64,000 bases of DNA from Euonymus europaeus (lineage: Eukaryota > Streptophyta > Magnoliopsida > Celastrales > Celastraceae): NCBI GenBank assembly GCA_963580455.1, contig OY756963.1, positions 17,689,555-17,753,554 on the forward strand, read 5' to 3'. Within the stretch, counting starts at the first letter, position 1. Each line of letters begins with the position of its first letter. Positions 1 to 64,000 of this stretch are shown piece after piece. A model generated the notes under the pieces. That model was not told the origin of the DNA, made no database searches, and saw only the letters and a program-made list of their open reading frames with translations. Both the position numbers and the translations under genes were made by a program.

Positions 1-109
1 CATTAGCTGTGTGTAGAAAACCAAAAATACATAGGATTGGATGTTTGCAAAGCATTGTAACCCAAAAGAACATGATCTCTATATGCTCTCTCTAGAATTT
101 GAGTTGAAT

Positions 110-672
110 TACAAGTTTCTTAAGTTTCTTCTTGCTGAACATCATTATTTGAATATCAGGTGAGCTCTGTAACTGTCTTAAAATATGTGTCTGTCTCTCT
201 TAAAATATGTGTAGGTCTTATTTTTCTACTTCAGGAACAAACTTTTGGTTGTGTTGTTTCCTTTCCTTAATTTTTAATTGTGCCTGTATAGGACTTCAGA
301 AGAGTTAAGTGCAGGGCATGCTGATGGAGCTACTAACATCCCCTACATGTACAGAGTTGAATCAGATTAATTGTTTAATTAAATTGGACATATACGTTAA
401 TTTTCGGTTCTCTTTTGGCAACGTAGTTTTTGTGTTGTTGTAGGGACGACAAAGAAACAGAAATTTGTCATCTCATTTGAGAAAACCTGATGAAATCATA
501 GTTGTGAGTGCCTTCATTGTTAAAGAAAGTAGCATTATGACTTATGAGTTAAAAAATTTGGAACTCTTATTCATATTGATTGGTTTGCAATATTCAGGGG
601 TGCAACAGTGGTAAGAGGTCTCATGGCTGCAGCTGATCTTTTGGTTGCTGTAGCCACATCTCCTCTGTCATA
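110..672 (+). pseudogene. rhodanese (thiosulfate sulfurtransferase, STR16-like) pseudogene
   Basis: Four exon-like pieces match in order the single-domain plant rhodanese family (Arabidopsis STR16/STR18 type), which transfers sulfane sulfur to thiol acceptors. Exon pieces are about 110-159 (ends HHYLNIR, donor gtgagc), 292-365 (TSEELSAGHADGATNIPYMY), 444-503 (reads SSHLRKPDEIIV) and 598-672 (GCNSGKRS, holding the catalytic Cys of the CxSGxRS loop). The first splice junction restores an arginine codon exactly. The gene is dead: the third exon lost about 10 bases so its two halves are in different frames, the donor after exon 2 reads AT instead of GT, the fourth exon lacks 2 bases after GKRS, and a TAA at about 670 ends it before the C-terminal third. 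Retained introns mean it is not a processed copy. The family assignment is from remembered motifs, not a search. Confidence 0.75.
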
Positions 673-785
673 ATTCGAAGTCTTAAACAATTATGTTTTG
701 TTTAATTTCTTCCCCTTTTATAAATTCAAAAACCAGAATTCAATGAAAACAATTAAAACAGATATCAAATAAAAACAAAATGCAA

Positions 786-817
786 GAAGCCGCGTTGAAG
801 CGCGGGTTCCTTGCTAG
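786..817 (+). mobile_element. Helitron-like 3' terminus (hairpin then CTAG|T)
   Basis: A GC-rich hairpin (AAGCCGCG, loop, GCGCGGGTT) is followed after a few bases by CTAG at 814-817 and then T, as expected for a Helitron 3' end inserted between A and T. The 5' end would lie to the left, probably outside the window. If so, the rhodanese pseudogene lies inside a non-autonomous Helitron. This is judged by pattern only. Confidence 0.5.
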
Positions 818-980
818 TAATATTAACAATGAGAAGTTCCATTGAACAAAAGCAAACTGATTCATACATATGCGATATTTACAATGAAAAGTTCCATTTG
901 ACAAAAGCTATTCAACGATCCCAGCTAATAAATTTAATGTGGCAATCACGAAGTAGACTGAAACATTCACAATTTTATTG

Positions 981-2219
981 CTATGCAGAGGCCTTCAAAT
1001 GTGCAGGTTGATCATAATCAGTTGCGAGAACCTGGCCATATTGACCTTTTTGATCTTCTTCCTCATCAAAGTGGTCCTCCCTAGCATTATCAGCCAACAT
1101 GAGCGCAACTAACCAAAAGAGGGCTGAATCAAGAGAGAGAAAGGCACCACCACCAAGGAGACCAGTCTTTGCAGTAGCACACTCTGTCTTTAGATCATGA
1201 TGAACATTGTGAGATATGTGAAGTTGTTCTGTAATTGTTGGCCACAAGAGCAGTGCTGCAGCTAATCCACCAGTTAATCTATGAACAGACATCACAGTTA
1301 AAAATCATTGGGAGGAAGATGGATGGTACATCGTCATTTTGATCAAAGTCAAATACTACAAACTCGCAAGCTTGAGACATAAAATTCGAACTCTGAATAA
1401 GGAGCTAGCAATGGTTGTGGGGGCATGGGACTTTGCGTCATCCCAGCTTTAGCTATAAAATTATTAGGTAATAGAAAAACAACTGAACAAGCATGCAAGC
1501 ATAAAAAAATCTGGATAAAAGGGAGGGTAAAGTAATTATACTTACAAAGCTATGTTGAAGAATACAACAAAGCCTGTGCTTTGGAATAGAGCAGACTTTG
1601 GGACAGACTTTCCTTTGTATGGGTAAACAAGAGACATCCACCCAGACACAGTGGTTGCAATGAGAAATGCCAATGAGAAATGCCAATGACAAATATCCCA
1701 AGGCAACTGTTGGATCGGACGGATACTTACAAGTTACGACATATTCTCCAGGGATTGGTGTCCCTTTTTTCGGCTGTACAAAAAATACAAGGACAAAAAA
1801 GATTCAACAGTGAAAAAAACTCGGTCAAGCAAAACAAGATGATGGAACTTGGGAGGATAAGGCAATTCAATTCATTTCAAAATCTGATTAGAATACAACA
1901 ATAAATATCTTACAATGTCAAACACCATTGATTATGGATGATTCAATTGCAAAAACTCCAAACTTTTAACAACGTGAGACAATCCCATAATGCAAAACAC
2001 GTCATCACATTGAACAGAGTTGCAGGTTTCATTTCTCTTTCTAGTTCTTCATATTTTTGTTAAGCCAGATTACTACTATGATACAAGAAATAATGAGTCG
2101 AAAATCAAGAAGGAGAACACAAAATCTACCTTTTTATTTTCAGCGATAATCCCAAAAATGAAGGAAAGAATCCCAAGAGTTGCCACGATGAGTGACATCT
2201 GCTTCACCGAGACAGCCAT
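981..2219 (-). pseudogene. DUF1218 membrane-protein gene with a frameshifting 13-bp duplication
   Basis: Three coding exons: 2130-2219 (start ATG at 2219-2217, MAVSVKQMSLIV...), 1546-1773, and 981-1278 (stop TGA at 983-981). All junctions are GT-AG. The product resembles the plant DUF1218 family, small proteins with an N-terminal signal anchor and three further membrane segments, some of which affect lignin or vein patterning. Recognisable blocks are YPSDPTVALGYLSLAF, YPYKGKSVP and AKTGLLGGGAFLSLDSALFW, followed by an acidic tail. A perfect tandem copy of 13 bp (1659-1671 and 1672-1684) in exon 2 shifts the frame; without it the three exons would give one 200-aa protein, with exon 3 in frame. 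As written, the protein leaves the family sequence after LAFLI and soon stops. This could be a real lesion or an assembly error. A 5' UTR exon with donor CCG|gtactg lies around 2528-2600. Everything else looks intact. Confidence 0.75.
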
Positions 2220-2631
2220 AGCACTTCCGCCTGCATAAATTCAACGATGACCACCAAAAACATAAACCTTCCATGGAAACCGTTCAAAACAACACGAAAC
2301 GAAATCCCTGATTTAAAAAAAAAAAGAAAAAGTAACAGCGTGATTCGATTAAACAAACAAACGATACATAGATCTAAACAGACTATATAAGTAGTAACAA
2401 ACCAGATATCAAGAACTACGACAGTTTCCTCTAAGAAAACAAAGTAACATTTTAAACTAGCCGATGAAACCGAAAGCAGAACCAAGCTACAATCACAATT
2501 AGGGTTAGAAAGTGCAGGCGCAGTACCGGAGGGAGAGAGGAAGAAGAAGACCAAAATTCAACTGATTGCTCTACTTCGGACTGTCAGGTCGTCGGAATGA
2601 CTTCGGGAGTCTATTCCTTTTTAAGAGATTA

Positions 2632-2665
2632 CTAGAGTTGTCGCCCGCGCGTTGCGTCGAGTGCT
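2632..2665 (-). mobile_element. Helitron-like 3' terminus on the minus strand
   Basis: On the minus strand a GC-rich imperfect hairpin (GACGCAACGCGCGGGC) is followed by CTAG (2635-2632) and T. The element would extend to higher coordinates. A possible 5' end is TCTAATTATATATAAATGGG starting at 17292, but the base before it is G rather than the usual A. If that is right, the Helitron spans 2632-17292 with the MULE nested inside it. It landed about 30-100 bp upstream of the DUF1218 leader. Confidence 0.4.
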
Positions 2666-2699
2666 GAAAAAACTCCAGTTTCATTTTCTCTCTCTATGT

Positions 2700-2966
2700 T
2701 TTAGAAACAACATAAACAAAATTAAAGATAGAATCACCTTAGATCAAGTGAACAACACCATAGTTGATTTTGTTTTATAGAACTTTGCTCTGCTTATTTT
2801 TTGTTGTGCCTTGATTCAAAGCAAAACTAAGCAATGGGAGCTCCAACTCTCATAAATCAAAGCACCAAAACCCCAAAGAACACCAGATTTTGCAAGAAAT
2901 AAATTGACTACTTGTGCTTACAACTAAGAGATAATAAGAATATTTTCCAAATAGTGAAAAGTAACC
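2700..2966. other. no gene seen
   Basis: AT-rich sequence between the Helitron-like terminus and the next exon-like island. No coding signature, RNA gene or clear repeat was found. Confidence 0.4.
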
Positions 2967-3145
2967 TTAGAAAAAGACCTGTTCATCTGGCGAACCACAT
3001 GAAAGACACTGCACAGATGGGGATATTGCTCCGGCTTCTAGAGTAGCTTCCATTGGAGGGCATTCAGATATTGATAGTAAATGCCTTGGTTCTCGAAGGG
3101 CACTAACCCTCTTTTGCATAGTACCCTTTCCCCTATATCTGAGAG
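2967..3145 (-). CDS. unrecognised 3'-terminal exon-like segment
   Basis: An open frame follows a good acceptor (ctctctcag at about 3146 on the minus strand) and runs to a TAA at 2967. It would encode about 58 residues, including RVSALREPRHLLSISECPP and CLSCGSPDEQ. The amino-acid composition and the pyrimidine-rich acceptor look like a real terminal exon, but I do not recognise the family. It may belong to the same minus-strand gene or fragment as the ATG-bearing segment at 5427-5553, with introns between that I could not resolve. It lies inside the interval that a Helitron from 2632 would cover, so capture of host exons is possible. Confidence 0.3.
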
Positions 3146-3179
3146 AGCAGAGATGGTAAAGGCAAATTCCAAACAAATA

Positions 3180-5410
3180 TCAGGATAAACTGCAAGGGAG
3201 ATCAAGCATCAATCAGTATGATTTTGGGTTTTCACTATTGATTGAAGGAAGATATTTTGTTTTGTCATAAATGTATTTGAATATCAGATGCAAGAAAAGA
3301 GAGAGTGGAGAAAGTGTGGAGCTATATTAAAATGCAAGAATCACACCAATGACCAACCTAGTCCCCAGACACACGCATGCCACACAAAGAGCAAGCAAGC
3401 ACCATGGAAACACGAAAATGGGCTTTAAATTGAAATAAGTAATCTATTGGTCAGTTGATACTCTTTCTTGGGTTTTGAAGCGAATAGGCATGGAAGGAAG
3501 AACTAAGCTAAGGCGTGCAACTAAAGAGCATTGTAGAATTGTCAGACTTCCATGAACAAACAAATGACATGGAATGGGTAAGAATATAAGTGGAAAAGGT
3601 AAACATATCACCAATAGGAAAACGAAAAAAGGCATTTGAAATAAGTAATTCTCCTCCATGTAACCTGATATAAGTAAAGTTATAAACAATTTTGAACTAA
3701 CTATATAGTTTAATGAAAAAACTAATAACAATTATAGCAAGAGTGATCAATCATGTTAAAATAACCATTAAAGGCATTGGATCAATTAAAGGCAGTAAAG
3801 GCAATGAACTGCTGGACTATGGGAGAAAACACTAATAAAAGTGAAGGATTTAAAACATAAATTATCTATAGCACCCATTGTTAGTAACTTTCTTTGGTTT
3901 ATTTTCTCACTAATATATACATTGGCATTGCAGACATTGACAATTGAAGAATTGAATACAATGGCAACTGCCATTCTCATAATGACAGGTGCAGTGAAAC
4001 CAATTATGCTTACCTTTTATAATTCCTTCAAGCTTTGATGCAACAGGACAGTGGAGGGGAATATTGCAAACTCCGATTTTTGAATTCACTTGAACCGCAA
4101 TGCCTCAAAAATAATTAACCTCCTTGAAGCTTGTAACCCCACCAAGAATTCTTCAATTTGTAAATTCATGCATACAGTACCTCAATCAATTTCTAGTTCA
4201 AGGAACACCCAAAGTAACAATTATAACAATACAAAGGAACTTATAAAAGCTTTCAATAGTTTAAAAACTCACAATGGGTAGATGACGGAAATGTATGCTA
4301 TTCAATGGCTGCGACAAATTCCACTGAAGAAGCAAGTGAGATTTTTTATTGACAAAATAATCTTATGATAATCTATATCATTTGAATATAATCTATATGT
4401 GGACTATTCTATTTATCCCCTATAATGAAATTGATCTGCAGAGTCTATAGTGAATAAAAAAACTACTTGAATTCACAATCACTAAATAAGTCTCATTCAA
4501 TAGTCAAGAGGTCATGAATAATTCAAGAATAAATAACATGTAAGAGACTATACGTTGGATAACAGGATGTCAGTATGTACTTGGAATCAATTTACGCAAG
4601 TTGAAAACCTTCAAAGCCAGCAAGTGCATCAATAGAATGTGTACAGCTAACCTAAGTTTTCCTTCAAATAATCGAAGTGCAAAATAAAGCATCAGCTCCC
4701 ATGCTTTGGAAGTAAAGAATGTGTACAGCCAATAAATGAGATGTTCAATGCAATGGACTTTTGAAATAATTATGGAGTGTGATTATCACCCATGCCATCA
4801 ATTATACATTCTAGAAGATTATAAGGCTTAATGACTTGCAGAGTCAGGTCTTTATCATAATGCGGTTCTTGGATCCATGAAAGGAAAATAAAATAAAATC
4901 TCAATCTGTATGATAAAAAAATGCTTTTCGCATATGACAAATATAATTATTATATATAGACCTCTATCCTATTATTATGGCCAATTCACCATAACCAAAT
5001 TGTTAAAGGAATAATAATTGTATCAGCAGAGCATTATGCAGAATCCAGTTATATCTCAACATAGAATCCAAGTCATCAATAAAATCACATCATTTCCATT
5101 CAGTTGAGCAAGTGAAAAATTCTGCTAAATCCAAGTCTATTTGATCAATAGCAAAAGATGTAAATACCACCCAAATCACCCCCAATAAGCCAAAGATTCA
5201 ACGCAATTCATCACCTGTCATTGAACCAACATAAATTTAATAAATAAAAGGTCTGCAGCACAATTTTCCTACTTCCCTCTATCACTTCCCATAAAATTAA
5301 GCTTGTCAAAAGGGATTATATTTGTACCTTGTGATGTGGGTCATCCGGGAATTTGAGACATTTTTTGGAGCTGACAAATCACAACTGAAGCACAAAATGA
5401 AAGGAATGAA
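3180..5410. other. intron-like AT-rich DNA, no coding signal
   Basis: No open frame with protein-like composition was found on either strand. A 17-bp direct repeat, GGGATTATATTTGTACC, occurs at 5312-5328 and 5412-5428; on the minus strand it starts with a GGTACAAAT donor-like sequence, so it may mark a duplicated exon end. The rest is consistent with introns of the minus-strand segments on either side. Confidence 0.35.
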
Positions 5411-5426
5411 GGGATTATATTTGTAC

Positions 5427-5553
5427 CCGTAGACGATCGCAGGAGAGACTCCGAAAATTGAAAAGAGACCTTATTGCTGTGCTCTGACACCAGGGAAAGC
5501 AAATCAAACTTATCGATATTGGAAACCACTTGCGCGATTGGGAATACTCGCAT
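5427..5553 (-). CDS. unrecognised first-exon-like segment with ATG
   Basis: On the minus strand the palindrome AACGACGTCGTT (5625-5636) precedes a GC-richer leader and an ATG at 5553-5551. The frame reads MRVFPIAQVVSNIDKFDLLS and about 22 more residues before a donor-like GGTACAAAT at about 5428. GC content, start context and donor look like a genuine first exon. The protein family is not recognised. It could pair with the terminal exon-like segment at 2967-3145. Either a small intact gene or a captured fragment is possible. Confidence 0.3.
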
Positions 5554-5718
5554 CGTAGAGGCGGTGCTTCAACAGGAGAGGGCAGTGTGTGAATGAACGA
5601 CACGGAGGGTACACTTGGGAGGAGAACGACGTCGTTTTGCATTCCCAGTCGTCAATACCAGTAGCGGAACTGTAGCTGGCGAGTCATAAATTCTAGTTTC
5701 CACGTGATTCCTATAGTG

Positions 5719-5846
5719 ATGATAATTCCCATATGAAGAAGCCACCTACAACAGTTGCAAGCCCCAGGTTGAAGAACAAATTCCAGAAAAGTGCAGCAGA
5801 TGATCCAACTTCACAGAGGGAAACCAATATGGAGTGCAATATTCAT
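5719..5846 (-). CDS. unrecognised terminal exon-like segment with a membrane-spanning stretch
   Basis: The minus-strand frame contains GSSAALFWNLFFNLGLATVV and GGFFIWELSSL, then a TAG at about 5719. It is strongly hydrophobic and would form a membrane segment at a C-terminus. Two other minus-strand islands upstream look like exons of the same gene: about 7492-7555 (VIGSFFYLMGNFYAGCYKWY, acceptor cag, donor gttagt) and about 6359-6405 (IKLTAQEEVALEWQKR, acceptor cag, donor gtagtt). I do not recognise the protein. Whether these islands form a live gene or a captured fragment is open. Confidence 0.3.
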
Positions 5847-5849
5847 GGA

Positions 5850-8800
5850 AAAAGATTTGCATCCTTCAATTAATTCCAAAAAAATAGAAGATGCACACAA
5901 ACATGTGAAAAGGCAACTTGAGTTGTTATTTTCCATTTTTTCATTTTGTTTAATGGAAAAAGTTTTTCTAATATTTTCCCTGGATGCACCAAGAAGGTTA
6001 AACCCAAAGAGAATTGTGCAAGTATACAACTTATGTGATCGAGCAAGGTAAATTATGTGATGAATAAGAAGAAAAGATGAAAGAGTTCTGGATTTTCATT
6101 ATAAGCACAGACCAAACAGGTATGATAAAAATTAATAAGCAATGAATATAAAGGAAGAAACATAGGCATAGGATAACTGAAGATACAACCAACACTTGAG
6201 TCCAAAATTTCATCTAAGAAAACAAAGTGAAGTTCTCTAAACAAAGAACCATGATGATTTGAGTGTAATTGTACGTACAAAGCAAACCTTCTGCCATTCA
6301 AAGTCAGCTAAACAACTGAACCACATGTATGCAGATATAGACAGAACATTTGAACTACCTCTTCTGCCATTCAAGAGCTACCTCCTCTTGCGCAGTTAGC
6401 TTGATCTGAAACAACATAATTATAATTAGCTATTAACACAAAAGATATAGTTGTGTTCAATGTATTAACACACAAAGAAATAAAGGAGCTGGATGACCAA
6501 AGAAATGGATGCAAGAATGATTGAATAGTTTTAATAACAGCCCATGTTATCAATTGTTTTCAGGTTACTATAATAAAATTGGTTTCATTCGCCACTATTT
6601 TTGAAACACGAATGACTGAATCAAAGGAAAAGAGGTTCTCGAAGAACTGCAAAAGGCTTATCTAAGCTGAACCAAATTTACTTCTTGCGTGGGAATAGAT
6701 TTTGGAACTACAAAAAGGGGGCAAAAACAAACTATGAGATAGGGGCATCTAGTTCATGGTAGCAGGTCATGTGTAATATCACTAAGTAAAGCCATTCATA
6801 AATAGGTCACCTACAATTGTATTATGCAGTGGAAGACAATAAAAAAACAGAAAATTACCTTCACGAAAGAAACTCCTACATAAAGAGTTGATCTCTCCAA
6901 TTTTTAAAGGGTAACCAAGTCTGTGATTGAGAGGACAATAGAGGTTGTCCTGCCTTAACTCTCCATCTTTTGCTTTCATATACAACAAAATAAAGTGCAG
7001 GTGAACATCAGAGGACTGAGCATTATAGCCTGCTCATTCTATATTTCTTGGATAACCTGTTACAGCAAAAAATTTAGCATAAGACCAGACGATAATTCTG
7101 TGTCCAAACTTTTGGGTGGTTAATCACATTGAGTGTTTTAAAATAGGAGAGAAATGACATATTACTGCTCATGAATTAAGAGTCAATGCAAGAAACAACA
7201 ATTGACAAATTAGTGGGTTAAAAATTATTCAGGAACAAAGAATAGAAGAATAACACTCGTGGGCATGAATTGGCAGATAACACAAAAAAGTACAAATTGT
7301 AAACAATTACTAAAAGTCTAAAAACCACAACAATAAGCATGAATTCAAGCATGGAACAAAAAACCATGAATAAACAGGAACAAAGCTACACATCAACACA
7401 TCATTAACACCAAGTACAACCAATCAGAAAATCAAATAGAACCCTAGAGAGAGGACCACATCAACTAACCTCTGAAAGGAAGAAGAGGGGATACCACTTG
7501 TAACAACCAGCATAGAAATTGCCCATCAAATAAAAGAATGACCCAATCACCTGCTCCTAAATGTTAAATGATAGAATGCATTACATGAAAATTAGGCCTC
7601 GGAATTTAAAACACAGAGTTATACGTAAAAATATACAAAGAACCCGCTCCAGAACAACACATGGGAGAGAAGAAGTCCACTGAGCATATCCAGGTGCAAA
7701 ACGCACTCTAAATACAAAGTTGTCAAGTTCCAAAACAAAGACAGTAAGCTCCAAATTAGTGGCATATATATTGATAACAATGATATTAACACTGAATTTT
7801 AATCAACTGATAACATCGCAAATACAATTCTACAAACAAAAAAATATAACTCAAAGGAACTTAAGCTGAAAATGGCAAGCCAAGCATTTTTTTTTGAATA
7901 ACTAAACCACAAACCTTGGGGAAATATAACGAACAACCAAAAGCTTGAAGTCCATAATTGCCATCCAACATTGAAAATGCTGCCCAAGAATTTCTGTTAA
8001 AATAATTAAAGAAGGACTTGAGATCTCACAGCCAGCACTCAATCATGGGAATTCAAAGCTTGAAATAGCTTTATGAACTTGGAAAAATATAAGCCAGTGA
8101 AATATCATGGGTAATGAACTATTTATGTAGAAAATATTACCACTTGTCAAGGTACCAATGTTCAAAAAGTAAGCAGCGTCATCTTTAAGAGAGAATAGAT
8201 TGGCAATTGAATAAATGGAATACCCCATAACTTCGACGTAAAAGGTAAGAAGAGGCATACAAACAGTGCCTGCAATAAACATAGGTATTAAAAGTTTAGA
8301 CTTAACATTCAAATTGAAATAATAACTTCAGTAGGTGAACTATATCTATGGCGACGAAGGTATGCACAACTAAAATAACTTCCAAAAAAAAACTTGTAAC
8401 ACTGCTTGTAATGTACAACTAATAAAGTTTAACACATCATTAAGTCATTTATATTGTTTTTCTCAAGTTAAAATTCAGTAAGAAAAACATCAAACTTGAA
8501 GCACTCACTTTTACCTAAGCCTTTTTCATTGTTTTTATCATGTAATAGTCATCACGAGTTCAATAAAAGAAGCCTCCACTTTTATCAGGGATGATAACTC
8601 TCACAGAGCATTGTTTTCACATATTGCTATGGAAGATAATAATAATAACGCAAAGAGTGAAGAATTAACGATCAAGAAGAACCTTCATCGGACACCGGCA
8701 AAAAAAAAGAATTCACGCAGAGAGTGAAGGTATTGCCGGAGTCTACAGGTTGACACATCCACGACGTCTGAGAAAATTCATCTCAAAGGAGCGAATCCAA

Positions 8801-8920
8801 ATTAAGTCTACTTTTCTCAACCACCTTCATTCCTCCAAATACTAAAAACAACAGCAAATATTGATAACCCAGCCAGAAGTAATCGCTCATAAATTGAAAA
8901 GGGTTTCAAAAATTGGAGAC
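5850..8920. other. intron-like DNA between minus-strand exon islands
   Basis: AT-rich sequence with the exon-like islands near 6359-6405 and 7492-7555. A 14-bp direct repeat (cttctgccattcaa) occurs at about 6290 and 6362. A further open stretch near 8150-8280 on the minus strand is preceded by an AG acceptor, but it is open in two frames, so its coding status is undecided. Confidence 0.3.
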
Positions 8921-8930
8921 CTTACCTTCT

Positions 8931-9130
8931 GATCCTTATAATCTCTCTCTCAAATCTGTAAATCAGTAAATTCCTATCAACACTACTAAGCCTACGAATG
9001 GGAGATAGCAAGGATTTGAGTAAGCTGAACACACGCCTAACACCCGTAAAATCATCCCATCCGGAAAATCGAGAAGCGACGACAGCGATCGACGACAGTA
9101 GTTCGTTGAGGGAAGAAATGAAATCGACAA
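8931..9130 (-). other. leader-like exon interrupted by the MULE
   Basis: GC-richer sequence on the minus strand ends at a donor (AGAAG|gtaagg at about 8931). Joining it to 17063 and beyond, with one copy of the 9-bp target duplication removed, gives a continuous leader that runs back to the AACGACGTCGTT palindrome at 17153-17164. No in-frame ATG opens a long frame, so this looks like 5' UTR. The MULE therefore split the first exon or leader of a minus-strand gene or gene fragment. Confidence 0.45.
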
Positions 9131-9209
9131 GGGAATTTTGCGAAAATGACCTAGTTGACAAAGATTTTTGGAAAAATGACATTGTCTCAAAAAAATCGCA
9201 TTTATGACC
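9131..9209 (+). repeat. MULE left terminal inverted repeat
   Basis: Starts GGGAATTTTGCGAAAATGAC and matches the reverse complement of 16975-17053 at 78 of 79 positions; the difference is ACATT here versus ACCTT in the right arm. Confidence 0.95.
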
Positions 9210-9384
9210 TCTTTTACCTTTTTCTTGACTAGAATACCCTTATGTGGCAAAAAATAAAATCGAACAACATTTATTACGCTGGGTTTAATTTATTACTTTG
9301 GGTTTTGAGCTCTGCGATGCATTTTTCGTTCTCGATCCATACATAGATCAAAACAGCCGCTCTGCATCTCTTTTTGTGCACCAA

Positions 9385-9892
9385 GTAAGTTCATTTGCTA
9401 GCTGAATGTGTTGTATATCGACTTATTACGCATGAGCTATTTCCTGTGCAATCGTTCGTGGCTAGCTGAATGTGTTGTATATCTGCTTATTACTCATGAG
9501 CTATTTAGGGTGAAATCTTTTGTGGATGCTCGATAATTAGTATCCGTCATTAACTAGATTGTATCCATGTTATAAGTTTGGAAGCTCAGATCTCTGTTGG
9601 TCGCTCAGATTTTTGTTGGTCGTGCCAGTGATTATGTGGTCGTGCCAGTGATTATGTGGTCGTGCCAATATATAGTGTGGTCGTGCCAGTGATTATCTGG
9701 TCGTGCCAAAAAATAGTGTGGTCGTGCCAGTGATTATGTGGTCGTGCCAAAAAATAGTGTGGTCGTGCCAGTGATTATGTGGTCGTGCCAATATATAGTG
9801 TGGTCGTGCCAGTGATTATCTGGTCGTGCCAGTGCTTTTTTATTTTCCTTTGAATTTTTTAAGTTCATTCTGATATATTATTATGTGTGCAG
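9385..9892 (+). other. leader intron of the MULE transposase gene
   Basis: Donor CCAA|gtaagt at 9385 and acceptor tgtgtgcag ending at 9892 bracket an intron in the 5' leader, two bases before the ATG. It holds a 64-bp tandem duplication (9397-9460 and 9461-9524) and the left motif cluster (9617-9835). The leader exon would be roughly 9290-9384. Confidence 0.65.
9617..9835 (+). repeat. motif cluster A: TGGTCGTGCC x 11
   Basis: Eleven exact copies of GGTCGTGCC lie at 20-21 bp spacing. Spacers alternate between AGTGATTAT and A/T-rich forms (AATATATAG or AAAAAATAG), giving a higher-order unit of about 41 bp. The orientation is opposite to the other three clusters in the element. Degenerate half-units (gttggtcgctcagat) precede it from about 9580. 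Confidence 0.95.
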
Positions 9893-9894
9893 GA

Positions 9895-12333
9895 ATGGCT
9901 TCTGAGATCGATTTTGTTTTGTTATATGGTGGAGAGTGGGAAAATTGTAGGGGCATGCACACTTTTAAAGGCGGGAGAAGTCAGGGTGTAATTGTGTCTA
10001 ATGCAATAACATATGCTGAATTTGTAAAACTCATATACCAGTTGATTGAAGTCGATTTTAACTCCTTCGATTTGGTGATGAAGTTTGTCTATAATACACA
10101 TTTCAAAATGGAACCGATGAAGCTACAGAATGAACGTGACTTGCAATTTTTCCTAAGGCAAAATGATCATCCAGTTAAACCTGGTACTCCACTGTGCGTA
10201 ACAACGGAGCAGAGAGCGAGTTATAAGTTTGTCTCACAAGATGCTAGCAATGGTCCAATGGAAAATAAAACATTTGTTGGACCAAATGTTGGTTCTGTTT
10301 CTCCTGAGTTACCACAATTTTCAAGTAAATTTGTAGCACACAACGATGGTGACGACGAGCAGGTTAATAACTACAGCGATTTTCACTTCTCTGATTTTGA
10401 GTTTCGAAATACTGGTAACGCTGATATTGATGGGGTTAATGATGACGATGATAGTCAGGGTCTTCATGGTGAAGAGTGGGAAAATCCATTTGATGACGGG
10501 GAACCACAATCACATAATCAATCCACCTTTGCGGCACAGGATCAGAGGAATCATTGCTCAAATTCTATTGGGCCTTCAGGTGTTGTTGCGAGTAATAGTA
10601 TTAGTAGCTCATCCGGTGGTCATGTTGCAGTTGGGCAGATTTATATGGACAAGAAAGAATTACAGAAAAATATAGCTGTGTATGCGATGAAAGAGAACAG
10701 AATGTTTCATGTCTTCAAATCAACGAAAACTCTATATGCGGTCAAATGTGTTGATATGGGATGTGATTGGCGCTTGCGAGCAATAAAATTGAAAGATTCA
10801 GAGTTCTTTAAGATAACAAGGTTTAATGGCAAGCATGAGTGTTCTCTAGACCTTATCAATCGAAGTCATAGACAAGCATCTGGAAAGGTCATTGGAGAAT
10901 GCATTAAGTCTAAATTTGAAGGGGTTGGTCGTACGTATCGGCCAAAAGATATAGTCGACGATGTGCGGACAGAGTTTGGTGTGAATATAAGCTACGACAA
11001 AGCTTGGAGGGCTAGGGAGTTTGCTTTGGAAGCGGTAAGAGGGTCACCAGAATTATCATTCTCGTATTTGCCACATTACTGTGCAGTGTTAGAGAAAAAT
11101 AACCCTGGTACAGTAACTCATATAGAGTTCGATAATGATTTTAAGTTTAAATTTTTTTTCCTTGCTCTTGGGCCATCGTTGAGAGGGTTTCGTAGTTCTT
11201 TGAGACGTGTCATTGCCGTTGATGGTACTCACCTCAAGGGAAAATACATGGGCACACTCTTTGTGGCTGCTGCTTTAGACGGCAACAACAAAATTTATCC
11301 GGTTGCTTTTGGAATGGGAGATTCAGAAAATAATGCATCTTGGGAATGGTTCATGGGAAAACTAAGATCAGCTATTGATCTTGAAGATTTCTCAGAGTTG
11401 GCAATAATATCAGATAGACATAATAGCATTGAGAGGGCAGTCGCTTTGGTTTTTCCAGAGTCATACCATGGGCACTGTATACACCACATCAAGCAAAACA
11501 TGAAAGCAAAAAATATTGATGATAGTGTCTTCCCTATTTATTTTAAGGCAGCGAAGGCATATCGTGTTTCAGAATTTGAGCATCTAATGACACAATTGCG
11601 TGGGTTTCAAGATGGCAGGGCACATCGTTATTTAGTTGATGCTGGATTTGAAAGGTGGTCTCGTGCACATTTTCCAGGTAGGAGGTACAGTATACTAACC
11701 ACTAATATTGCTGAGAGTTTGAATGCTGTTTTGAGAGAAGCACGATGTCTTCCAATTACAACATTGGTTGACCATCTAAGATCGTTACTTCAGAGATGGT
11801 TCCATGAGCGTCGCACTAAAGCAGCTTCCATTACAACCCAACTTTGCAAGAAAATTGATAAGAAGTTGAGAAAGCGGATTGACAAGGCGCAGCGTATGTC
11901 TGTTGAACCAATTAGTCATATTCAGTTTTATGTAAGGGATGGATTCGGTGGTGGAGAGGTGAATCTGCACAACAGAACATGCACCTGCAGGAAATTTGAG
12001 ATGCAACAATTGCCTTGCGTTCATGCGTTGGCTGCGTGTAGAACACGTAACATTGATACGCAATCCATGTGTTCACGCTACTATACAAATGAGGCAATTA
12101 TGTTAGCTTATGCTGAACCGATTAACACAGTACCAATTGAAGACCATCGGCATGCAAGTGAAGATCAAAGGTTATTGCCACCTGATACGAGAAGACCTGG
12201 GGGGAGACCAAAACAAAGAAGAATACCATCCGCCGGTGAATCTGTAGCAATTAGAAAGTGTGGAAGATGTAAAAAAATTGGCCATAACCGACAGACCTGT
12301 AAGGAGCCGGTAGCCTCGACTGGTAGGGTATAA
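9895..12333 (+). CDS. mudrA-like: MuDR-type MULE transposase
   Basis: A single uninterrupted 812-codon frame. I chose the ATG at 9895 because it directly follows an intron acceptor; an in-frame ATG four codons upstream lies in the intron. Domain order: an N-terminal PB1-like region (about 1-95), an acidic linker, the Mutator DNA-binding domain (about 250-340; CDMGCDWRLRA, NGKHECSL), the MULE transposase core (about 430-540) and a C-terminal zinc region. Likely DDE residues are D443 (VDGTHLKG), D507 (ISDRH) and E607 (NIAESLNA), with the C/H motif at C528, H530 and H531. A SWIM zinc finger is visible (C696, C698, C708, H710) and a CCHC knuckle (C789, C792, H797, C802). The protein should bind the 79-bp ends and catalyse cut-and-paste transposition in the nucleus. 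All expected motifs are present and there is no internal stop, so it may be active. Confidence 0.95.
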   Translation: MASEIDFVLLYGGEWENCRGMHTFKGGRSQGVIVSNAITYAEFVKLIYQLIEVDFNSFDLVMKFVYNTHFKMEPMKLQNERDLQFFLRQNDHPVKPGTPLCVTTEQRASYKFVSQDASNGPMENKTFVGPNVGSVSPELPQFSSKFVAHNDGDDEQVNNYSDFHFSDFEFRNTGNADIDGVNDDDDSQGLHGEEWENPFDDGEPQSHNQSTFAAQDQRNHCSNSIGPSGVVASNSISSSSGGHVAVGQIYMDKKELQKNIAVYAMKENRMFHVFKSTKTLYAVKCVDMGCDWRLRAIKLKDSEFFKITRFNGKHECSLDLINRSHRQASGKVIGECIKSKFEGVGRTYRPKDIVDDVRTEFGVNISYDKAWRAREFALEAVRGSPELSFSYLPHYCAVLEKNNPGTVTHIEFDNDFKFKFFFLALGPSLRGFRSSLRRVIAVDGTHLKGKYMGTLFVAAALDGNNKIYPVAFGMGDSENNASWEWFMGKLRSAIDLEDFSELAIISDRHNSIERAVALVFPESYHGHCIHHIKQNMKAKNIDDSVFPIYFKAAKAYRVSEFEHLMTQLRGFQDGRAHRYLVDAGFERWSRAHFPGRRYSILTTNIAESLNAVLREARCLPITTLVDHLRSLLQRWFHERRTKAASITTQLCKKIDKKLRKRIDKAQRMSVEPISHIQFYVRDGFGGGEVNLHNRTCTCRKFEMQQLPCVHALAACRTRNIDTQSMCSRYYTNEAIMLAYAEPINTVPIEDHRHASEDQRLLPPDTRRPGGRPKQRRIPSAGESVAIRKCGRCKKIGHNRQTCKEPVASTGRV

Positions 12334-12481
12334 TACCAATGATCGACGATTCAAATTGTTAAACATTTACTTTGTACTGTAAACTGTTAAACGTTACTTC
12401 CTACAATGCTGCTTTTATTGAAAGCTGTCAGTCTATGATTGTATTTATTATATATGTAAAATTCTGTCCAGTTAAGTTGCA

Positions 12482-12625
12482 GGCACGACCAGGTTAAACT
12501 GCTAGCAAGACTAGGCTAAAATTCTGCACGACCAGTTAAAAAATAGTGGGCACGACCAGAATAAAATGCTGGCACGACCAGTAAAAAGTTAGCAGGCACG
12601 ACCAGTTACAATGCTCGCACGACCA
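12482..12625 (+). repeat. motif cluster B: GCACGACC x 6 between the convergent genes
   Basis: Six exact GCACGACC copies plus one degenerate copy (gcaagacta) at irregular 18-30 bp spacing lie between the transposase stop (12333) and the protease stop (12686). They could be in the 3' UTR of either gene. Confidence 0.9.
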
Positions 12626-12685
12626 ATAAAAAATGTGGAAGAATTTAAATTTATATAATTCACAGTTCACATTTAAAAAAAATAT

Positions 12686-15600
12686 TCACATTATGAACTC
12701 CTGTCCCCAAGCCTCTGAACAAAACTTTTGTCTATAGAATTTCATGTCCCCTTGCTCAATAATTTTTACTGGCAGATCAGCCGTCAATGCTTCGATAAAT
12801 TTGAAGGCAAACATGCCACAATCTCCTCTACAATGAACACACAAAAAAGTATCAGCATACATAATAAAGTATCAACGCTCACTATTCTTGGTATAGGAAC
12901 TTACCCTCCAGTTTGTCTAGGGCATGAAGGTATCCGCTGCAATCTCCATGGAGCAAACAATCCATCCCCCAAACCAGTGGAATGCAAAATATGTGGAAGC
13001 ATATTCGTCAAGGGATCAAATATGGTCTTCAATGCAGCACTACTTGTGAGACTGGGCAGTGAGTCGTAGACATGAATGGTCTTTTTTTCAATTACCAATT
13101 CCACAGCAACCCAGTGCTGATTGTTGAAGTTTGCTGGAAAATAAACAAACTTTGACCCTGCCCAGGCAACAGATTCAATTGGAAGTAGCCCCACAACATA
13201 ATCTAAAAATATGCTTTCCTCGTCCCAACTGGCAATATCATCCGGCTTTGCCTTGAACAACTCAAACTTCTCCTGTACCCTGGTCTGTAATCATATGAAT
13301 ATACATAAAAGCAGGAATAATCAAGCACGAACAAAATGATTAAAAAAATGAAGTATTAATGACAAGGTGTAACTTACAAAGAACAGGCAGTCTAGGACCA
13401 CACAATCTCTCTTAAAACAGCCTGGGAACTTTGCCATTCTTTTCCTAATCAGGTACATGGCTACATCAAGGTGCTGTATGAAGATGCCTTGTTACATGTT
13501 AGTACACATGTAATGCAAACACAGGCAGGACCAGTTAAACACAGGCACGACCACTTAACTAACAGGCACGACCACTTAAACACAGGCACGACCACTTAAC
13601 TAACAGGCACGACCACTTAAGTAACAAGCACGACCACTTAACTAACAGGCACGACCACTTAACTAAAAATTAACAGGCACGACCACTTAACTAACAGGCA
13701 CGACCACTTAACTAACAGGCACGACCAGGCAAATAACAGGCACGACCACTTAACTAACAGGCAGGACCAGTTAAACACAGGCACGACCACTTAACTAACA
13801 GGCACGACCACTTAAACACGGACAGGACCAGTTAAACACAGGCACGACCACTTAACTAACAGGCACGACCAGGCAAGTAACAGGCACGACCAATTAAAAT
13901 TATTACCAAAAAATGTATGTTTACCTGGTCTGTTAACCATCCGTCCAACCTTATGGCCTCCATAAACCACTGTTTATTTACTGAACATGTTGGCCAACTT
14001 AAGCTTTCTCCATCCCGGACCTATCTTTCATGAATGCACGTAACTCATCTGCCCATTGTTCTGGCCACTTCCTCTTCAGGTCTAATTTTATAATCTCTTT
14101 ACTTGAGACATCTTTAACATTGAGATCAGTTGTTCTTCTTTTCTTCAAGGATGGAGATGTAAATGGTGTCCTTTTCAGAGGTCCAGGCTTCAACGCGCGC
14201 TTTTGTTTGTTCCTCACATAGGGTTTAATACCCCCTTCTAGTGCTTGAGGGAACTTTGATGGTGTCACAACCTGGACCCCGGAAAAATCTTGACTCTTTC
14301 CAGGTGGGGTAAAGGAAGCCATGGAGCTCAGACCAGTATGCAATACATCAAGGTCTCTATGCTCTTCGGCATCATCAACAGGGGCATCAACCTCACCCTC
14401 TACCACAGTACTGCCATTCTTTCCCTCCTCCACCGTCTCTACATTTTCCACCTCCGCAGCATCTGCATTTTCTACCTTCTCATAGACCACACCCTCTACA
14501 TTGCCCCCTCCAACACCCTCAGCCTCATCCGCATCAGTCATCACACCCACATCGACAACTGAAACAGGAACCCCACCCTTTACATTACTCCCTCTCACCA
14601 CATCACCATCAGCCTCATCCGCATCCGTCTGCACCCCCACATCAGCAACTAAAACAGGAACTGGGAATTTAACTGCTTCCCCCCCGTTAGTAAAATTTTT
14701 CATTGCCAACACCGCATCATCAACGCACTTATGAACCACTGTCATAGTATATAAAAATTCAGATTTAAGTGCACTAATCAAGCTTCCCTCATGAACCTGT
14801 TTCTTCAAATTATCAAGCTTCACAATCACCTCATGAACAACTCGATAATCTGCATCAATGGATTGCTCCACAGGTTCAGTGTGGCCATGTGCATCGAAGG
14901 ATTGCACAACAGGTTCAATGTGACCCTGTGCATCCAAATATTGCTCCACAGGAGCTGTGTGATCACTAGAAGAAGCTGCAGATTCATTATCTTCATTCAT
15001 TGCTCGCTCTCCCACCTTGTTACTCACGTTGATCCAGTAGTCCTGCTCCATCTCAACCCCATTTGCAGCTAGCATAGTGTGTACTTGCAGCTATTGCAAC
15101 ATAGAGAATCAAGCATTAGCACCTTAATATTTTGTCCATAAGAATTATCACAAATATAAAAAAATTTAAATTTTTTTACCTTGGCTTGTTGGAATACATT
15201 CTGTAAGAGTTCTTTCCAATCCGGTGTGTGGTGGCTGCTCCAATTGAGTAATCTAGGAATCCCATCTCTTATTTTTGAGGCATACAACGAACCGATATGG
15301 GGAACAACTTCATATGACCATATCTAAAATCAATAACAACATTATTAGTTTGCAATAAAAAAGTTCACCGTAAAATATACCAATATTATAGAAATAATAC
15401 CTGGAGGACCATAGGGAAACCATAAACACAGTACTGCTCCTTCTTTGTTGGTCTTTTCTTTCTTTTCTCCACTCGGTTGACCATTATTCTTGCAAGTGAG
15501 TCAACGGTTCGTTCAAAGCTCACCGTCCCCCATGGATATCTATTAAATGCCTCCAAATTGTCAACCAATTGAAGCCACTTATCATCTATAAACCTATGTC

Positions 15601-16126
15601 GCTCCTTAGCAAGTAGGACAAACTCTATAAAATACACAAGAGCTAACTTCACCACATCCTCATCATCATGGCCACCCCTTCTGCACATACGAGAGAAACA
15701 GACCTCCAAATTATATCTCGAAATCTTCTCACTTCCATCAAACCACAAATTCCTCAACTTATGTACATCAATATCAACTAATGAACCAATTTCTGGCACG
15801 TCCCTACAAACTAAACCGGTTATGAGGGCAAAATCTGTAATACCAAAAGATGTCAGCCTATTCGCGATCTTAAAATTTAATCTAACTCCAAAGACTCCAG
15901 AATCAACATCAGGGGATTCAACCTGTCTTAATAGGAGCTGATGTATCAACTGTCCTGATACAGAAAGATCACCAACATCTAGGAAAATGCCGAAGCATGT
16001 CCTCCTAAATAACTCAAGTTGATTATCACTCAAATTATCCCTTATTTGTGCAATGACATGTGATATATTTGAAAAAATTGTAACCTTTGCAGTAAAATGA
16101 TCCTCCTCAGCAATGATATAATTCAT
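12686..16126 (-). CDS. DUF1985/ULP1-like cysteine protease gene of the MULE (frame broken once)
   Basis: Exons on the minus strand, all GT-AG: 16126-15401 (ATG at 16126, DUF1985 domain, 242 codons), 15323-15180, a long exon from 15090 to about 13925, 13473-13378, 13284-12905, and 12827-12686 (TGA). Reading phases agree at every junction. The C-terminal part is a ULP1/C48 peptidase: His in NQHWVAVEL (13116-13114), Asp in VYDSL (13065-13063) and Cys in DCGMFAF (12820-12818). Such proteins are predicted to remove SUMO-like modifiers. The acidic linker exon (DADEAEG-type repeats) is low complexity. The frame of the long exon stops at TAA 14001-13999, while the next block (SLSWPTCSVNKQWF) reads in another frame that is itself closed by a TAG near 14024. 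A one-base shift within about 25 bases, or an unseen intron, is needed. A leader intron (about 16134-16745) precedes the ATG. Confidence 0.85.
13524..13890 (+). repeat. motif cluster C: GGCACGACCA x 15 in a protease-gene intron
   Basis: Fifteen exact GCACGACC copies and three GGCAGGACC or GACAGGACC variants at about 20-21 bp spacing, with spacers such as CTTAACTAACA. It fills the intron 13474-13924 of the protease gene. Confidence 0.95.
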
Positions 16127-16133
16127 GATTAAT

Positions 16134-16745
16134 CTGCACAAAAAAAAGAACAATTATGGCACGACCAGAGAAAATTGTGGCACGACCATGTGACATTATG
16201 GCACGACCAGTTAAAATGCAGGCACGACCAGTTAAAATGATGGCACGACCATGTACAAAGCAGACAGACAAAATCAACAGATAGGCACGACCAGAAAAAC
16301 ATGATGGCACGACCAGAAAAACATGATGGCACGACCAGTTAAATGCTAGGAACTAGCAAACAAAACAGGCAAAACTAGTGAACAAGTTAGCATGACCAAA
16401 AAAACAGGCACGACCAATTTATATTAAGAACATGTTGGCACGACCAAGGAAAATGTTGGCACGACCAAAGAACATGATGGCATGACCATTTACAAAGCAG
16501 GCAGACCAAATAAACAGGCACGACCAGATAAATAGGCACGCACGACCGTAGAAAAATTCGGCAAAAAAATATATGAACATGATGACACTACCACTTAACA
16601 AGCAGAAAAACCATGAAACAACTTTCAATTATGATCCAAAAAGATTAAAAAAAAGGAAGAAGAAGCAAGAAATGCCATCCCTAAACCTATACACACAACC
16701 TACATACAAATTTGTATAAAAATAACTGAAACAGATATACATACC
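16134..16745 (-). other. leader intron of the MULE protease gene
   Basis: Acceptor tgcag ends at 16134, eight bases before the ATG, and a donor GAG|gtatgt lies at about 16745. The leader exon would be about 16746-16870. Intron placement just upstream of the start codon, filled with the motif, mirrors the transposase gene. Confidence 0.6.
16158..16548 (+). repeat. motif cluster D: GGCACGACCA x 13 in the protease leader intron
   Basis: Thirteen exact GCACGACC copies plus two GCATGACC variants, with spacing of about 20-42 bp and spacers often AGTTAAAATGA or AGAAAAACATGA. On the protease sense strand they read TGGTCGTGCC, the same as cluster A on the transposase sense strand. Confidence 0.95.
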
Positions 16746-16974
16746 TCAAAGGTACTCGAGTGTGTTCACAATTGCTAATCCCTTGCTAATTGGCTTCGGT
16801 TTCGGATTTTTTCGCAGAATATAAATGGTTGAATTGCCGTCGTTTCAGTTGTGCTCTGCTCTCTGTTGAATGCTTGCGTCTTTTTGTTTAAAATGATGTG
16901 AATCCGGTGGGAATACAGGAATGGGAAGGGACGTAACCCATAAAGGACATTTCGGTACTTAACCGTTTTAAAAG

Positions 16975-17053
16975 GGTCATAAATGCGATTTTTTTGAGAC
17001 AAGGTCATTTTTCCAAAAATCTTTGTCAACTAGGTCATTTTCGCAAAATTCCC
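16975..17053 (-). repeat. MULE right terminal inverted repeat
   Basis: Reverse complement of the left end with one mismatch over 79 bp; followed by the target duplication aatcgacaa at 17054-17062. Confidence 0.95.
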
Positions 17054-17062
17054 AATCGACAA

Positions 17063-17599
17063 ATCCCAAAAGTTAAAGCTAGGAGAAGAGAGATATAGAT
17101 GATGTCGGTGAGGCGGTATAGGAGGGATGACGCCAATGACGACGTTGGGGCGAACGACGTCGTTTTGGTGTACGAATCATTGCGGGAAAGAAGCAGTCGC
17201 GCGATTCTGAAATTAACGACGACTCGCCGGACGCAGATAATAGATAGATGGTCATGTGATTTTACTAATATACCCATTTATATATAATTAGACTTGAAAT
17301 TAGAATACGAAACTAATAACTTTAATTAATAACAAATTTGATCAACAACCGGATGACGTGCCCTCTACGACAATCCTTGGAGAGTTTCTATGGAATTTTG
17401 TTATTGATGAGGCTAAATTATACCCTTCCATAAGAAGACGACACGTGGCAATTAATTGACTTCAAAAGTAACATGCTCCTTGGATTAGATTGCTCGGTTT
17501 CGAGACAACTCGGTTATTTTGCTCCTCCATTTGGTAAGGTCCCACTCATTTTTGTATGAATTCTATTAAAAGAACGCTCTACCACTATCTAAGGGGATT
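17063..17599. other. promoter-like and intergenic flank
   Basis: 17063-17164 continues, on the minus strand, the leader interrupted by the MULE, with the palindrome AACGACGTCGTT at 17153-17164. Beyond it lies AT-rich DNA with TCTAATTATATATAAATGGG on the minus strand from 17292, a weak candidate Helitron 5' end. No gene is seen between 17293 and 17599. Confidence 0.35.
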
Positions 17600-17965
17600 C
17601 AGGGCCGGCCTTGCCATATTTGAGACCCGGGGCGGCAAATTAATTGGGGGTTTCGGGCAACGCCCCGATTTTTTTTTGGCGGCTAATGTCAAATTCTAAA
17701 CCAATATACAAATTTGTGATGGCTGAAACTCAATTTAGGGAGGCTAGGTTATCACGTCTTGAATTTTATTACATTAAAATTAAAACTAGTTATAAAAATA
17801 ATTGGTTAAAAAAATATAATTACATGAAATCACAAATATTTTAGACCGTACTGCATTTTGAGAGGCAAAGTCATCAATAACAGACACTAAGGTGTGTTCA
17901 TCCTCAGTTTCATCAAATTGTTTTTTTCCTATGAATTTGTATTTTTTTAGAAAATATAGGTTCAA

Positions 17966-20900
17966 CTAGTGTTAAACCCGGGCTTTGCCCCGGGGCTTGA
18001 GTTTAATCATCTACTTAATGATTGGGATTCATGAATAAGTAATCAGAGAAATAATCCAAAATGAATACCGCAAGTTTTTCAATTAAAAAATTACATACAT
18101 CCACAAACTCCACAATAATCTGATAAACCTAGCCATGAAATTTTAGCGTCTGAGGTTTGTAAATTTTTAATTTTCCAGCCCTTAATATTAATCTTACCAT
18201 CAAATTCCTCTGCAGGTCACCTACTTAGCAAGGCTCAGATAAACTCTCGTATATCAAAAAAAATTGACTGAAAAAACATGTTATCAACCTAAATTCTAAA
18301 AGCTCAACTTTTTCATAGAAATGTTATGATCCATGGGTAAAAGTGGCTGGGAATTTAATAGCTTCATATGTCATCCATTTAAGACATTGCAGAGAAACAC
18401 AGAATGACAGAACTCTTTTCCTTCATTCAAATTAGAAATAATTTTTTTTAAAAAAAAGGCAGATCATATTCAATTAGTAGACACAACCATATATTACAAA
18501 CGAAACAACTTAATTGAAATTTTATTACCACATTGTTTTGCTATCCCTAAATCAAGAAGCGATGGCATTCTCTAAACCATTCCCATCATTGCTCTTGATC
18601 AGCTGGCATTTCAAACATGTATTGTGCTACCCTTCATAAACAATATTCTTCTTCTGCGGCTCCAACATCTGGAGTTAAACACAAAGTAATCTGGAGTTTA
18701 ACACAAAGTAATTGCCACTAATAAAGAATGCCCTAGAAGCTAACCAAAATGTGGGTCGCAAGTCGAAACACAACTGGAACTCTCGAAATAAAGCTAACCA
18801 AGACCAAAAAAAGAAAGAGAGAAATTTAATAGAGGATAATGATTAATAAGTAGTCAATTGTCAAATACTAACTAATCATTAAAGAGCAGTTATTAAGACT
18901 ATTATGGGCAAAGATGATTCGTGATTAAGTGCGGATAAATAGTTCTATGATCTTTACCAATTGGAGTAATCCATCACTACAGTTCATTGATCAAAATCTA
19001 AGCAAGTATCAGTCAATGCCATGAAAACTTGAGAAACATGAAAATGAAAGCCATTCAATATTGACCCGTTAATGCAGCGCTACTTTCTATGACATCCTGA
19101 GTAAGACCCTAAGTAAGACATAATCCAACCAAACAAATGTATTGTGGTAAGGTAGCCTAAGCAAGTAAAACTATTAATCTAATGAGCGAATGCTTCTTTA
19201 AAAATCTTCAACGTTACCGGATTCCAGTGGATGAGGTAGCAATCAAAATTTGTTTTTTTTTCCATCAAAGGAATCAACTGGGTCAACAATTAACCAAACG
19301 AAATCATCATGTTTACGTAAGTTTAATTGATTAATTAGATTGCAGCTACAAAACCATAGCCATGCCATTGAAAATTGATAATTGAGCAAATGAGCAAATG
19401 AAAGACACAAACTACGGGACAACATCTTCTTACGCGTAGGAAGAGCCACATAATTATTCACCCACCAGTAAAAGAAAGAGATTATAAGCCCATCACCACC
19501 GCAGTGTACATCATTTCCTTCAAGAAGATGACCCAACCATCAACACTTGCAAAAGAATTGGTGAAGGCATTTGGAATTTACCTTTAAAGTTATGAATTGT
19601 TGCAACCTCCACGCCTGCACCTTTTGGAAGCTCATCTAGCCTTTCCCTCAAGAGGTGTACCCAAGTACTTTTCGCCAACTCACACCAATGGAAGGACCAA
19701 TTCAAGGAGAAGAACAGGATAATTGGATTCAGAGAAGAATCAGAGCCAAAAGATTCTATAAATCTGCAACAAAAACATAAAGAAATTAAAGAATAAAATA
19801 TTAGCTCAATGAAGAAAACAATGCAAGACAAACAATCCCAAAAAGGAATTAAAAATGAGGTAGTAGAGAACACCTAATAAATTTACAGAACAACTACAAT
19901 TTTATACAATGAGACTTCAACAATTTTTCATAAATTACAAATTCAAAAAGCAATATAAAATAAAATAAGCTTAAAGTAGAGAGAATTCATCGGTGACAGA
20001 ACAATTCATATGAAATAAAAGCTAAAAGAAACAATAGAAAGGAAAGTTAAGTATAGAGATAATTAACCTTGATGAGACACTAAATAACTTAAAATTTTGC
20101 TTGAAAACCATACATTTATCACTGTGTACATGATTTAGGACTTAGGTGACAGCTTCAAAAAAAAAAAAGTTACCTTCATTGATCCAAGGAACACTGCCAT
20201 TCCCACCGAAAAATTATCCAAGCTTATGCCTGCAACTTAATATATGTTACCATTCAATGAAACAAACATTGTAGAGACCTTAGCATTAAAGCAACAGTGA
20301 AATTCAATGAAACTGACATTGCATAGACCTTAGCATTAAATAAACTCCAATTTCTGTAATAAGGAAACCATCAGCCGATATAAAAGTCTCTCCATCAGTA
20401 CAAAAGAGCAAAGGAAATAAAAACGATTTCTTAGTGAATATGAATAAAATAGGACGAAGTTATGTTTCTCATAGTCAAACCTCAATGGTAGTTTCATACA
20501 AAGACATAGCATTGAAATACTAACCGTAGTAATTCAAAATTATCCAAAAGAATATAGCACAAATCAAGAGCAGCTATTCTAACACATTCCACTTTGCACG
20601 GGATCTATCCACAACTGCAGAAGACAACCACATGAAAAAGACATATGCAAGTTAATAGAAATGGAATTAATATTGCAATTTATCACATGCAGCAAAGGGA
20701 ACTCACTAAGAATTACCTGATTAAGTCCAATTGGGTGGAGGAATATGATTAGCTCCAATTGAGGGCGGCAGAAATCCGCGTGGAAGGAGTAAAAACAGTA
20801 CACCACAACCAAAGCAAAAGCTTACCCAACAAATGGCGCAAGCAAGCAAACACTTACCCATAAACGAATAGGAAAATGAATTCAACTGGACAGAAGCAAA

Positions 20901-21472
20901 AGCCCCAAGGGCAGAGGAACAATGACAACCTGTAAAGAAAAACAACAAGTAAAAAAACCACACCCACATCAGAATCGAAACCAAAACAACAAAATTAACT
21001 AACCTCACAGATCGATTGAGATGCCAACAAAAAAAACAGGATCCCCAATCACGCGTCGATTGCACGAAAACAGCAAGCCCAAAAAGGCAGAGATTGGGAT
21101 CAGGGAGGCAAACAGAGGTCTGAAAGCGCAATATACAAATATATCGTGAACCATTAGATTCATAAACCGACCTATTGCTGGGCGGCCTCGATCTAAGCTA
21201 CGAGAAGGAATTCGAACGGTGGAGATCTGCAGCAACATAAAAGTAGATCGATGCTTGGTCTTCGTTCTCAGCTACGTTGAACCGTCCAATTCGCTTTTGC
21301 TATTCTGCTCTGCATGAGTGGATGGAGAGTCGAAGACGGGAAACAGGTGTGCGCAGCTGGACGACGTCATTTTTCGGAACGGGGCGTCAATACAAATCGC
21401 GGAGAGAAGTGGTACTCTCCAGACTCGCTCGGAGAAGGCTTAGAATAACTGGTCTATATATAGAAGTATAGA
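17966..21472 (-). mobile_element. Helitron (non-autonomous) with captured gene-like exons
   Basis: On the minus strand it starts TCTATACTTCTATATATAGA at 21472, preceded by A, and ends with a GC hairpin (CCCGGGGCAAAGCCCGGG) followed by TTTAACA and CTAG (17969-17966), then T. The TC...CTAG ends and the A|T target are canonical Helitron features. No Rep/helicase is present. The interior holds gene-like minus-strand material listed separately. Confidence 0.7.
18540..21400 (-). pseudogene. captured host-gene pieces of unknown family inside the Helitron
   Basis: A GC-rich leader-like block (21180-21400, with GACGACGTCA at 21360) gives way on the minus strand to a frame starting MLLQISTVRIPSRSLDRGRP. 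An exon-like piece at about 19580-19765 (acceptor cag, donor AAAG|gtaaat) contains LLRERLDELPKGAGVEVATI. A further piece near 18560-18670 reads VAQYMFEMPADQEQ, then a stop. Introns seem retained and frames are broken. I do not recognise the donor gene and cannot tell whether the pieces come from one gene or several. Confidence 0.35.
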
Positions 21473-21577
21473 TATATCTCTGATTTTATTTACGTCTAAT
21501 AGTATTTAAAAAAAAATTGGGGAGCCCAGTGCGGTCGCACGGGCCTGCCCTTGCTCAAGGCTGGGCCTGAGGGGATT

Positions 21578-22902
21578 ACCCAACACGTAAAAGGGATTAC
21601 TTTTTACTCGCTCACTATTCATTTCCTTTAGAGCACCAAGCAGTGTTCTTTAGGAAGTTCATCTTGTTCGCATCTGATTTAAGCATTAGAGCGCCAACGC
21701 CAGAGAACACTCTCGGCGGGCTCTTAGTTTACGTTTGCTTATCTATACAGGTGTCCAGTCAGCCGAGAAGACCATATCCGACCGAGAATACCTAGTTCGG
21801 CCTCATACTGATATGTCATCTTAACCCCTCAAATTTTGGACGTCGTCAGATTTCATACTGCTACGTCATCTTAACCCATCAGATTTTGGTTGTCATCAAT
21901 TATAATTTAATAATCCAGCTAATCGCTTGTTTTCTACTCCGAATAAACTCTTTAATCCAGCTAATCGCTTGTTTTTGGCTCAGAATAAAATTAACTCCCC
22001 AACATTTGGATCACTTGATTCATTGTTTCCAAATATATTAATAACTGGCTCTCTCTTTTTTGTCTTTTCGTAGGGTCCAAATTTATACCAGAGCCGGTTC
22101 TCGGGTAAAACGATGAAAAGCTAGTCTTTGGACACTACTAGTACCAGGTAGATTTAGTATATCAATTTTTTAAATATGTGTCCCAACAGTTTAAAATCAG
22201 TCCAACTCAAAATTCGTTGAATTTTTCTAATTGAATTGTCATAAGTTAAAAAAAATTGTAACTGAAAAATTCAGGATTAATAGCACTCGCTACTGAACTG
22301 AAAATATGTCATTAAACTTGATTCAACAGGTCCACGATGTGGCCCCCAGTTTTGTTATGTCAACATGATCTTCACTATAGCTCTCATGACATATGGCTCA
22401 ACGGTAAGTCAGGGAGGGTTGAGACTCCTCAAAAGTAAGGATGTCACAAATTCGATGTACGTCTAAGACGTTGCTCATGAAATTTGTCACTTCTGAACAT
22501 CTCCTTGCTCCTTGCTTTTGGATCGCATAACTTGCAACTAACAGCTAGTTGCTGCATTAGTGCGTATATTTTTGGGTTTTTTTTTTTATTTAGACCCAAA
22601 CCTAATTTGAACCCTCTCAAAATTAGGTGACTTTTTGTCAAATTATACAGACAAATTCTCAGCCTTTACTAGATTTCATCAAAATTTTGTTTTTTTTCTC
22701 TCTTTATATTTTTAATTTAATTAATTGAATTTCGTGAGTCCCACTATAATCATTACACTTTCAATCAAAAGAAAATGTTGCAGAAAAACTTAATTAAATT
22801 AAAAAATTTAATTAAACAAATGTAAGATTAACTACGTTGCATAAATCATGATACTTCTACTAAAGTTGCGAAAAGACCTTGTTACTAGTGAGGGAGGGCC
22901 TA
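21578..22902. other. intergenic DNA with two short tandem duplications
   Basis: Around 21804-21892 a unit of about 52 bp (catactg..tacgtcatcttaaccc) occurs twice. At 21913-21995 a unit of about 43 bp (aatccagctaatcgcttgtt) occurs twice. The rest of the stretch shows no gene. Confidence 0.5.
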
Positions 22903-22910
22903 GCACTTAT

Positions 22911-25900
22911 CAGGGGCGGCCCTGGGCAGGGGCGACAGGGGCAGCCGCCCAGGGGCCCCTAAATTTTTTTTAATACTAATAAGTTATAATAAATGTATAT
23001 ATTTTATTTTTTACAACCATTGTAATCTTAATTGACTTGCTGTCTAGTGGTACGCCTTAAGGTTTACAGCTTGAAGACCAGAGTTCGAGTCGACCCTCAC
23101 GCGTATGTATGTAGTATTGTAGTGTTTTTTTTTCGTTTTTGTAACTTAAAATTGGGCTGATGGGCTCCCACAGATATCACTTCAATCCAACACTCCAACC
23201 CTAAGGCCCTAATTTCCAATTCCAAGTCTAAATCCAAAACTTACCTACAAAGCCCAATTTGAACTATTGCCCTAATTTCTAAATCAAAACAAACTCTCCC
23301 TAGCCCTAATCAATCTAACAATCTTCTCTGAAGTCTGATCTGATTTCTCTCTCAATCTCTCGTCTTTAAAGTAACTGGTAACATCTTTCTCACAAATTCA
23401 CAATCTCTCTCCGACAGTTCGACTCTCCGTCCGGCGTCCGACACTCCGACGTCCGCTCAGCTCAAGCGCTCACTGCCTCACCTTCATTGCTGCCTTACTG
23501 CACAGGCATACAGCTGCAAGTCTGCAACTGGGTGCTCCGTGCTCGCTCAGTGATAGTGCTGCCGCCGTGGTTCTGCCTGTCCGCCTTCAGCCAGGTGATT
23601 TCGTTCCTCACTAGAGTATTAATTGAAATTGAATTAGAATTATAGAAACCTCAAACGGTCAAACTTGAAACTAGTGAGTAGACGAGTAGTGTGTAGGTTG
23701 TGTTACTGTGTAGTGACTAGTTATTGATTATAAATTATTTGACTAATTGACTTGTTGGAAATTGGAAATTTGGAATGTTGGTGCTCTGCCTTAGGCCTTA
23801 AATGTGACTATGTGAGCAGTGAGCTTGAACTCTGAAGCCTGTGATAGTGACAGTGTATTAGTTAATTAATAATTAGTGTTTCTGTGTTTGTGAATTGTGT
23901 AGTTCTTTTAGTGATAATTACTTTATTAATTTTAGTATAATGAGTAGCCGAAAGTATAAGTCTGGATATGAGAAAAGAAAACAAAAAAAAAATGAAGAAC
24001 TTGTTCGGTCTCTTGTAGGATCTCTTGATAAATTTATGCCTAGTAAACAAAAGGGGGGTTCCACATCTAATGTAATTGAAGAAGAAACAAATCAACCATT
24101 ATCGATTGATGATGTGGTTGAGAATGATCAATTTCAAGAGGAAACAAATCAACCAATAGGTGAGGAAGAATTAGAATTTGGGCCTATAAACATTTATGAT
24201 CCCGGAAATTGGAATTATATTGATATAAAATTTAGAGACCTAATAGTGGAAAAAGGTCCAATTAGAATTTTTGATGTTGATTTTTGTGTTGATAAAAATG
24301 GTAGACATTTCTCATCCAATCACTATGAACGAGTGTTATTGAATGGAGAGGAACAAGATAAGAAATGGCTTGTATATTCATTATCTAAAGACAAAGTTTT
24401 TTGCTTTTGTTGTAAGTTATTCAAGCAAGACCAAAACACTTCCCATTTGACTACGGATGGGTATAATGATTGGAAGCATCTTAGTGACCGAATCAAAGCT
24501 CATGAAACTAGTAGTGAACATCTAGTTTGCATGACCAAATGGATGGAATTACAAATAAGGTTGAAAAAGAATGAAACAATTGATAAGAGTTTGCAAGAAC
24601 AAATAGATAGGGAGAAAGAACATTGGAAACAAGTATTATTGAGGATAATAGCTCTTGTAAAAACTCTTGCAAGAAATAATTTAGCATTCCGTGGTCATAT
24701 GGAGAAGCTTTATGAAGGAAAGAATGGAAACTTTTTAGGTTTTATTGAGATGCTTGGAGAGTTTGATTCAATCATACAAGAACACCTTCAACGTGTTAAA
24801 AATAAATCAATCCATTACCATTATCTTAGTCCAAAAATTCAAAATGAGTTTATCCTACTCTTAGCAAATGAGATTAAATATACAATTATAGCAAAGATAA
24901 AACAAGCAAAATATTATTCTGTAATTCTTGATTGTACTCCGGATATAAGTCATGATGAACAAATGTCTCTTATATTGCGATGTGTAGATGTTTCTGTGAA
25001 ACCAATTAAAGTTGAGGAATTTTTTATACAATTTATAAAGGTAGATGATACAACAGGGCTTGGTCTTTTTAATGTTCTTAAAGATGTACTTAAAGATTAT
25101 GACCTTGATATTGATGACATAAGAGGACAAGGATATGACAATGGATCTAATATGAAAGGAAAACATAAAGGTGTTCAAAATAGGCTACTTATGGAGAATC
25201 CTAGAGCATTTTATACACCATGTGGTTGTCATAGTTTAAATCTTGTACTTTGTGATATGTGAAACTCTTGTGAGAAAGCTATAGCTTTCTTTGGAGTTGT
25301 GCAACGTATATATTCATTGTTTGCATCATCTACAAAACGGTGGAATGTTTTGACACATTATGTGAAAAATCTTACACTTAAGCCATTTTCTCAAACACGT
25401 TGGGAAAGTCGTGTTGAAAGTGTTAAAGCAATACGTTATCAAACTCCACAAATTAGAGATGCTTTAGTCGATTTAGCAAGTAGTAGTGAAGATCCTAAAA
25501 CAAAGAGTGAAGCTCAATCCTTAGCTACAAATGAAATTGAGAGTTTTGAGTTTTTAATGGGGATGATAATTTGGCATAATGTATTGTTTGCTGTTAATAC
25601 TATTAGCAAAACCCTTCAAGCTGAAGATATGGATATTAAGGTAGCTATAGAAAAATTAGGTGGACTCATCTCATTTTTGGAACAATATAGGGAAACTGAA
25701 TTTGTTGATGCTATGACTGAAGCTAAAGAAGTAGCTAGTGAAATGGGTATTGAACCTATTTTTAGAACAAAACGTATCATTTGAAGAAAAAGACAATTTG
25801 ATGAGATTAATAGTGAAGATTTAATACGCTCAGCTGAAGAATCCTTCAAAGTTGACTATTTTCTTTATGTAATAGATAAATTTATTTCTTCTTTTAGAAG

Positions 25901-26484
25901 TAGGTTTGAACAATTTGAGTTATATGGAGATACTTTTGGGTTTTTATTTGACTTGAAGAAATTGCAATCTATTGATTCTGAAAGTTTGATCTCATTTTGT
26001 ATTAAACTTGAGGATTTTCTAAAACATGACACCCTTTATGACATTGATGGAAGAGATTTATCCTTAGAATTAAAAGTTTTGTGTACTCTTTTACCTGCAG
26101 AAGTAAAGAAGCCAATTGAAGTATTAAATCATTTGGAAACAATGGAGGGTGGTTTTCCAAATGCATGGATTGCATATCGAATATTATTGACTATTCCAGT
26201 TACGGTTGCCTCTGGTGAGCGGAGCTTTTCAAAGTTGAAGTTAATAAAATCATACCTTCGATCTACCATGTCACAAGAAAGGTTGAATGAGTTAGCTATG
26301 TTATCTATTGAAAGTGATTTAGCGGAAAAGGTTGATTACACCAATGTAATTAATGATTTTGCATCTAAAAATGCTAGAAGGGTCATATTTAAATAATATT
26401 ATATCTTGTAGTCAATTTTTTTTTAGGAGGGGGCCCCTTTCGAAGAGTTCGCCCAGGGCCCCCCAAATCTCAGGAACGCCACTG
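22911..26484 (+). mobile_element. hAT transposon with nearly intact transposase
   Basis: A 3,574-bp element with ends CAGGGGCGGCCCTGGGC and GCCCAGGGCC...CGCCACTG, flanked by a perfect 8-bp duplication gcacttat (22903-22910 and 26485-26492). Its only large frame encodes a ZMYM1/TTF-type hAT transposase. A tRNA-like stretch with a B-box-like sequence (gagttcgagtcga) lies at about 23040-23095. Confidence 0.9.
23940..26396 (+). pseudogene. hAT transposase (TTF zinc finger, hAT dimerisation domain) with two premature TGA codons
   Basis: One continuous reading frame of 818 codons starting MSSRKYKSGYEKRKQKK is broken only by TGA at codon 441 (25260-25262) and codon 615 (25782-25784). A TTF-type zinc-finger region spans about residues 140-200 (WLVYSLSKDKVFCFCCKLF ... 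HLSDRIKAHETSSEH). The central RNase-H-like core follows (ILDCTPDISHDEQMSL; GYDNGSNMKGKHKGVQ). The C-terminal hAT dimerisation region is at about 735-800 ([20 protein letters not shown]). At least the second stop fits CGA to TGA, as expected from cytosine deamination. Without the stops the protein has family-typical length. It would bind hAT ends and transpose the element; as written it is nonfunctional unless the stops are assembly errors. Confidence 0.9.
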
Positions 26485-26530
26485 GCACTTATAAAGTGCT
26501 TGATAGTTCCATATCTTACCGATGTGGGAC
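26485..26530 (-). promoter_or_regulatory. snRNA-type promoter module (USE plus TATA) truncated by the hAT
   Basis: On the minus strand GTCCCACATCG (26530-26520) matches the plant upstream sequence element of U-snRNA genes. A TTATAA box follows after about 25 bp (26489-26495), the close spacing typical of Pol III (U6-type) promoters. The hAT inserted at the TATA box, and the ancestral downstream sequence (22902 and below) does not look like U6. It may be an orphan promoter or part of an old repeat. Confidence 0.35.
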
Positions 26531-26764
26531 TCTTACATTCTAGAAGTCCAAAACTAACAATCAAGAATGCAACATTTCAAAACCAAAAACATAAATTCAG
26601 CCGGTAAAAATTTGAGGACAATACTGGAAACAAAGACCATGAAAAAAAACAGTACTAAACTTGAATACAAGAACTTCAACAGGAACAAAATTGGAATTCC
26701 ACTTCCAAGACGTCAAAAAATACCATAATATCGAAACAAAAATCAAAATAGCAAAACAATAAGA
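26531..26764. other. no gene seen
   Basis: AT-rich flank downstream of the L8 fragment on the minus strand. It may include decayed 3' sequence of that gene copy, but no frame is recognisable. Confidence 0.35.
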
Positions 26765-26972
26765 CAGTCCTCTTGGCAGCAATAAGACCCGAGAGGACGA
26801 AACCGGGAAACAGTACTGGCATGCCCAATATGCTGGTGGTTACCACCGCCATGGCATCGCTCAACTGGATTCATAGCAACACCACGAACCTTAGGCCAGC
26901 AGTTCCGCTTCACACGATATTTATGATAAGCGTTACCTGCCTTCACCAGCGACTTCTCAATCCTGCCAACAC
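26765..26972 (-). pseudogene. RPL8: 60S ribosomal protein L8 (uL2) pseudogene fragment
   Basis: A minus-strand exon follows an acceptor (gttgcag) at 26973-26974 and encodes the C-terminal third of cytosolic L8/uL2: [20 protein letters not shown], then [20 protein letters not shown]. The conserved [13 protein letters not shown] segment is retained. The intact protein reads VEHPHGGG; here it is VERCHGGG. After HASTV the frame is lost: the LIAAKRT piece occurs in another frame, and the RGQAA tail is absent. The 5' coding part was not found. It is an intron-bearing partial copy, not a working ribosomal protein gene. Confidence 0.85.
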
Positions 26973-26974
26973 CT

Positions 26975-27782
26975 GCAACATGATAGCAAAAGTTTAATTA
27001 GTTTTGACCAGTTTTGAACTTTTTCTAATAATTTAATATTATAAAAAAGAAAAAATTAAATAGCAAAAGAATAATTCTTGTGTCAAATCAGTTAGGGGTA
27101 TCGAGAAGGGGTCCGTTTAACAATACTCCTATTTTTTGTTGCATGCTAGCAAATCATCCACATGTACTTCTACACTGACATGTCTCCTCAACTCGATATG
27201 AGAAATTGAGTAATGGTTCGATAGCAACTAAAGTAGGGTAGTGTAGGACAGTGAGAAAAATATGTACTTAGACCCGATCATTCGAAGAACAAGTATATTT
27301 GATAAAAATATTAATTATTCAACAAACAATATAATTCTTAAAATACAAAATAAAATATTTATGATAAATATTTCAATCTGCATCATGTCTCGCAGCAAGT
27401 CTCAGCCTAATAAATTAAATTTAAAAACTCTTGAAATATATAAATTTGCAACAAATCTTTTCAGTCTACTAAACCAAATTTGCAACCTCCTAAATTAAAT
27501 ATGTAGCAAGTCCATACAGTCTCTTAAATCAAATTTGCAAATAGTTTGGCCATAATCTTATAAACAACATTGCATAGACTGAGGGTCTGTATTGTGGACA
27601 TATACATTGACAGACTTACATATGAATGAACAACCATAAAAGTGCTATCAAATAGTTGTTCATCCTATAACTGTGGTAATACAGTATATCTCAAACTTGA
27701 ACAAGTCAATACATTTATACTTATAGTATTTGCATTTTAATTTTCAGCACCAATTTCCAGCGCCCCATTGGAGATGTTCTTA
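26975..27782. other. AT-rich intergenic DNA
   Basis: No gene recognised. A short run of repeated aaatttgcaac/aagtc words occurs at 27420-27540. The stretch ends at the left edge of the gypsy element. Confidence 0.35.
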
Positions 27783-28683
27783 TGTAGTGGCTACAATCAA
27801 GCCTGACCCACAATCAATAAAGAGACAAAACACAGTTAGCATTGACCAATCAAAGTAAAGGCTAAAGTCCATGAAGCAATCTAGGCAGGCAAAGGCCCAT
27901 AATGTGATCTCAAACAATCAAGCCCAACTCAATTAAGCACAGAGCTTGTCTTAACAAAATCACACCAATCTTTAGGTCTCTATGCTAGTCAGTGATGTCA
28001 AGTGGTAGGCTATAAAGTGTGATAGACCCTACCCGCAGACAAAGCAGGACAAGAAGTTGGTTTGACAGACAACTTGTGTGGTCAAGCCTGAGGTAATAAT
28101 TACTTTTTTACCAAGTTTTATTCTTTCATTTAATACATTCATCTATCAAACTGATTCACTTTGTAAAAAGTTCTTACCCTTTTTCTTAACCACTTTTTGG
28201 CCTAACGAATCAGAGATAATTAAATTGTCAAAAACATATTTTGAAGTACAATTGTCCCATCCAGTAATTAATGACGCAACTCAAAATAGACAACTTCATG
28301 CTTATTATAGTAAGCCAAACACTATAAATACCCCCTTTCTCTTTAAAGGGAGGCATTCACATTTTGATACTAGAAGCCTTATACTTTGGGGACTCCCTCA
28401 AAATCCCTCTCTCTAAAACACTCTTTGTAAACCCAATTCATCCTTAAACACATTTATTTTGTTGGTTTCACCATGGTTGCTGTATTTCCTTCCATCATCG
28501 AACTGACTTGACCATTGGAGGCCTAATGACCAACACCCCCAAACTGATCCTTGGACTTCTAATGACTTTGATGTTTAGAAGTTTGTAAGAACACAACCTT
28601 TCATAGCTTCCTAAAGATTATCGGTGGCCCATCAAAGCTCAAGTTTTTTGATAGCTCAACAATTATAGATTCAAGCATCTACA
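27783..28683 (+). repeat. gypsy 5' LTR
   Basis: About 901 bp, TGTAGTGG...TCTACA. It aligns with 35557-36394 and then with 39670-39746, including matching landmarks (cacagt.agcattgacca, aggctataaagtgt, ctcaacttgtgtggtcaag-like blocks, aagattatcg...atctaca). Confidence 0.8.
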
Positions 28684-28741
28684 ATTTAGCGTCCACCACG
28701 GGCCTTAAAAATCTTTCTAGAGACAATTTATGACCTCTAAA

Positions 28742-30380
28742 AAGTTTAGATGTTGAAAACACGCTATATGGTTGAAATCATGGCCCAACTAATGGCCACA
28801 AGGGAAGAAATATGCCAAAACATGATGTATCTGGAGTCTATAAAGGCATAAAACCTAAAATTTCGGGAGGAAATGATTCTCCATAATTCTTTTCCCCAAA
28901 ATGAAGACTCCATGAGAGAGCGACGAATTGCAGTCCCTCTTATGTAGGCACTAGCAATCCTATAAAGGGCCTACACTCAACCAATCTTCCTTTTATAGAA
29001 CTCGTACTTAAGAAATCACTTTACAACGAGTCAAAATTATGCTCAACACAAACCATTACCTCCGCCTACTGTGGATATAAGGCAACAAAATAACAAGGAT
29101 ATTCCTTGACAAACAGGAGCCACTGAGTTCCACCCGTCAACCAAGTGATCAACAAAGAATATGGAGATAGTGAACTTGCTCGACAACTGGCATAGATGAA
29201 GGCTCAGATGAACAAATTTCCAAAGGTAACAACACCTCCAACAAAAGCTTCTCCTACGTGCTATGATGATTCACGTTTTTTTGATCATATAGCGTTAGTA
29301 TAGTTACCTTTGGGGTTCACTATACCTACTATGAAGTTATACGAAGGAGTCACATATCCTGGTGAACACATCGCCCACTACAAGCAGAAGATGCACGCCA
29401 CTGCCATCCCCCAAAACTTGAGGGAACCTTGCATGAGAAAATTAGCAAAGGTTTCTGCTCTATTCTGGCGGGTGCAACCCTTCAGTGGTATATAAGCTTA
29501 CCAAACAACAACATCTTTACCTTTGCCTAGCTTGTAGAAGCATTTCTCTTACATTTCACTAGTAGTAGGGAAATTAAGAAATGCTTGGATGATCTGTATA
29601 AACTTCAACATCAACCAGGTGAATCAACTCACAGTTTCCTCACCAAGTTCAACAAAAAACGTGGGCAATCCCAAATTGTAAACCCAAGATAGTATTAAAC
29701 GCCTTAAAAAAATGGTGTTGCTCGACATCGATTTATACAAAGAGCTCACCAAGTATGAATATCAAACCATGAAGGATGCTAGGCTGTGAGCTATTATATA
29801 AATATGGTGGGAGAAAGAAGTTCATAGATTCCCTAAGCTGACGAGCAGTAAATAGATGAGTGAGAAATGTGGACGCCCAGTTGATGATTAGCCTAGCTCT
29901 TAAGGAGAAGGGACTAGCCAAGAAGAACAAGGAGGTCCACAATGTGACTTCTGAAAAAAGGTCCTAGATTATTCTCTCAACATCAAACCCTAACAAGTGG
30001 TTACTGTGATGAAAGCAATGGAGGACACAGTTAGGTGGCCAAACAAGCTAGAAAAAACTCATTGGGATTTCTCCAAGTGGTGTGAATTCCACATGAATCA
30101 TGGCCACAACACCACAAAATACAATTCCCTAAAGATTGAGGTGACAGAACTAACCAAAAGAGGGCACTTTAGGGATCTCTTGACCGACAAAGGAAAATCC
30201 ACCTATAAGAATGGATATGAGCTGGACCCTAAATTAAAAAACGTAATCCCAATTTTTAATGTGATCTCATGTGGCTCTGAAATATGTGGGATTTCTCATA
30301 AATCTTCTCGACGACACTCTCAAAAAGTTGTAAATCCAATACCTAAAATGGGTAATGCATGGCTATGGCGACCAACTAGG
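28742..30380 (+). pseudogene. gypsy gag remnant
   Basis: Broken frames with retrotransposon-gag features: MAQLMATREEI near 28790, FTIPTMKLYEGVTYPGEHIA at about 29313, and a block near 29580 containing CLDDLYKLQHQPGESTHSFL. A later segment at 30000-30150 reads WCEFHMNHGHNT, a CCHC-like zinc-knuckle remnant. Many stops and frameshifts mean it is not functional. Confidence 0.75.
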
Positions 30381-30570
30381 TGATCACTTTCTTTGACAAT
30401 GAAGTTTTCAGCATGCTAAATTGTCACCAAGATGCTCTAGTGATCATCCTTCAAGTCACCAACATCAATATAAATAGGATCCTAGTAGATAACGATAGCT
30501 CTGCCAATATGTTATTTATGGAGACACTTAGGCTGATGAGGATCAATGGAGACACATAGTCAGAAAACCT
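30381..30570 (+). pseudogene. gypsy aspartic protease remnant
   Basis: Reads DALVIILQVTNININRILVD followed by NDSSANMLFMETL; the family catalytic motif is D(N/S)GSSA, so the glycine is now Ser or Asp-like. It sits between gag and reverse transcriptase, as expected. Confidence 0.65.
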
Positions 30571-31089
30571 ATAATATTGTATGTATTTAGTGTCGAGTCA
30601 AAGTACTAAGTTAGGGAGATAACTTTGTTGGTGTATGCAAGTGGATTCAACACCACACAAAGTTTATGGTACTGGATTGCCCATCCACATATAATATTAT
30701 TCTTGGTCGCCTTTGGATTCGAAAGATGAGAGTTGTTCCATCAACTTATCGTCAATTCCTGAGGTTCCCAACAAGCATTGGAGTTAAAAGGGATGAACAG
30801 TTAGCCTTTCAAAATTATTATAAGAACTCAATAAAGAATAAAAGTGAGTCGTATAGCAATTATTGCTTTGATTGGTCACATGCTAACGTGACTGACATTG
30901 ATCCAGAAGTTTCGGTGCATCGATTGCAAGTCAATCCTAGTTATCTTCTAGTGTGACAAAAGAGAAAGCAGTTCACACCAAAGAAAATAAAAAAAATTAA
31001 TGATGAAGTTCAAAAACTATTTGATAATGACTTTTTCAAGGAGGTCTAGTACCTAGACTGGCTAGAAAATGTTGTCATTATAATAAAAA

Positions 31090-31472
31090 GAATGGCAAGT
31101 GATGGGTTTACATAGATTTCATGAACCTCAACAAAGCTTGTCCAAAAAGACCCATTCCCTTTACCACACATCAACATGATAGTGGATGCCACCGTTGGTC
31201 AAGGGCTCCTCTATTTCATGGATGATTTCTTTGCATATAATCAAATTTTGATGCATCTTGATGACCTAGAAAGAAAATCTTTTATGATAGAGAGGGGTAT
31301 CTATTACTACAAAGTTATGCCCTTTGGGGTTGAACAATGCGGGGTTCGATTATCAATGACTCGTAAACAAAATGTTTGTTGGGTCCACTTATCAATGACT
31401 ACAGTGGTCTACATTGATAACATGTTAGTAAAGTCATGGATTTCTGCCCAACTCCTAGGTCACTTGCAATAA
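31090..31472 (+). pseudogene. gypsy reverse transcriptase remnant
   Basis: Contains VYIDFMNLNKACPK, then after a frameshift MIVDATVGQGLLYFMDDFFA and YNQILMHLDD, and the block RGIYYYKVMPFGV. The polymerase YxDD box has become YIDN (near 31411), which would remove a catalytic aspartate. Fingers and palm are partly present, and the frame shifts several times. Confidence 0.8.
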
Positions 31473-32009
31473 GCCTTTAACTTGCTGATCAAATACAACA
31501 TGATGTTCAATGTCATAAAACGTTAAAGATGTGTCATCTTTTCTTTTCAACTCTAAAAAAGGCGAACAACTTCGGAAGGACCCCTAAATGTGAGAATGCT
31601 CTTCAGAAGCTACAAGAGACCTAACCTCACCACCACTATTGTCAAAACCAGTAATTGGCATGCCTCTTTAAATCTACCTAACAATTTCTAAAATTGTAGT
31701 CTGTGCTGTGCTATTAAGGGAAGAAATGAGAAAGCAGTACAAAATTTGCGCTTTAGCACTACTCATGACAACTATAAATCTGTGATCATGCTTCCAAATC
31801 CATGCAATTATAGTGGTAACGAGTTTTTCACTAGGAAATATTCTTCATAGGCAAGAATTCTCTAGAATGACACTAAAATGGGTTGTGGTGCTCAATGAGC
31901 ATGACATTTCCTATCAGGTGTGAATAGCCATCAATTCACAAGTTCTAGCAGATTATTTAGCTGACTTTATGCCAAGCAGCTAGAAACCTTCTGAAGAGGT
32001 GTATTACTT

Positions 32010-32290
32010 AGTAGAGCAACCTCAATGGTAGACTTTAAGTGTTTATGGTTCAAGTAACTTCAAGGGAAGCGGACTAGGAGTTTTCCTTGAATCACCTAGT
32101 GGGGATATTATCCAACAAGCATTACGATGTGGATTCCTAGCCACAAATAATGAGGTTGAATATACAGATCTACTAGCTAGATTAAGGCTTGTCAATGACT
32201 TGAAGGTGACATAAATCTCAGTTTAATCAAATTTCAACTGATTGTGAACCAGCTACAGAAAAACTATCAAGATGTGGATCCAAGGATGAT
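32010..32290 (+). pseudogene. gypsy RNase H remnant
   Basis: Reads VYGSSNFKGSGLGVFLESPS and GFLATNNEVEYTDLLARLRL, the plant gypsy RNase H pattern (usual DGSS... and NNEAEYEAL). The first catalytic Asp is replaced (YGSS for DGSS). Stops follow at about 32215. Confidence 0.75.
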
Positions 32291-32299
32291 GACATACTT

Positions 32300-34600
32300 G
32301 ATTTTAGTAAAAGAGCCATAGATTTCTTTCGAAGAGTTTTCCCTATCTTAGATTCCTCGAGTAAAGAACTCTCATGCGTATGCTCTAGCGGCTCTTGAGT
32401 CTTCTATCCAAACAGGGACTCCATATTTAGTACCCTTAGTGTATTTGCAATAGCCAGCTATTGATAAAAGTGAACAAAAAGAAGTGTTATCAGTCAACTC
32501 ACCTATTGTCGGGGAAGAAGTTTAAGTTAGGAATAAAGTAAGGCGACTAACAACAAAGCAACATGGTATACACCTCTAGTGGGGGAATTATAGAAAAGGT
32601 CTTACTCAAGACCATTGTTGTGATGTATTAATAAGGAACAAGTTACTTGGAGCTTCTTTTCTGAGATAATTGACTACTGAGTTAGCAACCTGAGTAGCAA
32701 GGGGTCAGCAACTTGACTAGGAGTTGGACTTGTTGTGTATGCCCTTTTTGCCTGTTGATACTCAGAGATGACAATTCCTTTGTTCGAGGCCCTGCCGTTG
32801 TCCATAGAGTTCATTTTCCCATAGGCCCTTTGTCGTTGTCCATAGAGTTGGTTTTCCCAATCCTTTCCCTCGTCAACCTATATTCTTCAATTTTCTTTTC
32901 TTCTTTTCTCTTCTTCTTCTTTTCTCTTCTTCTTCCTTCTTCTTTTTCTCTTCAACTCTCTCAATTACTTCTAATTTCTCCTCTCCCAACTATAAAACAA
33001 CCTTTCCCATTGGTTCTTCTCCCACGATCACAATCGCCTCTTCTTTTATTCTCACATCTTCTCTCCTCAACTACTTTGCAACCTCATTAGTTTGAGATTT
33101 ATAATTTCTTAACAAGAGTTGTTCAATTTTTTCTAATTCAGCAAAAGCAACTCTAGTCTCCTTGTCACTTATGAGCTTGATGAAGGGATGGCAATCACGA
33201 GCTGTCTTGCCAATTGAAGAGATAATGTTGGCGACTAGGTGTTTCTCAAAACCCTTTTTGCATTTTCCGGATCTACTTTCTTCCTTGCCAATAGTTCCAT
33301 GGTGGTAAATAGATGTTTCGATATATTGTGGCTAACTATCATTTTAACACAAGAAGTTAGACAAATTCTCTTGATGCTTAGCTATAAAATCACAAAAAAA
33401 TAAAAAAATTACCTGCATAGCCCCAAAGGTTACTTTTAACTAAATTTTGCTAAAGATGACATTTGATCCACTCTGATTCTGTCGCCTTGACAAACCTTAC
33501 TGCTTGTCAATGTCTATGGTTTCCACCTGACCTCTTCATCTTTTCTTTTTCGTCATCGTTTGCTCGTCCACATTAAGAACAATAATCATGATTAATTAAT
33601 CAAAATTTAAACATAAGAAATGGAAGTTTACTTACGTCACCATAAATGCCAAGCATAAGGAATCCTCTATTCTTTACAAAAAACCAAGGGGCCTAAAAAA
33701 AATTCTCTCTTCCAATATTGCCGATGGTCATTAGATGATTTAGCTATGACTAGTGTCGGAGCACTTGGGCTGCTCACTTGGTAATACCTTCTAGTATCAT
33801 TCTCATGCATATTTAGCTGGTAAACAGCTTAAAATTCTTTCACACCAAAATCGTACTTGTAGTGTTTGACGAGACACTAAATCCCTATTATAATTTCTCA
33901 ATGTGTTGGGCATAATTTGGCTAGGGGTGACTTAAAACAACTTAAGGATCTCAACTAACAATGAGAAAATTGGTAAAACCTATTTGGAACATTCTTTTAT
34001 AAACTACGGTTTAGCTAAAAATATAAGAGTCCATCATCTTCCCACTCTCAAGAATCCTAATTTCTATAGACTCAGGGATTTGGCAAGATTGCTTCAAACC
34101 TACAACATCAGCCTCTAAAATTTGCTAGCTAGATTCCTCTCAATAGGAAGGATTTTGATAAACATAGGATTATCAGGATGGTCTTCTTCTGCTGGAGACT
34201 CTTTCATGTGAAACTCTCTCTGAACCACTTCCAAAACTCATAGTTGAACAAATAAACAGAAAGAAGAAGAAGAGGTACGCAGAGAGCGGAATTATTTCTA
34301 AATGCATAGAGCTATTGTGTTCACACCAAAAAGACTTTTTTGTTGTTATCCTAGAAAGCTAATCATTTTTTGTAGTTTCAAATAAATCTCTTAATTTTTT
34401 GACCTTCCAAAATCTCGCTGGAAATGTGGACAATCATAAAAGTTGCACACAATTGCCAATTGCATTTAATAATGCCATAATTGTGACCTTGGAAACTGAT
34501 GATTGTAGCTAGCATGTCACATAATGCCTCGATTTTTGTGCACACGTCACTTGACAAGCCATGTCTACTACTCAAGAACAGATCTTTTGAATATCTAGAA
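32300..34600. other. decayed 3' internal region of the gypsy element
   Basis: A short linker reading KNSHAYALAALESS at about 32360 would normally lead into integrase, but no integrase motif (HHCC, DDE) was seen. 32850-33060 is a long CT-rich, T-rich stretch. The remainder shows no recognisable protein. Confidence 0.4.
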
Positions 34601-34603
34601 TAT

Positions 34604-35030
34604 ACTAGCTCGCCTTTATAGCAGCTCAGACTCGTTATCATAGCTCATCTCTATGGCAGCACGCACTCGTCACTTTGACAGTCTCTATTATAGGTTGCCT
34701 CTAGGCAACAGCAACTTGTCACCATGACAGTATCAATTATAGCTTGTCTTCAGGTAGCACATACTCATCACCTTGATAGTCTCTATTATAGTTCAACTTT
34801 GAGAAACACAGACTCCTCATCTTGACGATCTTAATTATAGCTCGCCTTCGAGCAAGACAGATTCTTCACCTTGACGATCTTCAATATAGGTCGCCTCTAA
34901 GGCAGCACAAACTTATCACCTTGACAGTCTTTATCATAGCCCCACTTTCTTAGAGTATTGACTCCTCAACTAGACAGCTTTTATCTTAGCTTGCCAAGAT
35001 AATCTGGGTTCGTTGTCATGACAAGCTACA
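34604..35030 (+). repeat. degenerate tandem repeat, period about 49-50 bp
   Basis: Eight to nine units begin tag(c/g)t(c/t)g(c/t)ct at about 34604, 34640, 34691, 34739, 34789, 34839, 34888, 34938 and 34988. Each carries a central ctcatcaccttgac-like block and ends (t/c)tatta. It lies just upstream of the gypsy 3' LTR. Confidence 0.75.
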
Positions 35031-35556
35031 TGACGCTATAGTTGTATTGACTCGTCATCATAACAGTCCTATCTCTGGTTCATCATCAAGACAACTTATT
35101 TAATCTTTTTCAAACTAAGTCAGGTTACTAGACTCTACGTGCTAAACTAAGCCACAATTGATTCAGAGTGTGGGAGATAAGGACGAAATAGAGCCAGGAC
35201 TTGATAGGCCCTGGGCACTACCCTTTCATTTTAAGGTAGATTCGAGACCTATAGGGCCTCAAATAGATGAACTCGAACTTGGCTTGTTTAAAAATACTAG
35301 GTCCCAGACTCGGTCCATTGCTTTGTTGCCTTAACCATTAATTTGAAGACTATCAAATTGAGAAAATGTCGATACATACCCATACTTGATAAGTGATACC
35401 ACATACATGATATATATTTATATACACATCTATTATATGTCTTATTATATGGATACCCTAGGGCTTACGAGCCTAATAGGCCTGAGTTTGGCTCTTTTGA
35501 CTTACGAGAGGGTCACGGGTGGCCTGACCCACTTTCATCCCTAGTAGAGGAAAAAC

Positions 35557-36394
35557 TTTAGTGGCCAAAATCTGACCTAACCCACAATCAAGATAGAAAC
35601 AAAACACAGTCAGCATTGACCAATTAAAGAAAATGCCAAAACCCATAAGGCAATCCAGGCAGGCAAAGGTCATGACCTATATTGCAATCTCAAACAATTA
35701 AGCCCGACTCAATCAAGCATGAAGCTCGCCTAAACAAAATCTCCCCAATCTTTAGATCTCTATACTCGCCGGTTACGTCAAATGGTAGGCTATAAAGTGT
35801 GGTAGGCCCTACCCATAGTCAAAGCAGGACAACAAGTTTTTTTGATCCTCAACTTATGTGGTCAAGCATGAAGTAATAATGAAGTATTTATCAAGTTTTA
35901 TCCATTCATTTAATGCATTTAGAATATTTATGCAATCGTGTCTATCAAATAGATTCACTTTACAGAAAGTTCTTACCCTTTTTCTTAACTACCTTTTAGC
36001 TTGACAAATAAGATCTTATCAAATTGTCAAAATCATATTTCAAAGTACAAATGTCCCATCCAGTAATTAATGACCCAACTAAAATTGGGGAACTTGAATG
36101 CTTATTATAGTAAGCCAAACACTATAAATATCCCCATTTCATCTTTTAAGGGAGGCATGCATATTTTGATACAAGAAACCTTATACTCCAAAGACTCACA
36201 AAATCCGTCACTTTGAAACACTCTTTGTAAACCAAATTCAACCTCAAACACCTTCATTTTACTTGTTTCTTCCACAATTATTATCTTTCCTTCCATCATC
36301 GGACTAACATGACCGTCAGAACCCCAACGGTTAACATTCCCCAAATCTGTCACAGTTTTACTATCTATAAGTTTTGCAAGAACACGACCCTTCA
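35557..36394 (+). repeat. gypsy 3' LTR, first part
   Basis: Aligns with the 5' LTR from tagtggc to aacacgacccttca. It is preceded by a polypurine tract at about 35546-35556. Confidence 0.8.
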
Positions 36395-36858
36395 CATGGG
36401 ACTCCTCGTCACAAACAAGGGTCGTCCAAATTAACTAAATTATCCCAATTGTTCAACATTATTGTTTTAAAGCACAACCAAATCTAACAAGCACTCAAAT
36501 ACATATGTAATAAAACAAATAACTGTGGAAATAAACCCTAGCCCACAACCCCAGTCCAAGTATCCTGGCACCTCGTGGCTCACTTTAGGTTGCTGGTCAA
36601 CTACATCATGCTCACTTGAAAGAAATGTCAAAATAGGACCGTGAGCATAAAAGCTCAATAGGGGTAAATACCCAACTAGGGCCCAGTTACTTATAAAGTA
36701 AGTAACCAAGTGGAGTAAGCAAAATTACTCAATTAAACTACAATGATATATATAGAATATATATATATATATCAATAAGATGAATATGCAAAAAACAAAT
36801 TATCAATATGCAACAGGAAATAATATGACAATATTCATGTGCAACATACCCAATCATC

Positions 36859-36904
<46 letters not shown>

Positions 36905-39669
36905 TATATATGTACATCCAAACCATAGCACATAGCAGTCCAAAATCCTCATCGGGCTCTGCGGGTGCTCAAGTACCCTGAATTCATCATATAAGTACAT
37001 CCATATCAAAGTAGTATAAACTCTCAGACAAACATGACGTATCGATGGTGTGTAGCTAGCACAAACACCCTACAAGCCCTAAAATTGTATGACGATATTA
37101 AATATGGACCCCACATGGCTGGCCAAATAACCGCTCATACTAGATCTCTTGTCACACCTTAACCTGCATAACGTGAGCTAAACGACAAAGACAACATGCA
37201 CTCACACATGTCACATGCTATGTCACAAATAGTCACAATTTTAGTAAAACTTTTGGCAGCATCTCCCCATAAATTGGGGAAACCAACTTGAAAATAGACA
37301 CACAATGCTATAATCCAAACATCATCCAACTGACTGACCCTCCGTGTCCACAGTCACACATAAATTCTATCATCACAAAATAGGCATGAGAGCTCCAAAA
37401 TCACATAACACCTCTCCCGACCTTCCAAACATAATCATTATTCACTCCATAAGAATAATCCTAGCACAATAATATACTCCATCAAATAGAACATGCAAAT
37501 GACACATCATCCATATACATCTATATCTGAAACTAAAATATACCCAAACAAGTCTAGGCCGCCATCGTCACATGCCCTCATGCTGATCTGTAGTCTGAGT
37601 GCTAGGTCTGGACTCACATGTTCGGAAAAGAAAATGGTAGATAGGGTGAGTAGAAGACTTAGTAGGGATAAATTGGTAGAGTACAAGTAAATAAATTTAA
37701 GGCCGACAAAGAAAACAACGCATAATCAATGCAACAATATGCAATGCAAAGAAATAAATGCACCCAATCAATCCAACCAAACCTCCATATCCTCCTCTAA
37801 TGACACCCAAGCAAGTAAATTGAACTTCCACCTTGCGATGACAAGTTATGAAAATCCACCTGCACTACCTCTCTCTCTAGCATCAACCATCAATTCAATA
37901 CCATATATCAATATCCAACAAATACAATCACAAACCACTTGAGAGAGATTGGCACAAATATGGTCACAACCACCACTATTGGCTTAATAGTGATATTTCA
38001 GCCTGTCACACCCGGTCAAGCACCAATGTCCAAACAACTAGCCAGTGTGCAGTGGTGAAAAATTGCTATGGGAATAATATAGGCTAGAATTATCACAACC
38101 CTTCTATCCATTATCCACGCACATGCCTAAATATCATCCACCACTTAACATGAGCCTCAAGTCCATCCTCGAAAACCCACCATGCATTTAATGCACAATT
38201 CTTTAAATAAAAATGTCATTTGTACAACATATATATACACACACACACACAAGCATATATACACATACATTCATCATGATGCACGAAGAGTCAAACTATG
38301 CTAGATTTGTGACCAAGCTTCTAAAGGTCATACATTTAATAAAATTGAATCTCAGTACAAATAAATAATGGTAGAGAAGATAATGGTAAACTACCAAAGC
38401 TCATTTTCTCTCGGAAGAAAATGATGCGGAAACCAAAGTTACCATTCATTCAAGTCGGTGGCTTCAAAGTGTTTCGAACTAAGAAAGATAAGAAAATTCC
38501 TATCTCATATTAGTTGCAATTTCCACCACTATCGCAAATTTGTCATAATCAACGAGACGTCCTATCTATCAAAATCAACCAAACTTTCTTCATCCATTTA
38601 CAATCTCCCATCTCAATTCAATTTAAAATTTAGTAAAATAATCCCTTTTACTTCAATAGACTCAAAACAATAGAATCCCAAGTCTCAAATTTCATATTCT
38701 CCAATCTTACACATCTATCAAAAACTCCACATTCAACCTTAAATCTCAAGGTGAAATAATTTATTCATACAATTTATTACTTCTTATATCATCCCAACCT
38801 CACTTAGAACAATCAAAATTAAAAATACCTTACCTTGAAACTTGTTATAAAACAACAACTCAAGAACTCAAACTCTCTTCTTAACTTGGTTCAAAATACT
38901 CGCTTAAATATGTAATAACGACACATTTAGAGTCTAATTTAAGTTATTAAATAAGAAATTACGCATTAGAATCAAAATTCCCAAACACCTATTTAACCCT
39001 AGAATTTTTGAGCCAAAGTTTACTTCAATCTATTCTCTTTTAATAAGCAAATGAAATGGGTAAGAGAACTCATCAATGAAGCAGCCTTACTGGCCAAAAA
39101 AGTGGCCGAAAAATGCTGCCGTGGTGTGTGCAAATTGTAAGAGAAATGGCAAGGTGAAAGAATATGATTTTTTTTTTAGACTTTTAAATTTTGACAACTA
39201 ATTTTCATTTTTTTTGTTTTATTACTTTTATAATTTTGACCAAAAAACTTCCGTTCACATACCTTTAAGCCCTCCTAACATTTCACTCTTTACTCGCACA
39301 CATTTTACTTTTTTCATAAAAAATCCTAACTTATTTTACTTTACTACTTTTATATATTCTTTTATTTTTATTTTTGGAACAATGTATTACATCTCTATAA
39401 CCACAACCATCCACAACATGATGCACGTAAAATTTCTATGCAAATATCCCAAGTCCAAAACTCGTTTGGAAAATACTTTCATACTATAATAATATTCAAA
39501 TTTTATAAAATTATTTTCATAAATTAACGACTTTCCATCCCAACCCATTTAAAATACATGTCAATGTTACATGCTGAAAAAATACAACCGGTAAACTCAT
39601 AATAAACTCTATTGTAAATGACAATTAGAGCTCCACAACCAAATTAAAATAATCAAATTTCAATAACGA
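36395..39669. mobile_element. about 3.3-kb insertion within the gypsy 3' LTR, unclassified
   Basis: This interval is absent from the corresponding place in the 5' LTR, where aacctttcatagcttcctaaagattatc reads through. It has no long frame. It contains AC/AT microsatellites (36862-36900 and 38228-38260), a TGTCACACCCGG sequence near 38004 resembling the start of many plant LTRs, and AT-rich DNA. It may be one or more noncoding LTR derivatives. I could not fix its exact ends or a target duplication. Confidence 0.6.
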
Positions 39670-39746
39670 ATAGAATGAAGATTATCGATAGCTCGTCAAA
39701 GCTCGAGTTTTTTATAACGTAACAATTGTATATTCGAATATCTACA
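39670..39746 (+). repeat. gypsy 3' LTR, terminal part
   Basis: Matches 28612-28683 of the 5' LTR (aagattatcg, gctc(g/a)ag tttttt, atctaca), placing the true right end of the gypsy element here. Confidence 0.8.
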
Positions 39747-39757
39747 AATTGGCATAA

Positions 39758-40110
39758 TTATCTTTCCTGCGCCTCATATTCCATGCCCGTAGAATAGATA
39801 AGCAACGATTCAAATTTTGAGAAATTAATACAACTTGATCCATATTTGCCCCAGCATCCTTCAGTTTTGTCCAATGGGGAGAAATCAAGTTCTTGCACTC
39901 CTTTTGCTTGTCCCCCAGTTTGCGTATCGAAACCGCTTCGGCCTTCTACTCTTGTGGTCATACTTATTGGACCATGGAATTTAAACTCTTGGACCCATTT
40001 CGTATTGGCTAACCCTTGGTCTAGTCTTTCTTTGATAAAATCTGACAATTTCTTCCGTCTATTGCTCCAGGTGAATTTAGGCCCTCGCCGACCCAAGTCA
40101 AGAGGTTATG
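39758..40110 (-). pseudogene. LINE (L1-type) endonuclease fragment
   Basis: The minus-strand frame reads GPKFTWSNRRKKLSDFIKER followed by LDQGLANTKWVQEF, the hallmark of the APE-type endonuclease of plant LINEs (usual GPKFTWSN...RLDRGLAN). The following residues do not match the usual active-site HSPL motif, and the frame ends at 39758. No reverse transcriptase accompanies it. It abuts the gypsy right end. Confidence 0.75.
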
Positions 40111-40199
40111 CACCTTCTTATGCCTTGTTGAACAATGTCATGCTACCCCAACAATATTATTACTCCTACCAATCAATGCCTGATAACTAGCAATTTAAC

Positions 40200-41340
40200 C
40201 AATCGATAATTTTTAGATGAATTGATCGTTTCTCTGGTTGAATTGGTCGGGTTGAACAATTTTCGTTCATATAATAAATTAGGATTTTTTTAATATTGTT
40301 TTATGTAAGATTCAAACTTCTTATCTCCCATTCATAAGACAAATACTCTACTGACTAAGCTATGAGGTTTTATTTGTTTAAAATGATATATTTATTGAAT
40401 ATATTGCATTTCATAAAAGTTTCAACACAAACTATACAGCATATAATGTTAAAATATATATTATCAATTTATAAGTGACTGAGAATTTTTCAATCGAGGC
40501 ATATTACTAATATATTTTTATATTATTATGAGTTTTATATTAAATAAATATATGTAATAATATAGTATGTTGAACCCAGTTCGAACTTCGATTGAACTAT
40601 TAAACCATGAATCGAGAATTTTTTTGATTTGATCATCAATTTGATTTTCAAAACCTTGAGTTTAATTCAATTTTATTATAAAAAGGGGAAAAAAGAGCAC
40701 TAGTAAGCACATGAAATAGTCAAGCACATACTCATCCACAACAACAAACACGTCTCCTATTATAATCATATCAGTAAAACATAAATCTTTATATAATTTT
40801 TCTTTTCCATATTAGTGTCCTGAATAAAACTATACCAAAATCAATACTGGTCTCACCTGTATTACTTAAAAGTCAAGTCAAATACTCAATCACATCAACA
40901 AAACACATATTTCAATACAAATACATAAATAAAAACACACATTCTCATACATTATCCCCTCCCAATAAAAACACACAATTGCATGTGCTATAACCCTGTT
41001 AGCGCATTGGACCCGGGTCCTGATGTCCATTGTCCACATCTTCATGGGTTAATAACACTTTTGGTTACTGAAAGATTAGTCGCATTCCAACTCAGGTATT
41101 GAGCTTTGAACTCATTCAACTTGGGAACCAAACTTTTATTTTTGTTTCTATAATAGATACTGAGAAGGTTTTCAAATATTTGTTTGGGTAAAACGCTAAC
41201 ATAGCATAAAAAATTATATTTTTACTGAAGTGACATCACAATTGATGACATGTATTTTTTTTTATAAAAAAAGTAAAAACTGGAACAACTCACATAGTTG
41301 ATTACTTTCGTAGAGGAGCCACCATTGCGGACCAATCAAG
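40200..41340. other. AT-rich intergenic DNA
   Basis: No gene recognised on either strand. The segment near 41050-41280 has the look of a short decayed repeat (cacttttggttactgaaag). Confidence 0.35.
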
Positions 41341-41346
41341 AAAGCC

Positions 41347-41755
41347 ATGGCCAATTTGATCGTGGCCTACTCCAAAACCGTCATCACATCCATCTCAAAC
41401 CCTACAAACCCAAAATCGAAACTTCAAATCCCTCAAATTTCACTCCCTCGAAAAAACAATCTTACTCCCCCTAAAATACTTCTCTGCATCTCCTCCTCCA
41501 CCCTCAAATTCTTCTCTCTCGTCCCAGTCACCTCCCTCTCTCGCCGATAAGATGGCAAAGGCCTCTCTCTTCGACACCAACCTCACGCTCCCTATCATAA
41601 TGATCGAATTCCTCCTCCTCATGTTCGCTCTCGACAAGATCTACTTTTGAGGTGAAGTAGCTGGAGGAGCAGGTGAACGCGGTGTTGCGGGTGAAGTAGC
41701 TACACAAGATCTTGATCATAATGATCGAATTCCTCCTCCTCATGAACGCGGTGTA
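41347..41755 (+). pseudogene. atpG: chloroplast ATP synthase subunit b' (CF0-II) pseudogene
   Basis: The copy starts with an ATG and a transit-peptide-like leader ([18 protein letters not shown]), rich in Ser, Thr and Pro. After a frameshift near 41540 it gives [20 protein letters not shown] and [13 protein letters not shown], the membrane anchor of the nuclear-encoded b' subunit of the thylakoid ATP synthase. A TGA follows. The next recognisable piece (EVK-stop-LEEQVNAVLRV) belongs about 40 residues further on in the intact protein, so an internal part is deleted. A 30-bp piece of the anchor exon (41596-41625) is repeated at 41715-41744. The C-terminal coiled coil is absent. It has no introns where seen, so it may be a processed copy. 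Confidence 0.85.
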
Positions 41756-41769
41756 GCGGGTGGCTAGGG

Positions 41770-42230
41770 CTGAATTATAATCTCAACATAATTTGTTTAA
41801 ATGTGCAATTATTTTCCTCATTTTGTCACGAACTCGGAGAGAACATTACTTTTAGAACATAGCAGAACTGGTTAGACGGACTGAACTACATGGTGCTAAG
41901 GGGGTCTAGTTAGAAAAAAAATCTAAATTCAATGTTGATTCCACCCATGGATCGCTGGCTAACCTCTAGAAAAAGGAGAAAACACGTAATCTTCCTTCTC
42001 ACCCCTATTACTTTCCTTATATTTTAATTTTCTCTCGCTTTCATCCTCATATTTTTCTCTCGCTCACTTCACCCCTCTCCCAAGCATAGACTTAGATCCC
42101 CTATGTTTCAATACCCCTCTACTCTACAAAGACTCTCTATTTTAATATCTAGCTATATCACCAGAAGCAAACCGAATTCGTTATCAAAGCTCCCAAATGA
42201 ACCCAGGAAATAGACATAAGGCAATCGATT
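41770..42230 (-). repeat. inverted repeat, left arm
   Basis: The reverse complement matches 42900-43245 over long stretches (attataatctcaac, tgtgcaattattttcct, ctggttagacgg, actacatggtgctaag, aaaacacg, caccccta). Its inner part, about 42100-42215, also matches 42325-42470 in inverted orientation. Confidence 0.85.
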
Positions 42231-42282
42231 TTCGCAAAATATTTATAAATGGAAAAAAGGCTTTAGTTTGACTAATGGCGCT

Positions 42283-42470
42283 AGGTAAGTATTTTGGGAA
42301 AATCGGTTGAATTTTGTTTATTTTTGTGGTTTCTTGGGAGCTTTGATAATGAATTTGGTTTGCTTCCGGAGAGATAACTAGATATTGAAGGAGGGAGTCT
42401 TGTAGAGTATAGGGGTGGGAAGAGGAGACTTATTTTTGACATTATTGAAACATAGGGGAACTTAAGCTCC
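42283..42470 (+). repeat. middle copy of the repeat complex
   Basis: Direct repeat of 42846-42977 (gtttcttgggag.tttgataat, gagacttatttttgacatta, ttgaaacataggggaact) and inverted relative to 42100-42215. It forms the sequence directly upstream of the ATG at 42491. Confidence 0.85.
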
Positions 42471-42845
42471 GCGACCCCGATCCGGAGACAATGGCGTTGA
42501 ACAACCCAGACCAGACGGCCCCATCGGATACTCTTAACTCCCAGGTCGGACCAGGAAGACCTGAAGCGGATTCTGAAGAAGAAGAGGATGATGAAGAAGA
42601 CCTGGAGAAGCTGGAATCTGATGTCAAGCACATGGCAAAAGAAATTCTCGACTACAGAGCTAACCTTCCGGAACAGCTCAACTCCACCTTTACTTCGATT
42701 CTCTCTGCCCAGCGGCCCTTTTTGACGGGCATTGATTCAGAGGCCGGAACGTCTGATGGCAACCGGAGAGGTGCGCTTGTTTTGATTTCTAGGGTTTCTA
42801 TTTGGTGTTGCATTAGTCTAGTTGCTATATTTGGTGATGAGGAAA

Positions 42846-43245
42846 AGAAGGTAAGTGATATATTTTGGAGATTCAGGCAGAACAGATTTTGTGTATTTTT
42901 GAGGTTTCTTGGGAGTTTTGATAATAAATTCGGTTGAGACTTATTTTTGACATTATTGAAACATAGGGGAACTAAGGGAAGTAATAGGGGTGCGAAGGAA
43001 GGATGCGTGTTTTCTCCCTTTTTTGAGAGTTAGCCAGCCAGCCAGCTAGGGGTGGAACCAACATTGAATTTAAATTTCTTTTTTAACTGGGGCGGGGTTG
43101 GCGTGACTGCCCCCTTAGCACCATGTAGTTCCGCCCGTCTAACCAGCTCCGCTATGCTCTAAAAGAACTGTTCCCTCCCAGTTCGTGACAAAAGGAGGAA
43201 AATAATTGCACATTTAAGCAAATTAAGTTGAGATTATAATTTTAC
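42846..43245 (+). repeat. inverted repeat, right arm
   Basis: Pairs with 41770-42230 in inverted orientation and with 42283-42470 in direct orientation. The right arm falls in the intron of the acidic-protein gene. Confidence 0.85.
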
Positions 43246-43249
43246 CATC

Positions 43250-44560
43250 TAAAACAGACAAGTTATTATGTTTTTCGTGGTATATTAGTCGCAAAAATTA
43301 CTATCTAACCTTACTCCTTGAAAGCCCTCTCCCCCCTCTGTAGACCTGCAAAGTTTAAGTTCAGCTGTCGTATAATTTTTTCGGGTTTTGGATGAGATCT
43401 TCTGATCTTCATTTCCTTTCTTCCCATGTTAATAGAAATTATGAGTTTATGTTTAAAGATCATTTCCTGCTTAGCTTTGATGCAATGCTTTTAATTTTTT
43501 CTTAGCTGTTGTTTGTTGAATTTTGGTGTTTTTGCTAAGAACTTTGCTGTGATGCATTGGAGTTTTATCCCTTTTAATTCACCTTCAATACCTATTTACC
43601 TCCTACATATATTAGACTAGAAACGGACAGAACCTTACCCCGGACTTATATGCAGTGTGCTTTGACTGCTGTCCAACTAGGTCATGAAAGAATTGGGCTG
43701 TGAAGGGATTGGGATGCTAAATTCATGTAAGTGCTTCTTGTGCTCCCGGGAGAGGTTTAACTAAACCCAATAACTTCACATATTTTCTTAAGCTATTTGA
43801 TCAATTTTTTCCGTTTACTATCCTTTATACTTTGCACGGAAAAGCTGTATGACTAGAACAATAACCTTGGATCCAGCCTTTTCTATTGATTTTTATTTGT
43901 TGCTGGATAATTGAAGTGACATTAGATCATCGTAGGGACTTGGTAATGAATCTACGAGTTTCTGCTATATTAAATCACTTATGCGTGATATATGAGATAT
44001 ATTCTGAAGCCAGAAATACATGTAATACACAGTGCTTCACGTGATGCTTCTCTAATACTATTGGAACTTGGAATGCTGTTTTTTTGCACTCCAAGAAGGT
44101 TTAACTCTCATTCTTTCATATTGGGTAATTTGACTGCTCATCATTCTGCTTTTTCCTAAAGGAACTCCAGTCTCAGAAGTTCTTAATAATTAGAGTAATA
44201 TGATAGATATCACGTAGGTGGTGGGTGGGTGGTTGGGCTGTTGATGTTTTAGGGTTTTACTGTTATTGGTTCTAACAGTATGATATCCAGGCTTTGAGGA
44301 TAATGCTGAAGACAAAAGTTCAATGCTTCTATTCTACTACAAAATTTTCTTTATGAGGTTATTTTAAATAAATATTAGCTGTTGGTTGAGTTTATTAAAA
44401 GCGCTCTCATCCTCGTTTTTCCTCATTTATTGTAATTTTTTTTTTTAATTGAAAGGATGGCACACTGGTGCGTGCCTTCTAAGTATTCCATCTCCTTCGT
44501 CTTGTTCTTAGTCAGTTTGTCTTCTTTTTTTTAAGCATTGTCCATGGTTTTATTTGACAG
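43250..44560 (+). other. intron-like stretch of the acidic-protein gene
   Basis: T-rich, plus-strand intron composition with no coding signal. No separate element was recognised. Confidence 0.4.
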
Positions 44561-44794
44561 ATTCAGGACCTGATAAAGTTAGTAAAAGATGGCAGCAGGA
44601 GTGGAACAAAAGAATGCTTTGAAAATAAGTTTTCTGAAGGATGTAGTTTCAAGTATTGTCTCTGCTATGCCCAACCTACTGAAAAGGATGAATGATTGTA
44701 TCTCCAGGATTGAAAAACAAGATTCATATTGGAATCATACATCCTGCATTTTAAAGTAAAAGGACTAGTTGAAACAGCTCAACTCGTGCTCGCT

Positions 44795-45378
44795 TGATCT
44801 TCACTATCTGGTGTTAATACGTATTGGAATTAGAATGTCACCACTTTTTTGGCTGACTTCTACAAGTTCAATGGATCCATTCATTCAGCTTTTGAGAGGA
44901 AGAGACATTTCGAGCGTATCTTTCTGGTCAATACTATTGACGAGAAAGTTACCGTTGTGTTGTAAGTTAGTACTGGGAAAGAATGCCGTTTGATATGTAT
45001 TATAATTAGCTTAAATTTCTCCAGAAACAGAGGCCTTAACATTCTGATACAATTTTGTATCTGTGATAAATATAAGGATGAAATCATGCATGTTATGATT
45101 CTGCTGCTTCTTTCCTCTGTTTATGATTTAAGCATTGTATATAAACAATCACTATTAAGCACTTGCTCAGTAACACATTAAGAATCTGTCATTTCAGCAG
45201 TTTTCATCTAAGATCATCCACACAGAAGAGATGTACTGTGTTTTAAAACATACTAGAAAGTAGAGAGAGCAAGGTTTCATGTAAAGTGTTTTGTACAAAT
45301 GCACCCACACTGGATATATCAAATCAATTGATTCCAGTAGAATGTGGATGGTTTCAGATCTGAAAGGCAGGAACTGAA
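44795..45378. other. intergenic or 3' UTR region between convergent genes
   Basis: No coding signal. The part nearest 45378 probably includes the 3' UTR of the F-box/kelch gene on the minus strand. Confidence 0.4.
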
Positions 45379-46800
45379 TCATATCGCTAGACATTTGCAA
45401 CTAATTACTTCAAGATCATCATGAGAAAACAATTGTGGTATAGAGGAGCTCAACATAACTCCAATCATGCTCCCTGTGGCACCAACATCAAACGCCACTG
45501 TGCTAAGCCCCTTGCCAATAACAAAAATTGTCTTTCCTATAGCCACAAGTTGGCAGGGTGGTCTTGTAAGTAGCGAGGACAGCCTCCCCACCAGCAGCCA
45601 TTCCCTCAACTCTTTCTGCCACATCATCAACCTGGTCCCTGAACTTTGATCCAACACATATAGAGTACCGTCTATAACAACGGCTGGTCCCTGCCAGCCT
45701 GAAGCCATCTCGGAATCTACATGCTGCCAGGCGCCAGTTGATGATTCGTATACAACTGCAGAGACAGGAGAGTTTATGGAAGTGCTGCAGCGAATGTATA
45801 TCTTCCCGTTCATAACTATCGAATCTTCGATTTCAGAAACAATTTTAGGATCTGAATGAGATGCCCATTTGTTTGTGCAAGGGTTGTAAGTGTCCCATGA
45901 ATATGGATCGCTTGATTTTGTGCCTATTCCACCGATTGCATAGATATTTTCACACAAAGTTTGGCAAGCAAAGAAGCACCTGAATGCATTGAACCGTAAA
46001 TATAAATCCCAAAACTGAAGAAAAGCAGCAGGCAAATCTCATGCATTACTTAAATGGACTTAACTCCTTCAATGTAGAATGGACATTCAAATGGCCCAAA
46101 TGAACAAACCCAAAAGGCAAACCCAAAAAAGAAATTGCAATCATGTAGTAGATGGGCATGCATGATGCAGCTGAAGTGGAAACAGCTGTTTCTGTCCATT
46201 TCCAGAGACCCAATACAAGATTAGTGATTATAGGGTAGGAAGTAGGAACATAAAAAAGAAGTCATTCACAGTCAGCTCAACTTTAACTTTCTGTGAAGCT
46301 TATCAGAGCATTATTGTGAAGGTAACTTTGGTGAAGAATGTGAACAAGGAGTATTACCTAGGAGTTGACAAGGGAGCAACCTCAGACCAAGTGTTCATGG
46401 CTGCATCATAGCAGTAGACTTCATCAGTAGCATCTTCCAACCAACTACAGCCACCCAACAAGTAAATCTTTTTTCCAATTGTCTCAAAACCCATGCCATT
46501 TCTCTTTATACAACGAGGTGGAAGACCATCAATGAACCGCCAACACCTTCTTGATGAACTGGGATCCAATACATAGCAACAGACTTGCTGAAACCTGTCT
46601 AGACACAACGCATAAATCCAAGTCTCATCCAAATTATGCTTTTTTCGGTAACCATGCCACTCTTTATTGCACAATAAGTCTCTCAATCGCTTGGAAACAC
46701 ACTTCAGGACTGCATGGTACCTACGTGGTACTCTTGCCAAGCATGAAAGGGCAATGTCATCCGGAAATCCTGGTATTAGGGGAGCTCGATTTATTTCCAT
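45379..46800 (-). CDS. SKIP4: F-box/kelch-repeat protein, SKIP4-like
   Basis: Two coding exons, 46358-46800 and 45379-45979, joined at CCTAG|G in phase, give 347 residues. The start is MEINRAPLIPGFPDDIALSC (ATG 46800-46798); stop TGA at 45381-45379. The F-box is at about residues 8-50 (DDIALSCLARVPRRYHAVLK), and kelch blades follow with GGCSWLEDATDEVYCYD, then IYAIGGIGTKSSDP, WDTYNPCTNKW and LYVLDQSSGTRLMMWQKEL. F-box/kelch proteins act as substrate receptors of SCF (SKP1-cullin) ubiquitin ligases. Length and domain order agree with Arabidopsis SKIP4. The CDS has no stops or frameshifts. An acceptor (gcattgcag) lies nine bases upstream of the ATG, and a leader exon ending TTGCAG|gtattg lies at about 47501-47600, so a 5' UTR intron is likely. 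It is the best-preserved host gene of the window. The assignment to SKIP4 itself is from recall. Confidence 0.9.
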
Positions 46801-46809
46801 TGCGCACAA

Positions 46810-47500
46810 CTGCAATGCCACAAACAAATAAGTGCATAAAAGGCTAAGAGAAAAGGTTAAAATAAAATTGTAAGATACTCAACAAATCAATCTTTAATCC
46901 TTATCTTGAAAACCCTCAACAAAAGTGCCTTCCCTTAAGGAGAGTACTGGATTAGAATATAACATTTCTATGTTTTAGATGATACCTATTCAGGATTTAT
47001 CTAGATGCTATTTACATTTGCCCCAGTTTTGAGCATCTAAGTGAAATTCACCATTACCTTATTTTGATCAAGGAAATATAGATGACTTCATGGCATCTAT
47101 CATATAACCATTAAGTGGCCCTCCAGAAATCTCCACAATCCACACAAGATTATTTTCCCGAATACTTAATCCTACCAACTATCTGTTATCACTCAAATTA
47201 GGTTTCCAAATAAACAGGGAGGGGAAACAATGAACAAGTCAATCAGTCATGGAAAAGATGCCACCCCGCCAATTTTATGTCATGATCCACCAAACCAATC
47301 AAATCAAATCAAACCCATAAACCCGACTAGATTAATGTCAAAATTAACTTGCTTTCCAGCCACAAGAAAGAGAGAAGAAGAATCAAGAGTCCCCACAATT
47401 AATAAAAGCCCAAAGCTACATTTTTCTCTTGAACACGGAAGATGAAGCTAAAACCAAATTCAGAAATGAAAAGGGAAGAAGAAGAAGAGAAAGCAATACC
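46810..47500 (-). other. 5' UTR intron of the SKIP4-like gene
   Basis: Spans from the donor TTGCAG|gtattg at about 47500 to the acceptor gcattgcag just upstream of the ATG. No coding signal inside. Confidence 0.6.
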
Positions 47501-47619
47501 TGCAATTGTTTCAATCCATAAGGTCTGGAAAACGAACAAAGGAGAAGCCGGGGGAACGAACCCAAATCAATTTTGGATATCAATGCGAATTAATTGAGAC
47601 AAAAAGCCCTGTTTTCCAC

Positions 47620-48762
47620 TTTTTAAAGTAATTTTGTTGGAGCATTCCTATTGGCCGAGGGGAATCGGTATTTAAACTCCATTTTTTCAAAAGGAAAAGA
47701 AATCCATTAATTAAGAAAGGAACATTAGCACAACACTTGAAGGTCTAAGACTTTACACTTTATAATAAAAAAAAAACAAACACAAAAATAACTTATTGTA
47801 AGTAATACAAACAGAATTAAAATTTGTTTCAACGGTGTTTACAGTTAAGAATTTTTCAAAAATCAAAAACTCATTTATAGTTTTCAAAAGTTACAAATAA
47901 AAACAACTAAATACTGTTTTGGTGAATTTTGTAATTGGATTGGTGGCATGATTGTGAATAAAATAAATTTATTTAATGATTTTTTCCTCTCTCCGCCTGT
48001 GACATTTTTGTTAAAGTGACTTGCCGGCAACATATCTTCGTCGTCCGACGACCATTTGAGACATAGTTGGTGTCAAGCAAGGCGACGAGCGACAAAACTT
48101 GACCAACTTCACCTCGTTTAGTCAACCATAGTTGTCGAAATCTAGCTTTAAAACTTGCGGCCACCGTGGAGAAAAATGACCCAATCCAGCCAATGCCGAC
48201 GACATCCACCACCTCCATTGGACTCACCGGACTGAGAAGCATCTGAACCATTTTTTCGGGTCAAATCAACCACCGAGAAGGCCGTGACCCGATTTAGTTG
48301 AATTTCAATTTCATTTTGAAGAATTTCAAATGAATTTCAATTTCATGTTTTTGGTAACAAAAAACGTAGTCAAAAAACACAAATCAAATGAATTTTCAAC
48401 ATACTTTTAATTCTTAAAACTGTTTTGAAAACACTAACTCAAAATAATTTTTAAAAACTAAAAAATAAATCGACTTCCAAACACATTAGCATCCCATATT
48501 GACAGCTCTAACATTCTATTGGTCACTCCATATCACAATCACCACAAAACAGGGATGTCATGACCCCACACAAGAGGACCTTGGAATCTACAAGCAAGCT
48601 TTACTAGATAATGTGCCACATGATTTCCAAATCGAGGAGTATGCTTGACCAACCCCAAGAAGCACATACATTGAATCGCAAATGGATGTCCTCAATCAAC
48701 CCATCCCATGATTCCAACAACTCTCTCTCTCTGATTGAATGACCCTGACAACCCAACCCCCT
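47620..48762. other. intergenic DNA, no gene recognised
   Basis: Includes the likely SKIP4 promoter near 47600-47700 and a slightly GC-richer patch (47980-48290) open on the minus strand without any recognised domain. Composition suggests a decayed repeat. Confidence 0.35.
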
Positions 48763-49399
48763 CACCATTTAGTAATCATGCCCTCTTTTTTAATAATTTT
48801 TTCTCCAAATTAGTGTAATAATAATATTTTATTAAGATTAATTTGTTTTTATTTAAATACTTATTCTACATTTATCTGTTAGTAATCATACCTTGTTTTT
48901 AATAACATAGCTCCCTAACCCACATGTTAGTAATAATTACGATCAAAATGAATATTTTATTATAAGATATGTTTTATAAAAAATTCATGTACAAAGTATT
49001 ATTTTATTATTTAAAAATAATAAATAAAACTTTTGAGTTTATACAAGTACAAATTGGTTTAATAAAAGTAGCACGTATGTGGATCATAGTTCAATATATT
49101 CAAGTAGATTTATGGTTTGAGTTGATTGGATAAATGAAGCGAGCTGCTCATTGCACGAAATCACTCATTCAGCCGCGCATTGATACATGTATCTAAACCA
49201 TTATATCATAATAGGAGGCATGGGGGTACATATCTGCCAGTGACATTTGAACATAATGGTTGTCATTAATGAATCCAATGATCATAAATACAAGCTCATG
49301 CAGTGTCTAAGGTATGAAACATAGACAAAAAAGTTAAGCATTGTTCATGGCTAAGAACATGTAAAATGACATTGTACTTACATGTAATCAAGTGCCCTA

Positions 49400-51440
49400 T
49401 ATCTGGCATTGTCATCCAATATTCTATTGGTGCTGGTCGATCTGATTCAAAGAATCACAATGAATTGTAATTGGCATAGCTCTATCATAACCACCATAAA
49501 TGTCAATATACTCATTCCAAAATGACCTCAACTCAAAAATCAAATTTGTTAGATGTTGGGCCATGAATCTTCACCAAGACCAATTAATCCAACAATAGCC
49601 CTGAAATCACAATTTATGTCTACGTTGACATCTGTGACATAAAATGATATAGGGTTGCATTATAGACGAATATTGGCTAATGTAATGATGTTGCCTTCCT
49701 ATTTTTTGTTCATCTCAAATCCATTATTTTGAACCTGAAGTAGAGACATATAGAGATGAACAAATATGCCTACTTGGTTGCTACGACTCCATAAATTCAT
49801 GTTGAAACCATTCAAATGCTAAGGGATTACGTTTGATTGATGTGCTAACTTTCTTTTTCGACAATGGTCAACCATGAGTATTTGTCTTCCTTTCTGGTTC
49901 AATAACTACAATCGTTAATGGATTAATTATCTCTCAATTTTTTCACTAGAGATACTTCACCACTTTTTTACTTCTTTTTAAACTAATATGTGAACATTTG
50001 CACCTTTACATTGCAACTTATACATCATCTCTTTTGACACTGATGGCAATTAATCTAGTTTGTTCCAGAAACTATCGACACATGATAGTGGAAATGGACG
50101 ACAATTCACCAAATATGTCACAATCTTGTGGGCACATGAAAATCCATGAATCAATCGGGGATTACATCGACAAGAGTTGATGTTTAGCCGCCCACCCCCC
50201 CCCCCCCACCCCCCAAACTTTACAATGCTCATTTCTTCTAAATTATGAAGCAATGCATCTACAAATACAAAACTCTGAAGCTCTCAAAAATTTGCTAGTT
50301 TTAATCGATGTTGAACAACATTTTTTCTGTTTTTCTTCCAAACTAACATTTGTTATTGTAAACTAAAACTCCAAAAGTCGATGAATACAAGGCCAAGCAG
50401 CTTGAAAATTTAATTGTGATGTGGCATGTACCTTTTCAATTTAGCTTGTTGACTTTCTGCTCTGTTTGTGTATTCTATTTCCATAATACATATAGTTTTT
50501 TTTCCAAGCAGCTACACAAATCTCCTTGTACGGTGTGAGCTAAACATCATTAATGTCATTTATAACTGATAGATAATCATGAAAAAAATCTCCATGGAGG
50601 ACTTGTTATAAACATATTTGATCTCCAATTCAAAATCTATCAAAGTGTGCCAAAATGAATAGAATGCCTCCCATGATGTTTTTTCAGCGAAGGATTTTTT
50701 GCAGTTCGCAACTACGTTCTTTTTAATATGTCACTTACAGAGCAACTTTATCGAGTTTGGAAATACTTGGGCACTTGATTTCAACAAAGTCAAATCTCTG
50801 TCAGCGATTATAACTCTTGGACTTATACAATCAACCATTAAGGTCATCAAACAACCCAGTGCGCATGCAAAATTTTCATGTTTGTTGGTGTCACACCAAC
50901 AATCTCAAAAGAGGCATTCTAAACCTATTAGTTTTGTAAGTAGAGTCCATAATTAGCACATGTAGAAAAACAAGGAGTAACTCTATGGAATAAGGATCTA
51001 AAAAAAATAAATCCAAGTGCTCATGAGTGAAATTCTCAAAGCAATACATGAAAACATACTCGTGCTCATTCAAACATGATAAGATTTGTTGCATATGTGA
51101 TTTAGTTACCCTTTTTGATGTATGAAACTTTTTTTGAACATTGTAGATGGTTTGAATTGTGGAGATATTGTTTCAATCTCTATTTTTTAGTGTAACCAAA
51201 AATGCTTCGTGGCATCACTCAATTTCTTGACATATCTATCAATATGTCATTTTTCAGCTGCAGAAAGTCGATCGACGTATGAATGACCTTCCATATATAT
51301 TTTTGCCATATGCTTGTGAATTCCACATATAACTCGAAGCATTCAGTCATCATCATTCTTCAACTTAATCCACTTAACTATAAACGAACAATCACATCAT
51401 TTTGAACCAATAACCTTAGTAGGCTTGTTTTTGGATACAT
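49400..51440 (-). pseudogene. FAR1-like MULE transposase remnant
   Basis: Minus-strand pieces in order: a FAR1-type DNA-binding segment at about 51240-51440 (KVIGSKCDCSFIVKWIKLKN, DDDWMLRVICGIHKHM after reading through a stop), then the MULE core at about 50890-51095 (HVLIMDSTYKTNRFRMPLL, with the first catalytic Asp in MDSTYK) and 50700-50830 (VIIADRDLTLL, second Asp in ADRD; FPNSIKLLCK). A following block reads EKTSWEAFYSFWHTLIDFEL. Several stops and frameshifts break it. A C-rich homopolymer run at 50190-50216 lies in this interval. Confidence 0.75.
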
Positions 51441-52051
51441 ACTAACCGCCACACTCATACTGTAAAATTAATTTATGACGCTTTCTAATTTCTGAATTTT
51501 TGAAAATAATAACAAAACAAAGATCACGTCCATAAGTTCAAACCCATTCAATTAGTGATTCTCGAGAATTGAATACATGTAAACTAAATTAAATTGTCAA
51601 CACTTATTTAATTAGTCGATAAAAAATAAATTTATAAAGATTTATCATATCCGTCAAAAATTCATCAATAACATCAATTTGAAGATTATCTTCATCTTCA
51701 TCTTATTTTTTTTGTAAATCCACTTCTCACTCTTTTTTGTAGGATGATTTCATTATGTGCTATAACATCTAAATCGCTTTCTTTCTGTCTCCAGGTCTGT
51801 GTTGATGAAAATTTTTCAACATATTCCCCCTAAATTAAAACATGAGTACAATTATTTAATGATAAAAAATAAATATTATATGGATTATATACAATATATT
51901 ACACTTCATACCTCACTTGATATCGATCCACTCGACAATCTCAAACTTTCTACCCAAAGTTTAAGATCGTCCATTGGTCAAATCGATCAAGTTAGCCTAA
52001 ACCATATACTGAAAGTAGTAAGTTTGTTCTTGCTTTATATGGTAGAACATA

Positions 52052-53921
52052 TGTAACACCACGAACATTTGGATAACAACTTGTTGTCGTAGATGTGGTA
52101 AGATAGGTGACGTCATGTGTGACTTAAATGAAATTGAGATATTTTTGATTGATTATATAGAAGAAAATCAAATAAAATAAAAAATAAAATAATACAAAAT
52201 AAATTATTATTATTATTATTATGAGCAAAAAGTTTTTTCAAACTCGGAATTAAAATGAAATTTATGTGAAATTTTAGAAGTAAAATTGAACAAATAGAAG
52301 TAATGATAGGATAGTAAATAAGATAGGATACTAAGGTAATTAAGAGGAAAGGTAGGGGTAAAATAGTAAAATATTTAAAATATAAATACATAATTTGGCA
52401 CACGAACCAAGAAGAACCCCATCCTGTGAAGGAGATGGTGACAACGGTGAACAAATTGACTATTTCGGCAATTTCAAACGACGAGGCCAGTGTCAAACGT
52501 AAGAGCACGAAGAGATGAACTCATCCATACCGATTCCGATTGAGAGGAACTGATTTCCACCTCCAATGAAGGAGAAGAAGACCACGGGAAACGAAGCTTT
52601 GGCGCTGAATTTCTTGAGATTTCGACTACTGCTCAATGGGAAGATTGTGGCGCTGAGTTCATCGTGCTATCAGCTACCGACTCGTGTTGTAGGTGAGGTT
52701 CATTGTGCCTCTCATCAATGACGACTCAATATGATTATCGCGGGTCTTCCTGACCCACGTGAAGGGTGAGGACAATCGAGTTGGTTGAGACAGAGTTGGT
52801 CCGGGTCCAATTGACCCGGATCCAACCTGAAATTAATTTAAAATAATAATGTGTGTGTGTGTATAAATTAATAAATTAATGCTACTGGTTAGTGAATTAT
52901 TGTGATTTTCAGGAGCAGGTACTAGAAATCGAAACTGTTAAGATTTGGGAAAACACATTTCGATAAGTTATATCCAACTATCTTACGGAACACTGTTATA
53001 TATGTGTTTTTTTATGCTATATATGTGTATAATGTGATGTTTGTTTGTGTTGATTGATTATCTGTGAATTGTGATCTGTCATATGATTATTCAACTGTAT
53101 TATGAATACTGTGAAAGATGGTTTGTTTATGTTATTTCTAGATGGAATGGAATCATAATGCTTATGGAGGTAATGCTTACTAGTTGAACTGCATGAAGCG
53201 ATACATATCATGACATACAACACATGCATATTAAAGGAAAATGTTTTTCAAACCTGGTAGAACTGCTACAGGGTGTGTATACTAGAAAATGAATGTTAAG
53301 GTTATGTTAACTAAAAAATGAAAAGGTTTATTGACTGAAAAGTGTTCTTTGGTAGAACACTTAATTAAAGGAAAATCCTGGCCGATTTTTCTGTAGCAGT
53401 GTACCAAGGTTAAGGGCCCAAGTATTGAAAAATGGATTTAAATGGTTGTTTACTCTCTAAAGATATGTTCACAGGCATTCATACATAGATATTACTTGTT
53501 GGGCCTCCACACGTTATATTTCGTGATACAGGTCATGATTTTCTTGCCGATTGTGCTGACTTAGTCGTTGGTGATGGCGCTGCGGATCCATGGTGATGAT
53601 GCTCATGTGACAAAGGTAGAATGATATTTACTTCACTCTATTTCAAGTTTAGGTTAATTCAAGTTATTGAATTTTGGGTTTCAAGTAGACTAGATTAAAG
53701 TATGACACTGCTATTAAGATATGAATGGATGTTGGATGACCCAGTAATAGTATTATTATTATATGAGAGATTGATTAATATTTAAGTACCGTATTATTTA
53801 GCGTAGGGTGGTATAAATTTGCATATGCTAAGTAGTGCGATAAGTGTTAATTAAGTTTATAGGAGTAGCATTCTGGCTTGTGGACCCGCAAAAAAGGGGT
53901 GTCGTGGGAGAAAGCGTTACA
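52052..53921. mobile_element. solo LTR nested in the degenerate MULE
   Basis: Starts TGTAACACCACG and ends GGTGTCGTGGG...GCGTTACA, the TG...CA and TGTAAC(A/G)C inverted ends of many plant LTRs. The flanks acata (52047-52051) and tcata (53922-53926) match at 4 of 5 bases, as expected for an aged 5-bp duplication. There is no internal coding frame. Confidence 0.55.
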
Positions 53922-54329
53922 TCATATATCTTATTTATAGTGAAATAATGATAACAAATGATATGAAGTTACGAAAAAAGTATATCAAGTTAACAAACAT
54001 TGTAGAATACAAAGAAAGTAATTAGTGATTATTAAAACATATAAAAAATGCAGAACAATTATTTAAAAATTTTAGATTTTACAATAATTATTGAAAAAAA
54101 AACAAATATCTACTCATAAAAATAAATTTTATAAAACATATCTTATAATAAAATAATCATTTTGATCATTACTAGAAAACGGGTATGGTTACTAACAAAT
54201 AAGGGTAGAATAGATATTTAATTAAAAGCATGTTAATCTTAATAAAATATTAATATTACACTAATTTGAATGCAAAATATGTTAAAAAATTGAGGGTATG
54301 GTTAGTAAATGGTGCCCAAGACGATTTAT

Positions 54330-55400
54330 TAAATTATAATTAATCAACCACACTATTAGGCCTTAGTATCGAGTCAGGCCAAGCTTGGGACATATTTCTG
54401 GGCCCATTCCCGGCCTTAGCCTAGCAGAGTTTGTTTAGACCCTCAGTTGCTGATTTGTAATAAAGGATGTCTTTCATTGACTAAATGTATAATTTACCCA
54501 ACTTTAGTCTAATGTTCCCATCAATGTAAGAGAAACTTGTGCAATTTGATTGTTGCTTTAAGACTTTAAGTACATCTATGTGTAATTGGATAATATTTGT
54601 ATAATCACAATACACAATCAATCTATTAGGTTCAATTTTTTGGGAAAAAAAAGAATACCTTAATAAAATAAATTAATTTAGAAATTATTAATTTAATGTG
54701 TGCATGATAAAATGAGTCATGTCTAGTCAGCATGAGAGGTGACACAAAATAAAGAATGTCTATAGTAACTCACTAGAAAACGGGTCAAAGGATCAACCCA
54801 GAGGAAAGGGTAAAGATCTCAATTCTCAAGATAAACACGGAGGAAATGGTAAAGATCTCAACTCTTAAGATAAATTTCAACGCTCAACAGATCAAAATTG
54901 AGAGACATAACCTATCCCAGGAGAGGGAATTTTCTCTCAATGCATTAGGGATTCAACAATAATCTCAATCCTTAGAAGATGTTATCCTACAAGGTGTTCA
55001 ACCCTTAGATAAGGAAGACCAAAGGCCGACCTAAGTCACGTACACTTGAATATGTGCTTGATCTCTGAATTCCTCCTCAAGAAAGACACTAACTTTAGAG
55101 TCGGAGTGCAAACGGGCCAAGAACTATCGTTGTTTACCTATTGTTCTTGCAGGTCACGGAGGTTTGCCGATGACATATGGGTCACGCAGTTTTTTGCATC
55201 CATAATTGACATCATCTATGGGAAACATAGTCAATCAATGAATCTTGCGATTATGTCAAGAACTCTAGAGAGAAATTCAAGACTGAATGGGGTGCTCCCA
55301 CCCAGGTCATAGAATAACATAAACCAAAGATGAGGTCAAACATCACAATGTTCACCATAGAGGTGTCATGGTAAGTCGAGGTCTTACCTCGTAAAAAATT
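54330..55400. other. decayed repeat DNA
   Basis: Contains two direct copies of a block of about 35 bp (ggtaaagatctcaa(t/c)tctcaagataaa) at about 54805 and 54844. No gene is recognised; possibly the leader of a decayed LTR element. Confidence 0.35.
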
Positions 55401-55424
55401 GTCAAAGAAATCAAACCACGTCGA

Positions 55425-55680
55425 GGTATAATTCTACATGAACACGCCAAGAAAAGTGTCATACCAAGCTGAAATCTAACTCACATGGACATGTCAAGAA
55501 AAGGCATCATACCAAGGTGAGGCCTAACCACGCATGGAAATGCCAAGGAAAGATGTGACTTCAAGTATAGGTCTAACCTCACATGGATGCGCCAAGAATG
55601 GCATCACCCCAAGTCAATATCTAACATTGTATGGATATAACAAAGAAAGACATCAGCCCAATCTAGGGTCTAACTTAAAT
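55425..55680 (+). repeat. tandem repeat, period about 48-49 bp
   Basis: At least five units built on (a/t)catg(c/t)caagaaaggcatcataccaag...tctaacctcacatgg start near 55442, 55489, 55538, 55587 and 55635. The period is close to that of the array at 34604-35030. Confidence 0.75.
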
Positions 55681-56483
55681 ATGTAGTTAACAGTTCGAGC
55701 TGGAATACTAAAAACTGAAAAATAGAGGTTGTAAAAAAACTAAGAAACTATTTACGCAATGAAAAACAAAAGGAAGCCAAACTTGAAGAAGATATCAAAG
55801 GAGTTGTCAAGGATCATGAATTGGTAGGTCTCATATTGAGCCTCAACCTTTTTGGTAAAGATGGATAGCTCACCTGGATCCTTCCTTCCTCAATGAAATC
55901 AGAGAAATCCTACCCGTGCTTAACTAGTACCACTCACTTGGCCGCCATTATCGATTCATAATTCTCATGGATATCTGGTATACTTAAGTATGTCAGGAGA
56001 AATGAATTCAAAATAAGATTTTTTTATGAAAATTAATCAACAATATTAATGTAAAATAATAGGTGTAGTTTCAACTTCGCCACTCGCCCTATAAACATCA
56101 TGGATATGAACTTGTCACAAAAATAATATCAAGACGATCGAAGAAATTGTTGAAGAGTTGTTTGACAAAATAATCTTCAAACCAAGAAATTATTGATATA
56201 GAGAAGTGACTCTTCAACTTTTGTTGTACTTATTTTTGAATGAAAATGGCTCTTCAATTCTTTAACTCATACGCATGAAGGTTTTTTGGCGATAACTCCA
56301 AGAAACCTATATTTATTTATGAATCAATACTGCTATTCAATTCTATAACTTACATGCATGAAGATGGCTTTTTGTCGTTTTGACTTAAGGCGATGATTCA
56401 ATTCTTCATAAGCGAAGTCTATGTACTATTTGCTATAGTAGAGACATGGTATTGAATAAAATACCTATTGTTATGAATATAGA

Positions 56484-56810
56484 GGAAAGCGATCCAAAAG
56501 TTTTAAAGAAGCCATGACTTCCAGAGATGTCGTTTTTTGGAAAGGGGCAATGGATGATGAAATGTATTATGTTTTGTCTAACAAGAAATGAGTTCTTGTT
56601 GATTTACCTCAAGGTTCTACACTTCTACTCCTATAGGCTGTAAATGGGTATTTATAAGGAAACAAAATATCGATGGTTCCATACATACTTTCAAAGCAAG
56701 ATTAGTTGTCAAAGGGTTAAACAAAGACATGGCATTGACTATTTTGATACGTATGCACTAGTAGAACGTATCACTTCCATTCAAGTTCTTATGGTTTTGG
56801 CATGCATATA
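56484..56810 (+). pseudogene. copia reverse transcriptase N-terminal piece, plus strand
   Basis: Reads EAMTSRDVVFWKGAMDDEM and, through stops and frameshifts, LVDLPQGS, NGYL, FKARLVVKG-like, HGIDYFDTYA-like, then ITSIQVLMVLACIY-like blocks, the standard copia RT opening. Its strand is opposite to the gag and integrase remnants of the same element. Confidence 0.75.
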
Positions 56811-56949
56811 TGACTGATGGCCATTAAGAAAGTTGGTTGATGATCATTAAAAGAATTCAATCAATGATCGTCTAATGGCCTTCTTGTCTCATTGTGAGAA
56901 TTTGGACCGTTTATTTCTAGATCCAATGATTGATCACCAAGCATAGAAT

Positions 56950-57650
56950 TTATGTTGGAACTATTTCCTTGTAAATTACCAGAATCATAGGCAAAAAAAA
57001 AATTCAAGAAAACATCCCTTGATTCCACTATTATATAGAATTCAAATCCAATAACCTATATGCCTTGGAATTTTCGGCATAACCAACAAATACACTCTCG
57101 AGTGCTTTTGGTCCCAACTTTGTTCAGTTAGGATCAATGACCTTATAGAAAGTCAAACACCCCCACACTTTGATCAATGCCATGATCTTCACAAACATTT
57201 GAGAATTTGTTAGAAAAATATTCACCTCCTCTATCACTTCGAAGAACCTTAATATCTTTTCTTTTTTATTCTCATCCTCAATTTTGTATCTTTTGAACAC
57301 ATCAAAGCCTCATCTTTTGTTCTTAACAAATATTAATACATATATCTTGAAAAATCATCTATGAATGTGATAAAATACATTTTTCCTCCTCTAGTTAATA
57401 CACCATTTAATTCAAATATGTCAGAATGAACAAGTTCGAGAAGTGTAGTGGTTCTTTCAATTTTAAGAAAAAGATTCTCTTGTTAATTTAGCGTGAATAA
57501 ATATATCACACTTATCTTTAGTTTTGTGTATAAAAGAAATCAAATTTTATTTTTGACATGCAAACTAAAGGACCATAATTCAAGTGTGCAAGCTGATTAT
57601 GCCAAGTAGAGTAGTCAACCATATAAACCAAAACAACATTTCCATTAGTA
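56950..57650 (-). pseudogene. copia integrase remnant
   Basis: The minus strand reads DIKVLRSDRGGEYFSNKF at about 57240, the DDE core segment, and then ECVFVGYAENSKAYRLLD at about 57060-57110, the typical copia chromodomain-like tail. Stops are frequent. Confidence 0.75.
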
Positions 57651-57660
57651 TTTGTAGTAC

Positions 57661-58700
57661 CTACTTGAACATACCATTACAAGCATACCCCTTCCCAACA
57701 AAGACCCAATTCTTGGTAAAAATAAGCTTGTCAGATTCCAAAACAACCCCAATGTTACTCTTGCTTAGCCAACTAGCAGATGCAATATTTTTCCTAACGT
57801 CCGACACATAAAGCACATTAGTTAACACAAGTTTCTTGCCCGAAGTAAATTGGAGATGCATTGTGCCTTTGCCTTGCACATTAGCAGTGTTATTGTTGCC
57901 TAAGAGCACAACTTCATTCTCTTCCACCTCCTTGAAATCTTGTATCATTTATTTTTTGTTACATACATGCATAGTTGCACCAAAATCATACCACCAATAA
58001 ACATATTTGATAGTTGTGACTGTCATGTGTAAATGGCTAGTATTGGCTGAACTGATTTTAGCATATTTCTTCTTCAAAGGTTTCTTGCAATCCTTGATAT
58101 AGTGACCTTGGATGCCATAATTGAATTACTTTCTACCTTTCTTCTTGTCATTGTCCTTGGTAGAACCTAACTTTTTAAAACCTCTAGTCTTCATGGGTTT
58201 CAAATGCTTCTTGGATTGATTTTGATCAATTGTATTCATAGTAGCAAAACTACTTGGACCCACACCATCATGAATCTGATTCTCCTCTTCAATACGAAGA
58301 TAGTGTCCAAGGCTTTCCAAAGACATCTCTTCGATTTGGTGCAATAATTTCTTCCTGTAATCATTCCAAGAAAGAGGTATTTTTACAATCATCATACAAA
58401 GTTGGAGAACTTTAGGAATTTTCATACTCAAATCATGAAATTTTCTAACAAGATTTGTAGATCATGAACTTGGTTCGAGACAGAGAGCTTATCAATCATC
58501 TTAAAATCAAAATACTTCATAATAAGAAACTTATTCGTGTCAATCTTATCAGTTTTGTACATGCCTCCAAGGCGTGCCTAATTTCTTTTGGTGACTTCAA
58601 TGGTGTGGAGAGATCATAGAGTCAGTCAGATAGAGAGTTAAAAATGTGTCCATGACACATCAACTCATCTTCTTCTCTCTTCTTGCGATCGACCTTAATA
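57661..58700 (-). pseudogene. copia gag and gag-pre-integrase remnants
   Basis: 58126-58431 encodes a gag part with WNDYRKKLLHQIEEMSLESL and a basic stretch. A CCHC knuckle survives partly (YGIQGHYIKDCK, first Cys missing) just after the TAA. 57661-57948 encodes the pre-integrase segment (NVLYVSDVRKNIASASWL). All are broken by stops. Confidence 0.8.
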
Positions 58701-59524
58701 TGATCGGTGTCATTCTCGGATGATTCAATAAATGATTGAAGTCCTTGATCTAATATGTATGAAATCTTCAAAGAGTAAAGAGAAACATCATCTTATCTCG
58801 CTAGCGGGTGTAATTGGTGCCATCAAAGCGACCCAACTTCACATGATGTGGATGAATGAAACTCAGGGATGATTAGGTGGTCGGATTCTCCATCAATATG
58901 TGTCTTAAGATTGAAAGAAAAACTACGAGAAAAACACTGCTTTGAGGTGTGATATCGCCACTATCCTTAAGACAAATATTGTCCCTCACTTATAACAATA
59001 TGAGTCTTACAGTATTCAACAAAGTAAACTCACAAACAGTTATGACACCTCTTCAATTCGATTTTATCTTACAGTTGTCTCTCGGTATTAAACATCACAA
59101 CTGGATGTGTTGGTTCATTCAATAAATCTAATATCCAAATAAATCTCTCTACCTAACTATATATATATATACACCTTACTGTAGTATATTTAAATATTGC
59201 AGAAAACAATCAAACATTATATTTATAAACTTACCCAATAGGTGCAGTTTTCAACTTCGCTACTTATCCTATGAACATAATGGATATGAATCTGCCACAT
59301 AAATAGTACGAAGACGATAATCGGTTTGTGTTTGGAAGAGTTGTTTCACAAAGCAGCCTTGAAACCAAGAAATTATCGATACCGAGAAGCAACTCTTCAT
59401 AAGCGACGACTATTCAATTCTATAACTTAGATACATGACGATGGCTTTTTGTCGTTTGACTTAAGGTGATGATTCAATTCTTCATAAGCGATGTCTATGT
59501 TGTTTCATTTATGAGGTTTATGAA

Positions 59525-60900
59525 TCCAAAGGGGTAGTGACAAGTTAGGGGAAGAAGAAAGGGCAAAGTCTCATCTACACCTTTTTAGTCATAAATTTAT
59601 TTTTCATTTATTTATTGAAACAAACAATTTGAGATAAATGGACTATCCAATAAAATACTTAGTGGTGTCATATAAAAAGAAACTTTGTTAGCTGACGTGG
59701 CATCATAGAATTGCTCGTTTTTAGATTGGTGATTCCATTATTATATATAATAAAAATAGATAGAGATAATTAACCGTGTTAAATTAAAAGAAACTTTGTT
59801 AACTGATGTGATAGCGTAGAATTGCTCTTTTTTAGATTGGTGATTCCTTATTATATATTGTTAACAATATCACAAACTTTGTTAACTGGTGATTCCATTA
59901 TTTTAGAAAATAGATTCTCCTTTCAACATGGTTGGTGTTAAATATTAACCATTTCCCTATAATTCCCACTTTTGATTGCTCAATTTCAATTTTCAATTCG
60001 TACCAAAAATCGGTGACCAATATACATATAACAAACATCCAAAACACGAAGAGTTCGATTGGTTTGTGATATTGTTATGGTAATAAAAATCCAATTACAA
60101 ATAATTTGAATTTGAATGTAGTTAATGGGACTACAAAATAATTATATTAAGGTGATTGGGTTATGTGGTTGAATGACAATCCAATTTAACTGTTCTCCAA
60201 AACAACTCTTCCCTCAAAAATTTTAAAAAAAAAACAAAAGAAAAACGACAAATCAAATCGCACATTTTAATTTTAATAAATAATAATAATAAATATGATT
60301 ATTTGGTGATAAGTCCTTTATATGGACTTTATATTCCATTTAGTCTTTTTGAAAAGTTTGTAGCCCAATACATCCCCAATTATTTGAAACTTAGTTCCAT
60401 AAGGATAACTTTAAATTTTAACCTCAATTAATGACAATTTTACCCTCCCCTCATTTAAACTTATCCTTATTTTTATTAGTACATGATTGCTCCTTATTTA
60501 GGAAATAATTATTATAATAAAATAAATATAAATACAATCTCAGAAAGTTGGATGAAAATCATGTATTATATCTATATGTTTTTAAAGATAAATTAATATT
60601 TTCACTTTTGATGAATCAAAGTGAAGAGTCGATCAACCAAATTTTTTTTTCTTTCATGAAAATTAAGCGCATGCACTCACATGCGCAAAATTTAGTTGAC
60701 TCAGTAACCTATACATATACATTAAAATCTATGAATCATTATATTATCAAAATCAACAATAAAACACTTATCCATCAACAAAAAGTTATCCAATACAAAT
60801 GTCAATATTTTTATTACATTCTTCGCTAACAACCAAAGCTAATAACTTATGAAAATAATATCATAATAAAACTCAATTCATATTTTAAACAAAACCAAAT
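59525..60900. other. AT-rich DNA with one tandem duplication
   Basis: A block of about 80 bp (actttgttaactga.gtg ... tttagattggtgattcc) at about 59683-59763 recurs at about 59788-59865. The remainder has no gene signal. Confidence 0.45.
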
Positions 60901-60904
60901 ACCA

Positions 60905-61885
60905 TAACAATTTTTAACCGTTTTGGTGACTTTTGCGAAAATCCTCTGAATTATGGGTAAGAAATCCTCTGATTTTTTTTTGCATAATTTCAAAAACTCT
61001 TCTGAATTGTTTTGGTGATTTTTGTAAAATTATCTGAATTCTTGATAAGTTTGAGAAATCCTCTAATCATCTAAATTTTTAGTTGTTTTTTTGTTTCATT
61101 TTGATAAAGTTTAGGGTTTTGAAGTTTAAGATATTAGAGTTTAGAGTTTATGGTATAAGGTTTTAGGGTTTAGGAAAACATAATTTCATTATTTAGGATT
61201 TTGGGGTTTATGACATAAGGTTTAAGGTTTAGGAATATATGTTAGTAGAATTTTAGGATTTTCTTCTTATTTTTGTAAATTCTTCTTAATTATTTATAAG
61301 ATTTTTTTGTTCAAAATTAAAACTAGAATTGTTTACATTTAGAGGATTTATGGAAAATTCAGAGGATTTCTGAAAAATTCAGAGGATTTTTGGTTATAAG
61401 TCATAAAGTTTAAGAGTCTGTGTTTAAAATATTAGAGTTTAGTGTTTATACTTTATGATTTTGAGATTTAAGATATTAGGATTTAGTATTTAGGATTTTG
61501 GGATTTTAGGTTTAGGATTTAGAATTTCAGGTTATTTTTTGTTTGATTTTCAAAAATTCTTATAATTTTTATTATATATTTTATGCAATCCTCTCTCTTT
61601 TTTTTTGCTTAATTTCAAAAATTTCTTTGATTTATTTTGATAAATTTTGTGAAATCCTCTAAATTTATGACAAGTTTGTGAAATCCTCTGAAATTTTTTA
61701 TTGTTTTTTTGTTTGATTTTCAAAAAATCTATATTTTTTTGATATATTTTTATGAAATCATTTGAATTTATTTGCTTAATTTTGAAAACTTTTTTGATTG
61801 GTTTTAATGAGTTTTGAGAAATCCTCTGAATTCTGGATAAGTTTGAGAAATCCTCTGAGTTCATTCAGAGGATTTGACAAATGAA
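60905..61885. repeat. complex AT-rich repeat array built on AAATCCTCTGAATT
   Basis: The word AATCCTCTGAA or its complement TTCAGAGGATTT occurs many times, in plus orientation at about 60940-61070 and 61640-61860 and inverted at about 61340-61395 and 61862-61875. Longer units (tttgcttaatttcaaaaa...gaaatcctctgaa...gataagtttgagaaatcctctga) recur. Between them lie runs of degenerate tttagggttt words (61115-61255, 61395-61520). Confidence 0.75.
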
Positions 61886-61889
61886 CATT

Positions 61890-62182
61890 TAAACATATCG
61901 AAGATGGATCTCATTGGAAAGAGTTTTTCGTGTTGATTATGAATATATTTTTTTTAAAAAAAACCGACTTGTATTTTGAGAGATAAAACTGTTTTAAAGT
62001 TTTTAAAAGAAAAAAATAAAAAGAATCTGGTGATGTCAGCAAATGTCATACACATAAGGATTTATTGGAATAAGGGTAGTTTTGTCCAGAATTATTTAAA
62101 GGATGATTTAGAATATTAAAAATTTGAAAGGAGTGAATGAAATATATATTTCTATTAAAGGATTTATTGGTGAATCTCCCAA

Positions 62183-62213
<31 letters not shown>

Positions 62214-62695
62214 TAGTAAAATGTTAACACAAATGTTTGATTATGTGTGACCAAAGTACAGAATGACTCTTGCACACCAAATGAAAATCCAGCAAAAAAA
62301 AAAAAGAATATTAAAGGCTAAGATCTAAATGAAAAAACACATGGCCCAAAAAAAAAATACAAAGAGAGAAACGTGGTGAAGAAAAATAATAGAGAGAAAA
62401 TTAGAGTAATCATAAAATCAGAGAAAAATATTAAAAGTATAGCATGTTATTATTGCACTAGAGAACTATGGCTTCACGACATGATCCCTTTTATCATGCT
62501 AAACCATCTCTGATGAAGCAAAAATATTTCTACTTCAAAATGAAAATATATTCACATTAAATAATGCGACAGTAACCGGTGTGATTATATTTCCAAATCA
62601 CAACAATCCGAAGGGTTTTAATTATTCTCTCTTCCGAAAAGAGAGGGAAAAAAAAAAAAGAGTTCAACCTCACAATATTGCCCATTGTAGGGCAA
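61890..62695. other. AT-rich intergenic DNA
   Basis: Holds an (AT)n microsatellite at about 62188-62215. The part near 62650-62700 is probably the 3' UTR of the thioesterase gene. No other feature seen. Confidence 0.4.
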
Positions 62696-62701
62696 ATTTG
62701 A

Positions 62702-63672
62702 TCATAGCTTTGATGCTGTAGCTGAACTTGGCGCTTTAATCGGCCTAAGTAGCCCCTCTTGAGTAAATGACACAACATGCTGCCCATTAACACAACAAAT
62801 TTCATTCAAAACATGAATTCCATGAAAAAGTCCAGGGAAGAGGGTAAAGAGAGAGAGAGGCAGTTTTTACTAGGATTATCAAAGGGAAAAAAAATGTACA
62901 AAAAATGCATAACCTTTCCATTTCTTGTAAACATTTGTCCTGAAACAAAGCCCCGGGCATGGTAGGCAGCAGGACTCGTAATCTGTAACACAATTGAGAG
63001 ATAAACATTCTGATCCAACAAAAATGGGAAGAACAAAAAATCCTACACTTACCACAACTAATAACCAGTCATCAGCTCTAAAAGGTCGGTGGAACCACAT
63101 CCTGAGAGGGAAGTGAGAATGTCAGAACTCAAAAGGACCAAAAGAAACATATTCATCATTCCCCAAAGCCAGTTCAGAGGAAAACGGATAAAAGGCAAAA
63201 GACAAGCCAGTGTTAACCTTTATGATGACAGATGATTGTATCTCCATCACATAGCATACAAAGTATTTGTCATGGACACAAAGTGAAGGCATGAAAGTCA
63301 AAACGGGAAACATCATTTTGATAGATGTTAACAACAATCAACTAATTCTCAAACCAAAAGGTTTTTCCTGGTATTTGTTTGTGCCTTCAAATTTTAAAAT
63401 GAAATAAGGGAAGAAATGATTCGGTTCTGTACTTCAGATTAACTAAACATCCACTCCTACTGAGATTGACGTAATCTCTAATAAGTTTCTATAAAAAAAA
63501 ACTTGCCAAGATGAAATTCAACAGACAATAGGTCATTAAATATTACTGCTGATATGATGCAGGTACTCACGAGTGGTCCAAACTCAGAGTATGAGTCTTT
63601 AAACCCTTTCTTCTGTGGGGATTCACACTAACTGGAAGAAACATCAAATCTGAAGTATATGCTGCTACACAT
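62702..63672 (-). CDS. peroxisomal acyl-CoA thioesterase (TesB/ACOT8 type), C-terminal exons
   Basis: Four minus-strand exons with GT-AG borders and matching phases: 63672-63571, 63101-63053, 62982-62914 and 62779-62702 (TGA at 62704-62702). They encode [20 protein letters not shown], then [40 protein letters not shown] and [14 protein letters not shown]. This is the second hot-dog domain of the TesB family, including the HSMWFHR and ADDW(L)L segments that hold catalytic residues. The protein ends ASKL; the last three residues SKL are the classic type-1 peroxisome targeting signal. The enzyme would hydrolyse acyl-CoA to free fatty acid and CoA in peroxisomes. The 5' exons (first hot-dog domain, and in plants such as Arabidopsis ACH2 a cyclic-nucleotide-binding-like region) lie beyond the right edge. 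No lesion seen. Confidence 0.88.
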
Positions 63673-64000
63673 CTGCAGAAGAGCCATATCACCAATTTTA
63701 ATATTTATTACAGTAATAAAATGGCACCCTCATCATTCATCAATCATCCATTGTGAACAAGCTTGATGGCTATATGAGGCTATCTAACCGCTGACTACTG
63801 AATTAAGCTTCACAAATGAGCAATATCAAGGTTTCAGTTGTAACTTGTAAGTTGTAAAAATTAAATGTTTTACCAGTTAATGATTGGTGAGTTGCACACA
63901 GATAACTGCACAAAAGGGCATGAACTTGCCTTAATTTGTTATTTGTGATTTGCCAAAAGCAACAAATTAACTTTCTTTATTCTAGCAATATGGAAAAAGA
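63673..64000 (-). other. intron of the thioesterase gene
   Basis: Non-coding, T-rich on the minus strand, starting at the acceptor ctgcag (63673). No further exon was found before the window edge. Confidence 0.6.

What the first reader, a model, noticed from the sequence alone, without database searches (positions are those of the whole stretch)
9617..16548. A 10-bp motif, GGCACGACCA, repeated about 45 times in four clusters of one MULE, confined to noncoding positions
Exact counts by reading: cluster A 11, B 6, C 15, D 13, plus several one-base variants. The motif is absent from the exons. Two clusters fill 5' leader introns that end only a few bases before the start codons of the two genes, one fills an internal intron, and one lies between the convergent 3' ends. 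Orientation is TGGTCGTGCC on the sense strand of each gene for A, C and D, so on the element it points the same way inward from both ends. Spacing is mostly 20-21 bp, about two helical turns. CACTA elements have subterminal transposase-binding repeats; I know of no such array described for MULEs. It could be a binding platform for the transposase or a host factor, an intronic enhancer, or a minisatellite that spread between introns.
Basis: partly seen in the sequence, partly recalled or inferred. Interest (0 to 1): 0.88.

Follow-up and report, generated by a model that had tools for sequence, protein, structure and literature searches.

The report
Jumping gene's own anti-silencing docking sites
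A plant jumping gene carries 41 exact copies of a ten-letter DNA word, all in its non-coding parts, most likely as docking sites for a protein it also encodes that is predicted to free it from the plant's gene silencing; this kind of self-defence is already known from Arabidopsis, and here it goes with a new word.

Summary
GGCACGACCA occurs exactly 41 times in the window, all inside one 7.9-kb MULE, none in predicted coding exons. The element's second gene encodes a DUF1985 + Ulp1 protein. By sequence profile (E 6.6e-10 and 1.7e-18; single sequence only 0.0053) and by predicted fold (E 8.9e-8, the only PDB hit below 0.001) it matches VANC21, the Arabidopsis VANDAL21 protein crystallised on its target DNA. 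VANC proteins bind short, same-orientation motif arrays in noncoding parts of their own MULE and cause loss of DNA methylation (PMC5735166). In the host genome nine full-length copies hold 497 exact motifs, 0 in coding DNA. Forty loci of other DUF1985 clades carry other repeats (TTCTAAAC, TTCTCAACC, TTATCAAC) and no GGCACGACCA; motif follows the DUF1985 tree. Best reading: a new VANC/target pair of a known kind, in a MULE that keeps long terminal inverted repeats. Binding and demethylation are inferred, not tested. This copy's VANC-like gene has a frame break; sister copies are open there.

The parts
9122..9130 (.). target-site duplication AATCGACAA, left copy
   Evidence: identical 9-mer directly outside both TIRs
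9131..9214 (+). left terminal inverted repeat (84 nt, 96% to the right one)
9385..9892 (+). predicted 5' leader intron of the transposase gene, holds cluster A
   Evidence: donor AA|GTAAGT and acceptor TGTGCAG|; acceptor context found in 9 of 9 full-length copies; donor context in 8 of 9, the ninth (L107) is split there by another copy and its donor is seen in L108 at 181
9617..9830 (-). cluster A: 11 exact GGCACGACCA, spacing 20/21
9895..12333 (+). transposase gene: MuDR DNA-binding domain, MULE domain, SWIM zinc finger, C-terminal CX2CX4HX4C knuckle
   Evidence: Pfam scan of 9898-12333, zinc motifs
12482..12625 (+). cluster B: 4 exact + 2 one-mismatch motifs between the convergent 3' ends
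12686..12827 (-). VANC-like gene, last exon, with Ulp1 catalytic Cys (GDCGMF)
   Evidence: the family profile aligns to SENP1 here
12905..13284 (-). VANC-like gene, exon 5 with Ulp1 His and Asp (QHWV, VYDS)
   Evidence: Pfam Peptidase_C48 E 5.4e-11 on 12901-13260
13378..13473 (-). VANC-like gene, exon 4
13474..13924 (-). predicted intron holding cluster C
   Evidence: donor CAG|GTAAAC, acceptor CATACAG|; both contexts found in 9 of 9 copies
13524..13892 (+). cluster C: 14 exact, 17 with up to one mismatch
13925..15090 (-). VANC-like gene, long exon 3; reading frame breaks between 14023 and 13999 in this copy
   Evidence: sister copies align in one frame through it
15180..15323 (-). VANC-like gene, exon 2
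15401..16126 (-). VANC-like gene, exon 1: DUF1985
   Evidence: Pfam E 1.8e-22; VANC21 by profile and by fold
16134..16744 (-). predicted 5' leader intron of the VANC-like gene, holds cluster D
   Evidence: donor GAG|GTATGT, acceptor TTTTTTTTGTGCAG|; both found in the 5 subfamily-1 copies (window included), the acceptor not found as such in subfamily 2
16158..16548 (+). cluster D: 12 exact, 13 with up to one mismatch, plus two-mismatch variants
16970..17053 (-). right terminal inverted repeat
17054..17062 (.). target-site duplication AATCGACAA, right copy

Best explanation
The GGCACGACCA arrays are most likely the target sites of the element's own VANC-like protein (DUF1985 + Ulp1), which would bind them in the introns and spacer of the MULE and remove the host's silencing marks so that both genes are expressed. 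Shown here: the arrays, their absence from predicted coding DNA in nine full-length copies, the relation of the DUF1985 protein to VANC21, whose solved structure is a complex with its target DNA, and the fact that other DUF1985 clades of the same genome carry other repeats. Inferred: that this DUF1985 domain binds this motif, that density raises avidity, and that binding causes loss of DNA methylation as shown for VANC21 and VANC6 in Arabidopsis. Speculative: that the Ulp1 part removes SUMO from silencing factors. Arrays would grow by tandem duplication and be kept where they do not disturb coding sequence; deleted copies without the gene would be served in trans.
For: DUF1985, Ulp1 and MuDR transposase domains. 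Profiles of the protein with its homologs hit PDB VANC21 9lnj/9lnk (E 6.6e-10; 1.7e-18). AlphaFold2 model (pLDDT 85) has one PDB match at E<0.001: VANC21 with its target DNA, E 8.9e-8, TM 0.74 on the query, 20% identity. Arrays in introns, upstream region and spacer, same orientation within a cluster, high density, as for VANC21. 0 of 497 exact sites coding in nine copies, 45,773 coding nt. In 189 non-redundant array members (up to two mismatches) the ten core columns have majority frequencies 0.91-1.00, the 24 flanking columns 0.34-0.90. The core is the same in two subfamilies whose VANC-like proteins are 55-75% identical except in the last exon (93-96%). Motif follows the DUF1985 tree: GGCACGACC rows one group (98/98), TTCTCAACC rows one group (100/100), 7 label changes against 16.1 in shuffles, 0 of 200 as low. 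Internally deleted copies L104 and L110 keep arrays. Gene predictions from Cucumis melo and Tanacetum join MULE domains with DUF1985 and/or Ulp1 domains.
Against: No binding, methylation, expression or small-RNA data for this plant. The VANC-like frame of the window copy is broken in exon 3. In subfamily 2 array B uses mostly 23-24 bp and the VANC introns 21-24 bp, so helical phasing is not general. Arabidopsis VANDALs have degenerate TIRs (PMC10398659 passage); this element has 84-bp TIRs. The single sequence matches VANC21 only weakly (E 0.0053). The eight further copies were chosen through the motif, and three of them (L107, L112, L115) are near-identical. The other motifs were found in the same loci on which they were then mapped, near-copies inflate the association, the tree's bootstrap had not settled, and 3 of 50 rows had no label. 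An array also exists in a sequence without similarity to the element (L117). The nearest other clade, L156, has only nine copies of its repeat.
Confidence: 0.83

Rival explanations
1. The arrays are binding sites of the MULE transposase, like subterminal repeats of CACTA elements, and help synapsis or cutting of the ends.
For: The transposase has a MuDR DNA-binding domain and zinc fingers; arrays A and D lie about 0.5-0.9 kb from the ends.
Against: Clusters B and C lie mid-element, in a spacer and an internal intron. The TIRs themselves hold no motif. Between subfamilies the transposase is about 95% identical while array lengths, linkers and the VANC-like protein diverge. Motif follows the DUF1985 tree; no transposase tree was made, so this is not a clean test between the two proteins.
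Confidence: 0.06
2. A neutral minisatellite spread between introns by duplication and gene conversion; absence from exons only reflects selection against coding changes.
For: Linkers show tandem duplication (alternating units in A, repeated units in C); introns tolerate repeats.
Against: The 10-bp core is kept while linkers differ within clusters, between clusters and among copies. Other DUF1985 clades have different short cores next to their DUF1985 exon, without GGCACGACCA.
Confidence: 0.07
3. An intronic enhancer or splicing element read by a host factor, raising expression of both genes.
For: Two arrays fill predicted leader introns next to start codons with TGGTCGTGCC on the sense strand.
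Against: Cluster B is in the spacer between the genes; different DUF1985 clades in the same host use different motifs, which one host factor would not predict.
Confidence: 0.04

Closest known systems
VANDAL21 (Hiun) with VANC21, Arabidopsis (Hosaka 2017, PMC5735166: sections 8, 9, 11 and passages read)
   Same: MULE with a DUF1985 protein; short motif (YAGTATTAY) in same-orientation dense arrays in introns, upstream and intergenic parts; arrays expand and contract as tandem repeats; fold match to the VANC21-DNA structure
   Different: Motif is GGCACGACCA and contains a CpG; element keeps 84-bp TIRs; no third gene (VANB) seen among the frames listed; Ulp1 domain in the same predicted gene as DUF1985
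VANDAL6 with VANC6 (PMC5735166, section 10 seen as passages)
   Same: A second VANC with its own motif (AGTTGTCC/AGTTGTAC) arrays in noncoding DNA
   Different: Other motif; Arabidopsis
Kaonashi / KIU MULEs (PMC13317346 and PMC2528002, passages)
   Same: Ulp1 domain encoded in reverse orientation to the transposase; per PMC13317346, KIU-carrying VANDALs are hypomethylated through specific motifs
   Different: KI-MULEs are non-TIR; this element has TIRs, as reported for ULP-carrying TIR-MULEs of melon and grapevine
CACTA subterminal transposase-binding repeats (recalled, from no call)
   Same: Short repeated protein-binding motif near element ends
   Different: Here arrays are also internal, and the motif follows the DUF1985 clade

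Membership tests
VANC-type anti-silencing MULE | Mutator-like transposase (MuDR DBD, MULE domain, SWIM) and 9-bp TSD | tested here: met
   three further copies with their own perfect 9-bp TSDs: L106, L116, and L108 with its right end read in L107
VANC-type anti-silencing MULE | Second gene encodes a DUF1985 protein related to VANC21 | tested here: met
   single-sequence E only 0.0053
VANC-type anti-silencing MULE | Short motif in dense, same-orientation arrays in noncoding DNA of the element | tested here: met
   0 of 497 exact sites coding in nine copies; cluster A runs opposite to B, C and D on the element
VANC-type anti-silencing MULE | Motif differs between VANC clades | tested here: met
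   3 of 50 rows unlabelled; motifs found and mapped in the same loci
VANC-type anti-silencing MULE | VANC binds the motif and causes hypomethylation | not testable with these tools
   needs EMSA, ChIP and bisulfite data
VANDAL transposase clade | Transposase groups with Arabidopsis VANDALs | not tested
   no labelled VANDAL transposase at hand; SWIM plus CCHC as listed for group 45 in PMC6446971 is only compatible
Arabidopsis VANDAL (non-TIR MULE) | Absent or degenerate TIRs | tested here: not met
   84-nt TIRs, 96%; PMC6446971 notes TIR-bearing members of the clade
Kaonashi (KI) MULE | Non-TIR MULE with reverse-oriented Ulp1 gene | tested here: not met
   Ulp1 gene in reverse orientation is present, but TIRs are long
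Active Ulp1 protease | His-Asp-Cys catalytic residues in place | tested here: met
   QHWV, VYDS, GDCG in the predicted exons; the family profile, not this sequence alone, aligns to SENP1 there; that these are the catalytic residues is recalled; activity not tested

The most novel reading that the evidence does not exclude
One plant genome holds at least four VANC/motif lock-and-key pairs in parallel (GGCACGACCA, TTCTAAAC, TTCTCAACC, TTATCAAC, perhaps ATGATACC), each kept by its own DUF1985 clade, so that many MULE families free themselves from silencing without freeing each other. The GGCACGACCA pair belongs to a TIR-bearing MULE whose VANC carries a SUMO-protease domain, so anti-silencing would not require loss of TIRs and could work by deSUMOylating silencing factors at the arrays.
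Probability: 0.4. Interest if true: 0.66.

Novelty: new member of a known kind. Interest (0 to 1): 0.5.

Why it matters
It would carry the VANC anti-silencing system, whose experiments I saw only for Arabidopsis, to another eudicot (nearest named relatives are Tripterygium proteins) with a new target motif and useful natural contrasts: two subfamilies sharing a motif with diverged VANC proteins, and other clades with other motifs in one genome. With the VANC21-DNA structure solved, such pairs make the question of how DUF1985 reads and changes its DNA target directly testable, and would add a CpG-containing target to the possible tools for locus-specific epigenome editing.

Tried and rejected
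Array pattern (three motifs, 18-24 bp apart) in public viral and prokaryote contigs: 2 viral and 93 prokaryote stretches, read as background in a collection of 257 billion bases; none was studied. First AlphaFold2 model on 14 narrow homologs was poor (pLDDT 47) and was not used. Helical phasing as a general rule: B+D of the window fit it under a uniform-spacing null (p 0.0004), subfamily 2 does not. CpG retention as a methylation signal: arrays o/e 0.80 with motifs, 0.45 without, other noncoding of the element 0.87, coding 0.51, rest of window 0.52, so no clear signal apart from the motif itself. Literature: the motif strings occur in 46 papers, the 20 listed being unrelated by title. Sasaki 2022 (PMC9016345) and Fu 2013 (PMC3773815) are not held; what I say of the first rests on recall and on passages of PMC13317346. 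In the listings I saw no paper on this motif or on a VANC system in this plant; Sasaki 2022 concerns eudicots by its title, so it may cover related elements.
Full report
What is there. The window holds one complete Mutator-like element at 9131-17053: 84-nt terminal inverted repeats, 96% alike, flanked by the 9-bp duplication AATCGACAA. The + strand gene (likely ATG at 9895, stop at 12333) has a MuDR DNA-binding domain, a MULE transposase domain, a SWIM finger and a C-terminal CCHC knuckle. The convergent - strand gene runs from 16126 to 12686 in six predicted exons: exon 1 is DUF1985 (E 1.8e-22), exons 5 and 6 give a Ulp1 domain (E 5.4e-11 for exon 5) with His, Asp and Cys in place.

The motif. 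GGCACGACCA is the commonest 10-mer of the window: 41 exact copies, 0.03 expected, A 11, B 4, C 14, D 12; 47 with up to one mismatch. No exact copy lies outside the element and none overlaps predicted coding exons. A and D sit in predicted leader introns, C in a predicted internal intron, B between the convergent genes. Spacing is 20-21 bp in A and mostly so in C, 21-22 for most steps in D, 21-24 in B. Over 51 sites with up to two mismatches the core has a mean majority frequency of 0.97 against 0.55 for ten flanking bases each side: the core is kept while linkers differ.

What binds it. Profiles of the DUF1985 protein with its homologs find VANC21 in the PDB (E 6.6e-10, E 1.7e-18, with the match running on past DUF1985); the single sequence does so only weakly (E 0.0053). 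An AlphaFold2 model (pLDDT 85) has a single PDB match at E<0.001, 'VANC21 in complex with its target DNA' (E 8.9e-8, TM 0.74 on the query, rmsd 4.0). In Arabidopsis, VANC21 and VANC6 bind short motifs that form dense arrays in noncoding DNA of their own VANDAL elements and cause loss of DNA methylation there; for VANC21 the arrays are in introns, intergenic and terminal regions, in one orientation (PMC5735166). RdDM acts on the same noncoding regions (PMC10398659, abstract and passages). The anatomy here agrees in array position, density and orientation; TIRs differ.

Other copies in the host genome. The window lies at G000:C7:17689555-17753554 of a 443-Mb genome. The exact motif occurs 3,649 times there, its reversed control 123 times; motif + 10 N + motif 549 times, control 0. 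I fetched 14 places from those listed first, all on contigs C1-C3, chosen because they hold the motif. Eight are full-length two-gene copies: L106, L108, L114, L116 (subfamily 1) and L107, L111, L112, L115 (subfamily 2); L113 is degenerate and cut at the edge, L109 a degenerate transposase part, L104 and L110 internally deleted derivatives, L105 a fragment; L117 has nine exact motifs but no similarity to the element. The eight plus the window hold 497 exact sites; 0 overlap 45,773 coding nt. All nine have arrays in slots A, B, C and D; subfamily 2 has a further array in VANC intron 1. Subfamily 2 transposase is about 95% identical to the window's (88% in one short piece of L111), its VANC-like exons 55-75% except the last (93-96%), yet the core is unchanged. 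Four insertions, the window's included, show different perfect 9-bp duplications; one of them, L108, sits inside the leader intron of L107. The family has therefore moved, in part onto itself.

The window copy's VANC-like gene. Exon 3 changes frame between 14023 and 13999. In the sister copies L106, L108, L114 and L116 the alignment runs through that stretch in one frame. So this copy likely makes no complete protein and would depend on others in trans.

Other VANC clades. PF09331 has 406 candidate places in the genome, 150 scored, all listed as over the cut-off. I looked at the 30 best (L118-L147, about 3.4 kb each) and ten chosen for diversity (L148-L157, 4 kb each), 40 of 150. None of the 40 has GGCACGACCA even with one mismatch. 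Instead L118-L151 and L153 carry TTCTAAAC (33 of these 35 rows at least six copies, L135 and L137 four), L154 and L155 TTCTCAACC (28 and 12; shuffles 0.03 and 0.08), L152 TTATCAAC (21; shuffles 0.29), L156 ATGATACC (9; shuffles 0.12), L157 none. In six of the seven loci examined in detail all sites have one orientation; in L156 one of nine differs. In all seven no site falls within the printed DUF1985 stretch; sites flank it on both sides in four and lie on one side in three (L154, L155, L156). Orientation relative to the gene is not the same in L154 and L155. On a tree of 50 DUF1985 rows (L104, L105, L109, L110 and L117 left out as partial or lacking the domain) the GGCACGACC rows form one group (98/98), the TTCTCAACC rows another (100/100); labels need 7 changes against 16.1 in shuffles, 0 of 200 as low. 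Caveats: motifs were found in the same loci, near-copies cluster by themselves, and the bootstrap had not settled.

Mechanism, shown and inferred. Shown: arrays, absence from coding DNA, conservation of the core, relation to VANC21 in sequence and fold, clade-specific motifs in the loci seen. Inferred: binding by this DUF1985 protein, loss of methylation, benefit to transcription. Untested: role of Ulp1. Helical phasing fits subfamily 1 (a published link of VANC targets to helical periodicity is recalled from the abstract of Sasaki 2022, which I could not read), but subfamily 2 uses mostly 23-24 bp in array B and 21-24 in the VANC introns, so I do not rely on it.

Relation to known systems. 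It works like a VANC/VANDAL pair. I do not file it as an Arabidopsis-type non-TIR VANDAL or as a KI-MULE, because long TIRs are present; TIR-bearing ULP-MULEs are known from melon and grapevine (PMC2528002 passages) and TIR-bearing VANDAL-clade members from other Brassicaceae (PMC6446971 passages). Nearest named proteins are from Tripterygium wilfordii: transposase 74% over 63% (P0020), VANC-like 49% over 39% (P0091).

Verdict. A real, well-observed feature with a known kind of explanation: a likely new VANC/target pair, and a good natural set for studying how such pairs diverge.

Noticed in passing
L117:4500-5800 (G000:C1, about 26.096 Mb): A decayed GGCACGACC array in a sequence with no blastn match to the element; 24 of 37 substitutions in 35 members are C>T or G>A, as would be expected of methylated DNA.
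   Followed up: partly
L107/L108 (G000:C2, about 2.886-2.894 Mb): One copy of the MULE (L108) is inserted in the leader intron of another (L107), at TTATAAGTT, with a perfect 9-bp duplication.
   Followed up: partly
L149, L150: Besides TTCTAAAC, a second repeated 10-mer GGGGGATGCA (7 and 5 copies).
   Followed up: no
P0112 (Benincasa hispida): A database protein in which DUF1985 is joined to PF02362 (B3 DNA-binding domain, name recalled).
   Followed up: no
L104, L110: Internally deleted derivatives of the MULE that keep arrays (A; A and D) and both end regions, possible trans targets.
   Followed up: partly
window 23940-25262 (+): Frame with DUF4371 (PF14291, E 8.4e-24), of the kind found in hAT-type transposase relatives (the hAT link is recalled).
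   Followed up: no
window 45379-46035 (-): Kelch-repeat protein fragment, weak Pfam matches.
   Followed up: no
P0051, P0055, P0057, P0068 (Cucumis melo), P0090 (Tanacetum): Gene predictions in which MULE-transposase or SWIM domains are joined with DUF1985 and/or Ulp1 domains, a sign of such elements in other eudicots.
   Followed up: no
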